From Escallonia rubra (lineage: Eukaryota > Streptophyta > Magnoliopsida > Escalloniales > Escalloniaceae), in the NCBI GenBank assembly GCA_033065855.1, contig JAVXUO010002070.1:62001-126000 (forward strand): 64,000 nucleotides of DNA. The letters run 5' to 3'. Shown one piece after another: positions 1 to 64,000 of this stretch. Numbering within the stretch: position 1 is the first letter of the stretch; each line of letters begins with the position of its first letter. Position numbers and translations under genes: made by a program. Below the pieces are notes generated by a model, which saw nothing but the letters and a program-made list of their open reading frames with translations, made no database searches and was not told the DNA's origin.

Positions 1-777
1 TTATTGCCATTTTCCACGAGAGAAAAGAGAGAATTTGGTAGAAAAATATGTGATGCTAATGTAAATATCGCCCAGTGTAATCTATTAAGACAACGATTTC
101 CTAATTTAACCAGTGTTAATACAAGCTAATCTGAATGTTCATTGTTAGACAAAAGAAAAAACCTAAAAGAGTTTCTGCCAGTGGGAAAAGGAGATTAAAT
201 ACGAGGACCATTTGTTTTGGCTCAGCAAGAAGCACACGTGGTCGATTGTCCATGCTGGAATTTTTGAAAGAGTTCTCAGCAACAGCATAGTTGCTTCTTC
301 TTCTTCTTCTTCTTTTTTTAATTTTTTTTATATGGAATTTTTTTTATATGTAACTAAAGTTTCCTTCAAACTGCATTTCCTTTTGCTCACCCTACTCATT
401 TCATCAGGTAACTATGCATTGCGCATCAAAAGATCCAGCCAAGGAAATCAACCTTGGCCAACACCGTCCTTCGAAGCAAGAGGGAACCTGCTCAATAAAG
501 ACAATCAAACAAGAGACCTCTAAACCGGGCCAAGCTCTTATAATGAACGAGTACTTCGGAGGATTGGTTGGTGCGAATTGAATTACCTGGTGGTACTCTT
601 TTTAATTAAGTATGGGATTCATCATTCAAGGGGAAGTAGACTACTCAAGAATTTTCGAAATCAAGTTGTAGTGACCGAAGGAAGGCAGCTACGGTATTGG
701 TGTTGAAAGAACGAGGAGGCAATCCCACAATTCCTCAAATACTTGCTGCACTTCCCAAGAAAGAAAAGAAGTCGTCA
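1..777. other. No recognisable gene; probably ARP4 3' intron or intergenic DNA
   Basis: AT-rich sequence with a (TTC)n run near 295-315. I see no exon of the missing ARP4 C-terminus on the minus strand and no convincing protein on the plus strand; the 103-residue frame at 212-523 has no domain I recognise. If the rest of ARP4 lies left of the window, this stretch is part of its intron 16. Confidence 0.4.
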
Positions 778-1595
778 GGGGTCTGTTTGAAATAACTTCC
801 AGTTTTGGTTTTTTGTTTCCAAAAAAACAAAAACCAAAACCAATTTAGTTTTCTTTTTTACAACAACAAATATGTGTTTGATTACCCAGTTTTTATTTTG
901 AGTTATTTCTTTTGGGTGTTTGAGTACGCAGTTTTTATTTTGAGTTTTTTCTTTGATGATGGTAGCGGTGGCAGTGGTGGGGGTGGCCGACGGTGGTGCC
1001 GCCGGGTGGACGACGGCGGCGATGGCGGTTGGGGAGGGGGGGGGGGGGGGGGTAGTCTCAAAATGGAAACCCAAAACTCCAAAATGGGAGTTTTCAAAAC
1101 AGTCCTGTTTTAAAAACTGGTTTCCAAAACTGAAGGGGAAAAAAAACGAAAACTGTGTGCTAAACGCGTTTTTTTTTTCTCGTGTACAAAACTGGGGAAA
1201 AAACTGGAAACTTAGAGGCCGTTTGACACGGTTTTTTTTTTGCTCTTTTTTTTTCAATTTTAAAAATTGGAAAAAATAGGAGTGTTTGGTAACACTTTTT
1301 TTTCAATTTAAAAAGTGACTTTTTAAATTGTAGAGTAAAAAAAAGAGGCAAAAGCTCTTTTTGTTCACTTAAATTTTTTTTTTTTGAGACCTCCACCACA
1401 ACTCACCCACCCCGGCAGCCACCGACAGCCACCACCGGGCGGCGGTGGGCGGTGGCCACCACCACTGGCCGGAGGCCACCTTCGGCCACCACCGCCGGCA
1501 GCCACCACCGTCGACCACCGCTACACCCCACCACCGCAAACCACCACAAAAAAAAAGTCAAAATAAAAAGGGTTACCAAACACCAAAAAAAAAAA

Positions 1596-2687
1596 GGTTA
1601 ATTACACTTATGTCCCTGAGGTTTAGGTGTAATTACACGCGTGGCATAAGTTTGAAAAATAGGCACTTATATCCTCTGACCTGACGGAATACCCAAATAC
1701 ATAATGGAATTGTCGAAATGACCATATTGCTCATGATCTCTATTCAAATTTTCAAAAGCCAACCATCTCTTCAAATTAGGGTTTTAAATTTTCCAAATTA
1801 GGGTTTCAAAACCCTAATTTGACAAATTAGAGGTTTCGAAGCCCTAATTTGGAAAATTAGAGTTTCAAAATTAGGTTTTACAAACCCTAATTTGACAAAT
1901 TAGGGATTTCAAAGCCATAATCTTTCAAATTAGGGTACATTTGTTCAATTTAGGGTTTTAGGGAAACACTGATTGAATCTCCCCCTTCCCTTCCCCCAAC
2001 CCCGCTGCCCACCCCCTTCCCTTCCCCCCAACCCCGCTGCCTATCTCTCCCTTCCCCCAGCTCGCCCCCTCTCCCTCCCCGCCGGCGCCATTACAGCCAC
2101 GGCCGCACATCTGCCGCTACACACGCCGCCGCCGCCCCTCCTTAACCTGCTACCCGCCCCTCTTCTTGTCCGCCGATGACAACAGGCCCACCGCCGCACA
2201 ACGAGCCCATCATGTTCTGGTAGAGGGAAGAGGCTGTCGGCGGCGAGGTGGGGTGAGGGAGGGGACTGCCGGCTGGGTGGGGTGAAGGAGGGGCTGCCGC
2301 CGGGGTGGGCTGAAGGAAGGGGCTATCGGCGGCTAGGTGGGGTGAGGGAGGGGGCTGCCGGCGACGAGGTAGGGTGAGGGAGGGGGCTGCCGGCGGCATG
2401 GGGCGAGGGAGGGGCACTGGAAATTTAGATTTGGAAGAGAGTTTCTAAAAATATTTGGAGAGAGAAACTCATTTCTTTAAAAATTAGGTTTTTAACAAGG
2501 GTAGTATTGTCATTTAAAAAATACATATTGATGACATCACCGAAAAAGTACACTTTTTGGACGGATACTTGACGGATGGACATAAGTGTTACCTTTTTAA
2601 CGTTTGTGGACACGATTTGTTACCTTTTGAAACTGTGTCCTTGACTGTAATTACACCTAAACCTCAGGGACATAAGTGTAATTAACC
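1596..2687. mobile_element. Non-autonomous TIR element nested in copy A (Mutator-like?)
   Basis: About 42 bp at the left (1596-1637, beginning GGTTAATTACACTTATG) is repeated inverted at the right (2645-2687) with almost no mismatch. Both sides sit in A-runs of 9-11 bases, which would fit a 9-bp duplication of poly(A), but the homopolymer makes this undecidable. The inside has an array of telomere-like motifs and then GC-rich DNA with no supported reading frame. The near-perfect TIRs suggest a fairly recent insertion. Confidence 0.65.
1770..1960. repeat. Interstitial telomere-like AAATTAGGGTTT array
   Basis: Variants of AAATTAGGGTTT and CCCTAATTTG alternate in both orientations about ten times. 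The plant telomere unit is TTTAGGG; these are longer degenerate units lying inside a transposon, so they are not a chromosome end. Confidence 0.6.
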
Positions 2688-2806
2688 CAAAAAAAAACTA
2701 AAAAATAAAAGGGTTATCAAACACCCACTTGTTTTTGTAAAAAAAAAAAATTTAAGCTGCTCTTTAAAAACTGAAAACAAAAAAAAAGTTTTGTCAAACA
2801 GACCCT

Positions 2807-3488
2807 TCATAGATTTCAAATGCTACCCAAGAGTGCCTACAATGCTAGCCCTTTTGGCGAGGGCTGTTACTGTGGGTTATAATAGATGATGCAAGTGGCT
2901 GCGAAAAACAAAGGCAAATGTGGGAATGTTCCACATCAAAGAGCATGGATGGGACAAACAAGGTGCAGACAAGTATCATTGTGTTTCTGGGTTTGCGGTC
3001 TCTAAGACTATAGTGGGGAAAGGGAGACATCCACGGGCCCTAGCAAAGAGCTCAAGATACCCAAGAACACCCCATGCACTCGGCTATCTCTTTCGCCACA
3101 TTGAAGCAAATTTAGTAACCCGTCTACTCTATAATAAAAAACATTTAGATTTGATCCGGGGTGCCAATACCATATCTCTACTTTAAAATGTTACCTACTC
3201 TAACCCAGTCCAAGGAAGTCTATACATCAAGAGTTTTGGACCTATAAGTGAGGGATTAGTATGTAGAATCGAAGAGGATTTATCACTTAACGCCTGTAAG
3301 GCTAATCTTGCAGTGCTAACAGCAATGTCCATTAGTCGAAAGAAGTGATCCACACCCACACTCACATGACTTGCACGACTGAACATCAAGTTTCAAGATA
3401 TTTGACAGAATCAATCCTTTCACTCCATATTCCAACGTAATGAAGGCAATAGGCAAGCTGACTGATAACCCACCACGTCCAAGATGTC
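2807..3488. other. No recognisable gene
   Basis: Mixed-composition DNA between two transposons, within what would be ARP4 intron 16. I see no exon with a recognisable protein and no clear repeat. Confidence 0.4.
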
Positions 3489-3498
3489 GGTGTGCACC

Positions 3499-4405
3499 TA
3501 GGTAGCACGGACACGGTGTCGGTGTCCGACACTGACACCAGACACCGCAGTTTTCAAAAAATCAGATTTTGGACACCGCAGGACACCGCAATTTTTTTAT
3601 ATATTTTTTATTTTATATATATATATATAATATATATATATATAATATCAAATATATTTCACAATCTAAAATAACAAATAATAATGAAAAACTAGCAAAA
3701 CAAAACAAGGAATTCAGTTAGAAGTCATAATTTATTTGGTCAATATTTATTTAGTCTAATGTATTGGAAATGCAACGACAAAGGGAGAAAAGAAAAAAGA
3801 AAAAAAAAAGAAACGAGAGGAAAGAAAAAAGAACAGGAAAGAAACGAGAAGGCAAAGAAAAAAAGAACAGGACAGAAACGAGAGGGAGTGAGGGAAAGGA
3901 GACGACTCAGACGAGATGAGACCTGTGGGCCAGCGACTGTGACGGAGGACTTCGGGCGACGACGGCGAGACCTCTGGCGACGGAGACGGCGATGGCGGCA
4001 GCAACTGGCTTCTCTTCTTTCGGCGACTGTAGTCGTCAGATCTGTTGGCTTTGGCTTCGGATCTTCGTCGACTGAGCTCCGGCAACACTGGCGACAGCTC
4101 CGGCAACACCAGCGACAGCCTTGATGTGGTCGGCAGACAGCAGCCGTGAGGTGAGAGAGAAGAAGACGGTAATAGTTCAAAACATCTGAAATTGGCCCCA
4201 AAACGGTCCAACACTGCTCCACGCCGTGTCCGACACTCGTCGATGAAGTGTCCGACACGGTGTCGGAAATTAAAATAAAAATAAAAAAAATTCCGACACC
4301 GATGAGCCGTGTCCGACACGTGTCGGGCGGTGTCCGGAGGGTGTCGGGGTGTCCGTCCGTTTAGGACACCATACCTCCACCTAGGAGAGGTGTCCGTGCT
4401 ACCTA
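3499..4405. mobile_element. 0.9-kb TIR element, TAGGTAGCACGG family, copy 1 (Mutator-like?)
   Basis: It starts TAGGTAGCACGG and ends with the inverse CCGTGCTACCTA. It is flanked by the direct repeat GGTGTGCACC (3489-3498 and 4406-4415); a 9-10-bp duplication suggests a Mutator-like origin. Subterminal DNA is packed with GTGTCGG and CGACACC motifs, and the middle holds a short (TA)n and a purine-rich then GC-rich tract. The longer frames inside (for example minus strand 3756-4319) are low-complexity and not convincing genes. The exact target duplication suggests a recent insertion. It lies in the ARP4 3' intron. Confidence 0.75.
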
Positions 4406-4702
4406 GGTGTGCACCATAGTTTTAAGAAGAAAAACAAATATTAACAAAGATGGTCAAGATTGTAGAAACATATCATGCTCTCCGTGGTAAAGTAACATCA
4501 CAATAATATTCAAAAAAAATATAAAAATCTAGACACCAAGTGAGCAAACTCCATGTAAAACTTTGCACTGCATAGTTAGGAAAAGTGAAGAACTCCCGAG
4601 ACTAGCATAAGCAATGGGCTTGTGCAAATGTGTAATTAGCATGGATTATACGCTTTGGTGCATATAGAAACATAATCTTAAATCAAGGAGCAAGACTCTT
4701 AC

Positions 4703-5469
4703 GAGTATACTACTGAACAACTCCCTCCGAATGTCCACATCACACTTGTTTATGCTCTCTATGACCTACAAAATTAGGGAAATACAATGAATGCCACATT
4801 TTAAGAAGAAAGTGCGCAACACTATATAATCTGATAAATTAAAAATCAAGTACAGCAGAATTCACCATCTGTGGAAGGCCGCGAGCAGAAGAAGCAGTCT
4901 CTGCATAGCTTTCCATACCAGGAATTGTCTGATATTTAGATACAAGAAACATAATTACTACATCAAGACATAATAAGCTTAGTCAAATAACCAGTACCCA
5001 TTAACATGAATTGAGTATAGTACATGTCAGTTCAACAACTGGATTGGACTATCCAGTTCAGTAATGGCCAGGAATCCCAAAACGTGCCATGGAATAACAT
5101 TAAAGTAAAGACTAGCATGGAAGCGATTAAACAGTGGCAGGAAGGGTGAGACTATTGTGATCATATATTGATGGCACTGCAAAACTGTGATCAAGTCACT
5201 GGTCATTGCAGTCTAAAGATCGGAGGCAGCAAACACCATATTATCGTAGCTCAATGCCAACATGCACTAATCAAGTTGGCATAGCATACATATAGACTTA
5301 CAATAGAAGGTTTGGAAAATTTCCACCCAAAAAAGGCAAAACTATAGACTTAGATTCTAGGTAGCACGGACACGGACACGGACACGGTGTCGGACACCGA
5401 CACCGACGGGGACACCGGACACCGCAATTTCCAAAAAATCATATTTTGGACATCGCAGGACACCGCTAT

Positions 5470-5552
<83 letters not shown>

Positions 5553-8500
5553 CAAATACATTCCACAACCTAAAATAACAAACAATAATGAAAACTACCA
5601 AAACAAGGAATTTAAATAAATACAAGTCATACTTAAACATTTATTTGGTACTGGACAAAAAAACTAAGTTAAAAAAAAAAAAAAGGGAGGGACCTTCAAT
5701 AGAGGGCCTTACAGAGGGAAGAAACAAAAAAAAAGGGAAAGACACGAGAGAGGGAAGGAAGTCAAGGAACTTTCAGTAACTGAAGAAAAAAGAAAGGAGA
5801 CGACTGACGAGATGGGGATACAAAGAGAAGGAGACCTGGGGTCAGCGACGGCGGCAGAGGACCTCCGGCGACGATGGCGAGAGCTCTGGCGACGGTGGAC
5901 AAATCTGTCGGCTTCGGTATTCGGCAACACCGGCGACTTTCAGAACTGTCGGCTCTGGCAATGGCGACTTTCAGATCTGTCAACTCCGGCAACATCGGCG
6001 AAAGCTCCGGCAACACCGGCAACGAGAGAGAAGAAGACGGCTGACAGATTAGAGCACCCGTGAGGTGAGAGAGAAGAAGACGACCCCCGAAATTAGTTCA
6101 ATTAATCTCAAATTGGTGAAGGACGGTCCAACACTGCTCTCCGACACTCGTCGACGAAGTGTCCGACACGGTATCAGAAATAAAATAAAAAATCGGACAC
6201 TGATTAGCCGTGTCCGACACGTGTCGGCCGGTGTCCGGAGGGTGTCGGGTGTCCGTCCGTTTAGGACACCATACCTCCACTTAGGAGAGGTGTCGGTGCT
6301 TCCTAGAAGCTATAGACTCTGTGACTGTTATATCTAGTTTGCTAGTGACCTTATACCACAGTACATAATGCGCGCACGCGGCCACACGGGGGGGGGGGGG
6401 GCATGGCACCCTGCTCAAGTCTTGCGAACGAATGTCAAAATATTCAAACAAAAAGGGTGTTAGAAAAGGAGCACTAAGTTACTTATAACGTAGAAGAAGG
6501 AATCAACTGGAATTGACACTAATTAAGAACACCCGCTTCTGAGGCTAAAAGGTGTACAAGAATAGAAGTGCGAGAAAACATAAAATAGTAAGTCCTTTCT
6601 TTATGAAGTAAGTAAATTTTTAATCACACAAAAAGGCCCCAAAAAGGGCACAAACCCATGCACACAATAAGTATACCAACTCAACCCACCGCAGCCTACC
6701 GAAAACTGTCTGTAAACAAGCCTTATAACCTCCTCAGCCTAACGATAAGCTTAGAAAACTCTACGCCCTGAAAAGCTCGATTGTTCCTTTCAAACCAAAT
6801 ACACCAGAACAATCAAAATCCTTGTAGGTCCTACACGTCTCTTTGAATACGCTAACATTTTAACATTCCAACATCTCTAACAAAAGAAGTAACTTAGTTT
6901 TGAAAGAAAACGACCCCCAGTCATAAAAATACTCTTTGAACTTTTGCAAAAAACGTACACGTCATTAAATGTAAGTTGCAAGAGTTAAAAGTCATGATAG
7001 AATTTGAAACAAACATGAATGCCTCTTTCTCTTCCCCTCTTAGCCATCTTTCTAAGCCCAAGCCATGAAGCTCTACCTATCGGCGCCGACAAAAATTTAA
7101 GGACAGACTTTAGTCGAATTCCAAATGGTAATGACAAATTGAACCTGCCACTGCAGTCCATCCCGCCATGACCACAATGCCATCCTATCACCACCATCTT
7201 ATCTAGATCTACCAAGTCGAAGTCAGCCCCCTACTACCAGAGAGTCATCAATGATACAATTCCATGCAAGCCACCCATTTGACACCTACTTCTATGTAGA
7301 AGAATGAACATCGAAGCTTAGGATTCACCCCAAAAAATTGTCATCAATCTAAGATCCATAAGCTATGGAAGGAGATTCCAGTGATGAATAAGCAAGTATA
7401 TTCATGTGATGGTTTGTGCCTGTGAGATGGTTGAAGTAAGAAAAAAAACATAATCATTATTTTGTAGGTGATGGGTTGCTGGTGGTCAATCAAAACTCGT
7501 GGGTGGGTATAATTTGTGAGGGTTTGGCGTTTTACTGAGGATTTGAGCTCACGAAGAGGATACGATAAAGAATGAGAAAGACATGAGGTGAGGACAGAAT
7601 TGTCATTTTGCTACTTCAAGATAACTAATCATTATGTCAACGATGATTTTCTTGTCTGGCGAATGCCCAAGTATTTTGGACACACACAGTTAAGCTAGGA
7701 AAAAATCGTCGAGAATGGGACATTCTTTTCAACAGATTGGTCCAAGGGTCTTTACAAACCACAAAGAGCAGTTCCGCTGTTTGCCCTTACAGAAGAATTC
7801 TCTTTATTTTTTAAGTCTTAAGAGTATTAACAAAGACAACATAGAAGTGGAAACTAAAAGAAGATAACGTCTGAAATCAAAAACTAAATGCAAGCAGTTT
7901 CAGAAATGCCACGCACCTGAACCAAGGATGGATTGAAAAGAACATCAGGGGTCTTGAATCTGTCAGCTCCAATTTCTATCGTCCTGAATGATGGAGAACC
8001 GTCAAAGCAAGTAAGGAAATGAAAATTCTAGAAATGGAATCGATCTATTAAAGGATATAAACTAGCTTCACGTCAAATTGTGAAGTACATTAGGATAATC
8101 TTATTGAGTAAAATAAGCATCAACAGAACTCAGTTGGCTTCAAACCAAGGCCATGCTTGATGTGAGAGGCAACTCTTAATGCAGAACAGAACAGTTATAG
8201 CTAGGCAATTAAAAGTGCAGGGCAAGCATCATAAACTGTAACCTCATCCTAACATATGATGCGAGCTAATAGATGGTTGAAAGTGCACGAGACTTACTGT
8301 CCATCAGGAAGCTCATATGGTGTCATTGGGATGTTTGAATATGAACTTTCTGGAGAACAAAAGAGGAAGGAATATTAGGACTAATACATGTAAGTATTAT
8401 ATTTGAAGCTTCAAAATAATTAAGATACAGCACAACGTGCAACAAACAGCACAAGTGAGTAAACATAAATAGCATATAAATGTTAAGTACGGCAAAAAGT

Positions 8501-11500
8501 ACAGTCATTTTTCAAGGTCTTTACTTTTGAAATTCTATATTGACTTCTTAAGTCAGCAGATTACCACAATTCAGCCAATTAAATTTTCCCACACAGTTTC
8601 ATCCTACAACTACTTTTCTGAACACTCAAAAAACCATGACTGCATGTGCAATGACAACAATCCAAGAAAAGTACATGGGTCCTAAGTGACCAGCACTCTC
8701 TAGCCCAGTACACGAAAGAAGTTTCTAATCGAGGGCATTCAACAAATTGCAATTCCAGATTTTCAACAACAAAAAGTAGACAACGAAACATGTGAGCCAT
8801 TAAAAGATATAATCCATGGCTAAGGGTCAACCCCACGAAGTTTGTATGAGAAAATATGTAGAGAAACATAAATGAATACAAACATGTGATATTACAATTA
8901 TTATTATTTTATTTTTAGCGTATGTATGCATGCCTTTAATTCTGCAATAAAGACAGTAGGTATGGAAAGGCTTTTAAGCATGAAACATGCTAATGAACAA
9001 ACAATCAGGTGTGGAAAGACCTCTGCCTTGAAGATAGTCGGGGCAGTAGACGGTTCTCTTTTCATCAAGGATATTTTGGCAAATCAGAATTGTTTCTTTT
9101 AGGAGTTGGGGTTCCTTTTGTTTTTTAGGAGTTGGGGTTCCTTTTGTCGCGGAGGTATAAACAAGTTAGGTTGTCTTAGACCTCTTTTGGCCACATTTAC
9201 CTGAATTATGGTTGTTGTGTGCTTAGTAGCAGGAAACTCCTCATATGGTGACACTTCACACTCACAAACTTGCTTTTGCAATCCCAAGTTAGGAGCTCCA
9301 TGAGACCCCATCCAAGCTAACATGGGAGCTCGATCCCGTCAGCTGGACAGAGATGCATGGAACAAGTGGGAGAGTACCTGAAAATAAAGCTCATTTCCAC
9401 TCGATTCCTTGTTTCCCTCCTCCTTCGAGTCCTTAAAGCCTCCTTATCCGTTGCTGACTACCCTCATCGAGATAATAGAGTTTTCCCTCCCTCCCTTCCT
9501 CTTTCTTTTGCCCACGTTTCCCTGAATTATGGTTGTGGTGTGCTTAGTAGCAGGAAACTCCTGATATGGTGACGTTTCTCTCTCGCAAACTTGCTTTTGC
9601 AATCCCAATTTAGGAGCTCCATGGGACCCCATCCAAGCTAACATGGGAGCTCGAACCCGTCAGCTGGACAGAGATGCATGGAACAAGTGAGAAAGTACCT
9701 GAAAATCAAGAACTTTCCGATCGATTCCTTGTTTCCCTCCTCCTTCGAGTCCTTAAAGCCTCCTTATCCGTTGCTGACTACCCTCATCGAGAGAACAGAG
9801 TTTGCCATCTCTCTCCCTCTCCCTCTCCCTCTCCCTCTCCCTCTCCCTCTCCCTCTCCCTCTCTCTAATGTGCCGCCTTGAAATGTCTCGAGAAGTGAAC
9901 AGCAGCAGCAAAACTACTTTCACCTTTGCTATTTTCAGAGACAAGTAGCCGGTAATCACTTGACATGACGAGTACAAAGTAACAATCACCGTCCCTTATG
10001 GTATTTCAAAGGAAAAAAGTGTGTACACCATAATTAAGTGCAAGATATATCAAGCCGCTATTCTTCCAGGTGCATACGCTCCCTGCCCCAGTTCCTGCCC
10101 CCACCCCCGCTTCGTTTCTTTTAGGAGTTGGGGTTTATTTTGCAACGGAGGCATAAACAAGTTAAGCTGTCTTAGACCTCTTTTGGCCATGTTTCACCTG
10201 AATTATGGTTGTTGTGTGCTTTATTTCGCACTAAAGAACAGCTTATTTATTGAAAATTGAAAAACAAGCAGATTCTTTCCTACTGGCATTTAAATGCATG
10301 ATAGAAGAAGCAACAGTTTTCCAAGATCACAACGTAAAAAAGAGCACAAACCATCATATGGAGTATCTGGGGCTCGACAAACGCATTCCTTGATATCACT
10401 AGCAATCACCCTCTATGTCAGAAAGCCCAGTTAGAAGCACAACAAGAAAAATTACAACTACTAAACGAGAAAAGCTCTGATTAATCAAACCTGGGAGTAC
10501 AGTTTATAACTTTCAGTTGTATCTGGAAAATCAAGATCCACCGTCTGGAATATTCAGAAAATGTAATTCAAAAGAGTCATGATAAAGACAGCCAACATGT
10601 GAACTGATTGGCTGGTTGCATCGATGGAAGAAAGCATTGCATGTGAACCATTGATTTCACAAATTTGAAACTTGCTTGTGATTGAGGGCTTTGCTGTGAA
10701 TCCAAATTAATAAAAGGTTTCAACAGACATATGTTCAATAAAAGGGTTGGACGGGAAGAGAGACAAAAGTGCTGCCTATAAGACAAATAAAAAAATTGAA
10801 CCCTTACATTAAAATGATACCTACCTAAAAATCATAGACGTTGCACCAGAGAAGGGAAAAGGGAGAAAGCACGAGGATAAGAATTGCATATATCAATACT
10901 ATGAAGTATGGAGTCGATGACCAAGACGGTTAGAACGAATGTTGGAATTTAATTGAAACACCGTGACTTAATAAAATAAATGGTTCCTAGACAAAGTGCA
11001 TCCCCCAAAGAAAGAACAAGAGACAAAGCATCGGGGCCTGAATAATATGCAGATAAAACAATGGTGCAAAGAAGCGCTTAAGCAACTATGATTTGCTTCC
11101 AACGACATTCTTTCCGGCAGGTAAAAGGAAGTATTCCCATCATAGTGAACCTCTCCTTGTGCATGCAAATCCCAGTTCTTAGCTTATAAAACAATCATAA
11201 TTTTTATGCATGCCAAAGTTATGAGAAAGCAGACAAATTGAAGGTTATCTGGATATATGGGAGGGTTGTCAGATTCACTAACCTGAAACTCTCCTGGTCG
11301 AATTTCCTTTCGTTTGAAAGAATATCGAGGTTTTATCTGCATATTCAAATCAATATATATGTATAAGGACTATCAGATACTTATTCAGGTTAATTACAAA
11401 TATAGTGCAACTTTCTTCAAGTGGTAAAGAGCTACTCACAGTACGGCCTTTACTTTCCAAGCTTTTGATCAGGCAATCCGTAAGAAATTCACCCCCAATG

Positions 11501-14500
11501 GGCGATGTGGCCACAGCCTATTGCCATAATGTGAAAATAAATCTAAGATATGTATCATGGGAAAGGTAGATAAGGATGGTGTTTACAAGCAAAGCTAATT
11601 TTAATAGGCCTTCGGAAAAAAATCTAACAGTACTCAGCCGAGGAAACAAAAAGATTTACAATCTGGCTTAACTGCCCATAGCCAAGATAACAAAGTACTA
11701 AAAGGATAGCCTGCCTAGTACGAGGATGATTACCTAGCGGTGATACAAGCTTTCACCATTGATCTTTCATGTGAAGGATCTAATACATGTAAAACCATAT
11801 TTAGAGGGGATTGATCACCAGACTACACACTAACGCGCATTAAAAAAATGTGCATTACACCTCCATTTTATTTAAAATCCACCAAGGAAAATGTGCATTA
11901 CACCTCCATTTTATGTTTCAACTTATGCTCCCAATCCCCCTATATTCTTAGTCCACGGAAGTATCAAAGTAGAGCCATATAGTTGCTGCCAAAAGCACAT
12001 ATGTTCCTATTTGCTTCTCTATCACATTCAGGCCTAATTTTTTCTTTTTGCAGTAGAGACCTGCAAGCATTTATTGTTAACCATTAGTAAGCAACAGGTG
12101 TCGCTAAAAGATGACCATTAGTAAGCACATAAATGTTGGAACGTTAAACATTTGGCGACGTGAAAAGGTTAAAGGTTGAAATGCAAAGACAAAAGACCAG
12201 GGATTTATGGCTATTTTGCAGTAAATCATAATGTTATTTGCACTTAGAACGTGTTTAGATTGATTTTTGATTGGCCGAACCATATAAAACCTGGTTTAAA
12301 ACAAGTAGATAGCTAGCTGTTTGGAAAAAAACCGAAGTAGTTAAATCAGCCTCCAAAACGAGTGATTTAATCCAGAATTTAAGAAAGTGTAAATTCTGGA
12401 TTTAATCACTTATCGAAAATCTGGTTAGACCAAATAAAATATCAAACTACAGCTTAGTATTAAGTAAGAAAACTCTCCACTTATTGATTTATGATAATAA
12501 CGACTCCCCCTTCAAAGAGTCTCATATTTGCAAAAATTCACCGTCCATTGTTGACATCTTTTCTATTATGGTCGAGTACAGACTGCGAAATTCTATCTTA
12601 TTTTCTTAATAACTAATGTTTGATTTACAAAAGATGCCAAAAGGGGGGGAACCCAGAAACGAAAAGGATATACACACTCAACAATGAAGACAACGCGAGA
12701 AGCTATTAAGAATAGCAAAAACAGCATCATGGGAGGCCAACAATCTTTGTCAGCCCAGCAAAGGAGGAGACAAAAGGAAGCCTCAACTTCGTTAATATCA
12801 ACTCCACACCCTCAAAAGATTTATTGTTCCTCTTTTTTCTTGTCACAGCAAAAAGACCCAGAAGAATCAAACTCCACAGCTTGCTACCCCTTCTCTTCCT
12901 CTTTAAAAGTAACCAGCATCTCAACAACCCCACCAGCGTATAAGCCAGTGAAAATCAGGTAGAGTAAACACCATGTCCCAAATTCATTTGTCACAACTTA
13001 CTTAAGGAAACGGATAAAACCAAAGGTTTTATGAGCATCGACAAAGTAGAATATTTCAGTGCTCTCTCAACACATACATGAACAAATATTAGGAAGTCTA
13101 ACTTTGTCGTCCCTTCTCCCACAAGTGCACTGCCACCAACAGCACAAAAAAAACAGAGTGCCCACTAACATAAAGAGGAACCAATCGCGAACATGAAAAA
13201 TCGAACCCAAGACCTTGCCGAACCAGAGCTCTGAACCATGTTAAGTTACCATCAGCTCTTAAAGCATGAGCTGTTACTTGTTAGAGAATTGGCCCAACAT
13301 TGTATATCATGCTTAACTGAGCTGAAACCTAAAATCAACTGTTTAAAAGCTCCAATTAACATAAGATGATATGCACTTTGAACGTTTATTTATACGCCCT
13401 TCAATATTTGTAAAGACAAAAACATGCTTGGCTCCCCAATAGGAAGTCAGTCTAGCTTGTGTTCCAAACTGGGAAATGATATAGGTTAAGAGGTTCACGT
13501 TGAAATAAATAAATCAGCATTGCTCAAGAGGGATACCTTTTGAAGAACATAACCATCATGCACAGGAGCAATGGTAGTCGATCCACCACCACTGATCAGT
13601 CGAGAACCAGTGACAATCAAATCAAATTAGTCACAGATAATTACAGAACAAGGTAAGGAAGAAACTTCATGACATGTATGATACAAATATCTACGAATTA
13701 ATACAGGAACTAGAAAAAATGCCAAAAAAGAAGTTCATCCCATGCGTAGAGAATAAAGGAATTAAGGAGATCTGTTCCATCAAACCCTGTGTTACACAGA
13801 CGTAGTACAGAATATCGAGGATGGTTATGTGCGTAAGCATTGAATTCATCTAATTTCCAAAACTGAAGACACCGGGACACGGCAAGATATTAACTACTAA
13901 TATTACTTTTCATCTATTCGTAAGGTAAAATAGTGTTTTACATCATAAAAGTTTGAGCTGAGACTTCTTTCACCTTCATGCAATAATGAAACAACAGAAA
14001 CATATAAAGTAGTGGTTTTTAGTGGCTTGTCGAATAAGAACATTCAGTCACAGATCCCACATCCTTGTCAAAGTGTCGTGGCCCAACATGTTTACTTCAT
14101 GCATTTGAAGAGTCCCTGTAACATAGATCAAATCCCGTAGGGCTACTAGTGAATTCCCAGCAACATCGTAGATACTGATCTCCTCTTATTCTGAACAATC
14201 AATTCTGTTGTGCTTTTACTTTGGTTTTGTGTATTGTGGTCTCTGATGTGTGGAGTGTGGAAGGGGATTGTCCTTCAAGCTAAGTTACAATCTGCTCTAA
14301 AAGTTTATAGCTGTTAGAGAATGGGCTTACAATGTATATCCTGCTTAACGCTACCCCTCACATGCAACCACCAAACTAAAATGAATATCAACTGAAACTT
14401 CTTTTCTTGTCAGCTTTACGAACTAACAAAGTAAAAAATAATGACCTCGCTGACCGAGTGACTGGGAAACACAAAAGGGAATGTGTATATTTTCCCAAAA

Positions 14501-17500
14501 GCTAAAAGGATGTCAATTGCGATGTAAAGAGAATGTATTCAAATGGAAAAAACTCACAAGGAAAACGAGACTCAGGTAGGCACCACAATCAAAAAATTAA
14601 GTGGTAGCATATAGAACCTCTTACCTGTCAACAACTAATGAGGTCGCTCGCCCCGATGCAAAAGACGTTAGTACCTGGCATTAAATATGTGAATCAACCA
14701 ATAGCAAATCAGACTCTTAGTAGGAGAAAAGCAGATAAAGTGAAATCAATCTTCAAATTGCATTCTGAGTTGGTTAGCTACAAGCTAAAATGTTTAAAGA
14801 AGGAGCATACAGCGTTCTTGGCCAAAAATAATGCAGGAACTTGGTATTTTTCAAACATGATCTCTGCTGCCCTGTCAGATGTGTAATGAAGTCAACTTCC
14901 ATCACCAGATATTAAAACAGTGTGCTACAAGATAATAATCAAGGTAGGATCTGTTGGATGACATGCATTAGACGATCATTTATTTCCAGGGAAGAATTTT
15001 ACAAGCTTCAAGGAAGTAAAATAAGTTAAAACCAGGACATGAGGAACCAAAAGAAAAGAACCTTTAAATTAATTGACAAGTGATTTGCAAGGAGCTCAAT
15101 CCAATAGTTAAGCTTTTCTTATATTCACGATGGACAACAATATGTCAATGGGATGATAAACAACTTCCATCAACAGAAAGTGCTCCGCTAAATAAATCTA
15201 TGATGTAAGTAAAAGACTGACATTCTTTTAGGCATGACTCAGGCTCACAGGGAACTGGCAATAATGCCTTATTGCAAAGTTTGCTTAGCACATAATTGAT
15301 TCATAAGACTTAAATATGAATGTCTTCACCAATTAAGATTTATGATGATGGCTAAAAAGAACTACAAAAATATTGGAAATTTCAGGCAAATATCAGCATA
15401 AACCGATTGATTTATAATCTTTGTAATTATTAGTGTCATGCACGTCAACAGTAGATAAATTTCAATATTATCATTCTTCATTATTATTATCAGCAAACCA
15501 GTTGAAATGCCTCACTTTTCTCTTTGTTGCTGAGTGTTGGACGATGGTTCTGCGAGTAGCATCGGATGCTCCTTGGGATCAACTAAAAGGCATTCCCTGA
15601 AAAGTGGCAAAGGACAGCTAAAATATGAGGCAAAGATTTTTATTAAGAATCTAAGACGCGTAAATATAATGTAGATAGGAAATAAAGGGAGATAAAAAGA
15701 GGAAAAGGTTACAGTCTTTTACTTAATTAATGAACAAACTATAGCCTTCCAGTGGGCTTGTAACTTCTAAGTTATATCATACTAAGTTGTTAGATTGGGT
15801 TTCAAAGTACTTCATAGAGGATCTTCGTAGGCCGTGAAGGCATAAAAGTACGAGATGTTAGAGAACCGAATCAGCTGATATCAAAGATAACAAAACATGC
15901 TATCTTGCAATTTGCAAACATTTGGGTCAACTCTTAAGTAGTCAAGGGGAAGCGATGCAGCAGACTCGGTAAAGAAAGTCTTAGTGGAGCTCCCATCTAC
16001 AAGTACTATATCAAGGAATAATCAAGGCACCTTGTTCAGCAGCCTCTCGACTTTAGGTAAGGCTAAAATTTCACAAGCTATACCAAGAAGCTTCCTTGAC
16101 CAAGATCACCGCACCATTAAGCTTTCTTCTAAGAGTTTCAAGAAAGGCTCCAGCTTTCGTTTTTAACAGATTTTCAATGGTGAAGTTGGCTAAACATGTC
16201 AAGTTCTCACAATGCGTTAGAGCATTCTGAATTTGTTCTGAACGAGTAATTCTTTTTATCCCCAGATCACGGAACCTTGGCCTGTCTTTCTTTAGAACAG
16301 AAGCGCTGGAGACCGAAGTATCAACTGCCAGGACCCTAACGGTGTGAAGGTGCAGATGCACATGGAGCAAGAATTTCTATATCTTCCACGTTCCTGAATT
16401 GATCGACAACTTGAATAGCAAAGTTCTTTGCTTATAGCAAACAGAAAGCTGAACTTTCTCTAGAAGTATCATTCTAAACAACAGATGTGAAGAGAATACT
16501 TAGTCGGGGAAATGTCCTCCCCTTGAAAGATAATCTAGGGCTTACAAGGAGCTGTTGCAGCTGCCCCACTGCCATATAGAAAGAACTTCCCAAAGGTCAA
16601 GGAAACGTGTTAAAAGATAGAGGAAATGTAAAAAGAGATTTTGTACTACATAGATTGTGATACTAAAGCAAGAAACAATCAACTCGAACAGAGCACTTAA
16701 TAGCTGAGAAAAGCAAAGTGACCACGGGAGATTGGGGGATTGTCAATTTGTAATACCTGAATGCATGATCCCATATGCTTTCAGCAATGTCCCAATCAAC
16801 AACAACTCCATCCTTCATGGCAGATAGCACCTGAAAAACGATAATGTATGGTCAAAACCAGAACATTTAAATATTAATATAATGCCCCGAGTTCTTCCAA
16901 GAAGTATTGAGAAAAATTACCTCCATATGATCCCGGCGGAATCCCAAGGCTTGAGATCCTACATACAGTTTGCGCTTTCCCTTGGATTTAGTATCTAAAA
17001 CAGCTCCAGAGTTCTTCTCTGGTTCGTCAGGTTCATCAACTTCCATTTGATCAAGTGATCCAACAACCTTAACATACACATAACATCTTCAAGAGACACT
17101 TTAAAAAATTGTTGATAGGCATCAACAGATGTGATTAAAAGAAAAGAGTAATACAAATCTTAAACGTGCAAAAATAAGGTAGATTGCTGCTGACCTCCAT
17201 TTCGTTCTATTTAATTGCTTTCTTCCTTACCTTAAGTCATTACAACTGAACTATTTCCTGCTCTTTGACTATTGAACTACATATAATACTTTTATAGACT
17301 TTAATCCCCTTTGCGTAGTATTTCAGTACGCTTTAATTTCAGAGCTTGATGCAGAGTAACTGGTAGGGATATTCTCCAAAGGCTTCGCCTTGGCATAAAG
17401 TATCAACCTTCTGTCTAGTGTAAAGCGTAACTTCAGTTCTCTTACACATACCTGTTCTACATCGCTAACTGTCACGAACAAGGGACGACCAGGAGTTGTG

Positions 17501-20199
17501 GAATGACCATCACAACTGAGACACCTATATGTATCACTTTTCAATCGATAAGAGTGAAGCTAGCACCGAACAAGTTCCTAAAAGAATAACTTCACCTTAA
17601 ATGAGCACTAACGACTTCCATCAGGAGATGAGAGACGATCACACTGCCTACGAAGCACGGACAGCTAATATAGGCCAAGTATTTGTCGGAAACTTACGAC
17701 TCTACGACACCTTCAGACACGTTTAGGCCCAATTGTAAGGTGTCCAATCTTCTTGTACCTATTTTCTCCATTTGTTGCGCACAAATCGGACACAACTGAA
17801 ACAATTCAGATGACCATCTACTCTAAAAGCTAGAACCCACAAAGAATGGGCCCAACAATGCTTAACACTCACCATTACATGCAAGCCCCCATTGCACATG
17901 AAGAGACAGATCAAGGTGCATCACCATCACGTGTACAAATAAGCAGTGCACATAGCAGAAACATAATTTTGGACCAAATTTAAGCGGGAAGAATTGAACC
18001 CAAGATCTCGCCAAATCAGAGTACCATGTTAAGTTATCATATGCTGTAAAAGCTTAAGCTCGCCAATAATGTACATCATGCTTGAAAGGAAGTAAGTTGG
18101 ACGTGTATGTAGCAACAAAACAATTTCTTTCTAATCTCGAGGGTTATTCTGGAAAAAGTTAGGGGCTTTTGAAAACTTAAAGTGCGGCAACCATAAGAGA
18201 TCGATATTAGCAACTTTATTTTCAACCTGCTAGTGGATCAAACAGAAAACCGGTCGGAAGGGGGAAGAAGGGAGGGAGAGAAAGAGAAGAAGAAGAAGAA
18301 GACAAAGAGCCACTGCTCGCGTCTCGCTGGTCGCATTCTATGAAGTTCCATTCCTAAGCTACTTGCATATCTTCCCTTTCCTCTGCTGCTTATTTCTGCT
18401 TCTGCTTCTTTCTTATTTCGGCTTCTTTTTCTTTTCCTGCTATTTCCTCTTTATCTCTTTAGCTACTTTCTTTCCTTTGCTAATTTTTCTTTTCCTGCTG
18501 CTTCGTTTCTCCCTCACCCTGGTTCATTTAGAGACCAGGCAAGCCAGCTGGTTAACTATCGCGACAAAATAGTGTTTGTATTGATGCTTTTCTTTTGGTG
18601 TATACTCATGGTCTGAAACAGAGTAAAGCAGTCACTACTTGAATCCTTTTTAAACCATGTAATGGATCTGCTTGTTCACTCTTTCTCACGAAATGGAAGC
18701 TTTCACCGAATTTCTTCTTGTTTGGAAGTTGTCCATGTTTTGGTTGGTTTAAGGACAGCTCAAAGGTCCTTCTATTTCTGTTGCCCATTCGAAATGTTGA
18801 AGCTACTTCTTAGGACACTGCCATTACCTTATCGGCAAATAATCTATCTTGCAAACGTGATGTTAAGAAAAGTGCCACAATACAAACAGCCCTAGAAATT
18901 AAGGGTACCAATTTCTAATCGACGGCACTGTGATAACAATCAAACCTCGTCTTAAAAATCCAAAGCTTTAGAACATGAAGAGAAGAAAAGACCTTAATCA
19001 AAGTAACGCTTCCCTCTTCTCAATAAATAAACCCCATGTTACTTATCAAAATTATATAACCAAAACCATGTCCAAGCACAACCAGGATAGGCCACTTTTT
19101 TCCCACAATAACTCAATCAAACCCCAATCTACCATATGCAAATCACACCTCCCATCAACCGTGTTGTACATACTTATAGCGATGATTGTAAGTTGCAAGC
19201 AATGGCAGACACAGCGACCCAATCTCACGTATTACCTCCACAAAAATGTTAGCAGCATCCAATATATTATTATATCAGATTCACAAATCACAAAAATCTT
19301 CGCTGCCTTCACCTGACATCGACCTTAATATTTACCTGTATGGTATCAGTAAATGACCACCCCGAAATCCCAGTAACCAGTTGCACAGTGCACCAATCCT
19401 AACAAGGACTGAGTATTTCCAGGTGTATGTCTTAAGTAAAAAAAAGGAAAAAGAAATCCAATTAAGCTGTTTCGTCACCCCAATTTTGACTTATGTAAGC
19501 GAAAAACTAACCAGCAAGTTTAGAAAGAAAAAAAAATGGACTAATTCCGCTTCAAAGATACAAGTTCCAGATGTCTACAGTCAAAAAAATTTGTCCGTAC
19601 TCACACAAATACTAGAAAGCACACCAATGGCTCAGCTCTAGTGTTAAGAAGAGCAGTAATGCAAAATGTGATCTACACCATGAAGACAAAGTTATGAAGC
19701 CCTAATTCAAATATGTAGCTCCGAATGAAGCAAATGCGATAGTAAACAAACACACGCACACACAGTCAGAGTGTCACACACCCCCCAAACAATTCAGCTC
19801 TAGCTCTAACAAAAGCAATACTGCAAAATACGACATACATTAAGGACACAAAGTTTCAAGGCCCTAACGCGCATACATTGCTCCCCAGGAAGCAAATGCA
19901 ACACACCATGTAAAACACCACCAAATTAGTCCAAAAATAGTTGCAGTACAAGAATGTAAGTGTTCTTACAGACGGGAACACGGCTTTGGGAGCGTCTTCG
20001 CCCGCGTAACCGGCTTTACATGTGTGGGAGCCCAAGTCAAGCACTATAGCAGATACTTCATCTGTCACACAAACGCACCAAATGTGTGTATCAATACAAG
20101 TAACACAAGAATACACTCCGAGAAATTGACCCTGAAGAAGATTTGTGTGTCTCTGTGTGTCGACACGGGGGATTTGCGACACTTACCGCCTCCGTACAT
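4703..20199 (-). CDS. ARP4: Actin-related protein 4 (ARP4/BAF53-type), 5' sixteen exons
   Basis: Nuclear actin-related protein. The family is a shared subunit of the SWR1, INO80, NuA4 and SWI/SNF chromatin complexes. GT-AG exons, 5' to 3': 20199-20187, 20061-19970, 17067-16921, 16830-16757, 15596-15516, 14871-14811, 14674-14625, 13591-13537, 11517-11440, 11336-11283, 10544-10491, 10412-10352, 8349-8298, 7983-7917, 4928-4866 and 4765-4703. Together they give 1065 nt (355 codons) with all phases matching and no stop. The protein begins [20 protein letters not shown] (actin phosphate-1 loop), has the plant ARP4 acidic insert in exon 3 ([11 protein letters not shown]) followed by KRKLYVGSQ, and the phosphate-2 region SGGGSTT in exon 8. 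The series stops after FSSIL, where LAGG should follow; about 85-90 C-terminal residues are missing and likely lie left of the window. Introns reach about 3 kb and carry transposons. Identity is from recognition of the family sequence. Confidence 0.95.
5358..6305. mobile_element. 0.9-kb TIR element, TAGGTAGCACGG family, copy 2
   Basis: A second copy of the element at 3499, same orientation, inside ARP4 intron 14. It starts TAGGTAGCACGG and ends with a slightly diverged inverse (CGGTGCTTCCTA). A 70-bp (TA)n replaces the shorter one of copy 1. CTATAGACT occurs just outside both ends (5342-5350 and 6310-6318), a possible 9-bp target duplication separated from the termini by a few bases. Confidence 0.7.
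9090..10230. repeat. Tandem duplication of about 320 bp in ARP4 intron 12
   Basis: A unit containing CTGAATTATGGTTGT, GGAACTCC-type text and CCCATCCAAGCTAACATGGG occurs at about 9190-9510 and again at about 9513-9830. A third partial copy lies at about 10105-10230. Between copies two and three is a (CTCTCC)n microsatellite (9811-9866). No protein is supported; the frames over this region are chance. Confidence 0.75.
11835..11910. repeat. Short tandem repeat in ARP4 intron 8
   Basis: The phrase AATGTGCATTACACCTCC followed by ATTTTAT occurs twice about 43 bp apart. Confidence 0.6.
13125..13325 (-). repeat. Dispersed repeat with tRNA-Met-like text (SINE-like?), copy 1
   Basis: On the minus strand it reads ...TTAACATGGT, then an AGAGCTCTGGTTCGG stretch, then GGTCTTGGGTTCGATTT. 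The last part resembles a pol III B box (GGTTCGANNCC). Related text recurs at 17830-18080 and, less completely, at 14270-14380, always in ARP4 introns. This could be a tRNA-derived SINE or a scrap of retroelement primer-site DNA; I cannot decide between them. Confidence 0.35.
17830..18080 (-). repeat. Dispersed repeat with tRNA-Met-like text (SINE-like?), copy 2
   Basis: Same family as 13125-13325: AACCCAAGATCTCGCC, CCATGTTAAGTTA and ATCATGCTTGAAA-type phrases occur in the same order, with AGAATGGGCCCAACAATG at the other edge. It lies in ARP4 intron 2. Confidence 0.35.
19630..19915. repeat. Diverged tandem duplication in ARP4 intron 2
   Basis: Two units with a period of about 163 bp. CAGCTCTAG, TGCAAAAT, CCCTAA and GAAGCAAATGC phrases occur in the same order in both. 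A (CA)n stretch separates them. Confidence 0.55.
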
Positions 20200-20354
20200 G
20201 TCGTCGCAAGGCTTCGATTGCTCAGAGAGTGAGTTGTGTCTTGTTCGATTTCTGCTGCTGGGGCTTTTGCTGGGGTTTTGTTTGGGGGGTCGGGGGGTGG
20301 GGCGACAAGTTGATTGTGTGTCCGGTTAAATTCGAGAAACCCCGGCTTCACACC
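20200..20354 (-). promoter_or_regulatory. ARP4 5' leader, cut short by a hAT insertion
   Basis: The 155 bp upstream of the ARP4 ATG is C- and A-rich on the minus strand, as expected for a plant 5' leader. It ends at TTCACACC (20347-20354), which is one copy of the hAT target duplication. No TATA box is visible in it, so the original promoter must have been beyond the insertion. Confidence 0.5.
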
Positions 20355-22344
20355 TAGGGATGGCAAAAAGATTCGCAACCGGCGGATTCCGACCCGCTCC
20401 GATCCGATAGGAGCGGGTTATTTTGACTTTGACCGGGTCACGGGGCGGGTACGGTATTTTTTTCTAAAATCCGCAGCGGGTTAGGGGCGGGTATGGTATT
20501 CTGTCCAACCCGCCCCGGTATCCGACCCGCACCCGCCCCGGTATACTTACCCTATGCATCATGCAATCCTAGCCATCCATTCTATAGTACCTATATGTTT
20601 GTCTCAAGAAACCCTAGATAGACTTTCCCATTCTCTCTTTTTCCCTCTGCCGACTTAGATTTTCCCATTCCCACAACGGCCGTCGCTGCCTCGTCTCTCC
20701 GTCTCTGTGACTCTGGCGACGGCTCCATAGCCGACCGTCGCTGCCTCATTCTTCTCTCCCTCTCCCCCACACCGTCTTTGGTCAGCCCCCACAGCCACAA
20801 ACCGGTGAAACCATCTCCACGGCTCCACCGCCGGCCGTCGCCGCCGCCTCCTTCTTCTTCTCTCCTTCTTATCCCGAATCCAAGGTTAGTTCTTCTTAGT
20901 TCTTATCATTTATGTAACGTGATTCTTGTGATAATATTTTTGTAACATTCTTCTTATCATTTCTGTCAAGCATCCGTCCAAATTCAACGCACTTCACCTA
21001 ATTGATTTTTGTGATTCTTGTGATTAATCTAATTCAACGCACTTCGCCTAACATGATTCTTCTGATTAATCTTGTTTATAATTGATTATTAAATGATGTG
21101 GGTATGTAGTTTCAAGGCTGCTAGTGTTGCTACGACCATCTCTTTCCTTTGTTTAAGTTTTCGGAACTGATGACATTTTTGTTATTTTGTAGACGTCATT
21201 TCACGGCGAAGACTTCATTTCACGGTGATTGGTTAGGGTCTTACAACCTTCATTCTGTAGTTGACTTATTCTTTTGATTCATGTGTACTACTACACCCAT
21301 TTGATTCTACTACATGGTGGGATGTTTGCCAGAGACAAAGATGTAGTGAAACTTCCTAAATGGTTTTTTGAAATTCTGTAGTGAAACTTCCTATGCATTG
21401 TACTATCTGCGTTCTTTTGAAATTCTTATTAGAATGTGGAAGTTTGCTTTTTTTAGATTTTGTTTCTAAATGGTTTTTGAATGATGGGCATGAACTGGTA
21501 TAAGTTGTGTTTCTCCGTTTCTTTCTTTGAATTAAGCGAATTGGTTTTCCGTGTAATTGCTCGAACTACTCTGAGTCTTTTCGGAATTGGGATTTTATTG
21601 CTTAGATATACCAATGCTACTTATAAAAGCATCCATGTATAATTGCAGGGGACATAGTTATGTGTAATTTCCTATTGTCGACTTAATTCAAGCTTTGTGT
21701 AATTTAAGTTATTTCGGTGATCAAATCTTCTTTGATTTTATAACTCTTTACCTTTTTTGTATCTATTTAATTTAATGCCACTTTTTTCCTTTTAATTTTT
21801 TTTCAGTGAACAGTGGCTGCGTTCGTACTAGGGGTGCGGACTAGCTGGACGCTTGCTTTGGAAACTTTTATGTTGATTGTCTTTTTGCATTTGTATTGCA
21901 ACTAAACTATTTCATACGTGGTGTAATCTATTTGAACGGTAATTTGCACTGTGGTGTAATTTATTTGAACTGTGTTGTAATCTATTAATTTCTCGCTTAG
22001 GATTTTTAGACATTAATTTGATATTTGTCTGTTTATTTTGTATGATACAATTTTATGCAAGTTTTGTAATACATGTTCAAAATGTAAAAAAAAAATCTGC
22101 TAAACCAAGCAGAACGGTTCGAGGCCGGGCGGGTTGGTGCGGGTTTTGAGTGTTTTAGGGAAGGGCGGGGCGGATCGGGGCGGGGGCGGGGGCGGGTTTT
22201 CCAACTATCCTTAGGATCGGGTATGGTATTGTATAGAAATGACCCGGTGGTGGGGCGGGGCGGGGCAGGGCGAGGTTTCATTACTAGCGGGGCGGGTTCG
22301 GATTTCATAAGATCCGCATCCGACCCGCCCCATTGTCATCCCTA
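20355..22344. mobile_element. Non-autonomous hAT element in the ARP4 promoter
   Basis: The termini are TAGGGATGGCAA and its inverse TTGTCATCCCTA. Both are flanked by the exact 8-bp repeat TTCACACC (20347-20354 and 22345-22352), the hAT signature. Subterminal DNA is dense with GGGGCGGG and GACCCG motifs, as often seen for hAT transposase binding regions. The inside has a pyrimidine- and GC-rich leader-like stretch (20580-20885) with a possible donor (CCAAGGTTAGTTC), then AT-rich DNA; no transposase frame is seen. The exact duplication suggests a fairly recent insertion. Confidence 0.85.
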
Positions 22345-22362
22345 TTCACACCATTATTATTA

Positions 22363-23541
22363 GGGATAATTGCTTAAAATACCCCTGTGGTTAGGGGTCG
22401 TTGCAAAAAAACCCCTCGAGTTATAAAAATTGCAAAAGAACACCTGTGATTGTAATAGTGTTGCATCCGACGGTTTCTGTAACGATTTAAATAAATTGTC
22501 CAAAATACCCCTGTAGAAATAAGTCTTGGCCAGAACCCAAGCCCCGCCCTTCGCCGCCACAACACCGTCAAAGCCTTCCCCTTCCTTTCGTCGCCCCTCT
22601 ATTCTTGCCGAGTTTTAATGCGGCTTAGAAGGAAGACTCGGGACCAACAAACTTGTCCTCGAAACCGAGTGCCTTCGCCGAGGCGCCCCAGCCGCGCAAT
22701 AAGGTCCGTGCACTTTGAAGATCTTACAGCGAGATCAGAAGCAACGATGATGCTCGTGCCAGCCCATCCATGATTCTTTCTACCACAACCTCGCGTGGTA
22801 ACCTGTGTGGTTGATTTACCCAAATCGCAGAAACTCAGATCTAGGGTTTCAATCGCAATGTGCGATTAAAACCCCAGATCTGAGTTCGTGCGATTAGGGT
22901 TGCGTTTGGGTGCAGCGCAGGTGGCTGGGCTTGATTGCGGGGTTGACGACGGTGCAAATGGTGAGTTTGTGCGATTAGGGTTACATTTGGGTGTGGTGCA
23001 GGTGGTTGGGCCTGATTACGGGGTTGGCGACGGTGCACATGGTTCGATTGACGACGGGGTCCAGCGATGCAGAGCTCGCGATGGGTGGCGGCGCGGCGAC
23101 ATAAGGTGATGGTTGGTGGTTGGGGCTCGGAGGCGGCAGAAATTGGGGAGGGTGGTGGTAGACGGGACTCTGTGGTGGTAGAAATTACAACTTGGGTTTT
23201 GGTTAAGGGTTGAGGGTTGCGGGCTGGCGGCTAGGTTTTTTTTCTGGTGAAGGTAGCGGATAGGGCTAGTGGCTAGGGTTAGAATTTGGTTGAATTAGAG
23301 AAGAAGTTGGGACTTGAGTGGGAAAGAAAAAAGAAAGTGAGGGTATTTTAGTCTTTTTAATGTATTAAAAACTACCAAACGGACTTCTTAAGAGAGTGAA
23401 CATCACGCTCTGTCAATTTGGACGATTTATTTAACGATTGCAACACTATTACAATCACAGGTGTTCTTTTGAAATTTTTGTAACGCGAGGAGTTTTTTTG
23501 CAACGACCCCAAACCACATGGGTATTTTACGCAATTATCCC
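22363..23541. mobile_element. Mutator-like non-autonomous element upstream of ARP4
   Basis: Long TIRs: about 140 bp at the left (22363-22502, beginning GGGATAATTGC) match the inverse of about 127 bp at the right (23415-23541). The exact 9-bp repeat TTATTATTA flanks it (22354-22362 and 23542-23550), the Mutator size. The inside (22520-23330) is GC-rich, unlike the TIRs, and could be captured host DNA (Pack-MULE style), but I recognise no protein in it. It begins one base after the hAT target duplication. Confidence 0.85.
22888..23045. repeat. 78-bp tandem duplication inside the Mutator-like element
   Basis: Two units starting GTGCGATTAGGGTT and containing GGTTGACGACGG or GGTTGGCGACGG lie side by side with about 85 percent identity by eye. 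Confidence 0.7.
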
Positions 23542-23550
23542 TTATTATTA

Positions 23551-23870
23551 CTAGTTGTGGTTCACGTGCTATGCACGTGGATTGTTCATCTATGGAGTGG
23601 TCTATATATATTTCATAAAAGGTATGGATTTTCTATTTATTTACTTTACTATGTTTACAAGGTGAACATTTGGGTACGATCATAGGTTAGAAATAACTGA
23701 TCATGTGAATGAGAGAAACCGCAAATTGTAGTAAAAAGACATGTATCCAAATTTCATAAGGAAAGTTCTATTACCACATTGCTTCTCCTTGATAAATAGC
23801 AACATTTTCTTATCAAACATACGACATTTCCTTTCATTAAATTAAAAAACACAAGCCAAACTCACCACTT
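23551..23870 (-). promoter_or_regulatory. Displaced original ARP4 upstream region with two G-boxes
   Basis: Immediately past the Mutator-like element are two CACGTG hexamers (23563-23568 and 23574-23579), five bases apart. With both transposons removed they would lie about 177 bp upstream of the ARP4 ATG, the usual promoter distance. CACGTG is the known binding core of plant bHLH and bZIP factors. That they act on ARP4 is inference; the rest of this stretch shows nothing distinct. Confidence 0.4.
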
Positions 23871-24110
23871 AGGGTCTGTTTGGTATGACTGTCAGTTTTC
23901 AGTTTTTTTTCTAAAAAAAATAGAAGAGTTCTGGTTTTTTTTTTTTACCAATTTAAAAAATTGGTGGCTGTTTAACAGAGTTTATTTTTTCAAAAAGCAG
24001 AAAAGAGCAAGCGTTTGGCAGGACAACTCTTTGGGTTTATTTTTTTTTAATATACATTTTTACATAATTAAACATTATTAAAGGTAATGAAGCAACTATA
24101 TTACAATGTC
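23871..24110. mobile_element. Fragment of a PIF/Harbinger (Tourist-like) element
   Basis: AGGGTCTGTTTGG followed by runs of T matches the 5' end of the elements at 778, 30148 and 31065. I cannot find a matching right end, so this is a fragment or a rearranged copy. The CCACCGGCG text at 24215-24260 resembles the core of these elements. Confidence 0.4.
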
Positions 24111-24479
24111 TTACAAATAATTAAACATAATTTTCCAACATTACAATGAATAACAACCAACATTATTAAACATAATTAAACCAACATTAGTTCATTTTTA
24201 TCCTAAACAAGTGTAGATTGACCACCGGCGCCAAGACCACCGGCACACCGCCGGCACCCAGATTGGCCACCGTTGTCCGCCGTCAGCGGACATCACAACC
24301 GGCGATACAAACCCACGGCAATTACATGAGAAACAGGACGACCCAGTCCCGCCAGTGAACCAACCAAACCCACCGTCGGTCATCCACGTCGCCGCACCTC
24401 AAATTGAAAGTGACGACAGCCAAGCCGTCGGGCCTCTCTTCGCCGTCACAGCAACACAGCCACAACGCCTCTCTTCGCC

Positions 24480-24800
24480 GATCGAGCTCCGCAGCGAAGA
24501 GATGTTCCCCCAGAAAGAGTTGTCCGTGGCTGCGCCGGAGAAAGAAGGGACGGAGGCGGTGACCGGCGATGGAGGCGGTGACTGTGGTGAGAGATGAGAT
24601 GCGATCCAGAAATTTCGAGCAGAGCGGTGGCTGTGGACTCCCTCAGATGCGATTCGGCCGAAGAGATGAGATCAAGCTCCGCATCGAAGAGATGTTCCCC
24701 CAGAAAGAGTTGTTCGTGGCTGCGCCGGAGAAAGAAGGGACGGAGGCGGTGACCGACGATGGAGGCGGTGGCTGTGGACTCCCCAGATGCGATTCGGCCA
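24480..24800. repeat. Tandem duplication, period about 190 bp
   Basis: A GC-rich unit with AGAGATGTTCCCCCAGAAAG, GGAGAAAGAAGGGACGGAGG and GATGCGATTCGGCC occurs at about 24480-24668 and again from about 24670, with only a few differences. Short frames run through it (24355-24597, 24569-24886 plus strand), but I recognise no protein. Confidence 0.75.
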
Positions 24801-24889
24801 AAGAGAAGAGAACCCTAATGTTTTCTTTGATTTTTTCCATCTTTTATTTTCTGTTGCTAGGAAGACTCGAAGGCCAGACCTCATAAGTG

Positions 24890-27800
24890 AAGCCATCTGG
24901 GCCGCGTGAAAAGAGGTTTCAAAAAGAGCTACAAGCTCTCTAACACAAGCATGGACAAACATGATCACGTACCTAATTTCAAAGGTCATATGTATGCCTT
25001 TTTTGTCAAATCATATGTCAAAATCAGAAGCATCAAAAGTTACAAAAAAGGAAAGGAAAAGAAAAATGATTCCAGTAGAGTCCAATCCATGAAGATAAGA
25101 AATAAGAATAACACAATTAGATACCAAGGAGGGGCATAAAAATAAGAAGCCAAGTATGAACTAATTTCAGTAAGATGTATGAATACACAATGGTGTTCAT
25201 TTGATTTGATTAGAGCAAACGTCAACTACATATATCCAAACAAAAACTATGAAAGGAAAAGAAAATGTATCATAAGAATGTAGAGCAACTCTAGTCCAAG
25301 ATAGATTTAATGCCTCAAGCTTGTACGCCATACACGAAGTTCAGAATTGCTTCAAGACTTTGAAAATATATCTTGGTTGTTAGAGTGATACAATGCTCTT
25401 GACAACCCTGTATTCATGGGAACAATCATGTTAGATTTAAGAAAGGTATAAAAAAATATGAATAACTATATGACAGGAAAAAGAAGTCTTTGTTACCCCT
25501 TGCTTCTTATCAATTTCGTCACCGGTAATTTCATCTTTGTTCCAAACCTTAATAAATGCATGTAACTAAGTCGAATTAGTTTTGACAAACCGAATGATTC
25601 GAATATTTATGCTCATGGGTTGAATCAAACATTATTCTGTATTTAAGATATTAGATTATGTCTTGGAAACTGCCCAAAAGATTTAATTTCGAGACTTCCA
25701 GATCAAAAACCATCATGTTTTCATGAATCAAGAATTGGATAGCTAAGTCTCACAAATTAGAGGGTTTCTCCGAAACATTGTTCTGCTCCATTAAAAAGCC
25801 AGTAAGAATGCTTCTCTCAACCCGTTTGTGCCTCTTTTCTCCGGTCCAATAGAATTGTCTTTTCTCTTTGATCCAACACTTTTTCATTGGATTCCACTAA
25901 TAACCTATTGGGCATGTCCTAAAGTTGTACCCTGTCAATATGCACATCATTTTCACTATTTTTTATTGCATTAATAACCTTGATCAAGAAGGAAAAAAAT
26001 ATTAAAATTCAGCAAATTTAGCCCAAAACAAAATAACATAGAAAAAGTAAAGGGCGTTACCTATTACTTCAATCGCATTTCTCAAAGTTATTTCAATGGC
26101 ATTTCTCAAAGGTTGGTCAATACACGTACGATGACTCTTTGGAAGATTTATCTCATCCATTTTTTAATCCTGAAAAAAGTTTGTCTTCAGAAGTTATAGA
26201 TAGCCTAAACAAATTAAATCTATGGAAGAATGAATTATGTTACTCGATCTATCTATATATAGAAAACAATTGTAGTTTTGTAAGTAATAATTACATGTGC
26301 AGACAGATCGATAGCATTTTATACTGAAAAATGAATTCCCTATTCATGTCTCAAGTTCAATTTGCAGCGAGATAGCAATAACTAATGATCTCATGTTCAA
26401 ACCAGTAGGCCGCATTTGATAATGAAAGAGGAATTCACAAGCTTCACTAAACAACTGCGACAACGTCCCTCGGAAGCATATGCGATATGTGACGCTAAAG
26501 AACCAATACATGGAAAATGTTGCGAGAAAGTGGAATAGGAAAAAAGGCCACACTGGGGACATACAAAACAAACTTCTCATCATGTGTTTTTTAATGCTCA
26601 AACCAAACCTGTCAGATCGCTACATGTACCCTTCTCCACCCAAGTCAAATCACTGCCACTATCTCATGCTAGAGAACTCCTGCGTGCAAATTGTAACAAG
26701 GTATAAGCAAGAAACAAGAATAGGAAAAAAATAAAAATAGGCTAAATCTTTGACGCATACATGCAAACAGGTCGTGTAGTATCTTAATTACCGCATGCAA
26801 AATCTTGGATGACAGCCATAAGGTTATAGAAAGAAATATAAGAGATACAAACAACCATCAATCTGTCATGAAAAGTGTGTAAAAGCATATTTAGCGTTAG
26901 GTCCCCACGACAGGTTTATAATGCCTATGGTAGGAGATGTGTAGGAATTTTGAATTCATCAGCAAGACATAATTCATCAGCAAGACATGCAGAGCATGAT
27001 GTTAAGTTCCGTTTGTGATTTCTTAGCAATTAATAAAATTTGAAAGCACGAGGAACGACAACGAAAGCAATACATGGAAAGCAATAAAAGCATCTAAGCA
27101 CAAGAGGGTCCCTATAAGGGGACTCCATTTTTTCCATTTGCTACTAAGCCTCCTTTGTTTTGGCTCGATATGGAGCTTCTTTGAAAGAGAGTTCTCCTCT
27201 TTACTTAGGGAAGAAAGAGGAACACTCTTTTTTGCCTTATTCTCACTTTTCTTCTTTTTGCATAGCCGCTCTGCATAAAAAATTTCAGTCCTAAGTCAGG
27301 CATTTCCTTTAAGCATGATTGAATAGCTTCTGAAATACAATCCTAGAAATGGATGTTGTAATCACCCCGTGAAATGTAATTCGTGATCCCTAAATTTTCT
27401 TATAAAACAATGTAGAATCACTCATATCTAGAGAGACGTAATGCTAATGCAGAAAATTCACAAAGTCCCCTAAAAATATTAAAAACTACTTGATGGCTGA
27501 TTTCAAACGAGTAGATCGGCCAAATCTAACATTTTTATCTTCATAAGTTCATCGCAAGACCTAGGACGTTATTCTTTTCTCTGTTGGTGAGCACGAGTAA
27601 GGGGAACTAATATTTTAAGTAATGAAAGAGAAAGTCTCATACAAAACGAAACAACTTCCTTATCTTCTACAGCTTTCAACTCTCAATCCATAAAATACCT
27701 TCTGAAAGTGGTTTTCATCATAGCAATATAACAGGAAGTGCCAAAGTACACATTGCTAACCTAATAAGATGCTGAACGGGTGAGGGGCTACCATGATGAC

Positions 27801-28590
27801 ATCATAAAGTAACGATCTAGTCACATGCAAGAACCAACCAAGATGCCTCTTGCAAATTCACTCCACCTAATAGAAATGAACTTCAAGAAAATCACCTCTT
27901 AACAGCTGTAAACTGCTATTTTCCATAGGTTAAGTACTTCCGAGCATACTTTCCACTACATTCAAATAATATGAGTTGGTTTCCCACATTTAAGGTGCTC
28001 TTGTGCTACTATAGATGTAGAGCTTCTTAAATTCAACAAGTGACTTATCTTCACTTCCACTATATTATATCATGAGAGCCTATCAAACTTTGGAACTTAA
28101 AGAGAAAATTTGACTTCCATAAATTTCATATCTAATTTTAACCTGCTTGCATCTTAAATTACTTCTCTCTTATCGCTCTTCTGTTGGTAAACTCACAATT
28201 TGCAACACAAACACACTCATCGGAGACTCGTGTTCTTTAACTTTATTCTCTAAGGCGGGCTTGCCAAAGTTAAAAGATGGCAAAAATCTACATGTCAGGT
28301 GAGAGTTTTCTCCGAGCTAGGTATTCATTCAGGAGTAAACGATAGGTAAAACTTGTTCCAAATGACAAAGGTAATGTCATTTGTCTTGTTCACTCCTCCT
28401 TCCCTCTTGCGAGCTAGGGCAAGCTTATGGTAGCAAAGCTAAGTCAAAGATGTGCTACAAAAAATCTGCATAAAAGACTATTTCTAGGCACATATAAGCT
28501 ATCTTCTATGTTCTTTCTAATTTACCATCTCATAACCTGCATTGCTCAGGGAGGTAATCTTGTAACTGATATAATTAGGGGAGCATAATG
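24890..28590. other. No recognisable gene or element
   Basis: AT-rich, low-coding DNA. The only frames are 60-105 residues with no recognisable domain, such as 26139-26327. I saw no TIR pair, LTR pair or RNA gene here. Confidence 0.5.
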
Positions 28591-30140
28591 TAACATCCCG
28601 GAATTTTCCGAAATGTTAACACTCAATCGATCGATAACACTAAGACAGTAATGTCCTTAACCTCAATAACTAATGCAACAAGCTGTCAGAGCAACTATCC
28701 GTCAATCAAACTATACTCTCAATCAACTGTCATAATTGAAATACCAAGTCTAAGTCTAAGAAAATTTAAACAATAATATTTACCCACGCAGGGGTTCTAA
28801 TGATGAATACAAAAATCTAATTCCTTCGCTTTCGCTTGCTCGGCTCTAATCCCTATTCAGGTAACCTACTGCTGGCTGTCACCTGCGGAAATGAAGTCAA
28901 AGGGGAGTGAGCTTTTGAGAGCCCAGTAAGGTGGCACAAAGATTTAAAAATAAGAAAACGATACGGACGATTTGACATTTAAACCAATAGAAAATTTTGA
29001 AAGCGGAGAAACAGAGCGGTTCAACAATCTTTCTATATACAATCAAACGATAATTTTAAAAGGGTTTTCAAAGAAAACCACAGCATTTCAATATAAACAA
29101 AGGGATGAGTATCAACTCTGTTCCCTTAAATCGATAACCATTTTTAAAACACTTAAAATGCAATAAACATAAATAGGAAACGTTGAACATGAGCAGTACA
29201 GAAGCAAAGCCACCCCGGCAGTGCTCGATACACTTACATATGCATATGTACACTGACTAGTCCATTTAGGTACTAGTTAAACCCATCCAACAGACCATCC
29301 TTATAACACCAACAATACAGACCATCCTTATGGCTCCCAAATTACTAACTCATGTCAACATTGAGAAGCAATAAATGCATTTCAAAATATTCAAGGAATT
29401 TAAACACAATTCAAAACATTTTACAATGATTGAATTAAGTAAACAGATGAATTAAGTAATGAATTCCAAACGATTGCTATCAGGCTCAAATTAGGGTTTC
29501 ATGGACGGTTTCAAAACATCTTTTATATCAAACATAAAAGCGAATCAATGTAGTTTGTAAAACTGTTCTATAAGCATTTTGTTAACGACTTATCCGGACT
29601 ATACCCCGGGGCCCGCTAAGAGATCCTAGTGGCACGACGCGTCACTCGCTTGGTAGTCAAAATTGCTCAACATCGCTGCTCAGTCAAAGCGCTCCGGGCC
29701 TCGAGCATCCGGACGGCGATCGAAAGTGTGCCTCCCTTCCCCGGGGGGGGGGGGGGACCTGCTGTACAACACTGGCTTCTCGTTCAACAACACTCACCCG
29801 CTACCTTCAGTAGCGCGACGCTCATTGTCGCCGGCTCAATCAACTGACGGGCTCCAGCCCTCGCGGCGGGACGGGCTCGCAACCCTAAAGCCCTCGCCGG
29901 CTCAATCATATTGAAGACCTCCGCTTGTCCATTACAGGGCGATAAGACATTTACCATGGGGTAATATTTCAATATCATCATTATGTGAAAGGCTTAATCA
30001 TGCCTTGAGATCATATTACTATATTAATAAATAATCTCAACAGTTCCATTCAAGGTTAATAAGGCAATTTCACAATATACTATGTTGAAGCCCCAACCTT
30101 GAAACTAGCTCCAAGGCACATACAATGCTACTTTAGTTGA
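28591..30140. repeat. Unclassified repeat-like DNA with a nested LTR fragment
   Basis: From 28591 the text TGTAACATCCCGGAATTTTCC and later AGTGAGCTTTTGAGAGCCCAG resemble non-coding parts of plant repeats, but I cannot assign a family. An LTR-like piece (29580-29947) interrupts it. No coding sequence is supported. Confidence 0.3.
29580..29947. mobile_element. Fragment related to the solo LTR at 48318
   Basis: It begins TGTTAACG and shares, in order, CCCCGGGG(C/T)CCGCTAA, GCTCAACATCGCT, CCTCGAGCATCCG, GATCGAAAGTGTG and the CTCGCGGCGGGACGGGCTCGC phrase with the LTR at 48318-49916, but it is much shorter. CATTT occurs on both sides, a possible 5-bp duplication. It is an old or reduced member of that LTR family. 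Confidence 0.55.
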
Positions 30141-30147
30141 GAACTAA

Positions 30148-30545
30148 GGGCCCCGTTTGACATGATTTTTTTTTCCAGTTTTGGAAATTGGAAAAAATAA
30201 ACGCGTTTGGTAACCATTTTTTTTCTTCAGTTTTAAAAATCAGTTTTTAAACCAAGGCTTTTTTAAAAACTCTAAAAATGAGTTTCGGTTTTTAGTTTTT
30301 TTTTTTTTTTTGAGACCACCCACCACCACCACCCTCCCACCGCCGGCAGCCACCTCCGGCGACCACCGCCGGCCACCACCATCGTCGGCCACCGCCACCG
30401 TAAACCACCACACACAAAAAATTCAAAATAAAAACTGGGTTATCAAACACTCACTTGTTTTTGTAAAAAAAAAAAATTTAACTGCTCTTTAGTTTTTTTT
30501 TTTGGAAACTGAAAAACAAAAAAAAAAGTATTGTCAAACAGACCC
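30148..30545. mobile_element. PIF/Harbinger (Tourist-like) MITE, copy B
   Basis: The left end GGGCCCCGTTTGACA and the inverse of the right end (GGGTCTGTTTGACA) form a TIR. The inside has T-runs, a GC-rich core of CCACCGCCGG triplets, then text like AAAACTGGGTTATCAAACAC shared with copies A and C. The flanking trinucleotides (TAA left, TTG right) do not match, so the target duplication has decayed. Confidence 0.65.
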
Positions 30546-31064
30546 TTGGTTTTTGCTGAACTTTGTCAAACATGCTCTCATGCGGCTTTTAGGCGTCTAT
30601 TAACCATATTGAACCCTTTGCGCATCTTGGTCCACACGCTATACAGAGATACCCGGGATGGTCAAGGAATTCAAATCCTCCACAGCTTTCAAATAATAAC
30701 CTTGGACGTCCTAATAAATTTTTTTCGTAGAGTTAAAAATATAATGAACAGATTTGAGAACATTCTAAGTTTTTTATGTCACTGGTAACTTATGCTGACC
30801 GGCTGTAAAAAACTCAAATTTTAAGGGGCCAAATTTCAATGCTTAAACGGGGGTGTTTTGCGTTTCTCAACATCATAACCAGTAGAACAAGTGTTCATAT
30901 TTACATTTTATGCAAAATATTTGTGCGTTGAAGTAATTGGGATCAACTATCTTAAGAAGTTAAGAATCAAGACTTAAGGATATGAGCATGAAATAACATT
31001 CCGTGAAGTAGTTGCTTTACATTAGCCTGTTGCGCGTGACAACTACTCAGAGGAAGATATTTAA
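30546..31064. other. No recognisable gene between two MITEs
   Basis: Single-copy-looking AT-rich DNA with no supported frame. Confidence 0.4.
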
Positions 31065-32580
31065 GGCTCTGTTTTTTTTTTGTTTTCAGTTTCCAAAAAA
31101 AATAAATTAAAGAGCAATTTATTATTATTTTTTTTACAAAAACAAGTGGGTGTTTGATAACCCAGTTTTTATTTTGAGTTTTTTTTTGTGGTGGTTTGCG
31201 GTGGCGGTGGCGGTGGCCGGCGATGGTCGCTAGCCGCCGGAGGTGGCCGCTGACATTCACCGGCGGTGGTCGCCAGAGGTGGCCGACTGAGGTGGCTACC
31301 GGCCGGCAGTGATCACCGGAGGTTGCTGCCGGTGGCCGGAGGTAGACCTGGCAAAATGATATCCGTACCCGTTACCCGAACCGTACCCGGTCCAAAATAC
31401 CGGGTACGGGTACTAGTATTCAATACCCGACGAAATAAGACCCGTACCCGAACCGACCCGTAATTTTCGGGTCGGGTTAGGTCGGTTTTCGGGTTACCCG
31501 GCTTGTGTGCTATATAAATCCTTTTAGGGTTTCTTGCCTTCATTCTTCTTTCATTTTTTCTCGTCCCACCGCCGCTCTCTTTCTCTCTCACAGACCGTCC
31601 TCTCCACGCCAAACCCACAGGCCACAAGACTCGGTCGCCACCACCGACAGTCCTCGGTCGCCACCACCGATAGTCCTCGGTCGCCACCACCGACAGTCCA
31701 TACTCAACAAGATCCCAGATCCGCATGACCACTACCGCGCCGTCAGTGCAACTCCGTAGATCTACTACCACCGACACCATCAACGGCGGCCACTTCCACT
31801 CTAGATCTACGGCCGGCCACTTCCACTCCAGATTTACGCCCGGCCACTTCAACTCCAGATCTACCACCGGCCACTTCAACTCTGGATCTACCGCGGGCCT
31901 TAAAACACCCTCTACTTCTTTAAAGTTTCAACCCCTGTTGAGTGATTTTATTAGTTCTTTGTAATTTGCAATATTTGTTAATTATTTAATTTATTTTGTT
32001 CGGTAGATCGATGAATGTATGAATGTTTGAGACTTTGAGTATGTTGTGACTTTCAGAGTTTCAGTGGTGGATTTTGATGGTGTTTATATAGATGTACAGA
32101 TTGTTGTGTTATGAATTTTGATAGAGAAGAAAGATATAGAACAATCACGAATGAATTTGGCTGTTAAAATAGGGCAAAGTGATGTAATAAAAATTTGTTT
32201 TATTAAAATAATAATTAATCAGAAATTGGTAGTTTACCCGCGGGTAATACCCTACCCGCAAGGGTAGGGTACGGATCCTGAAAAACTCTACCCGTAAAAA
32301 CCCGGGTAAAAATTACCCGACCCGTTTTTATCCGGACCCGACCGGGTTTTACCCGTACCCCGACGGGTATACCCGTTTGCCAGGTCTAGCCGGAGGTGGG
32401 AGGGTGGTGGTGGTCTAAAAAAAAAACTCATTTTTGGAGTTTTTTTTTCTTCTTCAGTTTAAAATTTGGTTTTTTAAACTGAAGAAGAAAAAAAGAAAAA
32501 TGGTTACCAAACGCAACTTTTTTTTCCAGTTTCCAAAACTGAAAAAAAAAACTGGAAAAAAAGGAGTGTCAAACAGGGCT
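31065..32580. mobile_element. PIF/Harbinger (Tourist-like) element, copy C, split by a hAT element
   Basis: The left end GGCTCTGTTTT and the inverted right end AGCCCTGTTTGACA are flanked by TAA on both sides (31062-31064 and 32581-32583), the usual PIF/Harbinger duplication. Without the 1046-bp hAT insertion plus its 8-bp repeat it is about 0.46 kb, close to copy B. Confidence 0.7.
31343..32388. mobile_element. Non-autonomous hAT element nested in copy C
   Basis: The termini are TAGACCTGGCAAA and the inverse TTTGCCAGGTCTA. The exact 8-bp repeat GCCGGAGG flanks it (31335-31342 and 32389-32396). Subterminal ACCCG or CGGGT repeats are dense at both ends. The inside has a leader-like CT- and GC-rich part with a repeated TCGGTCGCCACCACCGA phrase (three copies, 31630-31700) and an AT-rich part. 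It encodes no transposase. Confidence 0.85.
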
Positions 32581-32583
32581 TAA

Positions 32584-35500
32584 GCCTCTTGAAGGGTATT
32601 TTTCTTTGACTGCCAAATCTTAGCCATCGTCGTTGCCTTGCTACTTCCCTTCAACATCCATGGCTATGAATATGGTCTCCTGCTCTACATCCTCTCAATT
32701 CACTTTTTCCCTTCCTTAGGGGCACTACCACTCCTGCAACTTTACCATGTCTTGTCATCAACCTTTAACCCCTTCTGGTTCACCTTTCAAACCACCTCAC
32801 AAGGGGGATTCTTTGACTGTAGACTTACCCATAGATCTTTTCAAATCCGCCAAAGTTTCTAATTTTAGCTGATATTCCAATTGGTTTTGTTCAAAATCTA
32901 ACCCATGGTTTCGAGATGGCTAAAGTGCGAGTTAAAGATGATCTTTTTTTTACCCACCCGAGCTCTTGACGTCGATCCAAGAAAACTTCTTTCGAGCCGC
33001 AAATCTTGATGATCCAGCCTTGGAAGGCCCCAGCCAACTCCATTAACTTTAATATTAAATTGTCTTTAATGTGGTCCCGACATTGATGCACAGAGATGGC
33101 ATCAGTTCACCACTTAGTTTTGGCAGCCAAAGGAAGTCATGGCTCAATGTGTTATTTGCTTTCCCTGTGGGCTATTTTTTTTTAATCAATTTTTGAGGCC
33201 ATTTGGGTGGGGTATACTCTGTGTTCACCTCAGTTCAAAGTGCTAGCCACTAGCCAAATAACTAATAAATTCCTTAAGATAGTATGCAAAACACTCGAGG
33301 ATGGAATATAATGTCATCGTAACCCCACCAGATGACGCTGCTTGAGGTTTTGAGAGTTGCCTCTAACACTAGTTGAAACCAATTCGTAAACCTTACGGGT
33401 ATATAGAGTTATTAAAAACTTATGTCAGTATAAAACTAGTCACAAGAGTATATATTAATCAAATTAATTGAAAATATTAACTAATATGCTAACTACAAAT
33501 CGCAAACGATTACACACCAATAAGTAAGATATTGAATGTAGCGATACTTGACGATTTAATAGATTTGGCTTAAACTATAATCAAGCCTACATTCATCTCT
33601 TCAAGGAAGTCCCTTCCAAGAGCCCAAAAATCTACTAGGATGATCTACCTTCTGATGAAGACCTAGCAACCATACAATTCCCTTGGTGTTATGCACACAC
33701 CAAGACCATGTTTTGACAATCCCAAAGCTACAAATCACGAGAACCCCAAACTTTGCCAGAAGTTGATTGAAATAAAAGTTCTTATACAATAAAAGTTCTC
33801 TCTATTAAGTATATGTGCACAATTGAAGTATAATAAAAGAAGAAATGAGAAAATTGAGGACTTGAAGATGTTTACTTTAAATCAAAGGGTTCCTCACAAA
33901 AATGCTCTATTTAATCATGTAAAAATCATGAAGATGAACACAGAAAAGTTTAATCCTTGAGCTTTGATGTTTCTTTACTGAATGTAGGCTTAAAATGTGG
34001 TTTCCATAGTACATGATGAAGCTCAAAATCATTTCTATAGGTTGGGTTGAAATATAATCAATATTAGAAGATTAAGCATGAATTCTAACAACACTAGTTG
34101 TTATTTATTAATATTGCAGATTAGAGTTGACTATAATACAATGAAGTCGATTGCATTCCTTTTTAGGGGAGCATTGCCCTAATTCAGTCGACTGCATTGC
34201 CATTCTAGCCGACTACAATGATTTCATGAAGAAACCACCTCTCTTATATGGACATAACTTCTCTAGAAAATCGGATCAGGCACCATTTTTTTTGGTCATA
34301 AATCTAATGAAAAGATTAGCTCTAAAAACATTTTTGAGAGAATATAGGTGAGTTTGAAATGTTACCAAATTATAAGAAACACTTGTTTAAAAGCTTATGC
34401 TCTCACATGCAATGCAAAAGTTGTCCAAAGGTCGTTCTGGCCATAGTCATCAATCCAAGTATCAAATAGAAAGACTAGTTACATAAGAGTAAAGGGCAGT
34501 AACTATCGAAAGTTTCATAGCCTATTCTTTCTTTGTTGTTCTTTGACATTTGACTTGATGAAACTTTCTTAGCACCTCTAATATAGCTTTAAGCTCCTCG
34601 AATTTTATTCGACATATCCAATTTCTCAAACATGTCTTCATCAGAGTTAAAACTTATACCTACTAAGCATTCACCCAAAGCATACATCAGAATACGATCA
34701 ATTTGTTGTTATCATCAAGACAAGATGTAAGCCTATGTCATTTGTCAAGAAGGCTAACAATCTCTTCCTTCTCTTATGATGACAAACATTGATTCCACAT
34801 GAGCTGGAATTATATATATAAAAAAAAGCACAATCTTATAGATCATGGAATCATCTATGTTATACTCAAGATATACCAATAAGCTCAATGTATTTAAACA
34901 CATAACTAGCTCCCCCTACTTAAAAACAAAAAATGCTCTTCCTTTACTATCATCCCAACAAACACAAGCATATAGCAATAAAAACCAAATTATTTCCTCC
35001 CCTTTCAGCTTCAATAAAAAGATACGGGGATGTGTGTGTGAAAAGATAGTTATAACCAAGACAATGGAGTACATTATGCAACATCGAGAATTCAAACATG
35101 ATCAAAGAGAGATATATTTTGTAAATTCAAACATGATGAAAAAGAGACATCTAGTGTAGTTCAATAATCCCATATGCATCATTGATTTTTTAAGAGTAAC
35201 AAGATAATATCTGATTCAAGCATATAGCTTCATGTTCAAGCATGCTCCTTCTTAGTCAATGCCAAAAATATCCACCAAGCACAACCAAATTAATGTTCAA
35301 ATCATGTCCCCGTTTTTGGCATAACCAAAAGGCACGTGTGTGTGTGTGCGTGTGTGTGTGAAATATGAAATTACCTTTCAACCTTGCATTGTAAGAAAAG
35401 TTGTATAATGCTATTCTTCTGTGTTATATAATATCCTTTTCTTCTTATAGCGAAAGTCTACCGAGGGCCAGAATGTGATTTTTAAGTGATTTCAAATAAA

Positions 35501-35824
35501 CAAAGTGCATTTTCAAGTACTATTTGAAACACCAATCTTGTTCAATGGCCAATCATGTGGAATCTCCCCCTCATTTTTCCTTCACGTTTTGAGAAAGCGA
35601 AGCCAGTTGTTTGAGAAATCTCAATACATTACACTAGCAAACGTAAGTTACTATTTCCCCATGTTGATTGAGTATACGATTAGATGATGCACACATCAAG
35701 GCTTTAATGTGAGAGTCAACAAATGCAGTCTAAAGGTATATACTCATGCATGTATATAGGGGTTGGTCCTTTTCCACCAGTGAAAAGGTCCTTACTTCTC
35801 CAACTCTCGTCCGGTCGTCCACGT
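32584..35824. other. No recognisable gene
   Basis: AT-rich DNA with scattered short frames without recognisable domains. It holds a short (GT)n at 35335-35362 and a variant repeat around 34140-34215 (AGTCGACTGCATTGCC-type phrases). Nothing else stands out. Confidence 0.45.
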
Positions 35825-36190
35825 GAGGCTAGCGACTAAAACGACGTAGTTTTGATAAAACAAATAGTCATTTTTTCCTCTCTCTCTCTCTCCCCCTTCC
35901 CCCAGTTTTCTTCCCTTCCCCATCTCTCTGTCGCAGGCCCTAGCAAGCCACCGCCCCAACCTTCCTGCGCCACCATCACACGCACCGTCGCCCATCACTA
36001 CCTCAACCTTCCTGCCTCGGTCACCATCACCGCCCAAACCTTCATACGCAGGTGAAATCTCATACTGAAATCACATAGGATGGCCGTTAACGGTGGCGTC
36101 GACGCCACCAATTTTTCCATTACAAAGGTTATATTTTACCTCTGTCGCAGTGCTCGATTTTGATACACATACTAAAATCAGCCACTACTC

Positions 36191-36520
36191 GTGCTGTCTT
36201 CCCCTACCAAATCTCAGTGCAATTACATGACTCATAGTGGAAGCACACCCACCATCACACCCACCATCTCTACCGTAGATCATCAACCTTCCATCGTCGG
36301 CCACCGTCAATGGCCATTCCTGCCGCAAAAGGTCTCCACCACCCACTACCTCCACAATTTCCAACCCCCACGAGCTTTGGGACTGTTGTCAAAATCCAGC
36401 CACCATCACACCCACCTTCTCTTAATGCAGACCACCCACCTTACATCGCTGCAGAGACCGCCCACCATCACTACCATAGAGACTGTCATTCCCTTGCTGA
36501 GAAACACGACAGAGAGATAA
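36191..36520 (+). other. Reading frame initiated in the left TIR of the 7.5-kb element
   Basis: A 109-codon frame begins MLSSPTKSQCNY, nearly the same peptide that opens the transposase frame on the other side (43154 minus strand, MLSSPTKFQCNY). The TIR thus offers the same ATG to both sides. After about 20 codons the left frame runs into low-complexity His/Thr/Pro-rich sequence with no domain, so its status as a gene is doubtful. It points toward the captured exons. Confidence 0.3.
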
Positions 36521-36892
36521 TTCTCTTCTGCAGTAGCGAGAGAACGGGCATCTTTTTCCCAAAATTCCCTCTGTGTACGAGCTGCCAAATTTGTGGATTT
36601 TCTTCTAATTCAGGCAAGCTCTAATCTACCCTGCCTCTCAATTTTATCTTGGTTTTGTGAATGATTTCTTTCGTCATCCATGTTAAACATATTTTGTTTA
36701 ATTAGGGTACATGTGATGATTTATTCACAGTTCCTCACACTTTTTATACTTTCCAATTTGATCACCAACTGTTCAATGAAAGTCCTAGCCTAAACCATAC
36801 ATCTGTATCGTATCTTAACTCTCGGTAGTATATGGAGAGGCTAATTTATGGCTTCCTTGGTGTCATTATGAATTTATTTGCCTTCATGTAGG

Positions 36893-37390
36893 TTGTCCGC
36901 TAGGGCCGGTCTGTATATGCAGATATTCAGAAGTTTATAGAGTTTCAGCTTATCGTTAATGTCGCCCGTTGAACCCTGTGCAGATTTGTTTCTCTCTCAC
37001 TTTACTGCTGGCTCGTTGTCACTTTGTTGCATTTATCAAAATGTGTAAAATACAGTGGTACCTTTATCGGGGAAGGCAGTTGGATGTTTGGCCGAGATTT
37101 CTTATAGACAAGAACCATTACTCTTGTTTACCCTCCGTAATTCCTCCCCGAGGATAAACAAGAAACCAAAAGTAAAATTATCAAGTTTGAGGCTATGGTG
37201 CACGTTCTAGGGTCGACATATGTAAATCGAACCTGACATATGTAATAAGGATATTATTATGTGAATCTTAAGATACATTTTCTTGGTGCAACTTCTCTGG
37301 GTTAATCTCATCATGGATGCTCTTAGAGCATTGACATTAGCTACTGAACCACCAACTGGCCATCTTATGCATGTAACTCATGTTGGTCAA
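36893..37390 (+). pseudogene. Captured fragment of a P2B-type Ca2+-ATPase (ACA) gene
   Basis: Two exon-like pieces. The first (36893-36971) reads VVR, a stop, then GRSVYADIQKFIEFQLIVNV. The second (37283-37390) reads VQLLWVNLIMDALRALTLAT then EPPTGHLMH. In plant autoinhibited Ca2+-ATPases these are consecutive stretches at membrane helices 5-6 (WGRSVY..QKF.QFQLTVNV and VQLLWVNLIMDTLGALALAT). The bases between look intronic, and the residues that should join the two are missing. Changes at otherwise fixed positions (WGR to stop-GR, LGAL to LRAL) and the tiny size make it non-functional as a pump. It lies inside a Mutator-like element, the Pack-MULE style of gene capture. Confidence 0.75.
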
Positions 37391-38282
37391 ATGTTAGTTT
37401 TCTTTAGCAGATTGTTTATTTACCTAGATCCTAAACCCCAAACTTGGCATTATTGTGGTTTGTTTATGTCTTATTCGATTAGAAGTTAAATGATGCTTTT
37501 GATCTAATACTTGTGAGAAACAACTTATAGGATATTTAATAAACTTGTGTTAACAAGTTCAAGGGTCTCTCTTTCTAATGCAGTTTAATCCTGGATACAA
37601 AAAACCATGGTCTGCACCAAGGTTTTGTACGTCGTTTGAGCTTAATAAGAATGGTACGTCTTCTGCAGTGGACATGAATAAGTTTTTTGATTAATAAGAA
37701 TGGTATGTCTTCACTGTGCTTGTACTTACACAATTATGAATTCTCTCGCTTTGTAAAGATTGTTTGAGGCTTCCATTTTTGAGAATCAATTGACATGTGA
37801 CTATAATTTTCTCTTATTTTATGGCTCGTAAAGTGATATCATGTTAGGTACCTGTTATCATCGGCTCTCGTTATACATGATGTGAGGCAGATACATAATC
37901 CTGGAGATATATGCTATGGCCATATATGTCTACTATAGTGACATTTTCATCATAGTTGACCATTTGCTGCTCTTGCATTTCTTTTTGTACATCACTGTTA
38001 TTGCATCCACAGTCATTCTGGAACTATGTGCTGCAAGTGTTGGCTTAGGAAATCTTATCTTGTTGTCTCTTTTAACAGTTGTATTTTTTTTAACTTCTTA
38101 TAGTGTCAATGTCAACATTTATGCATGTTTTGGAATTTATTTGTAGCTCAAATTGTAGCTCGGCTTCAACAACCTAGCCATCTTTTCGTGCTTCCCATTT
38201 CTTCTTGAGGTGCATCTATTTTCTTCCTACTAGTATTTTATCTTGTTATACTGATTCATTAATTTCTATTTGTTATGTTGTA

Positions 38283-38594
38283 GCTTGAATGTGATGCGCA
38301 TGATCTTGAGCCCTGTTTACCTGCAAATAAACCATTGATAATTCTTTTCATTGATAGATCATCGGATTCCTCAGTGACTAGAAGAAATAGCAAGGAAGCT
38401 CTTAATGCTTTTGGGGAATTAGAATTGCACCACAGTGCAGAAAATACTGCCAAATCACAGAGATCATTAGCTGATGGATTGATTGTTGGAGTGTATCTCA
38501 TACATAGAACTGCTATAACTATGGTGTTCAAGAATTATCATTCCCAGTTGTATGAACTTCTACATGAAGGTGTTCTAATTATTCACGACTTGTG
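38283..38594 (+). pseudogene. Captured exon of an unidentified host gene
   Basis: An open frame starts right after a good acceptor (TTGTTGTAG) and reads LECDAHDLEPCLPANKPLII then LFIDRSSDSSVTRRNSKEAL, continuing to a stop at 38595. It has the composition of a real exon, unlike its surroundings. I have a weak impression of a thioredoxin-fold endomembrane protein (PLIILFIDRSSDS-type strand) but cannot name the gene. Its place on the plus strand of the Mutator-like element, downstream of the Ca2+-ATPase pieces, suggests a second capture. Confidence 0.45.
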
Positions 38595-39449
38595 ATACAC
38601 AAGTATGAGTGCATATTGACACTGCCATTTATTTTCATCAAAATTGTACTTGGATTTCTTTCAGTTATGGCATGGTCATGTCCAAGATCAATTTTTTATG
38701 ATAGACGACAATCTTTGTATCATATGTGCTTATATTTTGTTGATCTCACATTTTAGACGTTGTACTAAGAAGATGATTATATGAGTTGTACATTGTACAA
38801 GTGAAATAATATCTTTCTTTGATTTTACAATTGTAAGTTTTTTTTATTTTGAAATTAATTTAGTGCTCGTTCATTTGTTAAAAAAAGATTCATCTTGGGA
38901 CGCCAATAAGTGCCTTAAAAGATAGACAATAACGCTGAAAAGCGTCCCAATTAGGTCTGATATGGTGCATTTTATAGGACGTTTATTTGCACCTTGTTAG
39001 GCCTTACTCTTGTTGAGTTGCTTGAGTGTGTTGTAATAGCTTATTGTGATGACCTCTAATAGTATTCCGAGTATGTCAAAAATAGGGTAGATTTTTCATA
39101 ATCATGTTGGCACCGGACACGAGACAAATCAATATGCTAAGAACACCTCAATCAAGGGTAGAGTTAATTTTTAATAATCTTAGTTCAGCAAATCAGAAAC
39201 TCCTAATAAGACACAGACATCCATATTCAAGAAAGTCAAAAAAATTGAAATCCCAAAACTAAATTTGGACTCTCAACATAAATCCCTCGCAATAACATTT
39301 GGAAGTCCAAATTGCGTACTCCTTATGTAATCTAAACTTCCGTCTTGCAGTGTTTACATACAAATAAGACAATTCAATTATGTCAATAAAAAGAAGGAGA
39401 AATGAAAGCACAACATGAATCAAAGTCATATGCAAAAGCTAATAAATAA

Positions 39450-40557
39450 GGGATTGTACATTTACAAGATTTGGTTTTCGTTTTCGTAATGATAATGAAA
39501 AAAATGCCTTTTTCGCATACTTTTATCTTTTTTCGTATTCGTTTTGATCAAAAAATCAAGACAGTACTGGAAAAAAATGAAAACACCCTGAAGGTGTTTT
39601 CACCTTTTTTCCCTACTCGTATTCTCTGTGTCAGAGAATACTAAATCTTGTATCCACTGTTCATAATTTTCTTGTCATGCCCTCTGACGCCTAGTTGCAT
39701 TGTCACGTCAGAGACAACCCCTTGCTCTCCTATCTCTCTCTCTCTCTCTCTCATTTATCTCCTCCATTTTCCAATGAATAACAGCTCCTCCATTTTCCAA
39801 TTGAAAATGGTAAGACGAATACGTGATAAAACATGATTAAAGTTCAAATTAGACTTAGAGTGCACAACGGCAGAAACCTGAAGAAACAATAGTTCTAAGA
39901 GCTCTGAAGTTTGGAATAATGATCTCCAATCTGGTCCAAACCACCTGAAGCAAATCAAGTGCAGCAATGTTGACATTGGGTACTCTGTGTGTGTTGTGTG
40001 TGTCACGAAGGTTTGAGTGATCTTCCACCAACTCCATGCTTCTTTTGTACTTTTAACTCTCTACCGCTGTTCTCTCTCTCTCTCGCTCTTCGTCTCTGGT
40101 CCGTCGATTGTGCCCCTGGGGAAGAAAGGAACAGGAAGGGGGAAGGGAAGTATGAGAAAGGCAAAACCGAGTATCAATGACGTGAAGAATGAGTTGGGTG
40201 GGCCCTACGTGAAGGGTTTTGTTCTAGGGTTGTGTGATGGCTTTATTGGGAGAAGTAAACGGTGGGTAAGGAGGGTTGTTGATGGAGGGTATAAAAATAA
40301 TTTGTTAGGTTAAGAGTAGGGTAAAAATGGGAAGATATGGGTACAAATAGTGTAGAAAATGCTAAACATACAAGAATGGATCCAAAAAAGTTGCTGAAAA
40401 TGGAAATGAAAATTCATAAACGTGTACAGGAAAAAATGAAAAAAGTAGATATGAAAAACTGGTAAAAACGCTACCGATTTTGGAACTGAATACTAAAATT
40501 TGGGAAACAAAAACAGAATACAAAAACATGAAACAAATACCGTAAACGTACAGCCCC
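39450..40557. mobile_element. PIF/Harbinger (Tourist-like) element nested in the 7.5-kb element
   Basis: The left end GGGATTGTACATTTAC and the inverted right end GGGGCTGTACGTTTAC form a TIR with TAA on both sides (39447-39449 and 40558-40560). Subterminal DNA is rich in GTTTTCGT or CATTTTC words. The middle has (CT)n and a GC-rich stretch with short frames but no transposase. It is a different subfamily from copies A-C. Confidence 0.7.
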
Positions 40558-40662
40558 TAAGAAACTAGAAAAAAAAGGAGAGACACCTAAGAAAATAAGA
40601 ATGTTATACCAAATCTTACGCAACTATTGAACATAATGGCCCTCTCCTTCATCCCTCTGAAA

Positions 40663-43154
40663 TCATGCAACTTTATAAGTTAATATATACAGCTCAAATG
40701 ATTCACGCAACATGATATTGCATTGAAAAGAAAAAAAGCAGTGTGTGAGATTGACTTCAAAATATACCCTTCTCTTAGCACAACTAGTTCGGTAATGGCC
40801 TTTCCCATGACAATATGCACAAGTTCTTTGTTTCTTTTCTTCTTTCGCCAATTCGATAGAAGATTTCAACCTAGTAGTACCTTTGGCGCCCCTTGGTCTT
40901 AATAGTGGCAGCAGGGTCACGTATAGAAATTTGATGCATATTTTCCATTGGAGAAACACATGTACTTGAACCAACTTGACTAACCATTTTGTAGCCAACA
41001 AGTTTCTCCATGTTGTTTCTTGCAGCTTGTTTTTCCAAGAAGCTACTAAGCCATGCATCAAACTCTAGTATATTTGGAGGACAATATCTTCCATTATCTA
41101 TTGCCTTTGAAAACTTTGCTCGAACAGACCACAACGTTAAAAGGCTTACTCCCTTTTCAGTTGAATGGCTACCGATCTCGTCCATTCGATCGCCAACATC
41201 TCCTAACTTATACCGAGCATGAATTTTCCACCTAGGCAAAATGTAATACTCAGGACCATCAGTTATTTCCTTTTTCTTTAATATATAAAGGATATGCTTG
41301 CATAATAATCCTGTCGTCTCAAACTTAGCACATGAACAAGTAGCCTGAACACTTTCGGACGAATAATAGTGAACTGTTTGCCAACTCTCCTTATCAACAG
41401 TTGTCAAACCCACCCTGTATGTTGTGACGTCGGGTTCCTTATTCAATGTTATGTGCAAACAGCTAACACTAGCATTCCATTCTTTCTTGAAGATCTCAAA
41501 CAAACTACAAGTATAGCATTCTCCGGCTGTTGCTTCAATTGGATGATCAAATGATAAGACTGCTCTGGAATTCATGGTCTTAAAATCTTCATCTTCCTCG
41601 GTATACCTTCGATTATAAACTGCTTTGTCATATTTCAAATCAATCATTCAACATGGTATTAGAATTCACATACTCGTCAAAAATTGAATGCATGGTTTCA
41701 CTTTGTCCACTCGTGGTCATGCTAGCAAAAAAAAGTATATTTGAGAAAAGGCTTTGCCCAATGTGCATGTAGGTTGTACATATTTTGATTCCACCAATTT
41801 TCTTTTAAGTCATACTTGTCATTCAAATCCACCCATCTGGCCTCAAATTCTTCAATAGTCTGACTTTTTGTCCAGTTGTTATAGGCTTCATGAAAGTCAT
41901 CATAACGACATCGTAAAGGTTGTAGATGTTCCATGACGTGCTTCTTAATGTGCCATGCGCAAAAACAACGCGGCGTATTCGGAGACATTTTTGCAATTGC
42001 ATTTCTCATTGCTCCATCTTGGTCAGTGATGATTGCAGTCGGGGGCCTCTCAAACATGCAACACAAAAAATGCTCAAACAACCACACAAATGTTGCCTCT
42101 GTCTCATCCTCCAATAATGCAGCTCCAAACAACACACACTGGTGGTGGTGGTTTACTCCAAAAAATGGAGCAAATGGCATCCTATATTTGTTAGTCATGT
42201 AAGTCACATCAAATACAATAACACCACTAAACTGTGCGTATGATGCCCTTGACCTTCTGTCAGCTCAAAAAGACTTCTGAGAGAACCATCTATAGTTAAA
42301 TCCACAACAAAATAATAATTGTTATCCAACGTGGCCTTCTCTTGAAAATGTTTAATAATCCCATAACATTCTTTTCCCACGTTATTTTTTCTTTCGGTGT
42401 GTATAATACTAGAACATTGTCTTGGAGTTATGTCAGCTTCTTCGCTGGGCTTCATCACATTCACAACCCTAGTAATCTGAGAAGCTTTTAGGCCATCATG
42501 GTTAAGGTCAGACACTAGAGACTTACATACATTTGTACGATGGTACTTACTATGAGAACGATGCTTGATTACCTTTGATGGAGTAATAGTGAGAGGATGG
42601 TTATGAACATCTTGAAACTTGCCGATAACCCACACTCCAAGCTTCTTTACAAAGTAACTTGCATCATCGCTTCACAACCAGTTCTCAAGTCCCTACAACT
42701 TTTTTCGTTCACATTCGATCTCTTGTCATCCAGTTTCTTGAAGCCTTCCTTATTGAACACGAGTTACCTCCTAACAATTGCACCCGTGGCCCTAATCTTA
42801 TGCACGTTGTGTTTGAGTACCAAAACCATTTAAAAGAGCATATTGATTGTAGAACTCATATGTCGTTTCCAACGTATCAAATATTTTTCCATCTATCTGT
42901 TGACTATCGAAATTGTCAAAATTTTCATAACCATCATTCTCTCTAGGCGTTCTAACCTCGTCATCACATTGTGAGAGGTCACAAACATCATCCACCTTAG
43001 GTTCATCACGGACATGAGTATCCGGAATATCATAATCAGTCAAACCTTCGGTCACATCAATTTCCTCAATCAACTGAAAGCTGTGTGAACCCAATGGTGT
43101 GCTTCCACTATGAGTCGTGTAATTGCACTGGAATTTGGTGGGGGAAGACAGCAT
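40663..43154 (-). pseudogene. FAR1-type Mutator-like transposase, decayed
   Basis: The order of domains on the minus strand is that of FAR1/Jittery transposases. An N-terminal frame (43154-42798) ends in the start of the FAR1 DNA-binding domain (TYEFYNQYALLNGFGT). A broken stretch continues it (42790-42640; NKEGFKK, RTGCEAMMQV). Next comes VWVIGKFQDVHNHPLT (42635) and a MULE catalytic core with FDVTYMTNKY (first Asp, about 42210) and ITDQDGAM (second Asp, about 42025). A SWIM zinc finger follows (41647-40871; CSCAKFETTGLLCKH) and a C-terminal zinc knuckle (CAYCHGKGHYRTSC, about 40800). Stops and frame changes occur between and within the domains, so it cannot make a full transposase. Neighbouring frames are pieces of one gene. 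Confidence 0.9.
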
Positions 43155-43383
43155 GGGCAGTGGCTGATTTTAGTATGTGCGTCAAAATCGAGCATTGCGA
43201 CAGGAAGGTTTGGGCGATGGGTTGCTAGGGCCTGCGACAGAGAGACGGGGAGGGGAAGGAAACCTGGGGAAGAGGGGGGGGGGGAGAGAGAAAAAGAGAG
43301 AGAAGAAAAAAAAGGACTATTTGTTTTATCAAAACTTCATCATTTTAGTCGCTAGCCTCACACAAGTTGCATGAGGCTAGCCT

Positions 43384-43389
43384 TATATA

Positions 43390-43442
<53 letters not shown>

Positions 43443-43560
43443 GTGTGTGTATGTATATATATATGTGTATGTATATAGATATGTAGTAGTTAGATCTCTT
43501 AGTAGCCTGTTTATAATTAATTTTGTACTACTACATATATATATACATACATATATATAA
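43384..43560. repeat. (TA)n microsatellite between the 7.5-kb element and the caulimovirid fossil
   Basis: TA, TG and CA dinucleotide tract (43384-43480), then about 50 bp of other DNA, then a second short TA tract (43534-43560). The motif TTATAATTAATTTT occurs on both sides of the second tract (43511 and 43609). Confidence 0.8.
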
Positions 43561-43574
43561 TTTTCACAAGTTTG

Positions 43575-46500
43575 TACTACTGACTTTTGGTGTCTTTAGC
43601 AGCCTATTTATAATTAATTTTCATCCTGCCGTTGTTGGCAGTGATAAGGGCTTGTCTAGTGGTTTGACAATACTTAGTAGGGACAAGGCCTTCCTTGATG
43701 CAATTCAAGTCAGCACCAGAATCAATAAGGGCTATTCCCTCAAAGGTGAAGTCTTTACTGATAACAATTTTGACACTGACATACCATTTTTGGAAGACAA
43801 CTCTGTCAATGCTGAGGATTTCATGTTCCTTAAAAGGACTAGGGATATTGGTGTCATTAGCAAAATCAGGATTAATTTTAAACTTATTATTATTGTCATT
43901 AAGATAAATTTCTTCTTCTTCTTCTTCACTTCTGACTTCTTCAATATTATGAAGTTCTAAGAGGGAAATTCTGGTGGAGATGGTCTTAACATCTCTTTTG
44001 AGTGAAAGAATTTCTCCTTAAAGGTCTTGGATGGTAGGACCTTTGGGTTCTATGGTTTGGAGTCTGTCCATAACAGTAGAAAAATTAAAAGTATTTCCTA
44101 TAGTAGGGATTTACCTAGAATCATTAGGAGTAGGAGGGCTTTGTTTTCCATGAAGAGATTTAAAAATAACTTGTTTCTTCTTTTCAGGATCATCAATTTT
44201 GTCAAGAAGATCAAGAATAATGGATTCTTCAGAAGTAATAACATTAATACTTAAACCATTCATATCAAGGATTGCTTTATAGTAATCAATTTTATTATTG
44301 CAATCATGACAGGTGTCTTCATGGTCAGAACTGTGGTTAGAAGAGCTGCAGGAGCTGTTGATGTCTCCTTCAATGTTGTTGAGTTCCAAGGAATGATCAT
44401 CTTCAGAATCTGAAGGATTTAAGAGGATTTCATTTAATTGTTTCCTCAGGTCTTCATCAATGATGAGTTCATTGATCTTCTGTTTAGTGTAACATTTGTT
44501 GGCATAATGGCCAGGCTTGCCGCATTTATGGCAAATAATTTTGGATTTAAATTTTTTTTTCTTTTTGAAAATCTTTTAAAGGGTTTGGACGATTCTTCTT
44601 TTTTGTATTTTTTAGAAAATTTAGGTTTTCTAAAAGGTTTTCTAGGTTTGGAGACCTTTTCTTTTGTTTTGTAATTGGGAACAGAAAGGGTGTCGTAACC
44701 AAATTGATAACAAAATTGTCCAAGCTCAGTTCGTCCAGACTTATGTTCTTTTTTGAGCTGATTTTTTAATTTGATATCATTACATAAAACTAGGCCTTCA
44801 GCGCATATTTCGCTAATTAATTCTCCAAAAGTATAGAGGGAGAAAGGTAAAGCACCATTATGCTTATTCCTAATTCTAGTCCTGACTCTTTCACTAAAAA
44901 GGTTTGGAAGGCCAGCAATAAATCTTTCTTTCCATAAATCTTGCTGGGCATCACTTCTCTGATATAATTTGGACAAGAAGACATCCTTGTACCATCTAAA
45001 ATGAGTGAGGGTAGGACACCTAAGATTAATAAGGAGTTCTCATCTGCCTCTTTCAAGAACAGTACTAGCATTGCCTATAAAATGCTTAGTGATGGCTGTG
45101 ACCAAAGTAGTAACAGCATCAGAAAGAGGTTGTTCATTGACTAAAATGGGGTTACCATTAGGTTCAATTTTAATAGAATTCAGAATATTATTCTGATCAG
45201 TGGGGGTAAGATAAAAATCCCACCAACCACGAAGTTGGCCAGTAAAACCAGCAATGAGATAACGGGCTATAACGGCTTCACTTTCTCCGAGATTACGGTT
45301 ACGGGCACTATTGGCCGCCATAAGCATATGTTGTAGAAGAGTGATGACTTGGTAGTCAGTCATTCCATCTAAATTCCATTCATAGATAGAAGATCCATTA
45401 AAGGATGACGGATTAGAAAAATTATTTCCTTCTAATTGCATATCAACAGGGGTAGGTCTGGTGTAGTAATTTCTATGAGGAGGTCTTGAATTAGATGCTC
45501 CAATAGTAGTAATAAATTGTTGTTCTAGTTTGTCAGGTTCAATCTCAGACTCACTCCCTATATCTCCTATCATATTGATATGTTTAGGAGATGATTGAGA
45601 AGTCTCTACCTTAGGATACTTCTCTTTAGGGGTTTTAATTTGTCCTAATTTAGTCATTAATTCTTTGAGGAATTCACCACTCGGTTCTTCAGAATTTAAT
45701 TTGAATCTGCTATCCAAGTCAATAGAAGGTTTGATTAAGGGTTGCTCAATATTCCTAGCAACAGAGGAGCTGGAAGAAGCTAGATTAAAGCTAGGGGAAG
45801 TGCCGAAGATATTATCACTAATGCCTTTGGGAGGTTGCATTTTGCTGTAGAAATCAGAAACAACATCTTTGACCTGAAAGATAGTATCTTCAATTCTTGT
45901 GGTTTGTTCTCCAATTGTACTAAGAATAATATTAGTGTAATTGGATTGTTCGGCTAAAGATTGATTTTCACCAGCAGTAACAAAATTGAGGTGGTTGGAA
46001 GTACTGGTATCAACTATATGTTTTAAAGGAGTAGCGAGGAAATTGGAATTCATGTCTCCTTTCATGGCAAATTTATTGAAAGGAGGATGGATGCCTTCCT
46101 GTTTCTCATGAGTTGGCCATATAAACCATTCACGAGTGATACGTTTGAAAACATTGATTTGCTTTTGAGGATACATATATTCTGGAATTTCAATATTATT
46201 ATCAAGACAATAAGAATAAAACCATCCAAAGAAAGGAAAATAAGTCTTATAAGCCTTGAGAGTTTGAAAGAATAATTCTTTATATTGGGCTCTTTGCAGA
46301 GTGGAAAAACTAATACGATACCAGGCACAATTGGTGCGATTATGTTTAGCGTAGAATTCATCATTGAGTTTCTTATGATCGATTTGAAAATATTCAATAA
46401 CAAGGATATTATAATCAAAATCATGAACATAGGGGTTATAATTATCTTGATTTTGACCAGAAGAAGAAGGCATCTTACTAGGAGTTTCAACTGTATACAT

Positions 46501-47640
46501 GGTTTCTGGGACAGAAGAATTATTATTCCTGATGCCCTAAAAGATAATTTTGGGATCCCTACTTGATCTAGAAGGGGGAATAGAGTGATATTCACTGTTT
46601 TGACAAGATTGAAAATTTTGACTAGGAATAGAAGAACAAGAATATCTAGCACTTTGACTAGAACTGCCAGAATGAAGGATTTTGTAATTTTGGGAAGACG
46701 TTTCTGGTTGACTGAAATGAATCTTGACATCTCCTTCAGGAGTTTCAATGATATGGTCAATCTGCGTATTTTGGGGATTGACTTGGCGATGAGCAGCTTT
46801 GTTTTCTATGACCCAATCTTCAGGAGGGGTAAGTTCATTGAACTTAATTCGACGAGGTAGCATGACATTGGTTTTATCAGGATTAGACTGGAAAAGAATA
46901 ACAGATTTGCCAGGGTCAGCAATTTGTTTAAAAGCTGGGCAAATAGTAGACATGGCCTTATAATAAATTCGATATATAAGGACTAAATTCTGGGCTTGCG
47001 GTCTCATATTATATCTCTGAGTTTTAATATCTAGAGTAAGCACATCCATAATGTGAGGATCAGAAAGAGAAACAGAGAAATTATGATAACAATTAAAATA
47101 CATGGGACCATTGCAGAGACTGGTTTCAACCATTCCAAGAAGGGAATCATCAAAACTTAAATGTCGGTCATCGCGAAGAGCAGTCCAAACATGAGTATCC
47201 AGACCTTCCTTAGTTAAGGAAGTAATTGAAAAGACTGATTGTCTTTTGAAATATCCATAGTCTGTTCGACAGACTTAATGGAATAAGTTTGCTTGAATTC
47301 AAATTGTTTAACATATAGAGAGGAAGGATTAACCTTAGGAATAGACCAATTGTTCAAATCCTTTTCTATACTTTCAATATTTAGTTCATGAATATTTTTA
47401 CTAGGACTAGTATGGCTCTTAGTCACGTTAGTAGAGAGAGATCTGATTAATCTTGCCATAATAGCAATAGCAGTGCTCGACTGTCAACCAAATAGTTAAA
47501 AGTGGTCACAAATGCACACAGGCGGAAGACCGAGAACTATCTTAAAGGCGACTTGGGTGTCGACCCACACTGATGTAGAAACACAACAAGATTAAGAGAT
47601 CTAACTACTACTTAGAATGGCAGGAAAATACTGACTTCTG
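43575..47640 (-). mobile_element. Endogenous caulimovirid fossil (petuvirus/florendovirus-like), partial and broken
   Basis: A virus-derived insertion on the minus strand. In order from its 5' side it has an N-terminal region with the character of a plant-virus movement protein, a long coat/Gag-like region, a CCHC zinc knuckle near 44500 and the beginning of an aspartic protease with the D-S-G signature near 43730. This MP-coat-knuckle-protease order on one strand is that of petuvirus- or florendovirus-type Caulimoviridae. The polymerase part is not present. The coding region is broken in about half a dozen places, so it is an old, inert copy. (TA)n tracts bound both sides, which fits what is reported for integrated florendoviruses. 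A phrase GGTGTCTTTAGCA occurs near both ends in the same orientation (43590 and 47639). Confidence 0.75.
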
Positions 47641-47659
47641 GTGTCTTTAGCAAAAGACT

Positions 47660-47823
47660 TACATATATATATATGTATGTATATATATATATATATATAT
47701 ACATAAATCTACATACATATATGTATGTATGTGTATATATATACACATACATACATATATGTATGTATAAATGTATGTACATGTATGTATATATATATAT
47801 GTATGTATATATATATATATACA

Positions 47824-47854
<31 letters not shown>

Positions 47855-47857
47855 GTA

Positions 47858-47897
<40 letters not shown>

Positions 47898-47929
47898 CAT
47901 ATACATACATATATATATATATATGTATG

Positions 47930-47998
<69 letters not shown>

Positions 47999-48030
47999 AC
48001 ACATACATACATATATATACATACACTACA
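47660..48030. repeat. (TA)n-rich microsatellite left of the giant element
   Basis: About 370 bp of TA, with TG and CA steps. All six frames are open for long stretches only because the repeat lacks stops; they encode Tyr-Ile-His strings and are not genes. Confidence 0.9.
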
Positions 48031-48317
48031 TGGGGGACGATATACATCCACTGGTGGATAATATCCACCAAACCGCAACTATTAGTTGCAACTATTAGTT
48101 GCGGTTGCTATCATTACTCCACGGTCCCACCCCCACCCCCACCCACCCCCGAACCGCAACAAGGAGTTGCGGTTCACTGTGCATGGCTGTCCTTTTGTCC
48201 TTCCTTTTTCTTTTTTGTCCTTTTTTATTATTTCTAGCTGAAAATAAATAGCCATAATTATTTCTAACTGAAAATAAAGTTCCATAAATTTTACAATAGC
48301 TTTACAATATACAAGGA

Positions 48318-49916
48318 TGTTCACAACCTATTCTGGACCGCACCCCGGGGTCCGCTAAACAATCCCAATGGTGCGACACGTCACCCATTTGGCGGTCAAC
48401 ATCGCTCAACATCATTGCTCGGTCAAAGTGCTCCGCGCCTCGAGCATCCGCAAGACGATCGAAAGTGTGCTCACCGCAAGGGGGTCGGCCACCCCAAAGG
48501 GGGTCGGCCACCGCAAGGGGGTCGGCCACCCCAAGGGGGTCGGCCTCCATCGCCCTGCGAAGGGGGGAACTTGCTGAGCGGCACTGACTTCTCGCTCCAA
48601 CAACACTCACACGCTATCTTCAGTAGCACGACGCTCTGTCGCAGGCTCAATCAAAGTGACGGGGCTCCGGCCCTCGCGGAGGGACGGGCTCGCAACCATG
48701 AAGCCCTCGCCGGCTCAATCAAACTGACGGGGCTTAAGCCCTCGCGACGGGACGGGCTCGCAACCATGAAGCCCTCGCCGGCTCAATCAAACTGACGGGG
48801 CTCCGGCCCTCGCGGCGGGATGGGCTCGCAACCATGAAGCCCTCGTCGGCTCAATCAGACTGACGGGGCTCCGGCCCTCGCGGCGAGACGGGCTTGCAAC
48901 CATGAAGCCCTCGCCGGCTCAATCAAACTCGCGGCAGGACGGGCTCGCAACCTTAAAGCCCTCGCCAGCACAATCAACCGGGGGCTCCGGCCCTCGCGAG
49001 CACAATCAACCGACGAGCTCCGGCCCTCGCGAGCACAATCAACCGGAGGCTCCGGCCTTCGCAACAAGGATGGGCTTACAACCCTAAGGCCATCGCCGGC
49101 ACAATCACCTGACGGACTCACGGGGGGCTCCGGTCGTAGTGCTCCGGCACGAGGACCCCTCGCCACGGACTCTGAGTATCAAGCTGTGAGCATGTACGCT
49201 CATGTTATCATTGATCATCGACACCGCTAGGGCAATGAACCGCGAGTCACTCCGGGATGGGAGCAGGTCCTCGGAGGGCATCGTGTCCGGCACGCCTGAC
49301 AGTTGGCTGCAGAGGCAACCCTCACCGCTGCCAGGATCTCGGCGCGTCTCGTGACGGATCTCATGGGATTCAGTAAGGGCTTGGACTGGAGGCTGGGGAA
49401 CGGGCTACTCTGACCATGCTACCGCAGTGTGGTCAGTCTCCTCAGACAGGCAGAGGGACGCTGCAAGGGCAGGGCGGCACGAACTCGGGGATCGGCAATC
49501 CGACGGACAATCAATACTGTGGGACCCCCTAACACGTGTCGGCTGATGACACGCGCATATTTGTGCCTATATATAGTGGATTCTGGAGCTTATTCAAAGA
49601 CTTCTCCCTCATTTCCACATTTTACTTTCTCTCTCTAAAACCCATTCTCTTTGGAGTTCTAGTGAGAGAAACAGATTTGGACCCCTGACATCGGACTCTT
49701 GACGCTGCACCCTTGACGCGGACTGTCGACCGCTAGCCCTGTTCGTCGTCACCCTGCCTGCGCGGCGCTGCCAGCCCTTGCGACCTGTCTGGGGAGCCTT
49801 GCTCTCAGCCTTTACTCCATCCTTGCTGTCTCCCACTTTGTCTACTTGGAAGCCAACGCAGACTGCATCCTTTGTGGCATCTCACGTGGCATGCGAACCA
49901 TCTTTCCTCGGCAACA
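48318..49916. mobile_element. Solo LTR inserted in the left TIR
   Basis: It begins TGTTCACAACC and ends CTCGGCAACA (TGTT...AACA ends). AAGGA occurs on both sides (48313-48317 and 49917-49921). The right TIR, which lacks it, shows the empty site (ACAAGGATAATACAG in reverse), so start and end are certain. There is no internal region, primer site or second LTR, so it is a 1.6-kb solo LTR, probably of a Ty3-type element. A TATA-like CTATATATAG lies at about 49567. A shorter relative lies at 29580. The intact duplication suggests it is younger than the giant element. Confidence 0.85.
48475..49060. repeat. Tandem repeats inside the solo LTR
   Basis: Four copies of a 17-18-bp unit (GGGGGTCGGCCACCCCAA) at 48479-48545 are followed by about five copies of a 68-bp unit containing CTCAATCAAACTGACGGGG and ACGGGCTCGCAACCATGAAG (48640-48960). 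Then come about three copies of a shorter derivative with GCACAATCAACCG (48965-49050). The ORFs here are by-products of the repeats. Confidence 0.75.
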
Positions 49917-51828
49917 AAGGATAATACAGAAATTAAAATCAAAAGTTAAAAAGTGTCGAAATCAATTTAAAATCGTCTGTTTAGCTAAATCAAATGCGAT
50001 ATGGATAATAATAGTAAATCAACTCTAAAAATTACAAAACTGAAACTGAGTTGTCTTTGTGATACAAAAACATTACTGAAATTTTTCCATAATTTAATAT
50101 GATTTTTAAAGGCTCTTTACAAATTTTAAAAGAACTGAAATTACAGAAAATATTAAAAATACCAAACGATATCAGAAAAATGCGAAATTTTAACAGTAAT
50201 TCTAATATTATCCTATGAAACTTCCTGTAAAGTTTGGAAAATTTTCAACAAGTGCACGATATCCAACAGTTTGGGCCCTTTTTTTCTTTTTTTTTCTTTT
50301 TTCGTGGGCCCCCACCCTTTTTTCTCCCCCACCCCTCCCCCCCCCCTTTCTCCCCCAACCGCAACTAGGAGTTGCGGTTCCCTTGGTGTCCTTTTTTTCG
50401 TGGCCCCCCCCTTTTTTCCTTTTTTTTTTCTTTTTTCGTGCCCCCCCTCTCCCCGAACCGCAACTAGGAGTTGCGGTTCCCTTCATGTGGCCCCTAATTT
50501 TATTTTCTTTCCTTTTTTGTCCTTCCCCATTTTCTTTTCCCTTTTTGTTTTGTCTATTGTTTTGTCCTTTCCCCCTTTTTTTTTGTCCTTCTTCCCCATT
50601 TTCTTTTCCTTTTTTGTCCTTCCTTTTTTATTTTGTTTTCCTTTTTTTGTCCTTCCCCATTTTCTTTTCCTTTTTTGTTTTGTCCTTTCCCCCTTTTTTT
50701 TGTCCTTCTTCCCCATTTTCTTTTCCTTTTTTGTTTGTCCTTTCTCCGTTTTTTTCGTCCACCCCCGAACTGCAACTAGAAGTTGCGGTTCACTGTCCTT
50801 CTCTTTTTTGTTTTTTTAATTTCTTTTCGTGTCCTTTTTTTGTCTCTTTTTTTTCTCCTTCCTTGTGCGTGGATAGTTGCAGAGTTTCTTCGCAGCCTTT
50901 GACGCTGCCATTTTTTTCTTTCTTCACAGCCTTTGACTCTGCCATTTCTTTTCTTTTCTTCACGGCTTTTTGACTAACTACTGCTCATTCACGGACATAA
51001 TTTTTCTGTCTTCTTACGTTTTTACAAATCGGGGTATTACATTCGAACGATTCCAAAATAGCAATTTTTTAGGGTGTCAAAATTAAAAAAAATTTCACAA
51101 ATTTATAAAAAATAGCTAGAGCTAGATTTTTCCAAAGTGCAAAAAATAGACCCTAGTTATTTTTAAAATATCTGTATCAGGTAAAAATTTCAGATTTTTC
51201 CAAAGACTGGAAAGGAGTTAACTGATACGCGCAACCTTGTAACTTTGCAGTGTAATTTAAAATATCAAACTAGCGCGATTTCGAGCGAAACTTTTATGAG
51301 AACCCTAGGATATTGGGAAGTTCCATTTCCTAGGAATTCGGGCCATTCTGAAGCCGTTAGTTATTTTTTTGGCCGAACGGCCTTTTAAGCGCTCGATCCG
51401 GACACCGGTTCGGGATTTTTGGGCGAAACTTTTGCAAAATACTTTTTAGATCAACAATGATTTCAGGAAGCTTAAAATCCCATGTCAAAGCACTTTCGAG
51501 ATTTTCTGAAGTCAGGGGCATTTTGGTAATTTGCCACCCCATGAGGGGTATTTTGGTAATTTTCCTGTTAAAGTTTTTCAAAGGACTTCTTAGTCCAGAA
51601 ATGTAATTACAACACCTGAAATGTTGTTTTGAAGTTGATTTGGGGAGTTAGGGTAATAATGAACCCCCGGGGGCATTTCGGTAATTTGTCGCTCAGTGAG
51701 GGTATTTTGGTAATTTAACATTATATAAATTTTCCGAATGACTTTTTAATAATTTTTATTTATTTTTATTTAATTCTATGACTTATTGAGAATGATATAA
51801 TTTTTATTTTTTAGATTTCAGTATAAAT

Positions 51829-53394
51829 ATGGATGCAACTGGAGGAAATATTTTTTCCGAAGATTCTGATCCACCTTACCTGGGTCAAGTTTTTCAAAGA
51901 CTGGACGAAGTTGAAGCATACTATAGAGCATATTCGAAAATGATAGGTTTCGGTATTAGAATTAAGACGACTAGAAAACGGGCGAATACAGATCAAATTT
52001 GTGGAAGACTATTTGAGTGTCATAGAGGAGGACCGCATGTACCCCGGTTGTTCGGATCAGTGACGAAGGGCCATCAAGACAAAGAAAGCGGGACACATTT
52101 CCGGGAACCGGCTGCAAGGCCCATGTGTATGCAGTACAACGGAAAAATGAAAACCAATGGGTTGTGACGGGAGTGGATTTGACCCATAATCATCAACACC
52201 GACAAATAGGCACGGCTCACAGGGAACTAATATTTACAATGGAAACCGGGTTTGTTAATTGCAACTGTAAAATGTTTGAGCATAAAGGTATACTTTGTCG
52301 ACACGTGTTGAGGGTTTTTAGCGCCAAGAATACTAGTGAAATCCCTCCAGAGTATATCTTGGATCGGTGGACGAAGGAAGCCAATAGAGTCCACGGTCAT
52401 ATTCCTTACGTGCCTAATGTTTCAGTCGATTTCGAGCAATCTGAGACGCTGCGATATAATCACCTTTGTAACATCATGCACGGTTTATCAATGGATGCAG
52501 CGTCAACATTTGATGGGTACAGGTATCAAGTTGAAGCAGCCGCACGTGATAAGGCTAAGCATGCACAGTTTAGGATGGCATTACCAGAAAGACGGGACCC
52601 TCGGACGACTCCAGTCGATAGATTCAATCGAGCTTCACAGCCAGTCATTGACAGCACTAGTGTAACGACCCGGTCCACGGCCCCACCACAGGGCATTGCC
52701 TCCCTCAAAAGAGCTAGCCAAGTAAGTACTTATGAGTTCATAGGCAGGGTCTTATAAGACCAATCGCAAACTCTCCCACAACCGATGTGGGATATTACAA
52801 TCTCCCCACCTTATTCCTTAGCGTCCTCACTAAGGCTCGATCACACATAGCCCAGAATCTTCCTCTCTAGCCAATGTGGGATATACCCAGCTCACCCTTC
52901 GTTGCCCCAACCATCCTCTTGATGTGGGATATACCCGGGCTTGCCTTCGTTTCCCCCAACCATCGGCAACCCGACTGGATAGCCCAGCCCGAGCTTTCGA
53001 GAGTCGGCTCTGATACCATCTGTAATGACCCGGTCCACGGCCCCACCACAAGGCATTGCCTCCCTCAAAAGAGCTAGCCAAGTAAGTACTTATGAGTTCA
53101 TAGGCAGGGTCTTATAAGACCAATCGCAAACTCTCCCACAACCGATGTGGGATATTACAACTAGCCTGCAAGGTGAGGAGAACGACATTTTTGATCCAAT
53201 TATTTCTCAAACAAAAGGGCGAAAACGAGCAATACGTATGAAGAATCCGATTGAAGAAGCAACGGGTCAAAAAAAATTGCGAAAGTGTGCGTTGTGTAAT
53301 AAGATGACCGATCATGACAAGATAAATCCTATAAAGTGCTAGGTATCGAACCTGGCAGTGTGGTCGAGGAGGACAATGATGAGGAAGAGTGTTA
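51829..53394 (+). pseudogene. FAR1-SWIM protein (transposase derivative without catalytic core)
   Basis: The frame opens at 51829 (MDATGGNIFSEDSD) and soon enters a FAR1 DNA-binding domain (EVEAYYRAYSKMIGFGIRIK ... CKAHVYAVQRK ... GVDLTHNHQH). One frame change falls within that domain (between about 52020 and 52105). Instead of the roughly 300-residue MULE core, the text goes straight to TAHRELIFTMETGFVNCNCK and the SWIM finger (CNCKMFEHKGILCRH, about 52258-52305). The region continues to DSTS at 52660, where a TRIM interrupts it, and resumes after 53164 with a zinc-knuckle-like CALCNKMTDHDK. An acidic end (EEDNDEEEC, stop at 53394) lies one frame away. It could have bound DNA or a partner but could not catalyse transposition. 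Its gene starts about 260 bp inside the left TIR, like a mudrA gene. Confidence 0.8.
52661..53159 (-). mobile_element. TRIM (miniature LTR retrotransposon) in the FAR1-SWIM gene
   Basis: Two direct repeats of 139 bp (52661-52799 and 53021-53159) differ at only a couple of sites. They begin and end TG...CA in either reading and are flanked by ACTAG (52656-52660 and 53160-53164). Next to the right LTR is the complement of TGGTATCAGAGCCGACTC (53001-53018), an initiator-tRNA-Met type primer site, so the element points to the minus strand. The left side of the inside gives a purine-rich tract. It has no coding capacity, as is normal for TRIMs; near-identical LTRs suggest a young insertion. It lacks the 5S-like LTR text of Cassandra. 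Confidence 0.92.
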
Positions 53395-53509
53395 GGATTA
53401 ATGTTTCAGTTGTATAAATTGAACTTTTATAATGTTTATATTTGTGATTTGGTTTGTGAAATCTTTAATTTGTGATTTGGTTTGTGGATTATTGATATTT
53501 TTGGAAGGG

Positions 53510-53890
53510 CCTATTCAGGGACACTTTACCGCCCAATTCTTAGCTTGCGAAAAAAGTTGTAATTTTTTTTAACTCATTACACCTCAGGCACGCTAGTTAG
53601 CCCATTTCTATGAATTTCGGCGAAAAACGAGACAAATTATTTTTTGAGTTTTCTTACGACGCCCCTATTCGCGCACACTTTAGCGCCCATTTCTTAGCTT
53701 GCGAAAAAAGTTGTAATTTTTTTTGTCACTTTTTTTTTTCACTCATTGCACCTCAGGCACGCTAGTTAGCCCATTTCTATAAATTTCGGTGAAAAACGAG
53801 ACAAATTATTTTTTGAATTTTCTTACGAGGCCCCTATTCGCGCACACTTCAGGCACATTAGGCACGCTAGTTAGCCCATTGTCCAAAATC
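53510..53890. repeat. Tandem repeat between the two convergent genes
   Basis: A unit of about 155 bp (CCATTTCTTAGCTTGCG, AAAAAGTTGTAATTTTTTT, CTCAGGCACGCTAGTTAGCC, AAAACGAGACAAATTATTTT) occurs at about 53511-53660 and 53664-53829, with a partial third copy to 53885. It sits between the 3' ends of FAR1-SWIM and PMD-C48. No gene is seen here. Confidence 0.8.
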
Positions 53891-53977
53891 ATTCTAAAGT
53901 AATAATAAGGAAAATTCAATTTGAAATCTTAAGATCCAAAATCGAACAATACTAATAATAATCCATACGGACGCCAA

Positions 53978-56900
53978 CTACATCTCTGGGGAATGGTAAG
54001 GAAGGCGCCTAGCTATACCCTTTTTCAGCTCCCAGGCTATCTGATATCTAAACGTCAATGCATCCCTTCGAGACCACGACGTATTTTCGAGCACATCCGA
54101 GCGAGCTATGTAGTCCATGTACTTGAGGACGTAAATCCCGCAATCAAGACTGTTATATTGCTTTGGTCGGTTTTGTATCATCACGACCGTCCAAGGCTCT
54201 ATGATTGTTGAGCTCGTGATGGCTTCCCCCGTAACATGTCAGCACACTAGTGGAATGATAGTAGTCTGCATCCAACAGTAAAAAAAGTTATCAAGCCTAC
54301 TTAACAAGAAGAATAGACTATGAGCGAAGCTCAAGAAATATAAACTAACCTCCGCATTGATGTACGTGGAGTATATCTCCGCCAGCTGCCCACCAGGTCC
54401 ATCTTCCATTAGGCTATCATATAAGTGGACCGTTTTGTTCGCTGGATGGAGAACTAATAGGAAGAAGTGGCACCCGTGAAGACAAGGTATCATGATTAGG
54501 TTTGGAAAAGATGCATGACATTGATTGTCCGAGTTCAATAAGGCAAGCACGTTTGCAGACGGTTGCCATGCACCCTTGCTTGTCCCTCGCATCCTCCTCG
54601 ATGCTGTGAAGTCATTCATGCTATTCACCAAGAGGTTGACTATAAAAGAGGGATACATGTTGAGCTTGAGAGTTTTGGGGGGGGGGGGATTATTACTTAG
54701 CTCTCTAACACGGAGCAGATCTATGTAAGCGTCCATGCCCCAGTTCGAAATATCTGTGTCCAGCACCAACAGTCTCATATCAGAGTGAGCTACGACTCCT
54801 GCAATAGGAAAGTCAGTTGAATCGACGGGCTCATGCCCGAAGTAATGCCGGTCGATCCACTCCCGTTTCGTCGGACTCAATGGCTTCGTCGGTTGTCCTT
54901 TATCCGACCGGATGCTTGGGCGCGACGCCTGGAATCCTACTTGACTCTGGCGCTGAGAGTCGTACACGTAAGTAGGCAAGCGATTAGACGGCTCCCACAC
55001 CTGACTCTGGGGTTGAGAGTCGTACGGGTCAGGAGGCAAGCGACTAGATGGCTCCCACACCTGACTCTGGGTTGAAAGTCGTACGCATCAGGAGGCAAGC
55101 GACTAGACGGCTCCGACACCTGACTCTGGGGTTGAAAGTCGTACGCGTCAGGAGGCAAGCAACTAGACGGAAATCGCACATGACTCTGGGGTTGAGAGTC
55201 GTACGGGTCAGGAGGCAAGCGACTAGACGGCTCCCACACCTGACTCTGGGGTTGAAAGTCGTACGCGTCAGGAGGCAAGCAACTAGACGGCTCCGACACC
55301 TGACTCTGGGGTTGAAAGTCGTACGTGTCAGGAGGCAAGCAACTAGACGGAAATCGCACATGACTCTGGGGTTGAGAGTCGTACGGGTCAGGAGGCAAGC
55401 GTCTAGACGGCTCCCACACCTGACTCTGGGGTTGAAAGTCGTACGCGTCAGGAGGCAAGCAACTAGACGGCTCCGACACCTGACTCTGGGGTTAAAAGTC
55501 GTACGCGTCAGGAGGCAAGAACTAGACGGAAATCGCACATGACTCTGGGGTTGAGAGTCGTACGCGTCAGGAGGCAAGCGACTAAACGGCTCCCACACCT
55601 GACTCTGGGGTTGAAAGTCGTACGCGTCAGGAGGCAAGCAACTAGACGGCTCCGACACCTGACTCTGGGGTTGAAAGTCGTACGCATCAGGAGGCAAGCA
55701 ACTAGACGGAAATCGCACATGACTCTGGGGTTGAGAGTCGTACGCGTCAGGAGGCAAGTGACTAGATGGCTCCCCTCGGTAACCCCGGTACGCAACACCA
55801 AATTTGTGAAGATCAGTCTTGTACCTCTCAATGGAGCTCTTCAGACTGTCAGGAGCATGCGCAACGTACCAGTCAAACTGTTCAAGCTGCTTGAACACCT
55901 CAGTGCCCTGGTCAACCTAAAAAACATGCATAGAAAAATCACCCTCGTCATTTCAGGCATGGTCGATAAGGTGCGCAAATAAAAATTGAAACAACAGTAG
56001 CATGACTTACAATGCTCAATGCCCAGAACTGGTCATAGACCTCACGTGGCACATATGATGGCTGTCTCACCTGTGAAGGGCGATTCACCCTCGTGCGCGT
56101 CACGTTGAGAAACCATTTAAGGTAGTCCTCGATACTGATGACGTCGTCCTTGAGCGATACAAGGCTACCGTACGTTTCTTGCCAAGTATTCCACTGTTCC
56201 ACCTCATCGCTCAACAAATGCAAGGCATCAAGCACCTCAAATTTCGGAAGCTGACGACTCCTATATGGCCGGATGTCTACAGGGGGTTTTGGTATCCCTT
56301 GTAGATAGCCAGCTTGCCTCATAGCTCGATCGGGCATCTGAAACTCACATACTTCGAAGTGAATAAGCGGCACCCGAACCAAACCTGCCAGCACGTACGA
56401 TACCGGAAGTTGCCAACACCACTCATCTAACCGATGCATCACCTTGCCATATGGCTGCCACGTCACCTGGGGTGCATCCAGCATATCTAGTTCCCCCCGA
56501 TAGAACTGTAGATGGTTGTGAGGGTTTACCCGTCTCTTCCGGTTAGTCTCCAGCCCCCAGGCCCACACCCTAGGCCATGTCTCATTGGAATATTCCCGCG
56601 GTTGTGGACGACCCGTGGGTAGCCTCTCGTAAGACCAATCCTGTGAATGCAAACATTATATGGAATAAGTAATTAATCACGAATATATTGACACGTCAAA
56701 ACAAGAATATAAATGCTCATACCTGTAATAGAGTCAGGCAGGCGACAATAGACTTGGCACCAATTCTCGTAGCCTTATGCAGTGCTCGATATAGGTGCGC
56801 AAGAACATCTGAACCCCACGAATACGAGTATACCTCCTCAAGATCCTCAAAGAACACTATATACTTCGGATGCACCGTGTTTTTCGAATGCGTCGGAAGT

Positions 56901-57454
56901 AATATAGCTCCAATAATATATAGAAGGAATGCCTTCGTATACGTCACGAAATCATGATGCGTGTATTCATCCGGTAGCTCGCCGTACTGCTCTCTCAGCC
57001 ATTTAAGTTTGATGCCGTTTGTTGTGAGAGCTTCCTTTGGAATTTTCGAAAAATACTGCCTAGCCATATTCTTTATGGATGTAGACGTTTTGCTCAAAGT
57101 AATGGGTTTGCCGTGACATGGGATTCCAAGTATAAATCCGACGTCCTCTAATGTAATTGTCATTTCACCAAACCGGAAGTGAAATGAGTTCGTCTCGCTC
57201 CTCCATCGTTCAACTAGAGCGGATATAAGGTAATCGTCGTCTCGAGACAAAATTCCGGAATCGGTGAACATAGCTAAATTTTGACGGTATAGTAGTTGCA
57301 TTTGTTCCTCGTTCAGTACCCACTCTTCGAGGTGACTTGTGCTTTGAAGTGTTTCCAAAACACCCCTCTCGACACCGTCAAATACGTACCTCGCGATGTG
57401 GTCATCGTCATCGTATAGGATTGATGTATCATGAGGTCCGGGATTGAAATACAT
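53978..57454 (-). pseudogene. Plant mobile domain - repeat array - Ulp1-like C48 protease fusion
   Basis: Four GT-AG exons: 57454-56723, 56640-56011, 55916-54350 and 54265-53978. Exons 1-2 (454 codons) are an aminotransferase-like plant mobile domain as in MAIN/MAIL1: NPGPHDTSILYD, ERGVLE, DYLISALVERWRSETNSFHF and FGEMTITLEDVGFILGIP, then WAWG and VMHRLDEWCWQLP. Exon 3 carries fourteen 20-residue repeats and then the start of a C48 peptidase with LHGCHFFLLVLH (catalytic His) and VHLYDSLMEDG (Asp). Exon 4 has KQYNSLDCGIYVLKYMD (Gln and catalytic Cys). The expected product is about 1070 residues. This copy is broken: the array lacks one base near 55520 and one near 55070, and exon 4 has a TGA eight codons after the acceptor. 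The ATG lies about 480 bp inside the right TIR. Ulp1-like genes in Mutator-like elements are known (KAONASHI, CUMULE); its cellular role is unknown. Confidence 0.85.
54960..55775 (-). repeat. Fourteen 60-bp repeats coding for 20-residue units, with 180-bp order
   Basis: Each unit codes on the minus strand for a variant of EPSSCLPPDAYDFQPQSQV. Units come in three kinds by their first residues (RFP, SEP, WEP) and these follow each other in a fixed order through most of the array, making a 180-bp higher-order repeat. Units are 85-98 percent alike by eye, so the array expanded recently. Two units are 59 bp, which breaks the frame. The array lies between the plant mobile domain and the protease, where a linker would be. 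Confidence 0.9.
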
Positions 57455-57929
57455 ATCTGTAAGAACAAAATATAATCGTAAACCAACTTAGCGTCCATAA
57501 TATTTACATTCCAAAAATATAACTGGATCTTAAACCTAGCTTACCAACACGTTAGCAATAGTCATTATCTCATTATTTCAATGTATTAAAACAATTCCTC
57601 ACTTCTCACAACTCCGAACGCTTTATTATTCTACTTCCCTAAAATTTAGAGCCAATGTGGCAATTTACCAATATACCCCCCGATGCCCGCTACACCACCA
57701 ACACCACAAAACCGCTTTAAAATCACTTTTTAACTGTATTACGTCAATTATATACCAAATATTTTCTCAGGATATTTTAAGGGGGAAAGTTACCAAAACA
57801 CCCCCAACTTATACAAAATACCCCCTGACAGCCATCGCCCCAACAAACATCTCAGAACAACTGGAAAAAATAACTTTCCGGGTGTCTTACACCCTTTCCC
57901 GAACTAAAAGTCATTTGGAAAATTTATAT

Positions 57930-59780
57930 AACGGGAAAATTACCAAAATACCCCTCATGGGGTGGCAAATTACCAAAATGCCCCTGGCTTCAGAAAATCT
58001 CGAAAGTGCTTTGACATGGGATTTTAAGCTTCCTGAAATCATTGTTGATCTAAAAAGTATTTTACAAAAGTTTGGCCCAAAAATCCCGAACCGGTGTCCG
58101 GATCGAGCGCTTAAAAGGCCGTTCGGCCAAAAAAAATAGCTAACGGCTTCGGAATGGCCCGAATTCCTGGGAAATGGAACTTCCCAATATCCTAGGGTTC
58201 TCATAAAAGTTTCGCTCGAAATCGCGCTAGTTTGATATTTTAAATTACACTGCAAAGTTACAAGGTTGCGCGTATCAGTTAACCCCTTTCCAGTCTTTGG
58301 AAAAGTCTGAAATTTTTACCTGATACAGATATTTTAAAAATAACTAGGGTCTATTTTTTGCACTTTGGCAGAATCTAGCTCTAGCTATTTTTTATAAATT
58401 TGTGAAAAAAATTCTAATTTTGACGCCCTAAAAAATTACTATTTTGGAATCGTTCGAATGTAATACCCCGATTTGTAAAAACGTAAGAAGACAGAAAAAT
58501 TATGTCCGTGAATGAGCAGTAGTTAGTCAAAAATCCGTGAAGAAAAGAAAAGAAATGGCAGAGTCAAAGGCTGTGAAGAAAGAAAAAAATGGCAGAGTCA
58601 AAGGCTGCGAAGAAACTCTGCAACTATCCACGCACAAGGAAGGAGAAAAAAAAGAGACAAAAAAAAGACGAAAAGAAATAAAAAAAACAAAAAAGAGAAG
58701 GACAGTGAACCGCAACTTCTAGTTGCGGTTCGGGGGTGGACGAAAAAAAACGGAGAAAGGACAAACAAAAAAGGAAAAGAAAATGGGGAAGAAGGACAAA
58801 AAAAAAGGGGGGGAAAGGACAAAACAAAAAAGGAAAAGAAAATGGGGAAGGACAAAAAAAGGAAAACAAAATAAAAAAGGAAGGACAAAAAAGGAAAAGA
58901 AAATGGGGAAGAAGGACAAAAAAAAGGGGGAAATGACAAAACAAAAGACAAAACAAAAAGGGAAAAGAAAATGGGGAAGGACAAAAAAGGAAAGAAAATA
59001 AAATTGGGGGCCACATGAAGGGAACCGCAACTCCTAGTTGCGGTTCGGGGAGGGCGGGGGGCATGAAAAAAGAAAAAAAAAGGGAAAAGGGGGGGGGGGG
59101 GGGCACGAAAAAGAAAAAAAGGGCCCAAACTGTGGATATTGTGCACTTGTCGAAAATTTTCCAAACTTTACAGGAAGTTTCATAGGATAATATTAGAATT
59201 ACAGTTAAAATGTCGCATTTTTTTGATATCGTTTGGTATTTTAAATATTTTCTGTAGTTTCAGTTCTATTAAAGTTTGTGAAGAGCCTTTAAAAATCATA
59301 TTAAATTATGGAAAAATTTCAGTAATGTTTTTGTATCACAAAGACAACTCAGTTTCAATTTTGTAATTTTTAGAGTTGATTTACTATTATTATCCATATC
59401 GCATTTGATTTAGCTAAACAGACAATTTTAAATTGATTTCGACACTTTTTAACTTTTGATTTTAATTTCTGTATTATCCTTGTATATTGTAAAGCTATTG
59501 TAAAATTTATGGGACTTTATTTTCAGCTAGAAATAATTATGGCTATTTATTTTCAGCTAGAAATAATAAAAAAGGACAAAAGGAAAAGGAAGGACAAAAG
59601 ACAAAAGGACAGCCACGCACAGTGAACCGCAACTCCTTGTTGCGGTTCGGGGGTGGGGGTGGGGGGGATGGGGGGTGGGAGTGGGGGGTGGGGGTGGGAC
59701 CGTGGAGTAATGATAGCAACCGCAACTAATAGTTGCGGTTTGGTGGATATTATCCACCAGTGGATGTATATCGGCCCCCT
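57930..59780 (-). repeat. Right TIR of the giant element
   Basis: Inverted partner of the left TIR, uninterrupted. It holds four palindromic modules (58707-58731, 59022-59046, 59624-59648 and 59718-59740) against five on the left; the one at 50357-50379 has no partner. The purine-rich strand (58640-59120) mirrors the pyrimidine-rich left arm. Long frames with Phe/Ser/Leu strings across it are artefacts of composition. The next 480 bp (57455-57930) hold the probable promoter and leader of the PMD-C48 gene. Confidence 0.9.
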
Positions 59781-59841
59781 ACATATATATATATATATAC
59801 ATATATATATATGTATATATATATATACATATATATATATC

Positions 59842-59886
<45 letters not shown>

Positions 59887-59913
59887 GTATATATATATAT
59901 ATATATATATAGG

Positions 59914-59960
<47 letters not shown>

Positions 59961-60007
59961 GTATATATGTATATACATATATGTATATACATATATATAT
60001 ATATATA
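59781..60007. repeat. (TA)n microsatellite between the giant element and the 1.7-kb element
   Basis: About 227 bp of nearly pure TA with occasional TG/CA steps. It is shared by two elements, one on each side. Confidence 0.9.
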
Positions 60008-60359
60008 GGAAGTTGATCCGTTGAGAGCGTTAGCAAAATAGGAGAGAGCGTTAGCAAAATAGGAGAAGTTGCAAGCGTGATCTGGCCGTCCATCCTGAAA
60101 GATGGACGGCCCAGATCGCGCCTTTTTCGAATACTGTCAGTCGTCCGCGATACAGTATAGCGGACGGACTTTTTTACCTTTTTGCCCTCTGACCCGTCCG
60201 CTATACTGTATTGCGGACGGTCCAAATTTTTTTTTTACGTTTTTTTTAAGTTCGTCCGCTACATAATGTAGCGGACTATTTTTTTACAAAAATAGCCTCC
60301 TGTTCCATCCGCTACAATATGTAGCGGAGGAGTAGGCAGGCACACATTTGCGGTTGACA

Positions 60360-60690
60360 TGATTTACTGAAGGGCCACACCCTATTGTCCTTTCCCCCCA
60401 TTCTTCTTCTTCTTTTGTTCTCCAGAAACCATTCTTTGATTTGCTGAAGGGCCACAACCTATTGTCCTTTCCCCCCATTCTTCTTCTTCTTTTGTTCTCC
60501 AGAAACCATTCTTTGCTGAAGGGCCCCACCCTATTGTCCTTTCCCCCCATTCTTCTTCTTCTTTTGTTTTCCAGAAACCATTCTTCTTCTTCTTCTTCTT
60601 TTGTTCTCCAGAAACTTACCCGCGTAAAGATGGGCCACCCCATTGTCCTTTCCCCCCATTCTTCTTCTTCTTTTGCCTTGCCTTCAATTT
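60360..60690. repeat. Four 75-bp repeats inside the 1.7-kb element
   Basis: Units with CTGAAGGGCCACACCCTATT, GTCCTTTCCCCCCATTC, TTCTTCTTTTGTTCTCCAG and AAACCATTC recur from about 60368, 60443, 60517 and (partial) 60600. Frames on both strands run through it because of the repeat and are not credible genes. Confidence 0.8.
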
Positions 60691-61279
60691 GCTTCTTACA
60701 CTCCACTCTTCACACTAATATACACACAGGTACCCATTTACAAATCCAATGTCACATTCCATACTTACTACACACTACACCATTTTGTAACTCTCTAATA
60801 TACACATACATATACTCATATGCATATAACCAATTTCTCCAACTCCCACAGCTAGACCCATCATCTTCTCCTTCATTCACTAAATTTTTGTTTCCCTCCA
60901 AGCTACTCCCCTTGCTTCATTTTTCTTTCCAAAGCATAATCTTCTCAACCCAAGTCACAGCAAAGCAGCCACTGCTGTATTGTCCAATCTACACCCACTG
61001 CCTCACGGCAGTGGGTCCTTTTCCTGTCAACAGCATACTTGACAGCCTCCCCAAGGCTGTTTCTCTCCAACCTTTTGGCTCCGATACACTTACGCAAGGT
61101 CCCCGTACCCAGCCGTACTCCACCACGGCTGCCATCACTCCACGACCTCACCATGCACCAACATGACACGGCTAAAATTCAGCCTTCCCTTACCCATGCA
61201 TACCATTTACATTATGTGTTACATCCAGAACCCATAAAAGAAATCATGGTGAGAGAAAAGAGAGAGAAAGCGTCATAAA

Positions 61280-61339
61280 TTGATGAGAGATAGAGAGAGA
61301 GAGAGAGAGGAAATAGAGTGTGTCAGAAATTGACGAGAC

Positions 61340-61375
<36 letters not shown>
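61280..61375. repeat. (GA)n microsatellites
   Basis: Two GA tracts (61287-61310 and 61344-61371) separated by text that repeats around them (TGTCAGAAATT, TGAGAGA). Confidence 0.85.
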
Positions 61376-61747
61376 TGTCAGAATTTTAATGAGAGAAAGG
61401 ACTGGAAAAAAAAATAATGCCAACCGCAAATGTGTGCCTGCTTACTCCTCCGCTACATAATGTAGCGGATGGAACAGGAGGCTATTTTGTAAAAAAATTG
61501 TCCGCTACATTATGTAGCGGACGAACTTAAAAAAAACGTAAAAAAAAAATTTGGACCGTCCGCGATACAGTATAGCGGACGGGTCAGAGGGCAAAAAGGT
61601 AAAAAAGTCCGTCCGCTATACTGTATCGCGGACGACTGACAGTATTCGAAAAAGGCGCGATCTGGACCGTCCATCTTTCAGGATGGACGGCCAGATTCGC
61701 GCTTGCAACTTCTCCTATTTTGCTAACGCTCTCAACGGATCAGCTCC

Positions 61748-62083
61748 ATATATACATATATATACATATATATATGTATATATATGTATATATATACATA
61801 TATATACACATATATATGTATATATATGTATATATATACATATATATACATATATATACGTATATATATGTATATATATACATATATGTATGTATATACA
61901 TATATATACATATATATAGATGTATATACATATATATACATATATATACATATATATATGTATATATATGTATATATATACATATATATACATATATGTA
62001 TATATACATATATGTATAATATATATATATATACATATATGTATATATATGTATATGTACATATATATGTATATGTACATATA

Positions 62084-62130
<47 letters not shown>

Positions 62131-62260
62131 GTACATATATATGTATATGTATATATATATATGTATATATACATATGTATATATACATACATATATATAT
62201 ATATATACATATGTACATATACATATGTATATATATATATATATACATATGTATATATAC

Positions 62261-62291
<31 letters not shown>

Positions 62292-62304
62292 CATATATAT
62301 ATAG
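61748..62304. repeat. (TA)n-rich microsatellite right of the 1.7-kb element
   Basis: About 555 bp of TA with regular TG/CA steps, the longest such tract in the window. All long frames in it are stop-free repeat, not genes. Confidence 0.9.
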
Positions 62305-62394
62305 CTACAACTCCAAGTTTAATGAAGAGTACAAAGTGTTGGCTATCAAACCCGACAGTCTACATGACGAGGATGATAATGAAGAGTGTTAATT
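62305..62394 (+). pseudogene. C-terminal remnant of a FAR1-SWIM-like gene
   Basis: The last codons before a stop read [20 protein letters not shown]. Text at 53331-53394, at the end of the FAR1-SWIM gene of the giant element, reads KVLGIEPGSVVEEDNDEEEC in one frame. The two also share base-level similarity around GATAATGAAGAGTGTTA. This is therefore the tail of a second, related Mutator-like gene whose remainder was displaced or lost at the (TA)n tract. Confidence 0.55.
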
Positions 62395-62764
62395 TAATTT
62401 GTAAAGTGCGATTTGAGATTTAGCATTGTAATTTATAATGTGCCATTTTATTTGTAACCAAACCTTTGTAATGTGGAGTTTGAAATTTGATAGTTAACTT
62501 ATAATGTGAAAGGATGTGTTCGATAACGCAATTAAGAACTTAAAGTTTCCAAAGATTTTGGGCAAATCCCATAACTGTACCATGAAGCTTACATTTTGTA
62601 CAGCGTTAGTACCAAAGTTTGAAGGTGCACCAATGAAGTACCCAACTTTGAAAAAGCATACCAAATCATTACCTCGGCTGATGGATGACGGATGCCGTTA
62701 AAAAGTTCGAGGGATAGGACCATCAATAACAAAAAAATATATCTAAAAAACACGCCGATTTTCA
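62395..62764. other. No gene; AT-rich DNA downstream of the remnant
   Basis: It includes one copy (62635-62677) of a phrase AAGTACCCAACTTTG-AAAAAGCATACC that recurs at 62769, next to the following element. Confidence 0.45.
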
Positions 62765-64000
62765 AAGAAGTACCTAACTTTGAAAAAGCATACCAAATCA
62801 GTACCTCGATTTTTAATCTTCCTTAATTTAATAAAAAAAAACTATCTCTGTCTCTGACCAATTTATACATGTTATGTAATTAATCATTAAAAATATATCT
62901 CAAAAACACGTGGCACTATCTTAGTCGTTTCATTTTTTTTATCTTCCTTAATTAATCATTAAAAAAATTGATTTTTTATCTTCCTTAATTAATCATTAAA
63001 ACTCTCTCTCTCTCTCTCTCTCAATCCCTCTCTCTCCCTCTCTCTCAATCCCTCTCTCTCCATCCCTCTCTCCCCCTCCCCCTCCCCATCCATATAAGCC
63101 ACGTCTCCCTGTTATCTTGGAGATACCGCCGTAATCACTTGTCATCCTCATCGTCCACCTCACTACTTTTATGAAGCAAAAGAAGCCTCCCTGTAGCGAC
63201 CCACCGCCATCACCACCGGTCTTGCCACTGCCACCACTTACATCAGTGACCTATCACCACCGATCTGGCCACTACCACCTCCCACACCAGTGAATGCACC
63301 ACCGTCACCACCGTAGATCAATCTCCAATCACCGCCGATGCTCACATCCACAACCCAAGAGCATCGGTTTCCGGTGCACCCAACACCACCACAATCTGAC
63401 ATCTCCACCACCGTAACTCTTATGCAGCGGCATCATCACCGCCGGTTGACTGAGCACCAATTTTTGAAAATTGGGGTACTCATGATAACACGACATTTCT
63501 ACACAATCTTTTCCTTTTGGTGATACAGTTATGTAGAATCCATGACTTGGTTGCAAGGAGAGTTTGAATGGTACTGATTAAGATGATTTTGGGATTTGGG
63601 AGAACCTTAATAATGGAGTGAATGCGGGGGAGACCAGACACCTACCAATTTTATTCCAAGGTTTATGTATTTTGCTTCAAGCCTCTTACTGTGTGCAATG
63701 GTGTTGGTAGTGTGCGGTCGTCGACGGTGTTGGGTTTGAGGCGGCGGTATAGGGTTTGTGACGACGGTGGCCACATAAGTGTTGGGCTGGTGATAGTGGT
63801 GTTGGTTTTGTGATGGCGATGGTGACACGCAGTGGTCGACGGTAGTGTTAGGCGACGACAGTGGTGGTGATGGTGGTGGTCAGATGGTTTTGGTGGGTGA
63901 TGGGTAACAGGTATAAATTGGTCAGAGAAAGAGAAAGAGTTTTTGTTTTGATTGAATTAAGGAAGACAAAAAATTGAGGTGATTAGGTACGCTTTTTTAA
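62765..64000. mobile_element. TIR element cut by the right edge of the window
   Basis: Left text from about 62795 (AATCAGTACCTCGATTTTTAA, then CTTCCTTAATT and CTCTGACCAATTTATAC) is matched in inverse by 63908-64000 at the window edge. So at least about 90 bp of TIR is seen and the true right end lies outside. The inside has (CT)n (63001-63070), a CCACCACC-rich stretch and GGTGGTGGT-rich DNA near the right arm, with no supported gene. Superfamily unknown. Confidence 0.6.

Follow-up and report, generated by a model that had tools for sequence, protein, structure and literature searches.

Structure of the element and its two genes

The window, by which we mean the whole stretch of 64,000 nucleotides of Escallonia rubra DNA analysed here, carries a copy, no longer functional, of a Mutator-like family that has two genes and a high copy number. 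This defective copy (48032..59779; 11,748 bp) is inserted in a TA-rich microsatellite and has its inverted ends and the terminus GATATACATCCACTGG in common with sister copies. The element ends in GGGGGacGATATACATCC at 48032 and in the inverse at 59779, at most 1 bp away from the limits (48031..59780) proposed by an earlier sequence-only reading of this DNA. That reading had also described inverted ends (TIRs) of about 1.9 kb, and these were recovered by blastn. The right TIR, on the minus strand, spans 57903..59779 (1,877 bp), and the left TIR, on the plus strand, spans 48032..51594, being about 1.9 kb long when its insertion is discounted. Their main pieces are 96% alike (96.1% identity between 50404-51594 and 57903-59098, 96.5% between 49917-50291 and 59108-59481); the outermost piece reaches 84.6%, in an alignment block that takes in the flanking TA run. 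The left TIR is interrupted by a TG..CA insertion (48318..49916; 1,599 bp) with a 5-bp TSD, AAGGA, at 48313-48317 and 49917-49921. We read it as a solo LTR because the empty site is present in the sister copy C857 (L026), whose long aligned blocks are 94-99% identical to the window.

TA-rich microsatellite forms the target flank on the left (47660..48031) and on the right (59780..60007), and as the insertion lies in such a run, the TSD of the window element itself is unreadable. Relatives inserted outside TA runs show a TSD of about 9 bp, as for the Mutator superfamily: it is a perfect ATTAAACAA in C17 and matches at 8 of 9 positions in C2186, the TIRs of which are 2.95 kb long and 99.7% identical. 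Among TIR-defined copies, TA-rich runs directly adjoin 14 of 17 outer ends. At the family level, a MULE-type core, TIRs and a TSD of about 9 bp are thus all present, as in the Mutator superfamily.

The two genes are convergent, as had been noticed from the sequence. Gene A (51829..53342, plus strand) is a remnant in which Pfam matches and comparison with L015, L017 and L026 reveal a FAR1 domain (51919-52196), split over two frames by a frameshift, joined to a SWIM domain (52254-52331), the MULE catalytic core being deleted. It also contains a TRIM-like insertion (52661..53159; 499 bp) with direct repeats of about 140 bp that are 98.6% alike and a TSD of ACTAG, and its empty site is found in C857. 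The sequence-only reading took the family's first gene for a DNA-binding transposase derivative, which is not supported: loss of the core is a defect of the window copy, and C857 retains the 1.27 kb of transposase absent from it. A domesticated-style FAR1-SWIM regulator is ruled out by the same comparison, gene A of the window being a deletion product. In C1232, an open frame of 777 aa encodes a FAR1-MULE-SWIM transposase (PF10551 at 116.1 bits, plus FAR1 and SWIM). All 13 relatives keep the motif ITDQD. TFDTTY is conserved in all but two, i.e. in 11, the exceptions being C857, with SFDTTY, and C407, which is misaligned.

Gene B (53978..57454, minus strand) consists, by splice contexts and Pfam, of four exons (57454-56723, 56640-56011, 55916-54350 and 54265-53978) encoding a plant mobile domain (PMD), a repeat array and a Peptidase_C48 domain. 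PMD (PF10536) matches in two exons of the window at 156.7 and 63.5 bits (E 1.2e-45 and 2.5e-17; cut-off 34.9) and Peptidase_C48 at E 2.4e-9; in a relative, a profile search placed C48 C-terminal to PMD at 65.2 bits. A DUF1985 profile gave E 2.3e-7 and 31.3 bits with the window gene, under the cut-off of 35.1, and 25.0 bits in L017. The array in exon 3 (54942..55774, minus strand; 60 bp x 13.9 by TRF) encodes 20-aa units (..EPSSRLPPDAYDSQPQSQVW..). Gene B of the window is disrupted at three points, by a 1-bp deletion in this array near 55518, by another near 55068 and by a stop at 54239-54241, where TGA replaces the CGA of relatives; unbroken in C482 (L017), it encodes an 894-aa PMD-repeat-C48 protein. 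The repeats previously seen between the two 3' ends correspond to a noncoding tandem repeat at 53510..53859 (53510-53691 and 53664-53859, 86% alike).

Linkage, selection and motif arrays across the family

Two independent searches, for the transposase and for PMD, were compared over the best 150 places of each. They gave 49 convergent pairs, 4.3-6.4 kb apart, about one pair being expected by chance; expressed otherwise, 50 MULE places on the list have a listed PMD exon no more than 12 kb away, and 49 of these are convergent. The C48 part of gene B was found downstream of the transposase at all nine loci examined (of the best 150), and PMD too at eight. The genome contains eight further TIR pairs, and both genes, variously decayed, were present in all four whose insides were read; no third gene was found in the element copies read. 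These counts support the view that the two genes move together as parts of one self-contained family, and on them we reject a nesting accident. The pair is retained across clades that are about 50% alike. Copies combining a full FAR1-MULE-SWIM transposase with the fusion gene, which the sequence-only reading had suggested looking for, exist as regards domain content. In C1232 the transposase frame is open and gene B has one stop, in C482 gene B is unbroken and the transposase frame is interrupted some 30 residues short of its end, and in C17 the transposase frame is open and the aligned gene B codons are without a stop.

Gene B is under selection. In six pairs of copies, w was below 1 for PMD in six cases and for C48 in five, and the constraint on PMD was about that on the transposase. 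The catalytic residues of Peptidase C48 (Ulp1/SENP) were compared in 14 copies, of which C857 and C1088 are without the region and C1637 retains Gln and Cys only. His, Asp, Gln and Cys are all kept in 10 of the 11 copies retaining all four positions; in the remaining one, C1121, Tyr replaces the catalytic Cys. In the gene B tree, a 20-row group that includes gene B (support 100/100) stands apart from 22 rows, many of them named MAIN-LIKE 2. The sister clade in this tree includes, nested within it, three proteins of Escallonia rubra. P0240 is identical to C131 at up to 97.6% over 41 residues, and P0001 has its best match in the genome at 92%.

Palindromes are a further feature of the family. 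The palindrome ACCGCAACnnnnnGTTGCGGT lies at 48153..48173 in the left TIR, which also holds copies at 50358..50378, 50457..50477 and, with one mismatch, 50769..50789; those of the right TIR are at 58709..58729, 59024..59044, 59626..59646 and 59719..59739. All palindromes of the window are thus inside the TIRs, and across the family such arrays are subfamily-specific, with motifs of 19-23 bp.

Predicted fold of gene B and its proposed function

The PMD half of gene B has a significant predicted-fold match to VANC21, a plant protein that protects transposons from silencing by the host, in its DNA-bound structure (9lnj), and the fold search of PDB listed no other significant chain; PDB sequence searches did not find VANC21. 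The Heracleum PMD-C48 protein P0243, whose AlphaFold model is poor (pLDDT 46.8), was left out of the fold search. A BFVD fold search returned one unnamed match (E 4.8e-5).

We think it probable that the product of gene B is of VANC/KIU-like kind and acts sequence-specifically against silencing, with a tail of SUMO-protease type, and that it is carried by a TIR-bearing, TA-microsatellite-targeting Mutator-like family. In this scenario, gene A would supply a FAR1-MULE-SWIM transposase acting with the TIRs by cut-and-paste, with the window's clade inserting in TA microsatellites. The PMD of gene B, with its predicted VANC fold, would bind the palindrome arrays of its own subfamily, in TIRs and noncoding DNA, and the fast-changing peptide repeats would perhaps tune specificity. 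The C-terminal Ulp1-type protease may then act on silencing factors located at the element, stripping them of SUMO or of a similar tag, and both promoters, expected at the inner TIR ends, would stay active. The countering of host silencing, already mentioned as a possibility in the sequence-only reading, is made more plausible by the predicted VANC21 fold.

Several other explanations need to be considered. That gene B is just a passenger, i.e. a transduplicated fragment or a product of nesting, seems to us extremely improbable; gene capture is frequent among MULEs, and the window's gene B is disrupted and evolves almost neutrally inside its clade, but the best 150 of 4,270 first-look candidates are at 93-100% identity, and the convergent order, the w values and retention of the pair across divergent clades all argue against it. 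Gene B might instead be a transposition helper analogous to mudrB, or a SUMO-based regulator of transposase stability, with no role in silencing. Its location is that of mudrB, as it converges with gene A and begins just within the other TIR, and its C48 domain is nearest by sequence to SENP2 among solved structures (E 4.1e-8). However, VANC21 is the sole significant PDB chain listed for the PMD half, and an autonomous TA-targeting MULE with a single transposase ORF, AutoMuTAnT, is described in part of PMC4486113, so a second gene may be dispensable for mobility of this kind; we find a helper role unlikely.

It is comparably improbable, in our estimation, that gene B is a decoy or partner which interferes with the host MAIN/MAIL1-PP7L silencing without sequence-specific DNA binding. 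MAIN and MAIL1 are PMD proteins needed for TE silencing, and it has been suggested that PMDs which are captured or reside in TEs counteract silencing (passages of PMC5418596 and PMC8616336), but gene B falls in a tree group separate from the rows rich in MAIN-LIKE 2, and subfamily-specific arrays suit sequence-specific action better. A different question concerns the palindromes, which the FAR1-type transposase might bind as a dimer, gene B using other contacts. Mutator transposases bind TIRs, which is where all palindromes of the window lie. However, many of those in C131 and C17 are found not in the TIRs but in the stretch that separates the two genes, and the exact-arm counts differ strongly (15 in C131, 17 in C17, two in C1569) despite closely related transposases (gene A dS 0.16-0.17). 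This assignment is therefore possible, though somewhat doubtful.

Earlier work has left open what the plant mobile domain does, and has proposed that it serves transposons against silencing (parts of PMC8616336 and PMC5418596). We tentatively suggest, with rather less confidence than for the anti-silencing role of gene B, that PMD and VANC domains may form one superfamily. Sequence-specific anti-silencing might then have a second, widespread branch made up of TE-borne PMD proteins, here Ulp1-tailed, with every subfamily self-marked by its palindrome array, and MAIN/MAIL1 might represent the host's side of the same superfamily. Such a relationship could account for the recurrence of PMD, DUF1985 and Ulp1 in plant transposons and would connect MAIN/MAIL1, which act in silencing, with a fold by which transposons oppose it. 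In the open-licence literature, we found no paper joining the plant mobile domain with Ulp1 or C48 in transposons, or PMD with DUF1985. The predicted match to the VANC21-DNA structure opens the way to a direct test of whether a PMD recognises specific DNA sequences and, if so, those arrayed in the element that encodes it.

Relation to known transposon systems

MuDR has two convergent genes driven from its TIRs. The earlier description of the present element as built like MuDR holds for the layout only, position and orientation of the two genes being matched; gene B here contains PMD and C48. TIR-MULEs with an Ulp1-like gene include CUMULE. In these and in grapevine ULP-containing TIR-MULEs, an Ulp1-like gene likewise lies downstream of the transposase, in either orientation, whereas the descriptions given in part of PMC2528002 mention no PMD. 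MULEs of grasses and Amborella that captured PMD-C also carry a PMD, with anti-silencing use suggested, but there it is fused to the transposase (sections of PMC5418596), whereas here it forms, together with C48, a gene of its own that converges with the transposase gene.

VANDAL21 with VANC21 (Arabidopsis) resembles the present family in being a MULE with a transposase and a second protein, to which the PMD half is similar in predicted fold, and in having noncoding motif arrays and peptide repeats (passages of PMC5735166). VANDALs are termed non-TIR MULEs in part of PMC13317346, and the present element, having long TIRs, is therefore not a VANDAL. Moreover, its gene B has PMD, no DUF1985 above cut-off and a C48 tail, and its palindromes are 19-23 bp long, in contrast to the 9-bp motif of VANDAL. 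In KIU/KAONASHI, a VANC-type domain is joined to Ulp1 in a MULE, with the Ulp1 gene reverse to mudrA (parts of PMC2528002 and PMC13317346); by these published descriptions, KI-MULEs are without TIRs and VANC-type, whereas the present element has TIRs and PMD.

AutoMuTAnT, as described in part of PMC4486113, is 4,873 bp long with one ORF and no second gene described, whereas the present family has two. As this single-ORF MULE targets TA, and C2186 and C17 carry gene B outside TA runs, we do not favour the idea that gene B directs insertion to TA. Insertion in (TA)n is shared with MuTAnT and SaTar (parts of PMC4486113 and PMC5907723), the GGGG terminus with MuTAnT, and arrays of different elements with microsatellites between them with SaTar (PMC5907723, in part).

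The two-gene family and its insertion sites

The Mutator-like element at 48032-59779 carries two convergent genes between terminal inverted repeats (TIRs): gene A (+ strand), with FAR1 and SWIM domains, and gene B (- strand), combining a plant mobile domain (PMD; E 1.2e-45 in exon 1 and 2.5e-17 in exon 2), an array of 13.9 units of 60 bp coding for 20-aa repeats, and a Peptidase_C48 domain. The right TIR spans 57903-59779 and aligns to the left arm in main pieces at 96.1% and 96.5% identity; a 1,599-bp solo LTR (48318-49916; target site duplication, TSD, AAGGA) interrupts the left arm. TA-rich runs lie at both outer ends.

The sequence-only reading held that this gene pair travels together as a family, and the two-gene family is indeed real and large. 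From the best 150 of 3,309 candidate places in a MULE-domain search of the genome, nine were fetched with their surroundings, namely the six most like gene A and those on contigs C1569, C131 and C17, picked for their long open frames (the high-listed C1112 and C2846 lay outside this set). A gene-B C48 lies downstream and convergent at all nine, and the PMD is also present at eight, being lost in C1637. When the MULE list was crossed with a separate search using exon 1 of gene B from the C482 copy (best 150 of 4,270 candidates, 93-100% identity), a PMD place was found at most 12 kb from 50 of the 150 listed MULE places, about 0.95 pairs being expected under even scatter. Among these listed places 49 of the 50 pairs are convergent, with a spacing of 4,263-6,406 bp (median 4,774). 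The exceptional one, on C1569, pairs the transposase with the PMD of a neighbouring element; C1569's own PMD was found among the fetched loci. Crossing part of the MULE list with sister-clade matches (plus one further place) added seven convergent places and two places with other layouts. As genome searches report best scorers only, unseen pairs are no evidence of absence. About 40 contigs tie at 427.7 bits for the sister-clade gene-B exon 1, which points to a very recent burst.

A genome search with the right TIR gave nine TIR pairs, one of them that of the window, as well as three single ends. Copies with both genes were again found: four of the eight other pairs were read internally (C857, C1088, C269 and C407, with C1334, C860, C1254 and C1253 outside this set), and all four hold both genes, variously decayed. 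Some TIR pairs are allelic or assembly duplicates, because C407 and C1254 have a common flank. A TA-rich run directly adjoins 14 of the 17 outer ends read; as for the other three, the right end of C857 is truncated, C269 stops at a contig end, and at C861 a TA run is present but is not counted among the direct junctions. Of the copies from other clades, C17 is flanked by a perfect 9-bp TSD, ATTAAACAA, and C2186 by one matching at 8 of 9 positions; the TIRs of C2186 are 2.95 kb long and 99.7% alike, and both copies lie outside TA runs.

The window element abuts a non-autonomous sister-clade element (60008-62303; terminus GGAgcTGATCCgTTGAGAGCG; TIRs of about 320 bp at 97%), which bears eight GTCCGCTA-type palindromes in two stretches, 60143-60329 and 61448-61633. 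The two elements share a TA run and a second one lies on the far side, forming a SaTar-like array. Locus L038 (G000:C861:3540-3810), where a C2186-type-like terminus faces the TA run beside a window-clade TIR copy, is a further array of different elements. The inner 580 bp of the window TIR recur at about 87-92% identity in head-to-tail arrays (about 600 bp) on C202, C1412, C485, C1579 and others. A remnant of another MULE transposase lies at 41195-42270 (- strand), with 48% identity to the family gene A in its better-matching part.

Decay of the window copy and coding capacity of its relatives

The window copy is dead. Its sister, the C857 copy (locus L026; 94-99% identity across long aligned blocks), has empty target sites both for the solo LTR (AAGGA) and for a 499-bp TRIM in window gene A (TSD ACTAG), and it contains 1.27 kb of transposase missing from window gene A. 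In the window, FAR1 is split over two frames, the gene-B array has two 1-bp deletions with a change of frame, and exon 4 of gene B has TGA in place of the relatives' CGA. Given this deletion, the insertions and the frame breaks in comparison to C857 and other relatives, the earlier view of gene A as a DNA-binding transposase derivative has to be abandoned, as this state is an accident of the window copy.

Copies with both a full transposase and the fusion, which the same reading proposed to seek, exist as regards domain content, but C1232 and C482 each remain intact in one gene only: in C1232 a frame of 777 aa contains FAR1, MULE and SWIM, and gene B has one stop, while gene B of C482 has four exons and 894 aa (PMD 239.6 bits, C48 65.2 bits) and its transposase frame breaks about 30 residues short of the end. 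In C17 the transposase frame is open and the aligned gene-B codons are without a stop, as read from the alignment rather than from a gene model. The C48 His, Asp, Gln and Cys are complete in 10 of the 11 copies retaining all four positions, and SENP2 is the closest solved C48 relative by sequence (E 4.1e-8).

Selection and possible exchange between lineages

The nonsynonymous/synonymous rate ratio (w) was bootstrapped for 8 of 91 copy pairs. In six pairs outside the window clade, non-independent as copies recur between them, w was 0.32-0.44 for gene A, 0.32-0.47 for the PMD, 0.50-0.77 for C48 and 0.52-0.78 for the repeats, the upper 95% limit falling below 1 in six, six, five and three of the six pairs, respectively. 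Two pairs within the window clade gave 0.35-0.43 for gene A, 1.16-1.28 for the PMD and 1.32 for C48 (one pair), with gene-B intervals that include 1; PMD values in the remaining window-clade pairs ranged from 0.48 to 1.46. These ratios indicate that gene B, and the PMD most of all, is retained long-term as a working protein and is decaying in the window clade.

Between C1569 and C131, synonymous divergence (dS) climbs from 0.17 in gene A to 0.31 in the PMD, 0.47 in the repeats and 0.71 in C48, which suggests mosaic exchange between lineages at the element centre. For C1569 against either C131 or C17, dS is several-fold higher at the C48 end of gene B than at the transposase.

Palindrome arrays, the putative role of gene B, and its relatives

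The palindrome ACCGCAACnnnnnGTTGCGGT occurs eight times in the window (at most two mismatches), four times per TIR and nowhere else, and was absent from 100 shuffles. The C482 locus (L017) has its own palindrome, GGGATTTTTCGTCAAAAAATCCC, at 10 sites spaced about 311 bp apart inside two groups (at most three mismatches); that of another clade, GCGATTGGn7CCAATCGC, recurs in 34-bp steps, and locus L024 has 25 copies of GTCCGCTAn7TAGCGGAC (at most two mismatches), located in the space separating the genes and on the 5' side of gene A. Altogether, a recurrent palindrome arm (at least three) was found in 10 of 14 stretches compared, with a maximum of one in plain shuffles; those of C1569 belong to the neighbour element, leaving nine stretches with arms of their own. 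The four without are C1637, C1088, C269 and C407, the fetched insides of the last three omitting most of the TIRs.

According to PMC5735166, VANC21, the Arabidopsis VANDAL21 anti-silencing protein, acts, by ChIP and gel shift, on a motif that forms arrays in the noncoding DNA of its own family; the same paper describes variable tandem peptide repeats in VANC proteins, proposed as specificity determinants. The gene-B family is alike in both respects, having motif arrays in the element's noncoding DNA and peptide repeats. Either gene A or gene B is a candidate for the palindrome binder. Most likely, the gene-B PMD would bind the arrays of its own element, the bound protein would block or reverse silencing, and C48 would strip SUMO from silencing proteins. 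Anti-silencing was proposed earlier for MULE-captured PMDs (PMC5418596) and for TE-borne PMDs (PMC8616336), and VANC is joined to Ulp1 in KIU genes (PMC13317346). The kind of element, a MULE with an anti-silencing-type second gene, is already known; what is new is a TIR-bearing, TA-targeting one that has PMD plus C48. To specialists, the surprising part is the predicted fold link between PMD and VANC.

The transposase-PMD pairing may be old in campanulids, because P0243, a PMD-C48 fusion from Heracleum, groups in a tree of 48 proteins with the eight MULE PMDs and 11 other rows (20 rows, support 100/100), separately from 22 rows, many named MAIN-LIKE 2, and because P0120 (a transposase relative, 46%) and P0242 (a PMD relative) each derive from a 7,311-base ENA contig, probably one and the same. 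Three Escallonia proteins are nested among the MULE rows, inner placements being unsure owing to several long branches.

Other PMD loci were also seen. Within 19 kb at G000:C922:1278226-1296817 lie four PMD genes in tandem, each in a single frame (643-689 aa open), and these are the top PMD matches among those listed for the genome. More than 20 contigs have a PMD match in two parts (1-181 and 238-347) inside one open frame of 596 or 685 aa; several of these matches have identical scores, and they may represent another transposon class carrying a PMD. An unnamed viral-structure entry of 805 aa, BFVD A0A890CAY5, matches the PMD model with E 4.8e-5.
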